In this document: positions 1-43,416 of the stretch, piece by piece | Layout: each line of letters opens with the position of its first letter | Numbering within the stretch: the stretch's first letter is position 1 | NCBI RefSeq assembly: GCF_015355625.1 | Contig: NZ_JACLAF010000019.1 | Location: 1-43,416, forward strand | Direction: 5' to 3' | DNA length: 43,416 bases | Origin: Tamlana sp. I1 | GTDB taxonomy: Bacteria > Bacteroidota > Bacteroidia > Flavobacteriales > Flavobacteriaceae | Program-made: the position numbers and the translations under genes | Notes under the pieces: generated by a model | Database searches by the model: none | The model's input: the letters and a program-made list of their open reading frames with translations, nothing else | Told to the model about the DNA's origin: nothing

Positions 1-138
1 CTAAACTATTTTATTAATAGAAGTACAAATGCTTCTGCAGAATCCTTTAATGCCAAAATTAAAGCTTTTAGAACGCAGTTCAGAGGCGTGAGAAACGTAA
101 AATTCTTCCTCTATAGATTAACTACTATTTTTGCTTAA
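1..138 (+). CDS. Transposase C-terminus (partial, ISL3-like DDE)
   Basis: An open frame enters from the window edge and ends at TAA 136-138, giving the last 45 residues. They contain NASAESFNAKIKAFR followed by FRGVRN and a short FFLYRL tail. This resembles the C-terminal end of ISL3-type DDE transposases common in Bacteroidota, where the Glu in the SAESFN stretch would be the last catalytic acidic residue. The family call is from memory of such motifs and needs the rest of the gene. It is cut by the window edge and is not a pseudogene as far as can be seen. An identical copy lies on the minus strand at the other end. Confidence 0.8.
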   Translation, partial: LNYFINRSTNASAESFNAKIKAFRTQFRGVRNVKFFLYRLTTIFA

Positions 139-170
139 TTCTAAAATCCCACAACTTTTGCTCTTGATCC
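1..170 (+). mobile_element. 3' end of an ISL3-like insertion sequence (left window edge)
   Basis: The first 170 bases recur exactly, inverted, as the last 170 bases of the window (43247-43416). On the left, bases 1-138 are the end of a transposase reading frame and 139-170 are non-coding sequence up to the point where the two copies diverge. That point is the likely IS terminus: the outer end reads GGATCAAGAGCAAAAGTTG when read inward from the flank. Only this terminus lies in the window, so the other inverted repeat and any target duplication cannot be seen. Confidence 0.85.
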
Positions 171-228
171 AAAGTTTTCGGTTGAAACCATTTTTTAACC
201 AAGCCATACTATTATCGATTTAAAAATA

Positions 229-261
229 AAAAAGCTGGGCTTTTTTAAAGTCCAGCTTTTT
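229..261. terminator. Bidirectional hairpin terminator
   Basis: The GCTGGGC arm (234-240) pairs with GTCCAGC (250-256), flanked by A5 and T5 runs that extend the stem. It lies downstream of the minus-strand gene at 291-563 and fits a rho-independent terminator for it. Confidence 0.75.
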
Positions 262-290
262 AAACTTAATGAAATAAGAAAGTGTAGGGA

Positions 291-563
291 TTAATATTTA
301 TGGATTAAGGATTTTCTTTTATCAGAATAAAGAACCATTTTATGGATGCTTCTTTCTAAGTTTTTAAAATTATATAAAACAATAGTGTTCGGTTTTTTTT
401 GAACTGATGCTTGTTCTCGTTTAAGAGTTCTTAATTTTGAAATCTTTTTTTCTACACCAGTTCTAACATTGTAAAAGGATGCTTTTTTAGCATGACCAGA
501 TAGTGTTATAAACAGCGTTAATATTAAGCATACTTTTTTTGAGAGGTTTAGTATATTTTCCAT
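291..563 (-). CDS. Small secreted protein of unknown function (90 aa)
   Basis: This 90-residue protein starts with an apparent signal peptide: a short basic start, a hydrophobic stretch VCLILTLFITLSG and an AKK cleavage region near residue 25. The remainder is strongly basic and Lys/Arg-rich, with no motif I recognise. A good promoter -7 box (TAAATTTG) lies just upstream and a hairpin terminator just downstream, so it looks like a genuine single-gene transcript. The basic mature part could bind nucleic acid, envelope polymer or a partner protein, but nothing in the sequence decides this. Confidence 0.55.
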   Translation of the reverse strand: MENILNLSKKVCLILTLFITLSGHAKKASFYNVRTGVEKKISKLRTLKREQASVQKKPNTIVLYNFKNLERSIHKMVLYSDKRKSLIHKY

Positions 564-581
564 AATAGCAATTTACTTTCT

Positions 582-589
582 CAAATTTA
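582..589 (-). promoter_or_regulatory. Promoter -7 box for the 90-aa protein gene
   Basis: On the minus strand this reads TAAATTTG, an exact match to the Bacteroidota -7 consensus TAnnTTTG, about 18 bases before the ATG. A clear -33 TTTG is not visible. Confidence 0.5.
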
Positions 590-772
590 CCTTCTTAATA
601 CGGATTTTAAAACATTGATATTAACTACTTTATATGGAATATTAACTGTTATTTTATTGTTACGTTAAAGTTAAATTAATTTAACATATAATTGAAGTGC
701 TAGGTTTAGGAAGAATTTTAAAAAGTGTAGGAGATACTTTTTAATGAAGAATGGTTGAGCTACTCGTTTTTT

Positions 773-806
773 AAACAAAAAAAAGTGGGCCACCACAGCC
801 CACTTT
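773..806 (-). terminator. Terminator of the 198-aa secreted protein gene
   Basis: A perfect 9-bp stem (AAAGTGGGC 782-790 with GCCCACTTT 798-806, 7-base loop) is followed on the minus strand by a run of eight or more T. It sits 34 bases past the stop codon of the gene at 840-1436. Confidence 0.85.
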
Positions 807-839
807 ACCAACTAAACTAAACTAAATAAGACATTAAAA

Positions 840-1436
840 CTAATTATTAATGAATTTCGTGTACTCCTTATTATTAGAGTGTATTTTTATTTTATAATTT
901 CCTTTATTTAATTTGAAAACTTTCTCGATTTTTTGAGTGTTTTCAATTTTTTCTGAATGGATTAATTTGTAATCACCTTCAGTAATTTCACCATAAATGC
1001 TAATTATTGTAGCTTCATGATTTGGGCAGAATTTTGTTAGATAAACATAATCACCTTCCTGCTTTGTATGCGGCTTGTAATTTGTTGTTTCTCCAGACTT
1101 ATTAAATTCAACATTAATCATGTTAATTTTAAAAGGAATGGTTTGAACTTCTAAATCTTTATCAACTTCAAAAAAGTAATTCCCAATTGGTAAACCTGTT
1201 AAATCAAATCCTTTTTGATAAGTTCCAGCAGATGCTACTAATTTTTTTAAAAGAACGATACCGTTAGTATCTTTAATCGATATTAAATCCCCTTGTTTTA
1301 CGTTTTCTAGGGTTATCGATGTTACTTTGGCATCCTTCTTAACGCTTACTTTAGCATCTTTTGCAAATCCTAAAACCGAAACTAATAATGCTCCTGCTAA
1401 GATTCCTTTTTTTGCTATTGTTATTACGTTTTTCAT
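840..1436 (-). CDS. Secreted beta-sandwich-like protein of unknown function
   Basis: This 198-residue protein begins MKNVITIAKKGILAGALLVSV, a clear signal peptide, with cleavage likely after GFA. The mature part alternates short beta-type stretches. One of them, GDLISIKDTNG through LPIGNYFFEV (about residues 45-95), resembles the repeat pattern of T9SS sorting domains and related Ig-like folds (G-x-V-x-D-x-x-G ... L-P-x-G-x-Y), but it sits early in the chain and is not a C-terminal sorting signal. The frame stays open to 1502, but the ATG at 1436 is preferred: the signal peptide starts there, and a promoter -7 box at 1466-1473 places the transcript start inside the longer version. Confidence 0.65.
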   Translation of the reverse strand: MKNVITIAKKGILAGALLVSVLGFAKDAKVSVKKDAKVTSITLENVKQGDLISIKDTNGIVLLKKLVASAGTYQKGFDLTGLPIGNYFFEVDKDLEVQTIPFKINMINVEFNKSGETTNYKPHTKQEGDYVYLTKFCPNHEATIISIYGEITEGDYKLIHSEKIENTQKIEKVFKLNKGNYKIKIHSNNKEYTKFINN

Positions 1437-1465
1437 AAATGAGCCGTTACTAACGTTCAACGGTA

Positions 1466-1473
1466 CAAAGATA
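1466..1473 (-). promoter_or_regulatory. Promoter -7 box deciding the start of the 840-1436 gene
   Basis: The minus strand reads TATCTTTG, matching TAnnTTTG. Transcription would begin about 7 bases downstream, leaving a leader of roughly 20 bases before the ATG at 1436 and excluding the longer open frame. Confidence 0.55.
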
Positions 1474-1570
1474 TGTGAGATGTAAACGTTGAAAAACATC
1501 AATTTTGGCTTATTTCTATGCTATTTTATCTGTTAACGAAATGTTAACTAACTGTGAAGTTAATTTAACA

Positions 1571-1622
1571 TATATTTGAGGTAATAAAATATACAATGTA
1601 TGCATAATATGTGTTAATTTTG
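1571..1622 (+). promoter_or_regulatory. Candidate promoter region of the AraC gene
   Basis: Two TAnnTTTG boxes lie upstream of the AraC start: TATATTTG at 1571-1578 and TAATTTTG at 1615-1622. The second leaves a leader of about 12 bases and is the more likely one. A TTAAC-rich palindromic stretch (1533-1569) precedes the first box. Confidence 0.4.
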
Positions 1623-1641
1623 CTAATAAAAGACCGGATAT

Positions 1642-2517
1642 ATGATTGCTAAGAAACCCACATTAAAGAAATTAAGCCCCAGTTTTGGAAGCTCTATTTT
1701 GGTTAAACAGCATGTAGAACAGGTAGATAAGAACGATGCCTTCTGGCATTTTCATCCAGAATTAGAACTTATATATATTAATCAAGGACAAGGGAAAACC
1801 CATATTGGAAGCCATCTGTCATATTTTAACAATAGTCAGTTAATTTTAATAGGTTCTAATTTACCACATAATGGTTTTACAGACCGTTTAACCGCTAACG
1901 GAACAGAAACCACCATACAGTTTAAGTCCAATTTTTTAGGAGACGATTTTTTAAGTGTTCCAGAAACGGCTAATATTGCCGCTTTATTTGAACGCGCTAA
2001 AAAAGGCATTCGTTTTAAAGTTGAAACTAAACTTGCGGTTGGACCCAAAATTGAAGAGTTATACGAGCTAACTGGTTTTAAACGTGTTTTAAAACTTTTA
2101 GAAATAATTGATTATCTAGCACAGACTGATGATTATAACTTATTAAATGCCGATGGTTTGGCTTTTGAAGCCGAAGCGCAAGACAGTGCTAAAATTGGTG
2201 TGATCTTTAAATATGTGAATAAAAACTTCACACATCACATCGCTTTAGATGAAATTGCCGATAAAGTAAGTATGACCGTGCCTGCTTTTTGCAGATATTT
2301 TAAAAAGGCCACAGGAAAAACATTTACCCAAATTGTAAATGAATACCGTGTGGTACATGCTACAAAACTGCTATCTGAAGAATTAGATATGAGTATTGCC
2401 GATGTTTGTTTTGAGTGTGGTTTTAATAATTTCTCGCATTTTAATAAAACCTTTAACGACATCACAGGAAAAAGTGCCTCTAATTACCGCAAGGAAATTA
2501 AAAAGATTATTAGTTAA
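1642..2517 (+). CDS. AraC-family transcriptional regulator with cupin sensor domain
   Basis: A 291-residue protein with the two-part AraC/XylS architecture. The N-terminal part (about residues 20-110) has the cupin signature of an effector-binding domain, with FHPELELIYINQGQG and PHNGF. The C-terminal 100 residues carry the double helix-turn-helix: IALDEIADKVSMTVPAFCRYFKKATGKTF, then SIADVCFECGFNNFSHFNKTF, the hallmark second helix pair. In this family a sugar or other small ligand bound by the cupin usually alters DNA binding. The adjacent genes do not form an obvious catabolic operon, so the target is unknown. Its stop codon ends two bases before the stop of the convergent HD hydrolase gene. 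Confidence 0.9.
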   Translation: MIAKKPTLKKLSPSFGSSILVKQHVEQVDKNDAFWHFHPELELIYINQGQGKTHIGSHLSYFNNSQLILIGSNLPHNGFTDRLTANGTETTIQFKSNFLGDDFLSVPETANIAALFERAKKGIRFKVETKLAVGPKIEELYELTGFKRVLKLLEIIDYLAQTDDYNLLNADGLAFEAEAQDSAKIGVIFKYVNKNFTHHIALDEIADKVSMTVPAFCRYFKKATGKTFTQIVNEYRVVHATKLLSEELDMSIADVCFECGFNNFSHFNKTFNDITGKSASNYRKEIKKIIS

Positions 2518-2519
2518 TC

Positions 2520-3176
2520 TTATTTAATGCCTTCCCATTCATTATAAAACTGCTCTAGAAAGCCTAACATATAGTTGTGGCGTTCTAGGGCAATTTTTTT
2601 GCCTGTTTCGGTGTTCATCCGGTCTTTTAAAAGCAGTAACTTTTCGTAAAAATGATTAATGCTTGGTGCATCCGATTTTTTATAAGCTTCTTTACTCATA
2701 TTAAGGTCGGGCTTAATTTCAGGATTGTAAAGCGCTCTGTTTTTAAAACCACCATAATTAAAACAGCGGGCAATGCCTATAGCGCCTATAGCATCTAGGC
2801 GGTCGGCATCTTGCACAACATCTAATTCGGGCGATTTAAATGTTTGGGCTTCATTACCACCTTTAAACGAAATGTGCTTAATAATATTTACCACATGGTT
2901 TATAACAGCATCGTCTACCTTTAATTCCGAAAGAAAGGCTTTTGCTTTTTTAGGACCAACAGTTTCATCGCCATTATAAAATTTGCTATCTGCAATATCA
3001 TGAAGTAATGCGCCTAAGGCAATTATAAAGCTGTCTGCTTTTTCAGATTTTGAAATGAGTAAAGCATTTTTATAAACACGTTCTATATGAAACCAATCGT
3101 GGCCACCTTCGGCATTAGCTAAAGTCGTTTTTACAAAGGTTATGGTTTTATTAATTATGACTTCGGAAGTGTGCAT
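2520..3176 (-). CDS. HD-domain phosphohydrolase (YedJ-like)
   Basis: This 218-residue single-domain protein has the metal-binding HD signature: His26 and His30 in GGHDWFHIERV, His59-Asp60 in ALLHDIAD, and a late Asp in QDADRLDAIGA. The spacing fits the YedJ-type subgroup of small HD phosphohydrolases, whose physiological substrates are mostly unproven (nucleotides or other phosphoesters). It is a monocistronic minus-strand gene converging on the AraC gene with only two bases between the stop codons. No terminator is visible in that gap, so transcripts may overlap. The substrate cannot be read from the sequence. Confidence 0.85.
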   Translation of the reverse strand: MHTSEVIINKTITFVKTTLANAEGGHDWFHIERVYKNALLISKSEKADSFIIALGALLHDIADSKFYNGDETVGPKKAKAFLSELKVDDAVINHVVNIIKHISFKGGNEAQTFKSPELDVVQDADRLDAIGAIGIARCFNYGGFKNRALYNPEIKPDLNMSKEAYKKSDAPSINHFYEKLLLLKDRMNTETGKKIALERHNYMLGFLEQFYNEWEGIK

Positions 3177-3502
3177 GGTTTAAATTATTAGGGGTTTAAA
3201 GCTGAAAAGTATTACTCTGATTTTTGAAGTCCTGAATCAGGATTCAAGAGTTAAGAGACAAGAATCAAGATTTGATTTTACGAAACTATTTTTGAAGCTT
3301 TTGTTTTAAATGAAAAAATTCCTTCCAGTTAAACTGAAAGGAATGGATTTATGTTTTTTTATTCCTGTGTAATATTATTTCGTTACAAATGAATGTCGCT
3401 TCGAGTGATTTTCGATAGAAAATTGTATCGAGAACTTTTTTTAGCATTGAAATGTTTTCAGTTAAACGAATCTACAATTCAACGATTTAACACATCAACA
3501 AT
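3177..3502. other. Intergenic region with degenerate repeats and one terminator
   Basis: About 325 bases with no convincing gene; the short forward frame here overlaps the end of the desaturase gene. The segment 3225-3280 holds an imperfect palindrome (TCCTGA-A-TCAGGA) followed by variants of GAATCAAGA/GAGTTAAGA, a low-complexity pattern. The hairpin at 3318-3344 is listed separately. Confidence 0.5.
3318..3344 (-). terminator. Hairpin terminator after the desaturase gene
   Basis: ATTCCTT (3318-3324) pairs with AAGGAAT (3338-3344), with an inner CAGT/ACTG stem. On the minus strand it is followed by a run of six T. It lies about 160 bases past the desaturase stop codon and probably ends the plsC-desaturase transcript. 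Confidence 0.6.
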
Positions 3503-4504
3503 CTATTTAATAATCGCTGGTTCAACCCACTTAAATTGGAATGAGTTTTCCGGCACTTTCATACGGTCTGATAAACGATACATTCTCGCAGGAAGTTTCA
3601 TTAAATAATCTCTAGCTTTTTCAGCTTCATCATTTAATCCTGTAATTTTATCAATTTCCCAACGGTCTATTAATTTTTGAAGGATATCTACATAATCTGT
3701 AGCCGTGTAAACACCAATACGTTGTGCGGTATTAGAAAACTCTTCGAAAGCAGAACTTATTTTACCACCCGATTCTCTTAAAAAATGTGCAGGCATGGTA
3801 ATTTTTTGTTTCATCATGTAATGAAAAGCCATCATCATTTGACTAGGATCAACTTTAAAAATACGATCTACAAAATCGGAATAGGCATGGTGGTGGCGCA
3901 TTTCATCACCAGATATAATTTTACACATTTTAGACAAACGTTTGTTGCCCACATCTTTCGCTATTTTAGCAACGCGATTATGCGAAATATAGGTTGCTAA
4001 TTCTTGAAAACTCGTGTAAACAAAGTTTTTATAAGGATCTCTATCGGTTCCAATATCAAAACCATCGGCAATTAAATGCTGTGTGGTTTTTTCAATTTCT
4101 TTCATATTTACCCTTCCAGAAAGGTAAAGGTATTTATTAAGCACATCGCCATGTCGGTTCTCTTCTGCAGTCCATTGGCGTACCCATTTGGCCCAACCAT
4201 TTTCTTTCCCGTCCATTTGATCTACACCTTCAACATCCATCAACCATGATTCATAGGTTGGTAAAGCTTCTTCGGTAATCATGTCTCCAACTAAAACTAC
4301 CCAAAAGTCATAAGGCAATTCTTTAGCAAGCTCTCTAATTTCTTTAACCTCTTCGAAAAATTTTTCATCGGTAGTTTCAGAATTCGGTAAAAAGTCGGTT
4401 GGTTGCCAAATGGAGTCAATTGGAATTAAATATTTTTCCATTAGGGCGTCAACGTCTTTTTCCAAAAACTTCATGACTTCTAATCTTTTATTTTTCAATG
4501 ACAT
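3503..4504 (-). CDS. Acyl-ACP desaturase (soluble di-iron type)
   Basis: A 333-residue protein matching the soluble fatty-acid desaturase family (FA_desaturase_2), ferritin-like four-helix enzymes that insert a double bond into acyl chains bound to acyl carrier protein. The two di-iron EExxH-type motifs are visible as EENRHGD and DEMRHHHAY. Length and motif spacing are normal for bacterial members, and there are no membrane segments, as expected. It follows the acyltransferase gene with an 11-base gap, so the two are very probably co-transcribed and supply unsaturated phospholipids. The electron donor is not encoded nearby. The start ATG at 4504 gives the usual short lead-in before the helical core. 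Confidence 0.93.
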   Translation of the reverse strand: MSLKNKRLEVMKFLEKDVDALMEKYLIPIDSIWQPTDFLPNSETTDEKFFEEVKEIRELAKELPYDFWVVLVGDMITEEALPTYESWLMDVEGVDQMDGKENGWAKWVRQWTAEENRHGDVLNKYLYLSGRVNMKEIEKTTQHLIADGFDIGTDRDPYKNFVYTSFQELATYISHNRVAKIAKDVGNKRLSKMCKIISGDEMRHHHAYSDFVDRIFKVDPSQMMMAFHYMMKQKITMPAHFLRESGGKISSAFEEFSNTAQRIGVYTATDYVDILQKLIDRWEIDKITGLNDEAEKARDYLMKLPARMYRLSDRMKVPENSFQFKWVEPAIIK

Positions 4505-4515
4505 GTGTTGTAATG

Positions 4516-5253
4516 TTATGGTTCGATACTGTTTGTAATAGTAGTTTCAATACTATGTATTAGCTCTTGTTTATCTACAAAGGTACTAACTTTTAAAGGC
4601 TTATGCACAGTAAAAGTGATATGAGTGCCCAAACCCATTGGGAATTTGCCATATTTTAACATTTTCCATGAATTATTTATGGTGATAGGCACTACAACGG
4701 CTGAAGGAATTTTTTTAAATAGAATATCCAAACCTTTTGTTTGAAACGGTTTTGGCACCCCATTTTTACTACGAGTACCTTCGGGGAAAATTACAGCCGC
4801 ACGTTTGGTGTTTTCTATATAGTCGCCAAATCTTATTAATTCAGGAATGGATTGCCTAGGATTTTTTCTGTCGATTAATGCTGCACCGCCATGACGTAAA
4901 TTATATGATACGCTGGGGATGCCTTTACCCAATTCAATTTTACTAATAAATTTAGGGTGGTGTTTACGCATGTACCAGGTAATGGGGTAAATGTCGTGTA
5001 AACTTTGGTGGTTGGCTACAATAATTAGCGGTTGGTTGGTGTCTATCGTATAAGGATTGGTAAAGGTATAGCGTGTGCCTAAAATATTGCCACAACGCAT
5101 TAGGCAAAATTGTAAGGCATCGACACTTTTTTTATGTGCCTGATAACCAAATATATTAAAACAAAACCATTGTATACCATGAAATATAACAAGCGTTATA
5201 AAGAAAAACAGTAGATAAATTACCGTTAGAGGGTATGATAATATTTTTTCCAT
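4516..5253 (-). CDS. plsC: 1-acyl-sn-glycerol-3-phosphate acyltransferase (PlsC family)
   Basis: This 245-residue membrane enzyme has an N-terminal hydrophobic anchor (about residues 8-38) and the four-block LPLAT fold. The catalytic block I is NHQSLHD (residues 81-87, NHxxxxD) and block III is FPEGTRS, which binds the phosphate of the acceptor. The family transfers an acyl group to lysophosphatidic acid to make phosphatidic acid at the cytoplasmic face of the inner membrane. A related LPLAT such as an ornithine-lipid acyltransferase cannot be fully excluded. It heads a two-gene unit with the desaturase. The upstream bacilliredoxin gene is separated from it by a terminator. Confidence 0.88.
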   Translation of the reverse strand: MEKILSYPLTVIYLLFFFITLVIFHGIQWFCFNIFGYQAHKKSVDALQFCLMRCGNILGTRYTFTNPYTIDTNQPLIIVANHQSLHDIYPITWYMRKHHPKFISKIELGKGIPSVSYNLRHGGAALIDRKNPRQSIPELIRFGDYIENTKRAAVIFPEGTRSKNGVPKPFQTKGLDILFKKIPSAVVVPITINNSWKMLKYGKFPMGLGTHITFTVHKPLKVSTFVDKQELIHSIETTITNSIEP

Positions 5254-5341
5254 GCTCCAAAAATAAGTAAATCTTGGTTTCCCTGTTTCTTGATGCGCTT
5301 GTTATTTTTTCAAGCCTTACACAGCAGGCTTTTAAACAACA

Positions 5342-5365
5342 AAAGAGGCCTGTTCAAGCCTCTTT
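5342..5365 (-). terminator. Terminator between bacilliredoxin and plsC
   Basis: A perfect 8-bp stem, AAAGAGGC (5342-5349) with GCCTCTTT (5358-5365), 57 bases past the bacilliredoxin stop. On the minus strand the downstream side is TTTTGTTGTTT. It separates this gene from the plsC-desaturase unit. Confidence 0.75.
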
Positions 5366-5421
5366 GATATTGTTGTGTTTAAAAAGTCTCACTAAAAGTG
5401 ATTGCTTTTCTTTAGCAATTT

Positions 5422-5832
5422 TTAGCAATTCTCGTTATAAGCATCTTTTAAGTTGTCTGCAATAAGTTCTGCAGGACGCCCTTCAATGTGATGACGCTCT
5501 AACATGTGAACCAATTCGCCATCTTTAAATAAGGCCATACAAGGAGAACTTGGAGGAAACGGTACCATATGAGCACGTGCTGCATCAACAGCTTCTTTGT
5601 CTACTCCTGCAAAAACAGTTACGATATGATCTGGTTTTTTAGCGTTGTCTAAACTCATTCTAGCACCTGGACGTGCATTGGCAGCGGCACAACCACAAAC
5701 TGAATTTACAACCACTAAAGTTGTTCCTGATTTAGCTAAAGCTGAATCAACCTCTTGTGATGTATGTAATTCTTCAAAACCAACTTTGGTTAAATCTTCG
5801 CGCATTGGTTTTACTAATTCTGCTGGATACAT
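5422..5832 (-). CDS. BrxA/BrxB-family bacilliredoxin
   Basis: A 136-residue thioredoxin-fold protein of the former DUF1094/YphP-YqiW family. The redox motif is CGC at residues 46-48, in the diagnostic context NSVCGCAAANARPG, and there is a conserved PPSSPCMALF stretch and a C-terminal Cys. In Firmicutes these proteins remove bacillithiol from mixed disulfides on target proteins. In Bacteroidota the same family is widespread, and the partner thiol should be bacillithiol or a related thiol, but no biosynthesis gene is in the window. Length is typical. It is transcribed alone from a recognisable promoter and ends in a strong hairpin. Confidence 0.93.
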   Translation of the reverse strand: MYPAELVKPMREDLTKVGFEELHTSQEVDSALAKSGTTLVVVNSVCGCAAANARPGARMSLDNAKKPDHIVTVFAGVDKEAVDAARAHMVPFPPSSPCMALFKDGELVHMLERHHIEGRPAELIADNLKDAYNENC

Positions 5833-5866
5833 ATTTTTAAATTTTATTAATTAACAATTTTGATTG

Positions 5867-5874
5867 CAAAGATA
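5867..5874 (-). promoter_or_regulatory. Promoter -7 box of the bacilliredoxin gene
   Basis: The minus strand reads TATCTTTG, matching TAnnTTTG, 35 bases before the ATG. A TTGTTACACAATTGG stretch directly upstream contains an imperfect palindrome that could bind a regulator. Confidence 0.45.
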
Positions 5875-6040
5875 CCAATTGTGTAACAATTCTATAAAGC
5901 AATCAACTAACAAATATTATATTTACACGCTTAAATGATGTTTTACTAAAATAATGCGCGTAAAAGGATTAAAATGATGGGTTTCAGTATTATGAAGCCT
6001 GTATGATTAAAGTTTGACGCTATTTAAAATAAATACTTAC

Positions 6041-6799
6041 ATGAGTTTTTCAAAATGGATTGGTGGTGCGATAGGATGGTCTTTAGGTGGTCCAATTGGA
6101 GCAATAATAGGATTGGCGATTGGGAGTTTAATAGATTCATTTTCAAAAAACGGAAATAGCCCCTTTTTTGGTGAACAAGAAACTACTTATCAGGGTAGAA
6201 CAAGGCAGCATCCGCAAACGCAATCCGGCGATTTTGAAGTGAGCTTACTTATATTGGCTTCTTCAATTATAAAGGCTAATGGCAAACTGGATCAGCGCGA
6301 GTTAGATTTTGTGCGTCAGCAATTTGTAGGTATGTACGGAAAAGAACGCGCCAATCATGCTTTTAAACTTTTTAAAAATATAAACAAACAACAGGTTTCT
6401 ATTCGTCCGGTTTGCTTACAAATTAGACAAATGATGGATCATGCTTCGCGTTTGCAACTGCTTCATTTTTTATTCGGAATAGCTAAAGCCGATGGCTTCG
6501 TAACTCAAGATGAGGTTGATAAAATTTACACCATTGCAGGCTATTTAGGAATTTCGGCAAGAGACTACGAAAGTATTAAAGCTATGTTTTATAGTAGTAG
6601 CGATGCAGCATATAAGGTTTTAGAAATCGAAAAAAATGCAGCGGTAGAAGACATAAAAAAAGCCTACCGTAAAATGGCAAAAAAATACCACCCCGATAAA
6701 GTGATTCATTTAGGGCCTGCGCATCGTAAAGGCGCTGAAGAGAAGTTCAGACAAGTGCAAGCTGCTTACGAGCAAATTCAGAAAGAACGCGGGTTTTAA
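6041..6799 (+). CDS. DjlA-like co-chaperone: glycine zipper, TerB and J domains
   Basis: A 252-residue protein with three parts. The N-terminus is a Gly/Ala/Ile-rich hydrophobic segment (WIGGAIGWSLGGPIGAIIGLAIG) that should insert in the inner membrane. A TerB-like helical domain follows at about residues 60-165. The C-terminal J domain has its HPD motif in KKYHPDKV and ends the protein. DjlA proteins have this order and stimulate DnaK ATPase at the membrane. The frame is open from a TTG at 6014, but the first ATG, at 6041, starts directly at the membrane segment and is preferred. It is flanked by independently oriented genes and seems monocistronic. Confidence 0.85.
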   Translation: MSFSKWIGGAIGWSLGGPIGAIIGLAIGSLIDSFSKNGNSPFFGEQETTYQGRTRQHPQTQSGDFEVSLLILASSIIKANGKLDQRELDFVRQQFVGMYGKERANHAFKLFKNINKQQVSIRPVCLQIRQMMDHASRLQLLHFLFGIAKADGFVTQDEVDKIYTIAGYLGISARDYESIKAMFYSSSDAAYKVLEIEKNAAVEDIKKAYRKMAKKYHPDKVIHLGPAHRKGAEEKFRQVQAAYEQIQKERGF

Positions 6800-6945
6800 T
6801 TAAGTTTTTAGGTTACTTTTTATGCTTAAACAAGCTAGTGTAATTACTTCATTTTACTTCTGTACTTCTAAGCGATGCGTGGTATGTGTCTTATTTTCAG
6901 ATGTATAACTTTTTGTTTTTAAGCCCATATTAGCTATAATTATTG

Positions 6946-6973
6946 TTTTGTAGTGTTTTTATTACTATCTTTA
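6946..6973 (+). promoter_or_regulatory. Candidate hmp promoter
   Basis: TTTTG at 6946-6950 and TATCTTTA at 6966-6973 approximate the TTG and TAnnTTTG elements, with 15 bases between them, which is short. A small inverted repeat (GTAG-CAGGA-CTAC) overlaps the start region and could be a nitric-oxide-responsive operator; this is inference only. Confidence 0.35.
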
Positions 6974-7016
6974 GTAGCAGGACTACAACTTAATAAAAAC
7001 AATAAAATTATTAATT

Positions 7017-8222
7017 ATGGCAAGTAAAAAAACAATAGAAATCGTGAAGTCGACTGCGCCTGTACTACAAGTACATGGAGAAGCAATTACTAAAGTGTTT
7101 TATGAGATTTTATTTGATAAACATCCCGAGTTAAAAAATGTTTTTAACATGGTAAATCAAAAAAAAGGCACGCAACAAAGGGCTCTTGCCAATGCTGTGT
7201 TTCAGTATGCAGTTCATATTGAAAAATTAGAAATGCTTGGTGATGCCGTAGAACTTATAGCGCAGAAACATGCAAGTTTATCCATTCCAAAGGAAGCCTA
7301 TCCAATTGTTGGAGAAAATCTACTTATCGCCATAAAAAAAGTATTAGGTGATGCAGCTACTCCTGAAATTATCGATGCCTGGGCTGAAGCTTATGGCGAT
7401 TTGGCGGTTATATTTGTAACTAGAGAAGAAGAGTTATACAGTAGTAGGGAAGAAAGTATAGGTGGCTTTAGAGGTATGAAAGAATTTGTAGTAACCCAAA
7501 AAATAAATGAAAGCTGTAATATCACCTCGTTTTATTTAAAAAGAAAAGATGGCGAACCCATTCCAAAATTTATTTCCGGTCAGTACATTGCCATTACTAT
7601 TGAAATCCCTGGGACTGCGCATAAACATACAAGAAATTATAGCTTATCCGATTCTAATGATAAAGATTATCTAAGAATAAGTGTTAAAAGAGAAGAAGGA
7701 GATCCAAATGGAACGGTTTCTAATTATATCCATTCTAATATTGAAGTCGGTTCTGTTTTAAATTTAGGAATGCCTTCAGGAGAATTTGTTTTAAAACCTA
7801 CCAAAAACCCTATTGTTTTTATTAGCGGAGGAGTAGGCATTACCCCTTTGTTGAGTATGCTTAAAGCAGCCACTAAACGCCATGAGAATATCACTTTTAT
7901 TCAATGTGCATTGAATAGTGATTATCAGGCTTTCGATGCTGAAATTAATGACCAAATTAGCGATAAATCAAAATTTGTAAAAGTGTTTGATTTACCTTTA
8001 GCTTCAGATGTTCTTGGAGTAAATTATGATTATAAGGGGTATTTCAGGTCTGAAATATTAAGCGATTTAGGTATTTCTAGAAATAGTGATTTTTATTTCT
8101 GTGGACCTAAACCATTTATGGCTAATATTCTGTCTATTTTAGATGACTTAGGTGTGAAAAATGAAAATATTAATTTTGAATTTTTTGGTCCGTTTGAAGA
8201 ATTGAGTGTCGGTAAATCATAA
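7017..8222 (+). CDS. hmp: Flavohemoglobin, nitric oxide dioxygenase
   Basis: This 401-residue protein has the full Hmp architecture. The globin domain (1-140) has the proximal His85 in AQKHAS, distal Tyr29 and Tyr95. The FAD domain (about 150-260) has the RNYSLSD and KREEGDPNG motifs. The NAD-binding domain (about 265-395) has SGGVGITPLLSML and the terminal FFGP. The enzyme converts nitric oxide and oxygen to nitrate using NADH, and acts in the cytoplasm. Length is the same as in well-studied Hmp proteins and all catalytic residues are present. It is transcribed alone and ends at an unusually long perfect hairpin shared with a convergent gene. Confidence 0.96.
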   Translation: MASKKTIEIVKSTAPVLQVHGEAITKVFYEILFDKHPELKNVFNMVNQKKGTQQRALANAVFQYAVHIEKLEMLGDAVELIAQKHASLSIPKEAYPIVGENLLIAIKKVLGDAATPEIIDAWAEAYGDLAVIFVTREEELYSSREESIGGFRGMKEFVVTQKINESCNITSFYLKRKDGEPIPKFISGQYIAITIEIPGTAHKHTRNYSLSDSNDKDYLRISVKREEGDPNGTVSNYIHSNIEVGSVLNLGMPSGEFVLKPTKNPIVFISGGVGITPLLSMLKAATKRHENITFIQCALNSDYQAFDAEINDQISDKSKFVKVFDLPLASDVLGVNYDYKGYFRSEILSDLGISRNSDFYFCGPKPFMANILSILDDLGVKNENINFEFFGPFEELSVGKS

Positions 8223-8243
8223 ACAGGAGAAACCTAAAATAAA

Positions 8244-8296
8244 GCTGTCTGAAAAGTATAGTTACAAATTAAATGTAACTATACTTTTCAGACAGC
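8244..8296. terminator. Long perfect inverted repeat between convergent genes
   Basis: Two 23-base arms (8244-8266 and 8274-8296) are exact reverse complements around a 7-base loop. It sits 21 bases after the hmp stop and 14 bases after the stop of the convergent outer-membrane protein gene, so it probably terminates both. The stem is much longer than other terminators here and has no long T-run directly after it on either strand. Confidence 0.65.
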
Positions 8297-8310
8297 CAAA
8301 TTTGTTGTTT

Positions 8311-8961
8311 TTAATTAAGAGGTACCGCAAGATACACATTGATGGTACTGTTTTTTCCATCTGGAATGGTGTATGTTTCTCCAGCAAATGTTCTTTCTTT
8401 ACCTACGGTAGATAATCCGTAATTATATCTTAAACCAAAGCCTACGCTATCCAAATCGAAGCCTAAACCTATAGAAAGTCCTGTATCAAATTTGTTGAAA
8501 TCATCATTATCATAATTTTCTTCAAAATCGAAATCACCACTGTCTGTTTCGTTAGTCACTTTGGCGTTTAATAAATACGCAAAGTATGGTCCCGCATGAA
8601 TATTAATGTTATCAGCTACATTAATTTTTAATAGTACCGGCAGTTCTAGATAATTCAGTTTAAACTTAGCAGTTCCGGTGGCAATGGCATTATCGTAAAC
8701 CGATTCGGAGCCTTTTCTAGAATATAATAGCTCGGGTTGTATGGAGAGTATATTTGTAATGGGGAAATTTGTGTACAAACCGGCATTAAAACTGGTTAAC
8801 ATATTATCGTCATCGACATCATTATCGTGTAAATTGGAAAAGTTTAAGCCGCCCTTAACACCAATTTGTGGTTTTGATGTATCATTAATTTGAGCGTTTG
8901 AAGTTGCTGTTACTCCAAAAATTAGTAACATGGCTATTGAAATTTTGCCTAGGTTTTTCAT
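8311..8961 (-). CDS. Outer-membrane beta-barrel protein (PorT-like family)
   Basis: A 216-residue protein with a signal peptide (MKNLGKISIAMLLIFGV to about SNAQ) and then the start of the OMP_b-brl_2 pattern, GVKGGLNFSNL. Alternating amphipathic strands follow, ending in an aromatic/hydrophobic strand, INVYLAVPL. The size fits an 8-10 stranded barrel. Acidic loops (DNDVDDDN and FDFEENYDNDD) would face outward and could bind cations. The frame is open to 8991, but the ATG at 8961 starts the signal peptide and is preferred. Function is unknown for most of this family; some members serve type IX secretion, but nothing here links this gene to that system. Confidence 0.8.
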   Translation of the reverse strand: MKNLGKISIAMLLIFGVTATSNAQINDTSKPQIGVKGGLNFSNLHDNDVDDDNMLTSFNAGLYTNFPITNILSIQPELLYSRKGSESVYDNAIATGTAKFKLNYLELPVLLKINVADNINIHAGPYFAYLLNAKVTNETDSGDFDFEENYDNDDFNKFDTGLSIGLGFDLDSVGFGLRYNYGLSTVGKERTFAGETYTIPDGKNSTINVYLAVPLN

Positions 8962-9074
8962 ATCTATTTTGTTTTTTATTTGATATGACAAAGATGAAAC
9001 CTGAAGCGTGTATTTGCATTACATCATTTTTTTTAAGTCTTATAGGATTTTCATTTTATGAACGTTTAAAACAT

Positions 9075-9114
9075 AAAAAAGCCAACGCAATTCGTTTGGT
9101 GCGTTGGCTTTTTT
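9075..9114. terminator. Strong bidirectional terminator
   Basis: A 14-bp stem, A6-GCCAACGC (9075-9088) with GCGTTGGC-T6 (9101-9114), lies 39 bases past the stop of the minus-strand 75-aa gene and ends its transcript before the barrel gene. Confidence 0.88.
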
Positions 9115-9153
9115 ATTTCAATTTCCTATCTAAAAAGATAGCGATTAATTGGG

Positions 9154-9381
9154 TTATAGACTTGTGTAAGTTCTAGTTTCTTCGCCTTTTGTAAGGATGA
9201 AAACCAAATTTCCTTCCGAGTCTTGGTAAACTGTATCTAACAACCAACCTTGATTTGAAGCAGCTTCTAACAAGCATTTACGAACATCAGGGTTTTTTAA
9301 GTCTAATTTTAATTCAGTAGCACTAAGTGAAATTGAAAGTAAAAGCATCAAAGATGCGCATAGTAGTTTTACATTTTTCAT
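9154..9381 (-). CDS. Small secreted protein of unknown function (75 aa)
   Basis: The protein starts with a clear signal peptide (MKNVKLLCASLMLLLSISLSA), leaving a mature part of about 53 residues with one Cys. The mature part, LDLKNPDVRKCLLEAASNQGWLLDTVYQDSEGNLVFILTKGEE, predicts a helix followed by a beta hairpin. I do not recognise the family. It is a single gene closed by a strong terminator. No -7 consensus is obvious upstream. Confidence 0.65.
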   Translation of the reverse strand: MKNVKLLCASLMLLLSISLSATELKLDLKNPDVRKCLLEAASNQGWLLDTVYQDSEGNLVFILTKGEETRTYTSL

Positions 9382-9502
9382 ATTGAGAGTGTTTAATTAT
9401 TATAGGATAAATTTAAAACATCTCGAAAAGCCCTGTAAATATTATGGTTTATGGGTAAATTTAATCGTTAAGTAGGCAGTTTTCAACTAAATAACATTGC
9501 AA

Positions 9503-10522
9503 TTAGTTGGAAAAATTAAGTTCCGATTTATTTTTTTCAACTCGTAATTCTACTTGACGTCCAAAAATTAAAGCGCGATTATCTTTCGCGTGGCCTGCAT
9601 GCATATTAAATGCAATAGGAAAATTATAGTCTTTTAAAACATCTAAAATAAGTTGTTGGGCAGAGGTTCCCCAAGGAGTTGTGTTTTTCTTGATTTTGGT
9701 TAAATCGCCAACAATAACCCCGTTGCAATGATCAAAATATCCAGCACGTTTTAAACTTTGTAATAAACGATCAATATGGTATTTGTATTCGCCAATTTCT
9801 TCAATAAAAAGAATTGTTCCTTTGGTTTCTATTTGCGATTTAGAACCTAACATGGTTTGTAAAATGGTAAGATTTCCACCAACTAATTCGCCCGAAGCAT
9901 TTCCTGTTTTATTATAGGTTGAAGCTTCTAAAGTATAAGACAAGGGCTTGCCAAATAGCGCATCTTTAAAGGTTGAAATGGTTTCTTTAATAGTTTCTGG
10001 TGCGTCTTGTAAACTGGTGCACATCATGGCGTGAAGCGATTGATAGCCTAAATTATGAACATCGCTATGAAGGGCTGTAATATCGGAATACCCAATAACC
10101 CATTTCGGATTTTTTTTAAAGGCCGTCCAATCCAATCGGTCTAAAATTCGCACTGCACCATAACCGCCGCGGGCACACCAAATGGCTTTAATGTTTGGGT
10201 TGTCTAGCGCATTTTGAAAATCTTCACAACGCTCATCGTCAGTACCAGCAAAATGATTGTTTTGTGTAAACACATGTTTTCCAACCACGCTGTGTAGTCC
10301 CCAACTTTTTAAAAGCTCCTGGGCATTTTTAATTTCGCCTTGACGATTTTTTAAAATTCCGGAAGGCGCCACAATGGCAACGGTATCGCCTGCTTTTAAA
10401 TATGGTGGTTGTATCAAACTGCTATTCTGGTTTTTATCAGCTGTATTTTGGGCATGACTTTTTTCTATTCCGAAGAAAAAAATAGCACATAATAAGCTTA
10501 TCGTTAGTAGGTTTTTAGACAT
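9503..10522 (-). CDS. ldcA: LD-carboxypeptidase (peptidase S66, LdcA-like)
   Basis: A 339-residue protein with an N-terminal signal sequence (MSKNLLTISLLCAIFFFGIEKSHA) and a complete S66 domain. Visible signatures are AIVAPSG at the start of the domain, the nucleophile Ser in IGYSDITALH, the Glu in FIEEIGEYKYHIDRLL and the His in NMHAGHAKDNRALIFG, together the Ser-Glu-His triad. The family removes the terminal D-amino acid from peptidoglycan tetrapeptides during wall recycling. The predicted secretion signal implies a periplasmic location, whereas E. coli LdcA is cytoplasmic. The frame is open to 10537, but the ATG at 10522 begins a cleaner signal peptide. A microcin-immunity role (MccF-like) is a less likely alternative. 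Confidence 0.9.
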   Translation of the reverse strand: MSKNLLTISLLCAIFFFGIEKSHAQNTADKNQNSSLIQPPYLKAGDTVAIVAPSGILKNRQGEIKNAQELLKSWGLHSVVGKHVFTQNNHFAGTDDERCEDFQNALDNPNIKAIWCARGGYGAVRILDRLDWTAFKKNPKWVIGYSDITALHSDVHNLGYQSLHAMMCTSLQDAPETIKETISTFKDALFGKPLSYTLEASTYNKTGNASGELVGGNLTILQTMLGSKSQIETKGTILFIEEIGEYKYHIDRLLQSLKRAGYFDHCNGVIVGDLTKIKKNTTPWGTSAQQLILDVLKDYNFPIAFNMHAGHAKDNRALIFGRQVELRVEKNKSELNFSN

Positions 10523-10565
10523 AACGTAAAAGTACATTTTTTTTCTAAATGGCTTGTTAAATGAT

Positions 10566-10632
10566 TACTTTTGTGGCTTGAAAATAATGCGAAAGCATGC
10601 GTAAATTGAAGTTAACCTGCGCGAAAGGGCAG
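10566..10632 (+). promoter_or_regulatory. metG promoter box and structured leader
   Basis: TACTTTTG (10566-10573) matches TAnnTTTG. The leader of about 70 bases contains two hairpins closed by GAAA tetraloops: ATGC-GAAA-GCAT (10587-10598) and CTGCGC-GAAA-GGGCAG (10617-10632, one G-G mismatch). They could stabilise the mRNA or control translation; no known riboswitch or T-box pattern is present. Confidence 0.4.
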
Positions 10633-10651
10633 TCTGAAAATATTTAAATTG

Positions 10652-12745
10652 ATGAATAAACCAAAACGTTATACAGTCACCACCGCTTTACCTTACACCA
10701 ACGGCCCAATTCACATTGGCCATTTAGCAGGCGTTTATGTGCCCGCCGATATTTATGTGCGTTATTTACGCCTAACGGGTAACGATGTTGCTTTTATTGG
10801 AGGTAGCGACGAACACGGTGTGCCTATTACGATTAAGGCGAAAAACGAAGGGGTTTCTCCGCAAGATATTGTAGATAAATACCATGCGATTATAAAAAAA
10901 TCGTTTGAAGATTTCGGAATAACTTACGATAATTATTCGCGTACTTCGGCACCTATTCATCATGAAACGGCTTCAGAATTTTTCAAAACCTTATACGATA
11001 AAGGCGAGTTTATTGAAGAGTCTACCGAACAATTATACGATGCTGAAGCGAATCAGTTTTTAGCCGATCGTTTTGTGGTAGGAACCTGCCCCAAATGTGG
11101 CAACGAAGAAAGTTATGGCGACCAATGTGAAGCTTGTGGTACCAGCCATAATGCTACCGATTTAATTAATCCGAAATCGGCATTAACAGGAAACACGCCT
11201 ACATTAAAAGAAACTAAACACTGGTTTTTACCATTAGATAAACATGAAGCTTTTTTAAGAGAATGGATTCTTGAAGGACATAAAAAAGATTGGAAACCTA
11301 ATGTTTACGGCCAAGTAAAATCTTGGATAGATGATGGTTTGCGCCCTAGAGCCGTAACCCGCGATTTAGATTGGGGAATTCCTGTGCCTGTAGAAGGTGG
11401 CGAAGGTAAAGTGTTATACGTTTGGTTTGATGCCCCTATTGGTTACATTTCTTCAACTAAAGAATGGGCCGCTCGCGAAGGGAAAGATTGGGAACCGTAT
11501 TGGAAAGATAAAGACACCAAATTGGTGCATTTTATAGGAAAAGATAATATCGTGTTTCACTGTATTATTTTTCCAGCGATGCTTAAAGCTGAAGGATCTT
11601 ACATCATGCCAGATAATGTGCCTGCTAACGAGTTTTTAAACTTAGAAGGCAACAAATTATCAACCTCTAAAAACTGGGCAGTTTGGTTACCAGAATATTT
11701 GGAAGAATTTCCAGGTCAGCAAGATGTATTGCGTTATGTTTTAACGGCAAATGCTCCAGAAACAAAGGATAACGATTTTACTTGGAAAGATTTTCAAGCC
11801 AGAAATAATAACGAATTGGTTGCTATTTTCGGAAACTTCATTAATAGAGTCGTGGTTTTAACCAATAAGTACTATGAAGGTGTTGTGCCAAGTCCAAACG
11901 ATTTTACAGACGTTGATGAAGAAACTTTAGCTGCTATAAAAGCGTATCCAGATGTGATTTCAAGTTCTATAGAGCGTTACCGTTTTAGAGAAGCAGGTCA
12001 AGAATTAATGAATTTAGCGCGTTTGGGTAATAAATATTTAGCTGACGCTGAACCTTGGAAAGTGATAAAAGTAGATGAAGAACGCACCAAAACCATCATG
12101 TATGTGGCGCTTCAAATCGCATCGGCTTTAGCCACTTTAAGTGAGCCGTTTTTACCGTTTACTTCCGAGAAACTTAAAAATATTCTTAAGTTGACTAATT
12201 CTATTGAAAGCGAAAGTCATGCTGAGCTTGTCGAAGCATCACAATGGAATGAAATAGCTACTAAAAAAGTGCTTCTTCCTGCTGGACATAAAATAGGACA
12301 AGCCGAATTACTTTTTTCTAAAATTGAAGATGAAACCATCCAGAAGCAATTGGATAAATTAGAAGCAAGCAAAAAAGCCAACGAAGTAGCTAATAAAAAA
12401 GTAGAACCTCAAAAAGCCACCATTACTTTTGATGATTTTACAAAACTAGATTTACGAGTAGGCACCATTTTAGAAGCCGAAAAAATGCCAAAAGCTAAAA
12501 AGTTATTGGTTTTAAAAGTAGATACAGGCATCGATGTACGCACCATAGTTTCTGGAATCGCCGAAAGTTTTAAACCCGAGGATATTGTTGGAAAACAAGT
12601 GACGGTTTTAGTGAATTTAGCTCCTCGTGCCTTACGTGGTGTAGAAAGTGAAGGCATGATTTTAATGACCGAAAACGCCGAAGGGAAATTGGTTTTTGTT
12701 AATCCAGATGAAGCAAATGTGGCTAATGGATTAACCATTAGTTAA
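10652..12745 (+). CDS. metG: Methionyl-tRNA synthetase
   Basis: A 697-residue class I aminoacyl-tRNA synthetase that charges tRNA-Met. The N-terminal Rossmann domain has the HIGH motif (residues about 21-24), followed by the zinc knuckle [18 protein letters not shown] and the KMSKS-equivalent LSTSK in [10 protein letters not shown]. The anticodon-binding helical domain follows. The C-terminal 105 residues form an EMAP/Trbp111-type tRNA-binding domain ([14 protein letters not shown] ... [14 protein letters not shown]). Between the last two is an insertion, [11 protein letters not shown] (about residues 522-532), encoded by a repeat-like DNA sequence described separately. The reading frame stays intact. 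A TTG directly precedes the ATG at 10652; the ATG is preferred. Confidence 0.97.
12212..12242 (+). repeat. REP-like interspersed repeat inside metG
   Basis: The sequence TCATGCTGAGCTTGTCGAAG with flanks carries a GCTT-GTCG-AAGC hairpin core. It matches a repeat type that I know as frequent between genes in Bacteroidota. A diverged relative lies at 43232-43246 next to the right IS end. Here it is read in frame as SHAELVEAS. Confidence 0.6.
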
Positions 12746-12756
12746 TTTTTCGGTTT

Positions 12757-14199
12757 ATGAAGAAATTTATTTGTGTTCTAGCTTGTTTGCTGTCTTGTTT
12801 TCAATTGGCTTTTAGTCAAGAGGTTGTTTTAGACTTTGAATGTGAACAGGAATCTAAAAGATTGGCTAAGGAGACCTTTTCTATTTCAAATCTTGAAAAT
12901 AACGATTTGGCTATTTTCGTAAAGGAAAAGAAAACCATTCAAGCGTATTTGTTTGATGCTTCCTTTAATGAGAAAGTACATTTTAGTTTCGATTCAGATA
13001 AACGAAATAAATACGATAAAGTATTAGGAACTAAAGTTGTAGGGAACCAATACAGTTTGGTGTATTCTAGTAGTAATCGTAATAAATATTGTGTTTTTAC
13101 GGTAGACTTTTCAACAAAAAAATATAGCGTAAAAGAGTTTAAGGTTGATTTGCCTAGAGAGGCATTAATTAAAGCCATTAATTACAAGAATACTATTTAT
13201 TTCTTATCCTCTAATGCCGATAACGAAATTATAATTCGCGAATTGGATGATGCATATCATTTAAATGTAATCAAAACTCATGCTTTGGATTTAGAACGCT
13301 CACAGCGACTAAGTGATTTAGATTATTTTAGTTTTGATGACTTATTCAGTAAAGGGGAGAGCCAAGTTTTTGAAATAGTAAATACGGTGCCAAATAGTAT
13401 TGAATTGGTTTCTGAAGATGCTAAAATTTATAGAAATGATGATTCTTTATATTTAACTTTCGATTATAAGAGAACAAAATCTACTTTAATGATTGTTATC
13501 AGTTTAATTGATTTCAATATTCAAAGAAAAGAGTTTGCTTATGCTATTGGTAAAATAGGCGATTATAAGAGGTATAATTCCTATTTTCTAGATGGTAAAT
13601 TATTTCAAATAGCGAGTTCAAACAAAGAAATGAGTTTAAGGGTGAAATCTATGACAGATAGTGTTTTAAAATCGTTTTACTATCACAAGGAAGCGCCTAT
13701 AGCCATAAGAAATTCTATTATCACCCAAGACGGAAACACAGCAGTGCCCTGGGTAACGACCAGAACCTTTGATGAGACTTCTAAGTTTTTACGTAAAATT
13801 TCTTCTGGAGGCATTGGTGTTAGTGCCTACAAAGTAGGGCCGCTTTATCATTTAACTATTGGCGGAACTAAAGAGGTTAGAACAAGTACGCCTATGGTGA
13901 TGCCTGGAATGGCAGGTGTTACAATTGCTAGTCTTGGTAGTGTAGCAATAACCATAAATCCTGTTGCATATAGTTTTAGCGGATATGAATCATCAAAATC
14001 AACATATTTTAGAACCACACTAGATGCTGGTTTTAACCATGTACCAGGCGCCACTGAAGAAAATATTTTTGAAAAAATAAAAGCCTATAGCGCGTTGACG
14101 GAATATTGTTCTAACGAAGATGTGTTTTATCATAATAACGAATTGCTTTTTGGTTATTTAAATCAGAAAGAAGGGAGATATAAATTGGTGAAGTTTTAA
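12757..14199 (+). CDS. Secreted protein of unknown function (480 aa)
   Basis: This 480-residue protein begins with a signal peptide (MKKFICVLACLLSCFQLAFSQ). It shows regularly spaced beta-strand pairs with aromatic residues across the first 330 residues, suggesting a propeller-like or beta-solenoid domain. A Gly/Ala/Pro-rich segment follows (MVMPGMAGVTIASLGSVAI, about residues 378-400), which looks hydrophobic enough to contact a membrane. No enzyme motif is seen and I do not recognise the family. It begins 11 bases after metG and is likely co-transcribed with it, although the products have no evident functional link. Confidence 0.7.
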   Translation: MKKFICVLACLLSCFQLAFSQEVVLDFECEQESKRLAKETFSISNLENNDLAIFVKEKKTIQAYLFDASFNEKVHFSFDSDKRNKYDKVLGTKVVGNQYSLVYSSSNRNKYCVFTVDFSTKKYSVKEFKVDLPREALIKAINYKNTIYFLSSNADNEIIIRELDDAYHLNVIKTHALDLERSQRLSDLDYFSFDDLFSKGESQVFEIVNTVPNSIELVSEDAKIYRNDDSLYLTFDYKRTKSTLMIVISLIDFNIQRKEFAYAIGKIGDYKRYNSYFLDGKLFQIASSNKEMSLRVKSMTDSVLKSFYYHKEAPIAIRNSIITQDGNTAVPWVTTRTFDETSKFLRKISSGGIGVSAYKVGPLYHLTIGGTKEVRTSTPMVMPGMAGVTIASLGSVAITINPVAYSFSGYESSKSTYFRTTLDAGFNHVPGATEENIFEKIKAYSALTEYCSNEDVFYHNNELLFGYLNQKEGRYKLVKF

Positions 14200-14242
14200 A
14201 ATCCTTATAAACTAAAACAGCTATTAATTATATAAAATAAAA

Positions 14243-14274
14243 ATATTATCTTGTAAAGAGTTTGAAGATAATAT
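14243..14274. repeat. 10-bp perfect inverted repeat before the lipoprotein gene
   Basis: ATATTATCTT (14243-14252) and AAGATAATAT (14265-14274) are exact reverse complements with a 12-base loop. A TAATTTTG promoter -7 box begins three bases later (14278-14285), so the repeat overlaps the -33 region of the lipocalin-like gene. It could be an operator, or a weak terminator of the upstream gene. Confidence 0.5.
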
Positions 14275-14307
14275 CGGTAATTTTGAATAATTAATTAAAA
14301 CCATAAT

Positions 14308-14784
14308 ATGAAAAAAATAGCTTTAGTATTAATCACTTTAAGCCTTATGGCTTGCGGAACCACAAAAACTGCTGCTCCTGTAAAACCCAAAAAAGTAATG
14401 AAAGGGGATTGGGTGCTAAATTCAATTACTTACAGCGAAGCTGGCGAGTATAATGTCACATTACTAAATGACGAAAGTAAAGCTTGCTTTGAAGGCAGTA
14501 CTTGGAATTTTGTAACCAATAATAATAAAGGTAGTTATACCATTAATGGTGCAGATTGTAGTGTTGGAAAACGTGATTTTATTTTTACCATTGATAAAAT
14601 TGACGAACAGTCCGGACTTTACGATTTTCTTATAAAGCCAACCGATGCTAAAGGAAAATCGGCTACCAATCAAGGTTTTAGACTGCATCTTGCTTCATTT
14701 TCAGAAACAGAAATGTCTTGGGATCAAACCGTGTCTGTTGATAATAAACCTTTTGTTATTAGCATGCATTTTTCAAAAATGTAA
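14308..14784 (+). CDS. Lipocalin-like lipoprotein
   Basis: A 158-residue protein with a lipoprotein signal: MKKIALVLITLSLMACG, where the Cys of the LMAC lipobox would be acylated. The mature domain has GDWVLNSITY, GSTWNF, and beta strands through to WDQTVSVDNKPFVISMHF. This follows the pattern of lipocalin-like proteins (GxW start, repeated beta hairpins) commonly found beside OmpA-type lipoproteins in Flavobacteriaceae. The ligand is unknown. It lies 50 bases upstream of the OmpA-type gene, and the two probably form one transcript ending at the hairpin at 15561. Confidence 0.75.
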   Translation: MKKIALVLITLSLMACGTTKTAAPVKPKKVMKGDWVLNSITYSEAGEYNVTLLNDESKACFEGSTWNFVTNNNKGSYTINGADCSVGKRDFIFTIDKIDEQSGLYDFLIKPTDAKGKSATNQGFRLHLASFSETEMSWDQTVSVDNKPFVISMHFSKM

Positions 14785-14834
14785 ATTCGTATTAAACGCT
14801 TAAATAAATAAATTTCACCCTCAAAAAATAAAAG

Positions 14835-15536
14835 ATGAAAACATACTTAAAAAAATCAGCTGTGGTAGTATTAGCTGCCATTGCATTAGTATCATTTGTA
14901 AATTGTAAAACCGTTGATAATGCCAATAATAAACAAAAAGGCGCTGCTATTGGTGCAGTTGGAGGTGCTATTTTAGGTGCCATTATTGGAAACAATGTAG
15001 GCCATGGTAATAGCGAATTAGGTGCTGCTATTGGTGCTGCCATAGGTGGTGGAGCCGGAGTAGTTATTGGAAATAAAATGGATAAGCAAGCACAAGCAAT
15101 CGAGCAAGAGGTGCCAGGTGCGCAAGTAGAGCGTGTTGATCAAGGTATTGTTGTGACTTTCGAAGACGGAAGTGGTGTGTATTTTGCAACCAATAAATAC
15201 AATATCAATTCAGAATCTCAAGAAACATTAAATAAATTAGTTGGTGTATTTCAAGATCATCCAGATACTAATTTATTAGTTGTTGGTCATACTGATAGTC
15301 AAGGAGACGCAAATTACAACATGACACTGTCTAAAAACAGAGCAAATGCTGTAACAGGTTTCTTAAGACAAAACGGAATAAGCTCAAGCCGTTTAACAAC
15401 GCACTGGTTTGGTGAAGAGCAGCCTATCGCAGATAATGGAACTGCTGAAGGTCGTGCTAAAAACAGACGTGTAAATATTGTTATTGTACCTAATGACGAG
15501 ATGATTAAAGAAGCTAAACAGGAGGCTGGAAATTAA
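14835..15536 (+). CDS. OmpA-family lipoprotein with glycine zipper
   Basis: A 233-residue protein with a lipoprotein-type signal ending VSFVNCKT, a glycine-zipper segment (GAAIGAVGGAILGAIIGN and a second copy GAAIGAAIGGGAGVVIGN, residues about 37-78), and a C-terminal OmpA domain. The OmpA domain carries VGHTDSQGDANYNMTLSKNRANAV and the late AKNRRVNIVI, which bind diaminopimelate of peptidoglycan. The order matches YiaD-type proteins, which anchor the outer membrane to the wall. It is the second gene of the lipocalin-OmpA pair and is followed by a good terminator. Confidence 0.93.
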   Translation: MKTYLKKSAVVVLAAIALVSFVNCKTVDNANNKQKGAAIGAVGGAILGAIIGNNVGHGNSELGAAIGAAIGGGAGVVIGNKMDKQAQAIEQEVPGAQVERVDQGIVVTFEDGSGVYFATNKYNINSESQETLNKLVGVFQDHPDTNLLVVGHTDSQGDANYNMTLSKNRANAVTGFLRQNGISSSRLTTHWFGEEQPIADNGTAEGRAKNRRVNIVIVPNDEMIKEAKQEAGN

Positions 15537-15560
15537 AAAACAGGCTTTAAATAACTTTTT

Positions 15561-15599
15561 AAGAAGTCCCCTAAAATCTATTTTTTAGTGGACTTCTTT
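15561..15599 (+). terminator. Terminator after the OmpA-type gene
   Basis: AAGAAGTCC (15561-15569) pairs with GGACTTCTT (15590-15598), with an inner CTAAAA/TTTTAG stem, 24 bases after the stop codon. Confidence 0.85.
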
Positions 15600-15678
15600 G
15601 TATTTATAATTTAATTAAGACCTATTATAATTAAGGGAATTAAGTAAATTCTCATGTAAAATTAAATAAAGAAATCTG

Positions 15679-15686
15679 TAACTTTA
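15679..15686 (+). promoter_or_regulatory. Possible ferritin promoter -7 box
   Basis: TAACTTTA differs from TAnnTTTG by one base and lies 17 bases before the ATG. A GGA triplet eight bases before the ATG may help ribosome binding. No operator of the TTTTAG-N6-CTAAAA type is seen here. Confidence 0.3.
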
Positions 15687-15703
15687 CAAAAAAAGGAAGC
15701 ATT

Positions 15704-16222
15704 ATGTTATCAAAAACTATAGAAGACGCGCTAAATGCGCAAATAAGAATAGAAGCAGAATCCTCTCAAATTTATTTAGCTATGGCCTGTTGGGCAGAGG
15801 TTAAAGGCTTAGAAGGTGTTGCTAATTTTATGTATGCTCAATCTGATGAAGAGCGTGAACACATGTTAAAATTAGTAAAGTTTGTAAACGAGCGTGGTGG
15901 CCACGCTAAAATATCGCAATTAAATGCGCCAAACGTAACTTTTACCTCGTTTAAAGAAATGTTTGAAAAATTATACGAGCATGAAGTTTATGTGTCGCAA
16001 AGCATTAACGAATTGGTGCATATAAGTTTACAAGAGAAAGATTATGCATCGCATAACTTTTTACAATGGTATGTAGCCGAACAAATAGAAGAAGAGGCCG
16101 TAGCCCGTACCATTCTTGATAAAATAAATATGATTGGCGACGATAAAGGTGGCTTGTATTTATTTGATCGTGATATCGAAAATTTAACCGTTACTACAGC
16201 GGCAACTCCTGGGCCACAGTAA
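15704..16222 (+). CDS. ftnA: Ferritin (FtnA-like iron storage protein)
   Basis: A 172-residue four-helix ferritin. Ligands of the ferroxidase centre are visible: Glu in RIEAESSQIYLAM, the EExxH of DEEREHMLKLV, and the late Glu pair in YVAEQIEEEAVART. The family forms 24-subunit shells that oxidise Fe(II) and store it as mineral. Length is typical of non-haem bacterial ferritins, and there is no haem-binding Met of the bacterioferritin type at the expected site. It is followed closely by a small Cys-rich gene with its own promoter. Given the iron-transport island 15 kb away, it is likely part of the same physiology. Confidence 0.95.
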   Translation: MLSKTIEDALNAQIRIEAESSQIYLAMACWAEVKGLEGVANFMYAQSDEEREHMLKLVKFVNERGGHAKISQLNAPNVTFTSFKEMFEKLYEHEVYVSQSINELVHISLQEKDYASHNFLQWYVAEQIEEEAVARTILDKINMIGDDKGGLYLFDRDIENLTVTTAATPGPQ

Positions 16223-16262
16223 TTTTAACATTTAACCTTATTTAGATTTAATTAAAATAATA

Positions 16263-16270
16263 TATATTTG
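16263..16270 (+). promoter_or_regulatory. Promoter -7 box for the Cys-rich 54-aa gene
   Basis: TATATTTG matches TAnnTTTG exactly and lies 28 bases before the GTG start, supporting transcription separate from ferritin. Confidence 0.5.
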
Positions 16271-16298
16271 CCGAGAATATGAATTTTAGCATTCTATT

Positions 16299-16463
16299 GT
16301 GGGCAAGAAAAAGAAGCAAAAAAAGGCAGAGAAAAAATTACGAAAACTAGGATTAGAACTTCCTAAAAAAGTAAAGAGTAACTGCTGTGAAAAATTTAAA
16401 AAAGGAGAAAACAAAAGGTGTTCAAAATGCCCTTGTTTCGATTTAATAAAGAAAGTAGCCTAG
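16299..16463 (+). CDS. Small basic Cys-rich protein (54 aa, GTG start)
   Basis: This short frame starts at GTG 16299 (a stop codon lies in frame at 16287-16289 and no ATG is available) and ends at TAG 16461-16463. The N-terminal half is almost all Lys, as in GKKKKQKKAEKKLRK. The C-terminal half has five Cys in CCEKFKKGENKRCSKCPCF. The Cys pattern CC-x(10-11)-C-x2-C-x-C suggests a metal-binding knuckle, and the basic tail suggests contact with nucleic acid. A consensus promoter box lies upstream and a hairpin and terminator lie downstream. I believe similar small proteins occur in other Flavobacteriaceae, but this is from memory. Confidence 0.6.
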   Translation: MGKKKKQKKAEKKLRKLGLELPKKVKSNCCEKFKKGENKRCSKCPCFDLIKKVA

Positions 16464-16840
16464 TTTTTTGGCTCGCTGAAACCGTTTCAGCAGGGTGTCA
16501 TAGATTAACAACGCTATTTTATATAAGATAAAAGACCTATTCGTGTAAAAACGTTTAGGTCTTTTGTGTTTCTACTTGAATGAGCTTCGCGCGTAGTTGA
16601 GAAGCGAAAATTTAAAGAAGATTAATTGTTCTCGACTCCACTGCCTAAGCATTGAAATTTAAAATATATTTTTACTAAGTACGGTCTTCTAGCGGAGTCG
16701 ATAAGAGAGGTTTTATTTAAAATTAACAGAACACCATCGTGGTTTTTATATGTTTTTTTAACACGTAATGGTTTTAAAAAAAGCAATTTTTTAAGCATAA
16801 AATTCTTTAGTTTAGCGTTTATTCAGTTCATTCCATTAGC
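16464..16840. other. Intergenic region with hairpins and REP-like sequence
   Basis: There is no gene here. It holds a short hairpin GCTGAAA-CCG-TTTCAGC just after the Cys-rich gene, a terminator at 16530-16565, and at 16570-16715 a repeat-like segment. In the segment, TCTCGACTCC (16630-16639) is matched by the near-complement GGAGTCGATAAGAG further on. It resembles intergenic REP-like elements of Bacteroidota; a related GCGGAGTCGATAA occurs at 37592-37604. Confidence 0.55.
16530..16565. terminator. Bidirectional terminator
   Basis: A perfect 10-bp stem, AAAAGACCTA (16530-16539) with TAGGTCTTTT (16556-16565), lies about 65 bases after the Cys-rich gene. Confidence 0.8.
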
Positions 16841-18958
16841 ATGATAAATTATATAGTTCAACACACTCAGCTTCAAGAACAATCGGTTAAAAATACCGTG
16901 GCTTTATTAAATGAAGATTGTACCATTCCGTTTATTTCACGTTACCGAAAAGAACGAACAGGTAATTTAGATGAGGTTCAAATTGGTGAAATTGTAAAAT
17001 TCAAAGAGCAATTTGAAGCTTTAGAAAAGCGAAAAAAAGCCATTTTAAAAGCTTTGGAAGAACAAGAGGTGTTAACGCCTGAATTAGAACAAAAAATTGA
17101 ACAAACTCAAGACTTAACTGCGCTTGAAGATTTGTATCTCCCTTATAAAAAAAGCCGAAAAACAAAAGCCGAAAAAGCCAGGCAACAAGGTTTAGAGCCC
17201 TTAGCAAAGATTATCATGTCTCAGAACGCTAATGATGTGGAATCTATAGCTTTTAAATATGTAAAAGGCGACATCACTTCGGTTGACGAGGCTTTGGAAG
17301 GTGCGAGACATATTATTGCCGAATGGATTAACGAACGCAGTGATATTCGAAATAACATCCGTTATCAGTTGGAGCGTTTTGCTATGATTTCCACGAAAGT
17401 GATAAAAACCAAAGCCGATGATGAAAATGCTCAAAAATTCAGAGATTATTTCGATTGGGAGGAAAACTTAAGCCGCATGCCCTCGCATCGTTTTTTAGCC
17501 ATTTTAAGAGCAGAAAAAGAAGGTTTTATTCGCGTTAAAATTTCGATTGATGATGATCGTGCTTTAGATAAAATTGAACAAAAAGTAATACGTTCTAGAA
17601 ACGCTTGCGCGGAACATATTGAACTGGCTATAAAAGATAGTTATAAACGCTTATTGCTGCCATCCTTAGTTAATGAAGCACTTCAAATTGCTAAAGATAA
17701 AGCCGACGAATCTGCCATTAGCGTCTTTGCGAAAAACTTAAAACAGTTGTTATTGGGTTCGCCTTTGGGGGAAAAACGTGTTATGGGCATCGATCCTGGG
17801 TTTAGAACAGGCTGTAAAGTGGTGTGTTTAGATGCGCAAGGGCAGTTAAAATATAACGAAACTATCTATCCGCATCCGCCAAAAAGTGATAGTGTGGGAG
17901 CTATGAAAAAAATAAGTTCTTTAGCCGATGCTTATAAAATTGAAGCCATAGCGATTGGTAATGGCACGGCATCACGAGAAACCGAAGCTTTAATTAGAAA
18001 AGTGCATTTTAAAAACGATGTTCAGGTATTTGTGGTAAGCGAAGCAGGCGCCAGTATTTATTCGGCATCTAAAATTGCCCGTGAAGAATTCCCAAATTAC
18101 GATGTTACGGTACGTGGTTCGGTATCTATTGGTAGGCGTTTGCAAGATCCTCTAGCCGAATTGGTTAAAATTGATGCGAAATCTATTGGTGTTGGGCAGT
18201 ATCAACACGATGTCGATCAGGCTAAGCTTCAAAAGCAATTGGATGTGGTGGTTGAAAATTGTGTGAATGCGGTTGGTGTAAACATTAATACGGCGAGCAA
18301 ATCACTGTTGAGTTATGTTTCGGGAATTGGACCTAAATTAGCCGAAAATATTTTTAACCATAGAAATGAAAATGGGGTATTTACATCTAGAAATGATATT
18401 AAAAAAGTACCGCGTTTAGGCGGCAAAGCTTTTGAGCAAGGTGCTGCTTTTTTAAGAATTAAAGGCGCTAAAAATCCTTTAGATGATTCTTCAGTACATC
18501 CGGAAAGTTATTCCATCGTTAATAAAATGGCGAAAGATTTAGGGAAATCGGTTCAGGATTTAATAGGGAATTCAGCACTACTTCAAAAAATAAATTTAAA
18601 ACAGTACTGTACGGAAACCGTGGGTTTGCTTACGCTTGAAGATATTATTAAAGAACTTGAAAAGCCAGGTTTAGATATTCGAGAGCAAGCCAAAGTATTT
18701 ACTTTTAATCAAAATATAAAAACCATTAACGATTTACGCGAAGGCCAGTTGCTTCCAGGAATTGTAAATAATATTACCAATTTTGGTTGTTTTGTAGATG
18801 TAGGCATCAAAGAAAGTGGTTTGATTCACGTGTCTAATTTATCGGATAGTTTTGTAAAAGATGTCACTGAACACGTAAACTTACATGAACAAATTATTGT
18901 AAAAGTACTCGAGGTTGATGTTCCGCGAAAGCGTATACAATTAAAACTTCATAAATAA
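16841..18958 (+). CDS. tex: Tex-family RNA-binding transcription accessory protein
   Basis: A 705-residue protein with the whole Tex layout. The N-terminal helical region has the conserved TIPFISRYRKERTGNLDE. A YqgF/RNase H-like domain has VMGIDPGFRTGCKV. The helix-hairpin-helix pair has SYVSGIGPKLAENIFNHR. The C-terminal S1 RNA-binding domain has GIVNNITNFGCFVDVGIKESGLIHVS. Tex proteins bind nucleic acid and affect transcription, but the exact activity is unsettled. The ATG at 16841 gives the usual short N-terminus. It is followed after 24 bases by the EamA gene, probably in one transcript ending at the hairpin at 19849. Confidence 0.96.
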   Translation: MINYIVQHTQLQEQSVKNTVALLNEDCTIPFISRYRKERTGNLDEVQIGEIVKFKEQFEALEKRKKAILKALEEQEVLTPELEQKIEQTQDLTALEDLYLPYKKSRKTKAEKARQQGLEPLAKIIMSQNANDVESIAFKYVKGDITSVDEALEGARHIIAEWINERSDIRNNIRYQLERFAMISTKVIKTKADDENAQKFRDYFDWEENLSRMPSHRFLAILRAEKEGFIRVKISIDDDRALDKIEQKVIRSRNACAEHIELAIKDSYKRLLLPSLVNEALQIAKDKADESAISVFAKNLKQLLLGSPLGEKRVMGIDPGFRTGCKVVCLDAQGQLKYNETIYPHPPKSDSVGAMKKISSLADAYKIEAIAIGNGTASRETEALIRKVHFKNDVQVFVVSEAGASIYSASKIAREEFPNYDVTVRGSVSIGRRLQDPLAELVKIDAKSIGVGQYQHDVDQAKLQKQLDVVVENCVNAVGVNINTASKSLLSYVSGIGPKLAENIFNHRNENGVFTSRNDIKKVPRLGGKAFEQGAAFLRIKGAKNPLDDSSVHPESYSIVNKMAKDLGKSVQDLIGNSALLQKINLKQYCTETVGLLTLEDIIKELEKPGLDIREQAKVFTFNQNIKTINDLREGQLLPGIVNNITNFGCFVDVGIKESGLIHVSNLSDSFVKDVTEHVNLHEQIIVKVLEVDVPRKRIQLKLHK

Positions 18959-18982
18959 GCATTCCTTTAATTTACGGCTAAT

Positions 18983-19867
18983 ATGAATAAAGCAAGACTA
19001 GCTTTGGTTGTTGGGATTTTGTGTATATCGGTGTTTCCAATCTTGGTTAAGCTTAGCCTTTCACCAGGTGTGGTTTCGGCTTTTTACCGTATGGCATTTT
19101 CAATTTTATTACTACTGCCTTATGTTTTGGTAACTAGGCAGTTTAAAGTTGTTAGTTTAAAATTAGGGGTATTGGCTGCTTTATGTGGTGTGATTTTTGG
19201 CAGTGATGTGGCTGTTTGGAATATAGCTATTCAAGAATCTACCGCTACTCAAGCTTCTTTATTAACCAATTTATCGCCTGTTTGGGTGGGTTTTTTGAGC
19301 TTTTTCTTTTTGAAAGATAAACCTAAAGTTAATTTTTGGATAGGTACTATAATTGCAGTTTTTGGTATGATAGTGCTTGTTGGTTTTTCAGTTTTCAAGA
19401 ACTTAGATTTCGATTTGGCTTTTAGTTTTGGTGTACTTTCGGGAGTTCTTTATGCTTTTTATATGCTGATTAGTAAATACGTTTTAAAGGATATGAATGT
19501 GTTTACGTTTATGACCATAAGCTTATCAGCGTCTTCAATATATTTATTTTTTGTGAGTTATTTTTTGAATGAACCGTTTTCGGGTTTTTCCAATTTAGGG
19601 TGGCTGGTCTTAGTTGTTCAAGCGGTTGTCTGCCAATTGTTGGCTTGGTTGCTTATTAGTTATGCCACGAAAAGTATGAGAGCCACTAGGGTTTCAGTGA
19701 GTTTGTTAGCTCAGGGTATTTTGGCCTCACTTTTGGCTTGGTTATTTATTGGTGAAGCCATTTCGCTTCAAATGGTAATTGGTGGTATTATTTTGTTATG
19801 CGGTATTGCAGTAACCTTCTATGAAAAGCCGCTTTTAAAAATCAGAATAAAAAAAGACGAACCCTAA
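18983..19867 (+). CDS. EamA-family (DMT superfamily) transporter
   Basis: A 294-residue integral membrane protein with about ten hydrophobic helices arranged as two EamA repeats. The first runs to about residue 135 and includes the typical SLSPGVVSAFYRMAFSILLLLPY and ATQASLLTNLSPVWVGFLSFFFLKDKP. The second includes RVSVSLLAQGILASLLAWLFIGEAIS. DMT transporters export metabolites, amino acids or nucleotide sugars; the substrate cannot be predicted here. The stop codon lies in the loop of a bidirectional terminator shared with the convergent TerB gene. Confidence 0.9.
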   Translation: MNKARLALVVGILCISVFPILVKLSLSPGVVSAFYRMAFSILLLLPYVLVTRQFKVVSLKLGVLAALCGVIFGSDVAVWNIAIQESTATQASLLTNLSPVWVGFLSFFFLKDKPKVNFWIGTIIAVFGMIVLVGFSVFKNLDFDLAFSFGVLSGVLYAFYMLISKYVLKDMNVFTFMTISLSASSIYLFFVSYFLNEPFSGFSNLGWLVLVVQAVVCQLLAWLLISYATKSMRATRVSVSLLAQGILASLLAWLFIGEAISLQMVIGGIILLCGIAVTFYEKPLLKIRIKKDEP

Positions 19868-19886
19868 ATTGAATTCGTCTTTTTTT
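19849..19886. terminator. Bidirectional terminator containing the EamA stop codon
   Basis: A 13-bp stem, A7-GACGAA (19849-19861) with TTCGTC-T7 (19874-19886). The left arm is coding sequence of the EamA gene, whose stop codon falls in the loop. Confidence 0.9.
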
Positions 19887-19902
19887 ATAAGAAAGTTGAA
19901 TC

Positions 19903-20334
19903 TTATTGATTCATGTTTTTAATTTCATCTATAAACGTGTCTAAATCTACACCGTTTTGTACCAAAGTTAGGGCTTTATCTACAATGTATTTTACATTTA
20001 CAGCATGAAATCCTAAACCAACACCAATTTTGTTTAATAAACGGTGTTCTGGGTCGCCTTTAATTTGATCGACGTGTACCATTCTTACCAAATCGTATAA
20101 GCGCTCTAAGCGGCGATCGTAAGAAGATGGTGGGTTTATAGGGTGCGATTTATAATCCTTTAAAATAATATTATATACTTCTTCGTGAATATCTAAATTG
20201 CGTGCTAATCGATCTAAAAAGGCTTTTTCATCTGGCGTTATGATGCCATCGTCCATAGCGACACGCACAATAGATGCAAAATGATTTTCGTTACGTTTTT
20301 TAAATCCGTTATCAAATAAGTTTGAAATTGACAT
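19903..20334 (-). CDS. TerB-family protein
   Basis: A 143-residue all-helical protein with the TerB pattern: FASIVRVAMDDGIITPDEKAFLDRLARNLDI followed by a second helical half with HRLLNKIGVGLGF. The acidic DDGIITPDE stretch corresponds to the metal-binding site of TerB. Despite the name, most such proteins have no proven part in tellurite resistance, and no other ter genes are nearby. It is monocistronic, with a TATATTTG promoter box at 20357-20364 on its own strand. Confidence 0.85.
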   Translation of the reverse strand: MSISNLFDNGFKKRNENHFASIVRVAMDDGIITPDEKAFLDRLARNLDIHEEVYNIILKDYKSHPINPPSSYDRRLERLYDLVRMVHVDQIKGDPEHRLLNKIGVGLGFHAVNVKYIVDKALTLVQNGVDLDTFIDEIKNMNQ

Positions 20335-20356
20335 CTTTTTTAAGTTTAATTTTGAG

Positions 20357-20364
20357 CAAATATA
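20357..20364 (-). promoter_or_regulatory. Promoter -7 box of the TerB gene
   Basis: The minus strand reads TATATTTG, matching TAnnTTTG, 22 bases before the ATG. Confidence 0.5.
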
Positions 20365-20422
20365 ATTAAACTTTGATGCTTTTTTATCTAAAGAAGTGCT
20401 TTTTGTGTTTCAAAAATGAAAC

Positions 20423-22219
20423 CTATTTTGGAATGGTGAAGTAAAAAGAAGTTCCTTCATTAATAGTTGATTCAAACCAAATTTGTCCGCCTAACGATTC
20501 TACAATCTTTTTACAGAATGCTAAACCTATTCCTGTACCTTCATAAGTTTCTCGAGAATGTAAGCGCTGGAAAATAGCGAATATTTTATCCTTGTGTTTA
20601 TTTTTAATGCCAATGCCGTTATCGGTAATTTTAAATTGCCAAAAAACCTGTGTTTGATGCTCTGGAATTGTTGTGGTGCATGAAATATTTATAATAGGAG
20701 AAACATCTGGTTTTTTAAATTTAATAGCGTTATTAATTAAATTTTGAAAAAGTACAGTAAGTTCAACTTGGCTTGCACGAACGGTAGGTAAATCGGCATA
20801 ATTAATAGTGGCCTTATTTCGGTAGATGGCATGGTCTAGATCGGCAGTAATATCGGCAATTAATGTATTGCAGTTTATGGTTTTCTTTTCGCTGGCTTTT
20901 CCAAGTCTTGAGTATTCTAAAAGCGAATCTATTAAGTTTCGCATACGGTTACTAGATTTGCTAATAAAGGCCATACTCATTAAAGCATCTTCATCTAGTT
21001 TGTCTTTGTATTCGTCTTGAAGCAAATCGATTAAACCAGAAATGGTGGTTAGTGGCTCTTTTAGATCATGACTGGTTAAATAAGCGAATTCCTCTAACTC
21101 TTTGTTTTTTGAAGCGATTTCTAAGGATTTATTATAGATATCGTTGTTTTTTTCTTGTAAATCCTTGTTTAAAAACTTAATGGCAGTGTAATTTCGGTAA
21201 AGTAAAATGGCCGCAATTAAACAGATAAGTATAATAAGGCCCAATAAATAGTTAATTGTTTTCTGAGTATTGAGTTTACTATTAACCGTATTTATTTTAT
21301 TTGTTTTAGCCGTAATATCGGCTTCTTGCTGCTTTAAAGTTTGGTTTTGTAAGGCTATGGTTTTGTTGTTTTCACGGATGTGTTCTTGCTTTCGATTTAA
21401 AGAATCGATTTGTTTTAAAATGCGCGCTTCTAATTGTTTTTCAATAGTGAGTTTTTCTGAATATTTCTTTTTTTGAAATTCAGCTAATGATATCAATTCG
21501 TTAATTTCAGATTTTTGAGTTTCTAAAACATCGTTTTGTTCTACAATTTTAGAATTAATTGATTTTATGGTTTTCTTCTGATTAGTAATATTAGCTTCTT
21601 TGTTTTTAATATCATCTTTGGCTATTTCTAATTCTTCAGTGGTTTCTTGAAGTTTGTTTTCGGTATCCTGAAAGAGTTGTTTCCATTTTTCAATAGAAGA
21701 AATGGCTTCTTTTTTTAAGCTGTTTGATGGTATAATGTTGTTGCTTAATTGTAGGCTTTCATTAATTTCATACTGAAAATCATCACCAATATTAACAATA
21801 TTAACCATTGAGGAATTAAAAGGATAATCTTCGGTAATGAGTAAAGTGTTATTGCCCGAGATTTTATTCAGTATGTAATTAACATCAAAATTTTTGTTGC
21901 TATTTACATAAACTACATCAACATCGGTAATGTCTTTAATGCTGTTAAAACTAACAACAAGAACGGGTTTGTTTTTAATTTTCCGTTTTTGAGCTAAGCT
22001 TTTTAAATCGATTATCGTACGGTCTTTACCCAGAACACCAATAATAAAATTTGGGTTGGTGTTGGTGTCTTTATATTGAATTTGCTCCGAGATATTAAAT
22101 ATAAAAATAGCGCGCTTAACACGTTTTATTTGTTCGTTTAAAGGCGATTGTGCAGTTATTTGGAACGCCCAAGCGAGGAAGACTATAAGTAAGGCGTATT
22201 TAAAAGTTTTAATCCTCAT
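20423..22219 (-). CDS. Sensor histidine kinase with N-terminal YfiR-like domain
   Basis: A 598-residue membrane kinase. After a signal/anchor segment (about residues 6-24) comes a periplasmic YfiR-like (DUF4154) domain, about 30-170, with VKRAIFIFNISEQIQY and VLVVSFNSIKDITDVDVVYV. A long coiled coil follows (about 175-315), then one transmembrane helix (about 322-343). The kinase core has HisKA with His384 in LTSHDLKEPL, the HATPase N box NNAIKFKK, G1 DNGIGI and G2 GTGIGLAFCKK. No receiver domain is attached. The ATG at 22219 lies four bases after the stop of the TonB receptor gene and is preferred over 22261, which would overlap it. The context suggests the kinase reports on the receptor or its ligand. 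Confidence 0.9.
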   Translation of the reverse strand: MRIKTFKYALLIVFLAWAFQITAQSPLNEQIKRVKRAIFIFNISEQIQYKDTNTNPNFIIGVLGKDRTIIDLKSLAQKRKIKNKPVLVVSFNSIKDITDVDVVYVNSNKNFDVNYILNKISGNNTLLITEDYPFNSSMVNIVNIGDDFQYEINESLQLSNNIIPSNSLKKEAISSIEKWKQLFQDTENKLQETTEELEIAKDDIKNKEANITNQKKTIKSINSKIVEQNDVLETQKSEINELISLAEFQKKKYSEKLTIEKQLEARILKQIDSLNRKQEHIRENNKTIALQNQTLKQQEADITAKTNKINTVNSKLNTQKTINYLLGLIILICLIAAILLYRNYTAIKFLNKDLQEKNNDIYNKSLEIASKNKELEEFAYLTSHDLKEPLTTISGLIDLLQDEYKDKLDEDALMSMAFISKSSNRMRNLIDSLLEYSRLGKASEKKTINCNTLIADITADLDHAIYRNKATINYADLPTVRASQVELTVLFQNLINNAIKFKKPDVSPIINISCTTTIPEHQTQVFWQFKITDNGIGIKNKHKDKIFAIFQRLHSRETYEGTGIGLAFCKKIVESLGGQIWFESTINEGTSFYFTIPK

Positions 22220-22223
22220 TAGA

Positions 22224-24932
22224 CTATAAACGTAATAGTAGTTTAAAAAATAGGTTTGCACCGTTTACTCCAAATTGTTGAACGCGTCTGCTGTATATAA
22301 AATTGCCATCATTTGTATTTCCAGAATGTGTGTGTTTGTCTGGATATACATTAAAGATGTTATTACATCCTGCGGTAGCTTCTAAAAAATCGGCAAATTT
22401 ATAGGTTACAAAAACATCGGTAACAAACTTAGGACTAAATACTTGGTCGCGAGTTTCTACCTTTCCTGTAAATTCATTAAGCTGCCAATTGTTTGGGTCG
22501 CCATCATCAGGATGAAGATAATCTAAACTTCCAAAATAAGTGCCAACCAAATTAAATTTAAATTTGTTAATTTCATATTGCACATATGAATTCACTTTAA
22601 AATTTGGTTGCGCCGATTCTATTCTAGAACGTTCTTCGCGATTAAACAAAGAGTTTAAGTCACCGTTTTCAACACTATTCTCATCAACATTAGTCACTAT
22701 TGTTTTGGTGTAATTTGCCGATACTTCCCCATTAAATAAGCCGTTACCTAATTTGTCTTGATAGGTAAACGCCATATCAATACCATTGGTTTTAGAGTCG
22801 ATGGCATTTACAAAAAATTGCGCTGTTGAAATGTTGTAAGGCGCTAAAAGTGCTTCGTAGCCATCGCTAAACCCACCCGATAAAATTATACGGTTGTTAA
22901 TGTTAATGTTGTAATAATCAAAGGTAAAGGTGAATTTGTTGTTAATTTTTGTGTTCCAACCTAAGCTAAAATGTTTCGATAATTCGGGTGTTAATTTACT
23001 CACTTTAAACACATCTGTAATAAGCGAACTTTCATGGTTAAAAGTTCCTACCTGACTAATGTTTCCATCAAAATATTGGGTGCTTATTTTTTGAAAATAA
23101 ACTTGGTGTAAAGAAGGTGCTCGAAATCCTGTGGAATAACTAGAACGGATAGAGATGTTTTTATCTAGTAAATACCTTCCGGAAAGTTTCCACACGGAAT
23201 ATTGCCCAAAATCTTGATTAGATTCATATCGAAAAGCGGCTTTTAGTAGCAACGGCTGAAGGGGTTGTAATTCCGCATCAATGTAACCAGAAGCATTCGA
23301 TCGAATACGCACAAGTTCGTCTGATGGTTGTATACCAGGGAAAACTTGGGCGCCTATAAGACGTGGTTTCTCGTTGCCATCTTCATCTATATAAGTTTCA
23401 CCACCATTAATGTATGAGTCCTCTTCACCACTAATAATTTCATAACTTTCTATACGCAGTTCTCCTCCAAAGGCTAAACTAAAACCGTGCATATAGTCGA
23501 ACTGCTTATCAATATCAATATTTGTGGTGTTTAATTTATAAAGGTATCCACCAGATTTAAAAGTTTTTGGTGAAGTAACTCCTAATGATGCATTGTTGGA
23601 GTTGCTTACTGTAAAATCGATGTTGTTATTGCCAATGGAGTGACTAAAATCTAGATTCCAACCATTTTTAACACCTCTTAATCCAAAAGCTAAGGCATTG
23701 TCTTGTATATTGGTTATAATATTTGGCGAAAAGCCATCGGGAAATAATTCATCAACAACACGGTCTGTTTGATAAGGAAAACGGTAAAATCCACCAGAGG
23801 AGCCTTCTCTAGAATTTCTACCACCAAAAAAATACAGGTTTGCTTGTTTAAATAAAGAAAGCTCGCCGTTAAAGGATACAGCAGAATTACGTACTGCAGC
23901 ACTTCCTATTTCCATAACTTGGCGGTTTTTATAACCTGTTTTAGAATAAAAATTATTTTGAGCAATCAATTGTTCGTCTAAAGCATCGTCGTCAGTTACA
24001 TAAACATTTCCTGTATAATCTCCAGCTCGATTTGTGGCTTTACGGTCGCGAAACTCACCTGTAATATTAATAAAACCAGTATTGCCTATTTTTAATCCGA
24101 AGTTACTGCTAAAATAGTTGGTAACCCCATCGCCTAGAACATTCGATTTTACTCGAGCATCTAAATTTATAACATCGGTTTGTTTTTTAAGCACGATATT
24201 AATTACGCCTGCAATGGCATCAGAGCCATATTGCGGGGTCGATCCGTCTCTTAATATTTCAATATGGTCTATGGAAGATACCGGAATGGCATTAAAATCG
24301 GTGCCTACACTACCGCGACCAATGGTACCGTTTACATTTAACATAGAACTGGTGTGGCGGCGTTTACCATTAACTAAAACCAGCACTTGGTCTGGCCCTA
24401 AACCGCGTAGTGTTCCTGGGTCTATATGGTCGGTGCCATCGGCAATAGTTTGTGGTGTCGAATGAAATGATGGCGATAAATAATGTAATATTTCACTAAG
24501 ATTGAAATGCGAAGAACCGCTAAGCTCTTCGGGGGTGATAATTTCAATTGGTACGGTAGTCTCTAAAGCAGTTTGGGGTTTAGCCCGTGTTCCTAAAGAT
24601 ATGGGTTCATCGGCAGAAAATCCAGTTTCTAAAATAAAATTAAGGGTTATTTCATCACCAACTTTAACTTCCACGGCTTGGCTTTTAGAGCGGTACATGA
24701 TGAAAGAAGCGGTAACTACATAGCTGCCTTCTTCTAAATTAAGGGTGAAGTTCCCGTCAATATTTGTTGTGGTTTGTAATGTAGTGCCTTCAATAGAAAT
24801 TAAGGCGCCTGGCAATTTGCCAAACTCATCAGACACATTGCCTGTTAAAGTAGCTCTGTTTTGAGCATGCAAAACTTGCCCTAAAAGAAAACTTATCAAA
24901 AGTAGGTGTTGTAGATAAATTTTTATGCGCAT
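22224..24932 (-). CDS. TonB-dependent receptor (signalling-cluster member)
   Basis: A 902-residue outer-membrane receptor. It has a signal peptide (MRIKIYLQHLLLISFLLGQVLHAQ), a CarboxypepD-like domain (about 25-105, with LPGALISIEGTTLQTTTNIDGNF), a plug domain with GLGPDQVLVLVNGKRRHTSS and STPQYGSDAIAGVINIVLKK, and a beta barrel ending LFFKLLLRL. No SusD partner is encoded beside it. It sits between a receiver-only response regulator and a YfiR-kinase, with 4 and 74-base gaps, so the three are probably one transcript. Its ligand is unknown; the absence of SusD argues against the usual glycan uptake module. Confidence 0.93.
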   Translation of the reverse strand: MRIKIYLQHLLLISFLLGQVLHAQNRATLTGNVSDEFGKLPGALISIEGTTLQTTTNIDGNFTLNLEEGSYVVTASFIMYRSKSQAVEVKVGDEITLNFILETGFSADEPISLGTRAKPQTALETTVPIEIITPEELSGSSHFNLSEILHYLSPSFHSTPQTIADGTDHIDPGTLRGLGPDQVLVLVNGKRRHTSSMLNVNGTIGRGSVGTDFNAIPVSSIDHIEILRDGSTPQYGSDAIAGVINIVLKKQTDVINLDARVKSNVLGDGVTNYFSSNFGLKIGNTGFINITGEFRDRKATNRAGDYTGNVYVTDDDALDEQLIAQNNFYSKTGYKNRQVMEIGSAAVRNSAVSFNGELSLFKQANLYFFGGRNSREGSSGGFYRFPYQTDRVVDELFPDGFSPNIITNIQDNALAFGLRGVKNGWNLDFSHSIGNNNIDFTVSNSNNASLGVTSPKTFKSGGYLYKLNTTNIDIDKQFDYMHGFSLAFGGELRIESYEIISGEEDSYINGGETYIDEDGNEKPRLIGAQVFPGIQPSDELVRIRSNASGYIDAELQPLQPLLLKAAFRYESNQDFGQYSVWKLSGRYLLDKNISIRSSYSTGFRAPSLHQVYFQKISTQYFDGNISQVGTFNHESSLITDVFKVSKLTPELSKHFSLGWNTKINNKFTFTFDYYNININNRIILSGGFSDGYEALLAPYNISTAQFFVNAIDSKTNGIDMAFTYQDKLGNGLFNGEVSANYTKTIVTNVDENSVENGDLNSLFNREERSRIESAQPNFKVNSYVQYEINKFKFNLVGTYFGSLDYLHPDDGDPNNWQLNEFTGKVETRDQVFSPKFVTDVFVTYKFADFLEATAGCNNIFNVYPDKHTHSGNTNDGNFIYSRRVQQFGVNGANLFFKLLLRL

Positions 24933-25006
24933 GCGTAATTGGTTAGTCGTCTGGTATTCTTGTAAAACGCTTCAACCTACAAATTTAAGTTGGCTTAAAA
25001 AAGGTG

Positions 25007-25423
25007 TTATTGCGTTTTACAGGGAATTAATTTTTTAATGATATCATCTAAAATGGGGAGGGAAAGGGGTTTGTTAATGTAATTGCTAATTTCTTCAAGA
25101 GCCAACGATCTTTCTTTATCCTTTGGGTTTGAAGAGGTTGTAAGCATTATAATATTAATACTGCTTGTAAATTCTAAGTCTAATTTTCTATAAGCTTCAA
25201 TAAATTCCCAACCATTCATAGCGGGCATATTAATGTCTAGAAAAATAACATCTGGTTTTAAGGCTTTACCTTGAATAGCTAGCTCTAAATATTCCAAGGC
25301 TTCTTTACCACTATTAACGGAGATGATTTCACCAAATTTATTGTGTTTTTTTACAATCTTTTCGTTGTAAAAACTCGTGAATTTATCATCATCTATTAAT
25401 AAAGTTGATCTTACAGATTCCAT
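25007..25423 (-). CDS. Receiver-only response regulator (CheY-like)
   Basis: A 138-residue single receiver domain. The acidic pocket (LLIDDD), phospho-acceptor Asp in VIFLDINMPAMNGWEF, conserved Thr in IIMLTTSS and Lys in YINKPLS are all present, so it should be phosphorylated. There is no output domain, so it must act by protein contact or as a phosphorelay intermediate. It is the first gene of the unit that continues with the TonB receptor and YfiR-kinase. Upstream, the minus strand has TATCCTTG, one base off the -7 consensus. Confidence 0.92.
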   Translation of the reverse strand: MESVRSTLLIDDDKFTSFYNEKIVKKHNKFGEIISVNSGKEALEYLELAIQGKALKPDVIFLDINMPAMNGWEFIEAYRKLDLEFTSSINIIMLTTSSNPKDKERSLALEEISNYINKPLSLPILDDIIKKLIPCKTQ

Positions 25424-25638
25424 TTGGAGGCGAGGGGGTTAAATTATATACAAGGATAATACCTTTTTTTATAGTTTTAACTTAAAGTTGTGATGTGTTT
25501 TTAGGCTTATCGGTTAAGAGTCAAAAATAACGATAAAATGTCGGAACCTATAACTTTTATCGATATTCCTTTAACTCGTGGTAAAGTAAATACTAATTTC
25601 TTTATGTTTTCTAAATTTCAGATTAATAATAAGCGACT

Positions 25639-25646
25639 TATATTTG
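25639..25646 (+). promoter_or_regulatory. mfd promoter -7 box
   Basis: TATATTTG matches TAnnTTTG and lies 25 bases before the GTG start of mfd. Confidence 0.5.
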
Positions 25647-25670
25647 CAGTTCATAAATGAAAATACATAA

Positions 25671-28600
25671 GTGAGTAAATCCATCCTCTCTAAAACCTAC
25701 GCACAGACTTTGCAAACGCAAAATCTGCAAAACGCTATTGCCCAACCTCAGAGTAGAACACATTTAAAAGGCCTTGTAGGGTCTTCTTTTTCCTTTGTGA
25801 TTTCTAGTGTTTTTAACGAGGTTAAAAAGCCTTTTTTATTGGTTTTTGATGATAAAGAAGAAGCAGCACATTATTTAAACGATTTAGAACAACTTTGTGG
25901 CGATAAAGATGTACTGTTTTATCCGGGAAGCTACCGCAGGCCTTACGATATTGAAGAAACCGATAATGCTAATGTTTTATTGCGTGCCGAGGTTTTAAAC
26001 CGAATAAATTCACAAAAAAAACCAGCTATAATTGTTACCTATCCCGATGCGCTTTTTGAGCAAGTTGTAACCCGAAAGGAATTGGAACGTAACACCTTAA
26101 AAGTTGGGGTTAACGATAATTTATCGATAGATTTTGTAAACGAAGTTCTTTTTGAATACCAGTTTAAAAGGGTTGATTTTGTTACCGAACCTGGCGAATT
26201 TTCAGTGCGAGGGGGTATAGTCGATGTCTTTTCATTTTCGCACGACCAACCTTATCGTATCGAATTTTTTGGCGATGAGGTGGATAGCATTCGAACTTTC
26301 GATGTAGAAACCCAGTTGTCTATCGATCAAATCAAGAAAATTAATGTCATTCCCAATGTGGCGAATAAATTAATGCAGGAAAGCAGGCAGAGTTTTTTAA
26401 AATATATCGCTCAAAAAACCGTAGTATGTTTAAAAAATGCGCCTTTAATTTTTTCAAGAATTGACGATTTTTACGAAAAAGCCGAAGCTGCCTTCAAAAC
26501 CCTTTCCGAAGATATAAAACACGCCAAACCCGAAGCTTTATTTTGCAATGCCGAATTATTAAAACGCCAGCTGCTGGATTTTTCAATTATCGAATTTGGT
26601 AATTCTGCGGTGCTATCAAATGGGAATGCTTCAGCGCTAATTGAATACAATACCACACCGCAACCGTCTTTCAACAAACAATTTAATTTGTTAATTGAAG
26701 ATTTAAATACCAATCATAATAAAGGCTACAACAATTTTATTGCCTGTGTAAGCGAGCAGCAAGCCAAACGTTTTCATGATATTTTTGATGATGCCGAGGA
26801 AGAAGTGGCTTATAAAACCATTGTGTTGTCGCTGCACCAAGGATTTATAGATCACGATGCAAAAATCGTATGTTATACCGATCATCAAATTTTTGAGCGT
26901 TATCATAAATTTCACCTTAAAAATGGCTATGCTAAAAAACAAGCCATCACTTTAAAAGAGCTTACAAATTTAGATATTGGCGATTATGTAACCCATATAG
27001 ATCATGGGATTGGACGCTTTGGCGGACTTCAAAAAATAGATGTTGAAGGCAAAAAACAAGAAGCCATTAAGTTGGTTTATGGCGAACGCGATGTGCTGTA
27101 TTTAAGCATTCATTCACTACATAAAATCACGAAGTTTAATGGTAAAGACGGTAAAGCGCCAAAAATCCATAAACTAGGAAGCAATGCCTGGAAAACTTTA
27201 AAACAAAAAACGAAAGCCCGTGTAAAACATGTAGCTTTCAACTTAATAAAACTTTACGCCAAACGTAAAACACAAAAAGGCTATCAATACCATCCTGACA
27301 GTGCGATGCAACACGAATTGGAAGCCTCTTTTATTTACGAAGATACCCCAGACCAAAGTACTGCAACTGCCGATATTAAAACCGATATGGAAAGCGAACG
27401 CCCCATGGATCGCTTGGTTTGTGGTGATGTAGGTTTTGGTAAAACCGAAGTCGCTATTCGAGCAGCTTTTAAGGCTGTAGATAATGGGAAACAAGTGGCT
27501 GTTTTAGTGCCAACCACCATTTTAGCATATCAGCACGCCCGAACTTTTAGGCAACGTTTAAAGGATTTCCCTGTAACAGTAGAGTATGTAAACCGTTTTA
27601 GAACAGCAAAAGAAAAACGCGAAACTTTGGAAGGTTTAGAGCAGGGTAAGGTTGATATCATTATTGGTACCCATCAACTGGTTAATAAAAGTGTAAAATT
27701 TAAAGATTTAGGGCTTCTAATTGTCGATGAAGAACAAAAATTTGGAGTTGCCGTAAAAGAGAAACTAAAAACCATAAAAGACAACGTTGATGTATTAACA
27801 TTAACAGCGACACCTATTCCTAGAACGCTTCAGTTTAGTTTAATGGCTGCTCGCGATTTATCAGTTATCACGACGCCGCCGCCAAACCGATATCCTATTG
27901 AAAGTCATGTGATTCGTTTTGCTGAAGAAACTATTAGGGATGCGGTGAGTTATGAAATTGAGCGTGGCGGACAAATATTCTTTATTCACAACCGTATTGA
28001 AAATATTAAGGAAGTTGCTGGCATGATTCAGCGTTTGGTGCCCGATGCCAAAGTAGGTGTTGGTCATGGTCAAATGGAAGGGAAGAAATTAGAGCAATTA
28101 ATGTTAGCCTTTATGGATGGTGCTTTCGATGTCTTGGTAAGTACCACCATTATTGAAAGCGGATTGGACGTGCCTAATGCCAATACCATTTTTATAAATA
28201 ATGCCAATAATTTTGGATTGAGCGATTTGCACCAAATGCGTGGCCGTGTTGGGCGAAGCAATAAAAAGGCATTTTGTTATTTTATAACACCAGAATATTC
28301 GGCAATGACTGATGATGCCAGAAAACGTATTACCGCTTTAGAGCAGTTTACCGAATTAGGTAGCGGATTTAATATTGCCATGAAAGATTTAGAAATTCGT
28401 GGTGCGGGCGATTTGTTAGGTGGTGAGCAAAGTGGCTTTATGAATGATATTGGTTTTGATACTTATCAGAAAATTTTAAATGAAGCGATTGAAGAACTTA
28501 AAGAAAACGAATTTAAAGATTTGTATGACGAACCCGAAGAAGACAAAATTTATGTAAAAGATGTTACTATCGACACCGATTTTTCACTGCTTTTTCCAGA

Positions 28601-29018
28601 TGATTACATTAATAATATTGCTGAACGATTAAATTTATACACACAGCTAAATAATTTAAAATCGGAAGATGAATTACATATCTTTGAGAAAGAATTAATT
28701 GATCGTTTTGGTGAGTTGCCAAAACAGGTTATCGATTTGTTAAATAGCGTAAAAATAAAGTGGCTGGCTACCAAAATCGGATTTGAAAAAATCATTATGA
28801 AAAAGGGTAAGCTTATCGGTTATTTTATTAACGATCAGCAAAGTAGATTTTACCAAAGTCCTAGTTTTACTAAAGTATTGCAGTTTGTTCAAACACATCC
28901 TAATGCTTGTAAAATGAAAGAAAAACAAACCCGAAATGGTTTAAGATTAATGATAACTTTCGATCAAATAAAAACAGTAAAACAAGCGTTAGAAGCTTTA
29001 AAGCCTATTGTAACATAG
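25671..29018 (+). CDS. mfd: Transcription-repair coupling factor
   Basis: A 1115-residue superfamily 2 translocase that pushes stalled RNA polymerase off damaged DNA and recruits UvrA. Domains in order: UvrB-like N-terminal region (residues 1-330); RNA polymerase interaction domain (about 430-510, DYVTHIDHGIGRFGGLQKI and YGERDVLYLSI); helicase motor with Walker A GDVGFGKTE near residue 584, DEEQ box near 685, TATPIPRTL, and the RGRVGRS motif VI; and the C-terminal TRCF domain that masks UvrA binding. Length is typical. Translation starts at GTG; no better ATG exists, and the promoter box 25 bases upstream supports this start. Confidence 0.97.
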   Translation: MSKSILSKTYAQTLQTQNLQNAIAQPQSRTHLKGLVGSSFSFVISSVFNEVKKPFLLVFDDKEEAAHYLNDLEQLCGDKDVLFYPGSYRRPYDIEETDNANVLLRAEVLNRINSQKKPAIIVTYPDALFEQVVTRKELERNTLKVGVNDNLSIDFVNEVLFEYQFKRVDFVTEPGEFSVRGGIVDVFSFSHDQPYRIEFFGDEVDSIRTFDVETQLSIDQIKKINVIPNVANKLMQESRQSFLKYIAQKTVVCLKNAPLIFSRIDDFYEKAEAAFKTLSEDIKHAKPEALFCNAELLKRQLLDFSIIEFGNSAVLSNGNASALIEYNTTPQPSFNKQFNLLIEDLNTNHNKGYNNFIACVSEQQAKRFHDIFDDAEEEVAYKTIVLSLHQGFIDHDAKIVCYTDHQIFERYHKFHLKNGYAKKQAITLKELTNLDIGDYVTHIDHGIGRFGGLQKIDVEGKKQEAIKLVYGERDVLYLSIHSLHKITKFNGKDGKAPKIHKLGSNAWKTLKQKTKARVKHVAFNLIKLYAKRKTQKGYQYHPDSAMQHELEASFIYEDTPDQSTATADIKTDMESERPMDRLVCGDVGFGKTEVAIRAAFKAVDNGKQVAVLVPTTILAYQHARTFRQRLKDFPVTVEYVNRFRTAKEKRETLEGLEQGKVDIIIGTHQLVNKSVKFKDLGLLIVDEEQKFGVAVKEKLKTIKDNVDVLTLTATPIPRTLQFSLMAARDLSVITTPPPNRYPIESHVIRFAEETIRDAVSYEIERGGQIFFIHNRIENIKEVAGMIQRLVPDAKVGVGHGQMEGKKLEQLMLAFMDGAFDVLVSTTIIESGLDVPNANTIFINNANNFGLSDLHQMRGRVGRSNKKAFCYFITPEYSAMTDDARKRITALEQFTELGSGFNIAMKDLEIRGAGDLLGGEQSGFMNDIGFDTYQKILNEAIEELKENEFKDLYDEPEEDKIYVKDVTIDTDFSLLFPDDYINNIAERLNLYTQLNNLKSEDELHIFEKELIDRFGELPKQVIDLLNSVKIKWLATKIGFEKIIMKKGKLIGYFINDQQSRFYQSPSFTKVLQFVQTHPNACKMKEKQTRNGLRLMITFDQIKTVKQALEALKPIVT

Positions 29019-29062
29019 GTTTTTAATGCCTAATAAAAATTCCCTTAAACGAAGGCACCCAA

Positions 29063-30418
29063 ATGAATAAGATTATAATTTTGAAACCTTTCTTTTTTTT
29101 AGCATTAATTTTTCCATCGCTGCTTTTAGCTCAACATACCATAAAAGGGGTGTTTACTCCAGCAGCAGATTATAACATCGCTTTGTTGTATAAGGTTAAT
29201 CCGGTTATTTCAGATTATGTGACTAGCGCAGAAATTCAAAAAGACGGAAGTTTTAAGTTTCAGCTAGATTCTACTGCTACAAAAGGGATGTATCGTTTGG
29301 TGTATGCCATTCCTCAAGAAGATTATAATTTCGATATTATTTATAATGGGAAAGAAGATGTCGAGCTTAAGTTTAATTCCGAAACAGGCGTTAAATTTCA
29401 AAAGTCGAACGAAAATAAATTATTAGCCTCTTACCACAACAGCATGTCTATGGTGATTCATAGTATTAGCAATTATTATAAAAGTGAAACAAAGGATACA
29501 ACAGCATTAAAAGCCATTTTTAAGACTCAAAAAGAGACTCAGTCAAATTTTGAAAATGCAGCTAAAGGCACCATCGCTTTACATTTTATAAAGGCAAATA
29601 AACCTTTTGTGCCTGCTAAAGCGTTAACCGCTAGCAATTACATTAATAAGCTTAAGGAGCATTATTTTGATTATGTTGATTTTAAAAATCCTACGCTTCA
29701 AAGTTCTAGTTTTCTTGAAGAAAAAATGCTGAGTTATGTTTTTGGAATGACCTCTAAAAATTTAGATGAAATTTCAAATTATAAAGCCAATATCGATGTG
29801 GTTTATAAGGCCATGAAAACGGCGCCTAATGAAGTTAAACGCAGTTTATTATTTGATTTGTGGCAAGAAATGGCCGATTTAAAACTAGAACCTGTTGCGA
29901 ATTATATTTCTACAACCTACTTAAACGATGTGGCTAAGGCACTAAATGACAACGAGCTTTTGGCTGCCTTAAAATTGTATAAAAATATCTCTAACGGAAA
30001 TAAAGCTCCAGATTTCACACTCACCGTTAAGGAACAAGATAAAAAAATCACTAAAAAATTAAGCGAATTAAATGGCGCCGAAAATTATATTATTGTTTTT
30101 TGGAGCAGTACTTGTTCGCATTGTTTAGATGAAATTCCGCAGTTAAAAGCCTTTATCGATTCGGAAGAAAAGGGAAAAATAAAAGTGATTGCTATTGGTT
30201 TAGAAGAAGCCGAAGACTTAGAAGGTTGGAAGGCTCAAACTAAAAAATATCCTGAATTTATTCATGTTTACGGAAAAGGAAAATGGGACAACACGATTAG
30301 CGATGCTTATGGGGTTACTGCAACACCAACCTATTTTATTCTGAACAAGAACAAAGAAATTATTGATAAACCCGATCATATTGACGATTTAATGATGTTT
30401 TTTGAGGGGGAAGAATAA
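29063..30418 (+). CDS. TlpA-like periplasmic thiol-disulfide oxidoreductase
   Basis: A 451-residue secreted protein with a signal peptide (MNKIIILKPFFFLALIFPSLLLA). The first 310 residues are a beta-rich then helical region typical of Bacteroidota TlpA/DUF4369-type proteins, with no catalytic motif. The C-terminal 140 residues are a thioredoxin fold with the redox motif CSHC near residues 351-354 in VFWSSTCSHCLDEIPQL and the cis-Pro in GVTATPTYFIL. It should reduce or isomerise disulfides in the periplasm, for example in cytochrome or metal-protein maturation. It starts 44 bases after mfd and its stop is 21 bases from that of the convergent yraN. Confidence 0.88.
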   Translation: MNKIIILKPFFFLALIFPSLLLAQHTIKGVFTPAADYNIALLYKVNPVISDYVTSAEIQKDGSFKFQLDSTATKGMYRLVYAIPQEDYNFDIIYNGKEDVELKFNSETGVKFQKSNENKLLASYHNSMSMVIHSISNYYKSETKDTTALKAIFKTQKETQSNFENAAKGTIALHFIKANKPFVPAKALTASNYINKLKEHYFDYVDFKNPTLQSSSFLEEKMLSYVFGMTSKNLDEISNYKANIDVVYKAMKTAPNEVKRSLLFDLWQEMADLKLEPVANYISTTYLNDVAKALNDNELLAALKLYKNISNGNKAPDFTLTVKEQDKKITKKLSELNGAENYIIVFWSSTCSHCLDEIPQLKAFIDSEEKGKIKVIAIGLEEAEDLEGWKAQTKKYPEFIHVYGKGKWDNTISDAYGVTATPTYFILNKNKEIIDKPDHIDDLMMFFEGEE

Positions 30419-30439
30419 GAAAGCTTAATTTTCGAGTAA

Positions 30440-30799
30440 TCAAAAATGATAAAAAGCATCTTCTAAATGCTCTATTTTGAATGTTTTGTCGGTTCTTACA
30501 ATGGCAATAATATCAAAACGAACTTCTACATCTAAATCGTTATTTATAACATAAGCATCAACCGCTTTAACTAAACGCTGAATTTGCTTGGGTTTTACAA
30601 AGTCTTGCGGATTTCCAAAATCGGCTGTCGAGCGTGTTTTTACTTCAACAATAGCGAGTGTGTCTTTTAACGCGGCTATAATATCAACTTCAGCTTTTTC
30701 AAACCTGTAGTTGCGTTCTTTAATCGTGTAGCCTTTTTTCAGAAGAAAATTAACCGCAAGATCTTCGCCTTTTTTTCCAAGTTCGTTGTGTTTTGCCAT
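30440..30799 (-). CDS. yraN: YraN family protein (UPF0102 endonuclease-like)
   Basis: A 119-residue protein of the UPF0102 family, with a restriction-endonuclease-like fold. Diagnostic stretches are HNELGKKGEDLAVNFLLKKGY at the start, AEVDIIA with the active-site Asp, and VEVKTRS with the Glu-x-Lys pair. The fold predicts a nuclease or resolvase-like activity, but the role of YraN is not established. The frame is open to 30847, but the ATG at 30799 starts at the family's usual N-terminus and gives the usual length. The DtxR operator at 30879-30902 lies between this gene and the divergent dtxR-like gene. Confidence 0.88.
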   Translation of the reverse strand: MAKHNELGKKGEDLAVNFLLKKGYTIKERNYRFEKAEVDIIAALKDTLAIVEVKTRSTADFGNPQDFVKPKQIQRLVKAVDAYVINNDLDVEVRFDIIAIVRTDKTFKIEHLEDAFYHF

Positions 30800-30878
30800 G
30801 TAGTAAATGTAAGAAAAATATTCTTTTGTTGTTTTTTGATTTTCCATTTCAATTTTACTTAGAATATTATGAGTTGCT

Positions 30879-30902
30879 ATTTTTTAGTCTTATCTAAAAA
30901 TA
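30879..30902. promoter_or_regulatory. Candidate DtxR-type operator (copy 1)
   Basis: TTTTTAGTCTTATCTAAAAA at 30881-30900 is a palindrome with TTTTTAG/CTAAAAA half-sites and a 6-base spacer. The same sequence, reverse-complemented and differing by one end base, lies upstream of the TonB receptor at 37288-37307. It is centred about 40 bases upstream of the -7 box of the dtxR-like gene (autoregulation), and about 90 bases upstream of the divergent yraN start. Confidence 0.7.
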
Positions 30903-30926
30903 TTTTTAACACCTATTGAAATTTTG

Positions 30927-30934
30927 TATATTTG
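30927..30934 (+). promoter_or_regulatory. Promoter -7 box of the dtxR-feo operon
   Basis: TATATTTG matches TAnnTTTG and sits 16 bases before the chosen ATG at 30951. It rules out the longer frame starting at 30924, which would begin inside the promoter. Confidence 0.6.
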
Positions 30935-30950
30935 CCTGTATTTTAATGTT

Positions 30951-31604
30951 ATGGTTACACTATCTGAAGAAAATTATTTAAAGGCAATTTACCATTTAGG
31001 GAAACAAGGCACTGTTGCTGTAAGTACCAATGCTATTGCCGAAAAAATTGAGTCTAAAGCATCATCGGTTACCGATATGATAAAGAAATTGGCAGAGAAA
31101 AAATTAGCCAATTATATAAAATATCAAGGCGTTACCTTAACCGAAGCAGGAAGGTTGGCTGCTGCTTTAGTGATTAGAAAACACAGACTGTGGGAAGTGT
31201 TTTTAGTTGAAAAACTAAACTTTTCATGGGATGAGGTTCACGATGTTGCCGAACAGTTAGAGCATATAAAATCGCTAAAATTAGTAAATGAGTTGGATGC
31301 TTTATTAGGCTTTCCAACACACGACCCGCACGGCGATCCCATTCCAGATAAAGAAGGAAATTATTCGCCATTAAAAAGTGTGAATATTTTAGAGTTGAAA
31401 CCAGGAGATGAGGGGGTTTTAGCTCAGGTTAAAGATTCTTCAGACGTCTTTTTAAAATACCTTAACAAGAATAATTTAGCACTAGGAGACCAGATCAAGG
31501 TTTTAGATTTTGAACCTTTTGATAACTCATTAACCATTGAAACAACATCCCGAAAGATGATTATTTCTAGTGAAGTTGCTAAAAATTTATATATAAGTTT
31601 ATAA
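30951..31604 (+). CDS. DtxR-family metal-dependent transcriptional repressor
   Basis: A 217-residue repressor with three domains. The winged helix (about 1-65) has SEENYLKAIYHL and SKASSVTDMIKKLAEK. The metal/dimerisation domain (about 66-140) has HRLWEVFLVEKL, HDVAEQLEHIKS and HDPHGDPIP. The C-terminal SH3/FeoA-like domain has LELKPGDEGVLAQV. Aligned by eye, the site that is Asp8 in MntR and Met10 in DtxR is Asn here and the MntR Glu11 position is Lys, so this is not a classic MntR and metal specificity is open (iron or manganese). It leads the operon: the next gene starts in a TAATG overlap. A palindromic operator upstream suggests autoregulation. Confidence 0.93.
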   Translation: MVTLSEENYLKAIYHLGKQGTVAVSTNAIAEKIESKASSVTDMIKKLAEKKLANYIKYQGVTLTEAGRLAAALVIRKHRLWEVFLVEKLNFSWDEVHDVAEQLEHIKSLKLVNELDALLGFPTHDPHGDPIPDKEGNYSPLKSVNILELKPGDEGVLAQVKDSSDVFLKYLNKNNLALGDQIKVLDFEPFDNSLTIETTSRKMIISSEVAKNLYISL

Positions 31605-32629
31605 TGATGAATAACTACAATCCCATAGCGGCACTGGCCATTTTCTTTATTATTGTGGGCTTGATATATGTTTTTTTCAGGCCTGTAAAAGGTTGGTTTT
31701 GGTTGCTTCAGAAGAATTTTAAAAGCAACGAGAAGGTTATTATTGAAGATGTTTTAAAACAGCTTTATCATTTTGAGAATTCAGATAATAAAGTGGATAT
31801 GAAAACATTGGTGCAAGTGCTCGATTTTAATAACAGCCGTATTGTTGAAGCCATAAAAAAAATGACGATAAACGATTTAATTTATTTTGAATCGGATATC
31901 TTAAAACTCACCGAAAAAGGTCGAGATTATGCCTTGCGTATTGTTCGTGTGCACCGGCTTTGGGAACGTTATTTGGCCGATAAAACAGGCTTCAATAAAA
32001 ATGAATGGCATGACCGCGCCGAATTAATGGAACATAAACTGTCTCATGATGATGCTGAAGCGCTTTCGGCACAATTGGGAAATCCTAAATTCGATCCGCA
32101 TGGCGACCCCATTCCAACACGAACAGGAAAAATAGCGCAAGTTAATGGTGTGGAATTACCACGTTTACCGGTTGGTGCTGTTGGTAAAATCACGCATATT
32201 GAAGATGAGCCCGATATTATTTATAAGCAAATATTAGCCGAAAACATCCATATGGGATCCTTGCTTAAAGTGATTGAAAATAATTCGACACGAATTGTTT
32301 TTAGGTCGGAAGGCGAAGAGTTTAAGTTAGCGCCCATTGTAGCGGCAAATTTAACGGTAGCGGTTATCGAGAAAGAAGTGGTTATTGAAGATAATATCGC
32401 TCGATTATCCAGCTTAGAAGAACATGAAACCGCTAAAATTATTGGGATTTCTAGAGAGAGTAGAGGCGAAAGCCGAAGACGATTATTGGATCTTGGTTTT
32501 GTAAAAGGAGCTTCTGTGAGTATCGATTTGGTTAATCCGCTAGGGCAACCCAATGCCTATTTAATTAAAGGCACTTCCATTGCTTTGCGAAACGACCAAG
32601 CAGCAAAAATCCTTATTAAAAAAGATTAA
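31604..32629 (+). CDS. Membrane-anchored DtxR-like protein fused to FeoA-like domains
   Basis: A 341-residue protein with an unusual order. One transmembrane helix (about residues 8-27, AALAIFFIIVGLIYVFF) is followed by a winged-helix region (about 40-105), a DtxR metal/dimerisation domain (about 110-172, VRVHRLWERYLADKTGF, MEHKLSHDDAEAL, KFDPHGDPIP), a first SH3/FeoA-like domain (about 185-255) and a second one at the C-terminus (about 268-341, LLDLGFVKGASVSIDLVNPLG, typical of FeoA). It overlaps the repressor gene and precedes the FeoB GTPase gene by three bases. It may be the FeoA partner of this split transporter and a local metal sensor. Whether the tethered winged helix binds DNA is unknown. 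Confidence 0.88.
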   Translation: MMNNYNPIAALAIFFIIVGLIYVFFRPVKGWFWLLQKNFKSNEKVIIEDVLKQLYHFENSDNKVDMKTLVQVLDFNNSRIVEAIKKMTINDLIYFESDILKLTEKGRDYALRIVRVHRLWERYLADKTGFNKNEWHDRAELMEHKLSHDDAEALSAQLGNPKFDPHGDPIPTRTGKIAQVNGVELPRLPVGAVGKITHIEDEPDIIYKQILAENIHMGSLLKVIENNSTRIVFRSEGEEFKLAPIVAANLTVAVIEKEVVIEDNIARLSSLEEHETAKIIGISRESRGESRRRLLDLGFVKGASVSIDLVNPLGQPNAYLIKGTSIALRNDQAAKILIKKD

Positions 32630-32632
32630 ATT

Positions 32633-33397
32633 ATGGAACCTAAAGTAAATACAGCTTGCGAAACTTGTTCTCATTTTAATAAAGAGGGTTTAAAGAAATT
32701 GGGAATTCAAACCGATAATTTCGATTTTGTTGTGGCATTAGCAGGAAATCCAAACACAGGAAAAAGTACTGTTTTTAATGCTTTAACAGGACTGCGACAA
32801 CACACAGGGAATTGGCCGGGAAAAACCGTAGTGCGTGCCGAAGGTGGTTTCGAGTACAATACCAATAAATATAAACTGGTTGATTTGCCAGGAACTTATT
32901 CTTTACTTTCCACTTCGGAAGATGAGGCTGCTGCACGTGATTTTATTCTCTTCGGAAAACCCGATGTGACCATTATAGTTGTGGATGCTAATCGACTAGA
33001 ACGCAACTTAAATTTAGTACTTCAAATATTAGAGATTACCGATAAAGCTGTTTTGTGTTTAAACTTAATGGACGAAGCCAAACGAAATAAAGTTGACATC
33101 GATGTTAGAACGCTGTCCAGAGATTTAGGGATTCCCGTGGTGCCTGCAAGTGCTAGGTTTAATCAAGGGATTCCAGAATTAATTCAAACGGTGAGTGAAA
33201 TTGCTAGCGGACAAATTGTTTGTAAGCCACATCGCATAAAAAATGTGCCAGAAAACATTGAAAAAGCCGTAAAAACTTTAACGGCCGAAATAGAAAAAGA
33301 ATTTCCAAACATTCCAAACAGCCGTTGGATTGCTTTTCGTTTGTTAGAAGGCGATAAAGAAATTATTAAGGCTTTAAAATCGGGAGAATTTGTGTAA
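32633..33397 (+). CDS. feoB: FeoB N-terminal GTPase subunit (split FeoB)
   Basis: A 254-residue protein equal to the cytosolic part of FeoB. A 30-residue lead carries Cys9-x2-Cys12-x-His14, a possible metal ligand set not typical of FeoB. The G domain has G1 GNPNTGKST (38-46), G3 DLPGTYSL, G4 NLMDEA and G5 SAR. A helical GDP-dissociation-inhibitor region follows ([16 protein letters not shown] to the end). In FeoB this unit gates the membrane pore. The gene stops at TAA 33395-33397; after four sense codons the same frame continues into the permease ATG at 33410. The two together have 730 codons, the size of a normal single-chain FeoB. Confidence 0.93.
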
Positions 33398-33409
33398 TGC
33401 TTCAAGACT

Positions 33410-34828
33410 ATGAAAGAGAATAACATTGACAAAATAATAGAATTATCAAACGAATTGCGTTGGCAGATTGGTGACGAATTTCATGATAATCTTACAGAAG
33501 GAATTTATGCCGATGCAGCCGATATTGTTAAAGATACCGTAAAGACAAACGATTCTGAAAAACGATTCCGATTAGATGCTAAAATCGATAAAATTGTAAC
33601 GAGCAAGTATTTCGGATTTCCAATTATGTTTTTAATTCTAGGAACTGTTTTATGGCTTACTATTGTTGGGGCGAATTATCCGTCTTCCATGTTAGCAACT
33701 TTATTTTTAGACACCATTCATCCCATATTAAAAAGTGGTGCCGAAAACGTGAATATGCCTTGGTGGCTTGCAGGTTTTTTAATTGATGGAGTGTATTTGG
33801 CTGTGGCTTGGGTTATTGCAGTTATGTTGCCACCCATGGCGATATTTTTTCCCATGTTTACGCTTTTAGAGGATTTTGGTTATTTACCACGTGTGGCTTT
33901 TAATTTAGATGCCTTGTTTAATAAGTCTGGAGCGCATGGCAAGCAAGCATTAACCATGAGTATGGGCTTTGGTTGCAATGCTGCCGGGGTTGTGGCTACC
34001 CGTATTATCGATAGCCCTAGAGAACGATTAATTGCTATTATAACTAATAATTTTTCACTGTGTAATGGGCGCTGGCCGACACAAATTTTAATAGCGACCA
34101 TTTTTATTGGTGCTGTGGTTCCAGAATCTATGTCAAGTTTTGCATCATTATTAGCCGTAATTGGTATTGCTGTTTTGGGTATGGCTTTTATGTTTGGTGT
34201 GTCGTGGGCATTGTCTAAAACCGTTTTAAAAGGCGAGGTTTCAACTTTTAATTTGGAATTACCACCGTACAGACCACCGCGTTTCTGGAAAACCATATAC
34301 ACCTCTTTAATTGATAGAACTTTAATTGTTTTATGGCGTGCTATCGTTTTTGCAGCACCTGCAGGGGCTGTAATTTGGCTAATTTCTAATCTTCATATAG
34401 GTGATGAAACCATTGCTGCATGGTTAATAAATGGGATGGATGGCTTCGGATTTCTTATAGGATTGAATGGTGTGATTTTACTAGCGTATATAGTGGCTAT
34501 TCCAGCTAACGAAATTGTAATTCCTACCATTTTGATGCTAACCGTAATGGTAACGGGTATTGGCGGTGGCGCAGGAGCTGGCGTAATGTTCGAACTAGAT
34601 TCTATAAACGCCACAGGCGATATTTTAAGAGCTGGAGGCTGGACACTTCTAACGGCCATTAATTTGATGCTTTTTAGTTTGCTGCACAACCCGTGTAGCA
34701 CCACGATCTATACGATTTATAAAGAAACTAACAGTGCGAAATGGACACTAGTTGCTTCTATAATGCCTGTAATTTTAGGGTTTATAGTTTGCTTTTTAGT
34801 TGCTCAGATTTGGCGCCTTGCTTTTTAG
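33410..34828 (+). CDS. feoB: FeoB membrane permease subunit (split FeoB)
   Basis: This 472-residue protein starts with the rest of the FeoB spacer domain ([17 protein letters not shown]) and continues into about eight membrane helices with two Gate regions. Key pieces are [32 protein letters not shown] and [14 protein letters not shown], then [20 protein letters not shown] near the C-terminus. The pore signature CNGRWPT differs from the CSARLPVY of the other FeoB in this window, placing it in another FeoB branch. In P. gingivalis one of two FeoB proteins moves manganese rather than iron, so the substrate here may be Fe(II) or Mn(II). It ends the dtxR-feo operon. Confidence 0.92.
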
Positions 34829-35014
34829 TTTGAGTTTTTTTAGAAATTAATTCTAAATATTCTTGGGGGGGAGTATCCTCTAGAGGGGATTATAGGGGTG
34901 TCCGCCTAGTGCTTAACATCCTTTTATTAGAAATTTATTCAGTTTTAATGATGGTTTTTACTTCAGGTTTCAGGGTTTTTCGTGACTTTTTGAAAGATTA
35001 GGGATATTCTGTAA
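34829..35014. other. Intergenic segment with a GC-rich repeat-like patch
   Basis: Between two convergent genes. After a weak 7-bp hairpin (TTTAGAA-ATTAA-TTCTAAA, about 34838-34856) there is a G-rich patch at 34864-34905 with CCTCTAGAGG and AGGGGATTATAGGGGTG, which stands out from the AT-rich surroundings and resembles intergenic repeats of Flavobacteriaceae. No gene is seen. Confidence 0.45.
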
Positions 35015-37258
35015 TTACTTCAAAATATATCGTAACCCTAAAAATAGACGTCTGCCTTGGTTTGGTCCGTATACATAACCCGCATCGAAGGTTAGTCCAT
35101 AGGGATTGTCTGGGGTAACCATGGCATTACCATCACTGTCAAAAACCACATCTTTATCAAAAGGATCCTCTGCACGTGCAATAATAAATGGGTTGCCTTT
35201 GTTTGGTGTCCAATTTAGTAAGTTTTTAATACCGCCATAAATTTCAAAATTCTTTAAGCCTTCAAAAGTAAATTGAATGTTTTGAATGCTCCATACAGGC
35301 GATTCAGGTAATCTCGGGTCTAAATCACCTAAAAGGGGGAGTCGCATGGGGCCGTAAAGGTTTCCTGTATAGTCTATAGCAGTTTTATATTTATAAATTC
35401 TATAGGTTATGCCCCAAGTTCCTGTAAAACTTTCGGTTAAAATTTGACGTTCGGTAATGCCGTTTTCGGTTTGCGAAACATCTTGTACCGTCGCACCCAT
35501 AAGGATTTTAAGTCCGTTTGAAAGTGACGCGTCTATATTTAAACTCACGCCTTTGCTAACAGATTTTCCGTTTAAATTGGCATATATAATTTGATTGGGA
35601 TTGCTGTCGTAATCGGGGGCTATTAAATTACTAAAATAAGTATACCACGCCGAAGCTTCTAGTGTAAACATGTGTCCTTTTTTAGTGAATAATTTGCTTA
35701 AATAATTCATGTTTACGTTAATAGATTGCTCTGGTTTTAAAGCTTCAGCAATAATAACATCTCTAGAGCCAGTAAGTGCGGCATGTTCTTCAGTAAAAAG
35801 ATTAACTACACGAAAGCCTGTTCCGGCATTTAAACGTATAATATTATTTTCGGTAGGTTTAAATCTGTAGGCTATTCTTGGTGTAAAAATAGTACCGTGG
35901 CGTTTGTCGTAATCGTAACGTGCGCCTAATAGTAGATTGTTTTTCTCATTCAGTTTAATTTCATCTTGAACGAATATTGATGGAATCACGATTTCATCAG
36001 CCCTAAACGTTGCGGGTGTATTATCATCGTAATAATTATACCGCGCAGCTATTCCGAATAATAAATCATGATTTTTTAGTGGTTTATCCCAGGTAAGTTG
36101 TGAAAAACCAATGCGTTGTGTGGCCAAATAAGGGGTGTCTCCATACACCGAATTTTGATTATGATCGGTATATGAAAACTGAAGCATCATATTTTCATTT
36201 ACAGGCAATTGGTAGTTTCCTAAAATCTCGTATCGCGTCGTGTAAATGCTTTCACCATAAATTTCGTCGCCCCCTCTGTAGGAAGGGTTCCACTGCATTT
36301 CTCCGCCCCAGCGATCTTCATAAAAAAACCGACCAGCCATAGAAAAAACACGGTTTTCTTTTCGTTTGAAATTCCACTTTTGAAATATTGAAATTCTATC
36401 CTGTAAGGTTAAATCTGTAAAATTATCGTTGTTATTATCTATAGGATTACTGTAATTAAAGTAATTGATACCTAGAAGCACATCGGTTTTTTGTCCGATT
36501 CGTGCTTTAAAACCAGCATCTAAATTCCATTCTCCCCAACCCGAAACAAAACTATCGGCAAACACTAATGGTGCATTTTCTGAAAGTTTGGTAATAATAT
36601 TAATTAAACCACCAACAGCCTCACTGCCGTAAAGAGAAGAGGCAGGGCCTTTAACAATTTCAACCTGTTCGATTAATGAATTTGGAATTCCCGAAAGCCC
36701 ATAAACGGTAGATAAACCACTCACAATTGGCATGCCGTCTATTAAAACGAGGGTGTAGGGGCCTTCTAATCCGTTTATGTGAATATCGCCTGTGTTGCAG
36801 ACACTACAATTAATTTGAGGACGCACGCCGTTTACGTTTTGCAGAGCTTCAAATATGTTAGGTGTTGGGTTTTTCTTTAAGAATGTTGGTGTGTAAATTT
36901 CAACAGGAACGGGGCTATCAAGTCTAGAAACCGCCTTTAAAGTCCCGGTTACTACAACTTCATCTAGCATGGAGGAATCTAGTAGATTGAAATTAACATC
37001 AACATCTTCATTAGTGATTTTAATGGTTTTTGATTGTGGTTCAAAACCAGTATATGATGCGATAATGGTATAATTTCCAGCTGGATTGTTTTTAATAATG
37101 AAGCTGCCTTCTTCGTTAGTTGTGGCTCCTTTGGAGGTGCCTTTTAGGTAGACATTCGCGTAGGCCAGAGGCATGCCGTCAAATAAAACGCGACCGGTTA
37201 TGTCCTGAGCGTTTAAGGTAATTGAAGCTAAGCATAAAAATATAATTAGATATTTCAT
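35015..37258 (-). CDS. TonB-dependent receptor, predicted metal or metal-chelate importer
   Basis: A 747-residue outer-membrane receptor with a signal peptide (MKYLIIFLCLASITLNAQ) and a CarboxypepD-like domain (PLAYANVYLKGTSKGATTNEEGSF). The plug contains CSVCNTGDIHINGLEG and LVLIDGMPIVSGLSTVYG, then GPASSLYGSEAVGGLINIITK. A barrel follows, ending LFLGLRYILK. The CSVCNT plug motif with its Cys pair recurs in one branch of Bacteroidota receptors. The gene has the same palindromic operator as the dtxR-feo operon, which faces it, so it probably feeds that system; iron or manganese is the likely cargo. The frame opens at 37276, but the signal peptide starts at 37258 and the promoter box (37274-37281) overlaps the longer form. 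Confidence 0.92.
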   Translation of the reverse strand: MKYLIIFLCLASITLNAQDITGRVLFDGMPLAYANVYLKGTSKGATTNEEGSFIIKNNPAGNYTIIASYTGFEPQSKTIKITNEDVDVNFNLLDSSMLDEVVVTGTLKAVSRLDSPVPVEIYTPTFLKKNPTPNIFEALQNVNGVRPQINCSVCNTGDIHINGLEGPYTLVLIDGMPIVSGLSTVYGLSGIPNSLIEQVEIVKGPASSLYGSEAVGGLINIITKLSENAPLVFADSFVSGWGEWNLDAGFKARIGQKTDVLLGINYFNYSNPIDNNNDNFTDLTLQDRISIFQKWNFKRKENRVFSMAGRFFYEDRWGGEMQWNPSYRGGDEIYGESIYTTRYEILGNYQLPVNENMMLQFSYTDHNQNSVYGDTPYLATQRIGFSQLTWDKPLKNHDLLFGIAARYNYYDDNTPATFRADEIVIPSIFVQDEIKLNEKNNLLLGARYDYDKRHGTIFTPRIAYRFKPTENNIIRLNAGTGFRVVNLFTEEHAALTGSRDVIIAEALKPEQSINVNMNYLSKLFTKKGHMFTLEASAWYTYFSNLIAPDYDSNPNQIIYANLNGKSVSKGVSLNIDASLSNGLKILMGATVQDVSQTENGITERQILTESFTGTWGITYRIYKYKTAIDYTGNLYGPMRLPLLGDLDPRLPESPVWSIQNIQFTFEGLKNFEIYGGIKNLLNWTPNKGNPFIIARAEDPFDKDVVFDSDGNAMVTPDNPYGLTFDAGYVYGPNQGRRLFLGLRYILK

Positions 37259-37273
37259 TAAAATAAATTTATG

Positions 37274-37281
37274 CAAATATA
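37274..37281 (-). promoter_or_regulatory. Promoter -7 box of the TonB receptor gene
   Basis: The minus strand reads TATATTTG, matching TAnnTTTG, 15 bases before the ATG at 37258. The operator palindrome lies directly upstream, covering the -33 region. Confidence 0.6.
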
Positions 37282-37286
37282 AATAT

Positions 37287-37309
37287 AATTTTAGATAAGA
37301 CTAAAAATT
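37287..37309. promoter_or_regulatory. Candidate DtxR-type operator (copy 2)
   Basis: TTTTAGATAAGACTAAAAA (37289-37307) with AA/TT flanks is a TTTTAG-N6-CTAAAA palindrome, identical over 19 bases to the reverse complement of the site at 30881-30900, spacer included. It is centred about 20 bases upstream of the -7 box, overlapping the -33 element, a good position for a repressor. Confidence 0.72.
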
Positions 37310-37778
37310 ATGGTATGAAATGGAATTGTTGGGTGTTTAAAGTTTCAAAGTTTCAAAGTTTCAAAGTCTCAAAGTTGCAAAGATTCAAAGTTCCAGAGTG
37401 ATTAGGTGTGTTGAGGTTTGTGAAGCTGTACTTTTTTCAGACCATTCTTGATTAGTCTTAAAATTGAAATACTGAAAATAAGTTTCTAACACCCTGTAGA
37501 TTAAAAAATAGCAATGAAAACCGCTTATAGCAGTATGTTCACTCAAACAAAACCAAAAATTTCAAGTTTAAAACTCTCAATAAAAAGGTGTGCGGAGTCG
37601 ATAACATAAAATCTTCATTAAAACTAGCTGCTCGATAATGTTCGAAGTCCTTCCGGTTGGTTGAATTGTCATTATTGTGATAAAGTTGCAAAGCTTCAAA
37701 GCTTCAAAGCTTTTGTGAAGCGAATTTATTCCTCCATCAAACTAAATATAGAGAATTAAAAATGTGTAATTGAGGTGA
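37310..37778. other. Intergenic region with tandem 8-base repeats and REP-like sequence
   Basis: No supported gene. At 37338-37400 there are about eight imperfect copies of TTTCAAAG, and at 37684-37711 three to four copies of CTTCAAAG/TTGCAAAG. Between them, GCGGAGTCGATAA (37592-37604) with following GCTCGATAATGTTCGAAGTC resembles the REP-like segment at 16570-16715. A 31-codon frame from 37514 is not convincing. Confidence 0.5.
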
Positions 37779-37916
37779 TTAATGACAGCCGCAACCATCA
37801 TCGCCACCACAAGATTTTTTAGATTTCTTTTTTTTCCAGAAAAACTTTCTAATCAAAAAATATACAGCGCCTGCTATAGCTGCAAAAACTAATATATTTT
37901 GAATAATAGTATTCAT
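37779..37916 (-). CDS. FeoB-associated Cys-rich membrane protein (45 aa)
   Basis: This 45-residue protein begins MNTIIQNILVFAAIAGAVYF, a single membrane helix, followed by a Lys-rich cytosolic stretch (RKFFWKKKKSKKS) and a Cys/His tail CGGDDGCGCH. That layout matches the FeoB-associated Cys-rich membrane family. It starts 20 bases after the FeoB stop and is the last gene of the FeoA-FeoB unit. In such operons a small Cys-rich protein is thought to assist Fe(II) transfer or pore assembly, comparable in position to FeoC. The residues and location agree well with that. Confidence 0.9.
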   Translation of the reverse strand: MNTIIQNILVFAAIAGAVYFLIRKFFWKKKKSKKSCGGDDGCGCH

Positions 37917-37935
37917 GTTTTCTGTTGAGTTGAGA

Positions 37936-40035
37936 TTATTTCAAAAACTGAAATGCAATTAATGCGACAATATAAGCAAAAATAGACATGATAACCAGTT
38001 GTAAAACAGGCCATTTCCAGCTGTTTGTTTCACGCTTTACAATGGCTAAAGTACTCATGCATTGCATAGCAAAAGCATAAAAAAGTAAGAGTGAAATTCC
38101 TGAAGCAAATGTAAATAATGGACCTCCAAGAATGGGGTTAACCTCACCTGCCATGCGGTTTTTTATGGTTTCTTCATCATCGCTTCCAACGCTGTAAATC
38201 GTTGCTAAAGTTCCAACAAACACTTCACGAGCAGCGAACGAACTAATAATGGCAATGCCTATTTTCCAATCGTAACCAAGTGGTCTAATCGCTGGTTCTA
38301 TGGCGCGTCCCGAAATACCTATGTATGAATGTTCGAGTTTATATTGCGCTATTTTATGATTTAAATCGTCTTCATCTAAATTTTGAGAAGCGTATTTTTC
38401 AGTCATAATTTCTTCGGCACTGTTAAAGTTTTCACCAGGCCCATAAGAAGCTAAAAACCATAATATTATTGAAATCGCTAAAATAATTTTTCCAGCACCA
38501 AAAATGAAAGCCTTTGTTTTTTCAACAACAGTAAGCAATACATTTTTTAATAAAGGCAATTTGTAGTTTGGCATTTCAACCACAAAAAAGGTTTTATTCT
38601 TTATTTTAAGAATTTTGTTTAAGATGTAAGCCGATAAAACTGCAGTTCCAAAACCTAATAAATACAACAGCATTAAAGTTAAAGGTTGGTAGCCCAAGCC
38701 AAGAAATCGACCTTCGGGAATCACCAACGATATAATAATTAAATACACCGGAAGTCTTGCCGAACAGGTTGTAAATGGCGTAACCAAAATAGTAATCAGG
38801 CGTTCTTTCCAACTTTCTATATTTCTAGTGGCCATAATGGCTGGAATAGCACAGGCAGTTCCAGAAATTAAAGGCACCACACTTTTTCCGCTTAAACCAA
38901 AACGACGCATCACGCGATCCATTAAAAAAACCACACGGCTCATATAACCACTTTCTTCTAAAACAGAGATAAACAGAAATAAGAAGGCAATTTGTGGTAT
39001 AAATATAACAATACCGCCAAGTCCGGGAATAATCCCTTCAGAAAGTAAATCGGTAAAAGCTCCTGCAGGTAAATGGTCGCTTGTCCATTCGCTTAAAAAC
39101 GCAAACGCCGTGTCTATCATGTCCATGGGGATGGTTGCCCAATCGTAAATGGCCTGAAAAACAAGAATTAAAACAGCAAAGAAAATAACGTATCCCCACA
39201 CTTTGTGTGTTAAAATGCGGTCTAGTTTCGAGCGTAAATCTTTGGCTTGAGTGGCATCAATAGTTTGGCCTGTTTTAAGAGCGTTATTAATAAATTGATA
39301 GCGCTTTATGGTTTCTTTTTGCTGAAGTCGTTTTAAGTCGCCTTTACTTTTGGTTTTAAAATCTTCAACAGCATCAAATTCTTTCCGGTTTGTAGTTCCA
39401 AAATTAACATCTTGAGTAATAACCAACCAAAGCTTGTATAATAGCTGATTGGGAAATGCTTTTTTCAGATTATTAAAATAGTTGTTGTCAATTTCAGAAA
39501 TATCAATGCAAGGTTTCGACGAGACTTCTTTGTAATTGGTAATAAGTTCTTTCAGCTTATCAATACCAATATTTTTTCGTGTACTTACAAGCGCAATTTT
39601 GGTTTGAAGTTTTTCCTCTAAACCTTCAATATCTAACGAAATTCCTTTGTAGCTCATCCTATCAGCCATGTTTATAACCAATAGTGTAGGAATTTGTAAA
39701 TCTTTTATTTGTGTAAAAATCAGTAAATTACGTTTCAAATTTTCAACATCGGTAACCACAACGGCGATGTCTGGAAAATCTTTATCGTTTTGATTTAAAA
39801 GTAATTCGATAACCACACTTTCATCAAGCGACGAAGCATTTAAACTGTACGTTCCCGGTAAATCGATAATATGGGCTTTTACGCCACGAGGTAATTTGCA
39901 AACACCTTCTTTTTTTTCAACGGTAATGCCTGGGTAATTTCCAACCTTCTGGTTTAATCCTGTTAAAGCATTAAAAACAGAGGTTTTTCCTGTGTTTGGG
40001 TTACCAATTAACGCAACATTTATTTGTTTACTCAT
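37936..40035 (-). CDS. feoB: Ferrous iron transporter FeoB (single chain)
   Basis: A 699-residue complete FeoB. The G domain at the N-terminus has G1 GNPNTGKTS (11-19), G3 DLPGTYSL, G4 NMADRM and G5 STR. The spacer domain runs to about residue 270, followed by two Gate regions with SGTACAIPAIMATRNIESWKERL and the pore motif TTCSARLPVYLI, then REVFVGTLATIYS and the C-terminal helices. The CSARLPVY form is canonical for Fe(II)-transporting FeoB. It overlaps feoA by 8 bases and is followed by the Cys-rich small gene, giving the order feoA-feoB-Cys-rich. It is likely the main Fe(II) importer, distinct from the split system. Confidence 0.96.
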   Translation of the reverse strand: MSKQINVALIGNPNTGKTSVFNALTGLNQKVGNYPGITVEKKEGVCKLPRGVKAHIIDLPGTYSLNASSLDESVVIELLLNQNDKDFPDIAVVVTDVENLKRNLLIFTQIKDLQIPTLLVINMADRMSYKGISLDIEGLEEKLQTKIALVSTRKNIGIDKLKELITNYKEVSSKPCIDISEIDNNYFNNLKKAFPNQLLYKLWLVITQDVNFGTTNRKEFDAVEDFKTKSKGDLKRLQQKETIKRYQFINNALKTGQTIDATQAKDLRSKLDRILTHKVWGYVIFFAVLILVFQAIYDWATIPMDMIDTAFAFLSEWTSDHLPAGAFTDLLSEGIIPGLGGIVIFIPQIAFLFLFISVLEESGYMSRVVFLMDRVMRRFGLSGKSVVPLISGTACAIPAIMATRNIESWKERLITILVTPFTTCSARLPVYLIIISLVIPEGRFLGLGYQPLTLMLLYLLGFGTAVLSAYILNKILKIKNKTFFVVEMPNYKLPLLKNVLLTVVEKTKAFIFGAGKIILAISIILWFLASYGPGENFNSAEEIMTEKYASQNLDEDDLNHKIAQYKLEHSYIGISGRAIEPAIRPLGYDWKIGIAIISSFAAREVFVGTLATIYSVGSDDEETIKNRMAGEVNPILGGPLFTFASGISLLLFYAFAMQCMSTLAIVKRETNSWKWPVLQLVIMSIFAYIVALIAFQFLK

Positions 40036-40264
40036 GCGTTATTTTTTCAATTAATATAAGTGCTGCGGTTTCTTTTCTAATGGCAAGATGCGACCCGTTA
40101 ATGTCTAGGTACATTGGGTCTTGAAATGGCGCGAGCTGTACCAGTTTTACGGTGCTACCCGGCAGGCATCCCATTTCTAAGAGTTTTAGAGGAATATTGG
40201 CGGAAGAAACATCAGTAATTATGGCGCTTTCACCGCGTTTTAATTGTGCTATAGTATCTTGCAA
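40028..40264 (-). CDS. feoA: Ferrous iron transport protein FeoA
   Basis: A 78-residue SH3-like protein with the FeoA pattern: LKRGESAIITDVSS, KLLEMGCLPGSTVKLVQLAPFQDPMYLDINGSHLAIRKETAALILIE. FeoA binds the FeoB cytosolic domain and is needed for efficient Fe(II) uptake. It is the first gene of the operon and overlaps feoB by 8 bases. Its promoter -7 box (TATTTTTG on the minus strand, 40291-40298) lies 26 bases upstream of the ATG. A weak palindrome-like stretch (ATTTAG-N6-TTTAAA) lies between box and start, but it is too degenerate to call an operator. Confidence 0.95.
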   Translation of the reverse strand: MQDTIAQLKRGESAIITDVSSANIPLKLLEMGCLPGSTVKLVQLAPFQDPMYLDINGSHLAIRKETAALILIEKITHE

Positions 40265-40290
40265 GATTATTTAGATTGATTTTAAAGAAG

Positions 40291-40298
40291 CAAAAATA
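40291..40298 (-). promoter_or_regulatory. Promoter -7 box of the feoAB operon
   Basis: The minus strand reads TATTTTTG, matching TAnnTTTG, 26 bases before the feoA ATG. Confidence 0.45.
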
Positions 40299-40356
40299 CT
40301 TTAAAACTTTAAAACCTAAAAGGTAATGAGTTTATAATATGCAAATATTTTTTTGG

Positions 40357-40440
40357 GCGTTACCTTAAGGTCGGGCTTTACGTTACAAGTCCTCGCGCCA
40401 AAAAAAGGCGCTGTGGGCTTTCCACTGCAATCCCTAACGC
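40357..40440. repeat. Compact GC-rich element with possible cloverleaf fold
   Basis: The ends GCGTTA (40357-40362) and TAACGC (40435-40440) are exact complements. Inside lie the palindrome ACCTTAAGGT (40362-40371), the hairpin GCGCC-A7-GGCGC (40395-40411) and the hairpin GTGG-GCTTT-CCAC (40413-40425). Two related halves each contain GGGCTTT followed by a C-rich CAA-TCC/AGTCC stretch. Its base composition differs clearly from the AT-rich flanks. I recall similar GGGCGTT...GGGCTTT...CAATCC intergenic elements in Flavobacteriaceae. Confidence 0.5.
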
Positions 40441-40585
40441 AGCGACACGATCCAAAAATAAGAACATTTAAAAGTAATAACTATTCTGAAAAACAATTAG
40501 TTATCAGTCAAAATGTGTTATTCATCGATTAAAAACATTGCAGGTAAACTTAATGTTAATTTAACATACAAACGTACCAAGTCTG

Positions 40586-40619
40586 TTGTTTTCTTAAGTA
40601 TATAAGCGTTGTAAATTTG
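40586..40619 (+). promoter_or_regulatory. Promoter of the 38-aa ORF
   Basis: TTG at 40586-40588 and TAAATTTG at 40612-40619 are 23 bases apart, within the Bacteroidota spacing. The start codon follows 20 bases after the box. A TTAAC-type palindrome lies about 20 bases upstream of the TTG. Confidence 0.55.
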
Positions 40620-40638
40620 CACCGGTAAAAAATACATT

Positions 40639-40755
40639 ATGACAACAAATACAAATATTACAAAAGTAGCAGCAGAAACGAAAGTAGGAACAGTAACTAA
40701 AACCTTTAGCAATACAAGCTCGTTAGTTTGGAATGCAAAAAGACGTTACAAATAA
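40639..40755 (+). CDS. Short ORF encoding a 38-residue peptide
   Basis: The ORF starts at ATG 40639 and ends with TAA 40753-40755. The peptide is Thr/Ser/Asn/Lys-rich (starting MTTNTNITKVAAETK, ending SSLVWNAKRRYK), has no signal peptide and carries a basic C-terminal tail. It has a consensus promoter 20 bases upstream and a terminator 14 bases downstream, so the transcript of about 170 bases is well defined. It could be a small protein or a small RNA that happens to be open. I do not recognise a family. Confidence 0.5.
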   Translation: MTTNTNITKVAAETKVGTVTKTFSNTSSLVWNAKRRYK

Positions 40756-40768
40756 ATAAAATAAGATT

Positions 40769-40802
40769 AAAAAAAGCGCTTCGTGAGAATCGCTTTTTTT
40801 TT
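40769..40802. terminator. Bidirectional terminator
   Basis: A hairpin with A6-AGCG (40769-40778) and CGCT-T6 (40791-40800) and a 12-base loop, between the 38-aa ORF and the convergent SCO-family gene. It serves both. Confidence 0.82.
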
Positions 40803-40810
40803 GCTCTAAA

Positions 40811-41482
40811 CTAAAGCTTTTCTTGTTTTAAAATTTTAATATCATCAAGAAGTCTTTCAATATCTTCAGGGTTTGTCCCGTCGTAAAAGCCTCTAATTTG
40901 TCGTTTTTTATCAATTAGCATGAAGTTTTCGGTATGAATCATATCAAAAGGGCCGCCGTCACCGTTATCTTTCACAGCCAAATAGCTTTTTCTTGCCAAT
41001 TCATAAATTTGCTTTTTATCGCCCGTAACTAAATTCCACTTTTTATCGTTTACGCCTTTTTCAATGGCATATTTTTTTAATTGTGCTATGGTATCAATCT
41101 CGGGAGTCACCGAATGTGAAAGCAGCATAACATCGTTATCATTTAAAATTTCTTTTTGAATATCGGCCATGTGCGTTGTCATAATCGGACAAATGGTTTG
41201 GCAGGATGTAAAAAAGAAATCGGCCACATAAATTTTGCCTTTATAATCGTTTTGGGTAATGGTTTTTCCGTTTTGATTAATCAGATTAAAATCTGCTATT
41301 TTATGATATTTTTTCTGATAATGAAGCGTGCTGTCAACCAATTCGGGACTTACCATAGTGGGTTGATAAATGGGTAAAGGCTGATAAACATTTAAGGTGT
41401 TATAAATTATTGAAACAATAATGATTGAAATAACAGCGAAAACTATGGCGAAAATCTTGTAATCCTTAAAAAACGATAACAT
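40811..41482 (-). CDS. SCO1/SenC-family protein
   Basis: A 223-residue membrane-anchored thioredoxin-fold protein. The N-terminal helix (about 8-30, IFAIVFAVISIIIVSIIY) is followed by the SCO domain with the copper-binding CxxxCP motif in FFFTSCQTICPIM and the distant His in MIHTENFML. In this family the Cys pair and His bind copper and deliver it to the CuA centre of cytochrome c oxidase, or act in thiol redox. No oxidase genes are in the window. The frame is open to 41512, but the ATG at 41482 begins a normal anchor sequence and is preferred. Confidence 0.9.
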   Translation of the reverse strand: MLSFFKDYKIFAIVFAVISIIIVSIIYNTLNVYQPLPIYQPTMVSPELVDSTLHYQKKYHKIADFNLINQNGKTITQNDYKGKIYVADFFFTSCQTICPIMTTHMADIQKEILNDNDVMLLSHSVTPEIDTIAQLKKYAIEKGVNDKKWNLVTGDKKQIYELARKSYLAVKDNGDGGPFDMIHTENFMLIDKKRQIRGFYDGTNPEDIERLLDDIKILKQEKL

Positions 41483-41644
41483 AAAGGAATTTATGAAAAT
41501 TAAATGATGCAAAAATACAATGAATCTCTTGTCTCAAAAAATATAATTGGAAAAGAAACGGGCGCTGTTATAGCCTCTAAGCTTAAATTGCTGTTAAAAC
41601 TTGCGCCTTTGTTTAATTGTTTTTTCAAAGTTGGTTTAAAACCT

Positions 41645-41652
41645 TACTTTTG
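41645..41652 (+). promoter_or_regulatory. Promoter -7 box of rseP
   Basis: TACTTTTG matches TAnnTTTG and lies 29 bases before the ATG at 41682. Confidence 0.45.
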
Positions 41653-41681
41653 CACGATTATAAAAAATGTTAAACTATCAT

Positions 41682-43025
41682 ATGGAGTTTGTTATAAAGA
41701 TTTCTCAGTTTTTACTAAGTCTTTCGTTGTTAATTATTTTACACGAATTGGGGCATTTTATCCCAGCAAAACTGTTTAAAACACGCGTTGAAAAATTTTA
41801 TTTGTTTTTTGATGTGAAGTTTTCATTATTCAAAAAGAAAATAGGAGAAACTGTTTATGGTATTGGTTGGTTGCCTTTAGGAGGCTATGTTAAAATCTCT
41901 GGAATGATTGATGAAAGCATGGACACCGAGCAAATGGCGCAAGAACCACAGCCTTGGGAATTTAGATCGAAACCAGCATGGCAGCGTTTAATTATTATGC
42001 TTGGTGGGGTTACGGTAAACTTTTTGTTGGCCATATTAATCTACATTGGTATGAGCTATTTTTATGGCGATACCTTTTTGCCTAGCGAAAATATTAAGGA
42101 TGGACTTTTAGTTGAAAGTACAGTTGCTAATAAAGCAGGGCTTTTAACGGGTGATAAAATTATTGCTGTTGATGGTGATAAGATTGAAAAATTCTCTGAG
42201 ATTTCTGAAAAAGTATTATTCGGACATCAAATTGAAATAGAAAGAAACGGAAATGTATCAACAATAAACATGCCTGAAGATTTCTTGTCGCAATTAATGG
42301 ATGCTAAAGAAAAAGGCTTTATTAGTTTAAGACAGCCTTTTATAGTAAACAAAGTTCCAGATACCTCTTATAATGTAAATAGCGGCTTGAAAAAAGGCGA
42401 TATTATAGTTGGTATGAATGGGAACCAAACCAAATATCTTGATCAGGTTAAAACCGTTTTAGATGCACATAAAGGACAACAAGTTACAGCCACTATAAAA
42501 CGTGCTAACAGTGAAATTACGTTACCACTTTCGATAAATGAAAACGGTAAAATTGGCGTTGAATTAGCTGGCGCAACTCCTGAAACTTTAGAAGCCTTAG
42601 GGTATTATAAATTTGATGTTAAGGATTATGGCTTTTTTGAGTCTTTTCCGGTTGGTTTAAATAAGGCTAAAGACAAACTTGTTTCATATTGGGACCAATT
42701 AGGAGCGATATTTTCGCCAAGTACAGGTGCTTACAAAGGTGTAGGAGGCTTTAAAGCCATTTACGATATTTTTCCAAGCACATGGAGTTGGGAGTATTTT
42801 TGGAGCATTACGGCCTTTTTATCGATTATGTTAGGGGTTTTAAATTTATTGCCAATCCCTGCTTTAGATGGTGGTCATGTTATGTTTTTATTATATGAAA
42901 TGATTTCAGGAAGAAAGCCTGGAGATAAATTTATGGAGTATGCACAAATGGTTGGTTTCTTCATTTTGATTGCTTTAGTATTGTTTGCAAACGGGAATGA
43001 TGTCTATAAAGCACTTTTTGAATAA
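41682..43025 (+). CDS. rseP: RseP-family site-2 intramembrane metalloprotease
   Basis: A 447-residue membrane protease. The zinc motif HELGH (in LIILHELGHFIPA) lies in the first helix and the partner motif LNLLPIPALDGGH (third zinc ligand Asp) in a C-terminal helix. Two PDZ-like domains lie between: AGLLTGDKIIAVDGDKI and SGLKKGDIIVGMNGNQ. In E. coli RseP cleaves the anti-sigma-E factor; here it should process a membrane anti-sigma factor or signal peptides. The frame is open from 41667, but MEFVIKISQFLL from the ATG at 41682 matches the family's usual start. It is read toward the tRNA gene and seems monocistronic. Confidence 0.95.
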   Translation: MEFVIKISQFLLSLSLLIILHELGHFIPAKLFKTRVEKFYLFFDVKFSLFKKKIGETVYGIGWLPLGGYVKISGMIDESMDTEQMAQEPQPWEFRSKPAWQRLIIMLGGVTVNFLLAILIYIGMSYFYGDTFLPSENIKDGLLVESTVANKAGLLTGDKIIAVDGDKIEKFSEISEKVLFGHQIEIERNGNVSTINMPEDFLSQLMDAKEKGFISLRQPFIVNKVPDTSYNVNSGLKKGDIIVGMNGNQTKYLDQVKTVLDAHKGQQVTATIKRANSEITLPLSINENGKIGVELAGATPETLEALGYYKFDVKDYGFFESFPVGLNKAKDKLVSYWDQLGAIFSPSTGAYKGVGGFKAIYDIFPSTWSWEYFWSITAFLSIMLGVLNLLPIPALDGGHVMFLLYEMISGRKPGDKFMEYAQMVGFFILIALVLFANGNDVYKALFE

Positions 43026-43041
43026 ATTTTTTTAAAAAATA

Positions 43042-43072
43042 TTTGCAGATACTAAAAAAGCTTTTATATTTG
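43042..43072 (+). promoter_or_regulatory. tRNA-Asn promoter
   Basis: TTTG at 43042-43045 and TATATTTG at 43065-43072 are 19 bases apart, a full match to the Bacteroidota TTTG-N(17-23)-TAnnTTTG promoter, 24 bases before the tRNA. Confidence 0.75.
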
Positions 43073-43096
43073 CACTCGCTAAGCAAAACAGCACAC

Positions 43097-43170
43097 TCCT
43101 TCTTAGCTCAGTTGGTTAGAGCATCTGACTGTTAATCAGAGGGTCCTTGGTTCGAGCCCAAGAGAAGGAG
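43097..43170 (+). tRNA. tRNA-Asn (GTT anticodon)
   Basis: 74 bases fold as a tRNA: acceptor arm TCCTTCT/AGAAGGA with discriminator G, D-arm region AGCTCAGTTGGTTAGAGC, anticodon arm TCTGA-CTGTTAA-TCAGA with anticodon GTT, and T-arm CTTGG-TTCGAGC-CCAAG. CCA is not encoded. Confidence 0.97.
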
Positions 43171-43175
43171 CAACA

Positions 43176-43206
43176 AAAACCCGATACGAAAGTATTGGGT
43201 TTTTTT
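43176..43206 (+). terminator. Terminator of the tRNA gene
   Basis: AAAACCCGATAC (43176-43187) pairs with GTATTGGGTTTT (43192-43203, one wobble) around a GAAA loop, followed by further T. Confidence 0.88.
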
Positions 43207-43231
43207 GTGGATTAAATTGGGTGAGAAGTTT

Positions 43232-43246
43232 ATGCTGAGCGAAGTC
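43232..43246. repeat. Truncated REP-like sequence at the IS junction
   Basis: ATGCTGAGCGAAGTC resembles the repeat within metG (TGCTGAGCTTGTCGAAG) but stops at the IS boundary, suggesting the IS inserted next to or inside such an element. Confidence 0.4.
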
Positions 43247-43416
43247 GGATCAAGAGCAAAAGTTGTGGGATTTTAGAATTAAGCAAAAATAGTAGTTAAT
43301 CTATAGAGGAAGAATTTTACGTTTCTCACGCCTCTGAACTGCGTTCTAAAAGCTTTAATTTTGGCATTAAAGGATTCTGCAGAAGCATTTGTACTTCTAT
43401 TAATAAAATAGTTTAG
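43247..43416 (-). mobile_element. 3' end of an ISL3-like insertion sequence (right window edge)
   Basis: An exact inverted copy of bases 1-170. The transposase frame (minus strand, 43416 to 43279) is followed by 32 bases of terminal sequence ending at the junction with host DNA near 43247. The IS points out of the window, as does the left copy. Confidence 0.85.
43279..43416 (-). CDS. Transposase C-terminus (partial, ISL3-like DDE)
   Basis: The minus-strand frame enters from the right window edge and gives the same 45 residues as the left copy, including NASAESFNAKIK and FRGVRN, with its stop codon at 43279-43281. The identity with the left copy is complete over the visible part, which suggests recent transposition or gene conversion. 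Confidence 0.8.
   Translation of the reverse strand, partial: LNYFINRSTNASAESFNAKIKAFRTQFRGVRNVKFFLYRLTTIFA

Follow-up and report, generated by a model that had tools for sequence, protein, structure and literature searches.

Several described systems come close to the locus reported here. In P. gingivalis, the PgMntR-FB2 (FeoB2) system pairs a DtxR-family regulator of the Bacteroidota, which has FeoA domains, with a FeoB-type manganese carrier encoded alongside it, and PgMntR binds the promoter of its own operon; the available text of that report uses the strings 'operator' and 'palindrom' 0 times and names no site (PMC4805248). In another phylum, work published in 2026 on Stenotrophomonas maltophilia sets out a module in which a TonB receptor of the CQNC type, predicted to be under MntR, occurs together with a periplasmic thioredoxin-fold protein, a 25-bp MntR box, MntH and MntP; the string 'bacteroid' is absent from its main text as available (PMC13217887). 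The same source presents MnoT of Burkholderia thailandensis, a TonB-dependent outer-membrane manganese transporter that works with a secreted manganese-binding protein (PMC13217887).

Here, we analysed a 43,416-nt window, i.e. the whole stretch of DNA under study, from Tamlana sp. I1 (GCF_015355625.1, contig NZ_JACLAF010000019.1, positions 1 to 43,416 of the forward strand), in which a dtxR operon and a TonB receptor gene are each preceded by a copy of one palindrome. Comparison with related genomes leads us to propose, with a probability of about 0.9, that this palindrome, TTTAG-N6-CTAAA, is the operator of the DtxR repressor P0001 encoded at 30951–31604, which most likely responds to Mn(II), and that it controls both the receptor and the repressor's own operon. 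P0001 resembles PgMntR in its family, its FeoA-like domain and its FeoB-type partner, and is predicted likewise to bind its own promoter, at the site termed O1 below; it differs in having Glu where PgMntR has Cys at a ligand position, and, unlike PgMntR-FB2, for which the available text mentions no TonB receptor, it is found with a split FeoB and a second, membrane-anchored DtxR-like protein (PMC4805248). With the S. maltophilia module the locus shares an MntR-type regulator associated with a TonB receptor whose plug bears a CxxC motif, the split FeoB standing where that species has MntH and MntP (PMC13217887). The window receptor itself carries CSVC, not CQNC, and, flanked by FeoB_C and by the stretch of a lost dtxR2 gene, has no adjacent thioredoxin-like gene. 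In relatives, CxxC precedes an NGL motif in 49 of 54 cluster receptors longer than 600 aa (CQNC in 11; no CxxC in 5), and 13 of 80 dtxR loci have a thioredoxin-like gene adjoining the receptor. That the window cluster and the CQNC receptor module form one family is a lead. The outer-membrane role described for MnoT is the one predicted here for the window receptor, P0003.

DtxR operators are a known kind of site; what is new is the proposed assignment of a site kept in several families of the class, and its unusual partners. A full-text search of open-licence papers found no published operator for the nearest characterised regulator, and the palindrome offers a specific sequence, present in several families of one Bacteroidota class, as the predicted operator through which DtxR-family proteins regulate metal genes. 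It also predicts which of the 54 plug-matching TonB receptors in this genome imports manganese, and the locus draws attention to a DtxR paralogue whose target may be a transporter rather than DNA.

Genes and promoter sites in the window

The first gene of the operon, dtxR1 (30951–31604, plus strand), encodes P0001, a predicted metal-dependent repressor of 217 aa with helix-turn-helix (HTH), metal/dimer and FeoA-like domains (PF01325, 5.2e-13; PF02742, 5.2e-30; PF04023, 2.7e-10), which place it in the DtxR/MntR family. It is followed on the same strand by the gene for P0002 (31607–32629; 340 aa), a membrane-anchored DtxR-like protein by Pfam and structure model, and by two genes that together make up a split FeoB, namely the GTPase half FeoB_N (32633–33397; 254 aa; PF02421, 1.3e-59) and the membrane (Gate) half FeoB_C (33410–34828; 472 aa; PF07670 and PF07664), so that both FeoB domains are present on separate polypeptides. 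The GTPase half is a gene of its own in 11 of 80 relatives as well, so the split at 32633–34828 is not a sequencing frameshift; FeoB_C, too, is a separate gene in relatives. The TonB-dependent receptor P0003 (35015–37258, minus strand; 747 aa; assigned by Pfam) has its CSVC motif at residues 151–154, and Cys151, Cys154, Asp158 and His160 are each conserved with at most one exception among the 28 orthologues aligned from the 30 receptor loci described below (L138 and L139 were left out). Among the 30 plug loci examined of the 54 plug matches in its own genome, P0003 is the only one with CxxC. No terminator was found between FeoB_C and the receptor gene, and no riboswitch or other RNA reached the gathering threshold between 29000 and 41000.

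The pattern TTTTAG-N6-CTAAAA has two exact matches in the window, both exact palindromes without assigned strand: the predicted operator O1, TTTTAGTCTTATCTAAAA, at 30882–30899, and the predicted operator O2 at 37289–37306. Allowing up to two mismatches, 30 places match, against 14.7 (sd 4.2) expected, and none of 100 shuffles reached 30. An earlier, sequence-only reading of this DNA had reported a 19-mer shared by the two promoters; it is indeed present, at 37289–37307 on the plus strand and as its reverse complement at 30881–30899, one base to the left of the interval 30882–30900 given at the time. O1 and O2 have the same orientation when each is read towards its downstream gene.

Bacteroidota promoters carry TTTG around −33 and TAnnTTTG around −7. 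The same −7 element, TATATTTG, stands beside both palindromes, at 30927–30934 (plus strand) for the dtxR operon and at 37274–37281 (minus strand) for the receptor, and the proximity of both sites to TAnnTTTG boxes noted in the sequence-only reading was borne out, as was the overlap of one copy, here that of the receptor, with −33. The receptor box lies 8 nt past the operator core, and O2 spans the −33 region of this promoter; at dtxR, the box lies 28 nt past the 16-bp core of O1, which ends directly 5' of the −33 region. The palindrome covers −33 at the receptor only.

Across the 4.04-Mb genome, the loose pattern TTTTAG-N6-CTAAAA occurs in 13 places, against 14 for a backward control. The palindrome is thus not a repeat, and the hundreds of copies that the sequence-only reading had named as a sign of one are not there; yet, with counts at control level, its rarity alone is no proof of function. 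A stricter core, TTTAGNYNNRNCTAAA, occurs in 12 places against 5 for the control, of which 9 lie inside open reading frames of at least 100 aa, 1 lies across the start of one, and 2, the pair in the window, are intergenic. The extended core with one mismatch shows no clear excess (69 places against 61 in the control, with about 50 of the 69 among the matches listed), and a stricter form, made symmetric, turns up in 78 of the family's 149 genomes at 0–4 places each, controls likewise giving 0–4. We rejected genome-wide counting as a proof of function on the loose-pattern and one-mismatch figures. No promoter site was seen at the Nramp and ZIP loci of the same genome, checked as extra targets, where one core-like match was recorded (L305). 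The regulon visible in this genome by sequence is very small, comprising the dtxR operon and the receptor.

Conservation of the palindrome among relatives

We searched with the DtxR of the window and took the best 80 of 535 confirmed dtxR loci; the locus sets overlap, L130 being the window itself and L014 and G084 probably one genome. In 61 of these 80 loci, the 250 nt upstream of dtxR contain the exact 16-bp core TTTAG-N6-CTAAA, compared to 4 of 4000 shuffled windows, and in the relatives mostly about 60–73 nt from the dtxR start. Widening the search to 2.2 kb raises the count to 75 of 80: the 14 loci gained are from Flavobacterium, where the site is followed by an Nramp gene (Pfam-confirmed on L057) and then by dtxR. 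In 4 Winogradskyella loci, the site precedes a run of TonB receptor, thioredoxin-like gene and dtxR. No core was found at L078 of the 80-locus set. Aligned sites read TTTAG(A)(C/T)NN(G/A)(T)CTAAA with A/T-rich flanks, these sites having been pre-selected by their TTTAG and CTAAA arms and by pyrimidine/purine at two inner positions, and the best form of the operator is TTTAGAC-NN-GTCTAAA. On the dtxR side, a TAnnTTTG box lies 24–28 nt from the core in 51 of 62 sequences.

Further from the window, in 29 additional nearer loci (L213–L241) searched over 350 nt upstream of dtxR, 17 have the exact core, 1 a match with one mismatch and 11 no match. Twenty dtxR promoters from other families, hand-picked from a longer list and searched within 350 nt, gave the exact core in 10, one mismatch in 3 and nothing in 7. 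Those from the same class or order account for all the matches (13 of 17, exact or with one mismatch); the failing promoters comprise all 3 taken from outside the class, both of those from one family belonging to the same order, and both of those from a further family within the class.

The receptor side gives a matching picture. Of 149 genomes of the family, 48 have a clear receptor orthologue (list read by eye), and in the best 30 loci, window included, the exact core lies 39–85 nt upstream of the receptor start in 27, with dtxR standing head to head with the receptor around one operator in 25. Viewed from the dtxR loci, a divergent receptor lies within 600 nt of dtxR in 35 of 80, and in 31 of these 35 divergent pairs the edge of the site that faces the receptor is 8–9 nt away from a TAnnTTTG box, versus 4 of 26 others and 17 of 6100 shuffles. 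The exact core is missing from the promoter of three receptor orthologues (L137, L143 and L144); directly upstream of each, in the same direction, is a dtxR-like gene of 31–36% identity, and the only exact core in these three loci is a match inside that gene in L144. These loci may use a different DtxR with a different operator. Two further sets of receptors were observed beside the same site, those of L033, L042 and L061, which are only about 24–32% identical to P0003 and have a CQNC plug, and those of L054, L059 and L076, which have no CxxC, as if receptors had been swapped under one switch.

The palindrome has, in short, what marks a DtxR-type operator, lying beside a repressor gene and metal-uptake targets and being kept between species. 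That it is a chance match or a dispersed repeat would fit the control-level counts of the loose pattern in the genome; position and geometry conserved over many genera refute this as far as sequence can, and we give it a negligible chance. The identity of the two spacers, which had been offered as evidence, was not retained, as the two sites of the nearest relative (L014, L263) are TTTAGTCTTATCTAAA and TTTAGACGAACCTAAA.

Fur boxes are typically inverted repeats rich in A and T, with a 7-1-7 layout. The palindrome could on this ground be taken for a Fur/PerR box read by a Fur-family protein, and an open reading frame judged Fur-like by eye does lie near the site in the Flavobacterium loci; the core spacing, however, is even (N6), and in other families of the class, too, the site goes with dtxR. 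The box quoted in the available text of a study on the flavobacterial relative Riemerella also differs (PMC7976709). Together these points make a Fur box very unlikely. As a candidate in its own right, the Fur box was rejected when TTAGAATNATTCTAA, searched with up to one mismatch, showed no excess in the genome (6 places, 6 in the control).

Loss of dtxR paralogues ties the palindrome more closely to this regulator. One relative, L262 (G061), has two dtxR genes, each with its own operator: dtxR1, 86% identical to that of the window, is followed by the gene for the membrane DtxR-like protein and by split feoB, whereas dtxR2, with 58% identity, is divergent from the TonB receptor. In L264 (G115), dtxR1 has been lost and its operator is kept before the membrane DtxR-like gene; reciprocally, in the window and its congener L263 (G084), dtxR2 has been lost and its operator is kept before the receptor. 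The former place of dtxR2 (37311–37778, no strand) holds about 470 bases of unrelated DNA with a GTTTCAAA repeat, and matches to the DNA of L262 flank this gap only, at 37259–37310 and 37779–37916, so that similarity returns at 37779, directly beyond where dtxR2 would end. With the dtxR2 proteins of L262 and L264 as queries, a search of 37256–38000 for a remnant gave nothing better than E = 1.6. The GTTTCAAA repeat is in tandem and occupies 37335–37392 within the replacing stretch.

Operators that outlast their neighbouring repressor gene are in keeping with a common operator recognised by any DtxR still present. P0001 is the only soluble DtxR found in its genome, and the remaining dtxR1 would plausibly serve both O1 and, in trans, O2. 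Operator position, the shared divergent operator, promoter geometry and the reciprocal losses of dtxR thus uphold, at the level of sequence, both the observation and the central interpretation of the sequence-only reading, that the palindrome links DtxR and the TonB receptor, and the support comes from conservation between species, neither from the identity of the two copies nor from their rarity in the genome.

From the sites, their positions and conservation, the gene content and the paralogue loss, all of which are read directly, we infer binding and repression as follows. With bound metal, most likely Mn(II), P0001 would bind O2 over −33 as a dimer or a pair of dimers and switch the receptor off, and metal-loaded P0001 on O1, just upstream of −33, would autoregulate the operon of dtxR, P0002 and split FeoB. 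At low metal, receptor and importer would be derepressed jointly, allowing uptake across both membranes.

Manganese or iron as the sensed metal

Soluble DtxRs of the 81 sets examined have ligands corresponding to His77, Glu99, Glu102 and His103 of B. subtilis MntR (numbering after MntR and DtxR reference sequences). The Glu99 position, which is Cys102 in DtxR, is Glu in 81 of 81, as in the manganese-specific subfamily, and the Glu11 position is Lys; at the Asp8 position, 80 of 81 have Asn and 1 has Asp, a departure from MntR. The NCBIfam MntR equivalog is not reached by P0001 (best NF047407, 150.5 bits, cut-off 350). The solved chains closest to P0001 are 5zr4, SloR, ScaR and 8pvt, manganese regulators or repressors according to their entry titles, and then IdeR and DtxR. 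ScaR, SloR, MtsR and DR2539 are among the closest solved sequences and, where full-length, have the same domain plan; P0001 differs from this group in its Asn at the Asp8 position.

Importers of four unrelated families take turns beside dtxR. Within 4.5 kb of the gene in the 80 loci, we called a ZIP transporter in 34, a TroA-type ABC system in 16, Nramp in 15, split FeoB in 11 and none in 4, each family being confirmed on one representative; L016 and L087, without a called importer, have parts of the split-FeoB operon. A family of manganese transporters, 'Meo', has been proposed by name in a study of Feo systems, as far as its available text goes (PMC8749426). The canonical feoA-feoB2 genes lie nearby (feoA before feoB2 being assigned by eye); in none of 31 loci does their leader contain the exact site, and in 1 of 31 it contains a match with one mismatch. 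A different near-palindrome, TTAAAATNAATCTAAA, was observed in this leader at about 40270–40290 of the window, just past a TAnnTTTG box, and it is found again in 16 of the 31 loci (counted by hand), some 250 nt ahead of feoB2.

Ligands like those of manganese repressors, interchangeable importers nearby and feoAB genes without an exact site (31 of 31) make manganese, rather than iron, the probable metal. Iron can be a substrate of Nramp, Tro and FeoB systems. The same operator and repressor could accordingly serve an IdeR-like response to iron, with the receptor taking up a ferric chelate and the split FeoB Fe(II), a reading that the presence of FeoB and FeoA domains and the Asn in place of MntR Asp8 would suit. 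The Glu at the Cys102 position of DtxR in all 81 proteins, the mostly manganese-regulating closest solved relatives and the lack of an exact site at feoA-feoB2 argue against it. The P. gingivalis precedent bears on both sides, in that PgMntR binds Fe(II) too and yet, according to the available text, binds the promoter of FB2, which transports manganese, and not the promoter of FB1, which transports iron (PMC4805248). The CxxC receptor under MntR in Stenotrophomonas likewise speaks for manganese (PMC13217887). On balance, iron is the less likely of the two metals.

A membrane-anchored DtxR-like protein beside split FeoB

P0002, which accompanies split FeoB, has a hydrophobic N-terminal helix (residues 6–23) followed by a DtxR fold, a FeoA domain and a second FeoA-like fold; its structure model (pLDDT 83.5, pTM 0.68) has the manganese-dependent repressor 5zr6 as best fold match. 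The metal ligands are kept in 14 of the 14 family members examined, with Asp at the Asp8 position. Its HTH, by contrast, is relaxed, with a mean majority-residue frequency of 0.68 versus 0.83 in the DtxR of the same genomes, and the metal domain (0.82) and the second FeoA domain (0.84) are not. PF01325 is reached at E ≤ 0.01 in 5 of 14 family members.

With its DtxR fold and intact metal ligands, P0002 might itself be thought to bind the operators in place of P0001, as a one-component membrane regulator. This is highly improbable: P0002 is present in 14 of 81 sets examined, whereas the operator lies near dtxR in 75 of 80 loci, and both the relaxed HTH and the few PF01325 matches speak against a DNA-binding role. 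We therefore keep to P0001 as the predicted binder. For P0002, FeoA is reported, in the available text of one study, to stabilise GTP-bound FeoB (PMC8980893), and we predict that P0002 may be a membrane-held metal sensor acting on FeoB_N. A fuller and more tentative scheme would be a complete flavobacterial manganese route of an outer-membrane CxxC receptor and an inner-membrane split FeoB, governed at two levels by one sensor fold, with the soluble DtxR acting on DNA through this operator and with a membrane-tethered paralogue, no longer binding DNA but retaining its metal site, presenting FeoA domains to the separate FeoB GTPase; we consider this as a whole possible, at somewhat less than even odds.

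A possible echo of P0002 was observed in L033, where the Tro genes after dtxR encode ABC-3 permeases of 345 and 463 aa with C-terminal extensions beyond the Pfam domain. These extensions look winged-helix-like by eye, that of the longer permease following extra membrane segments.
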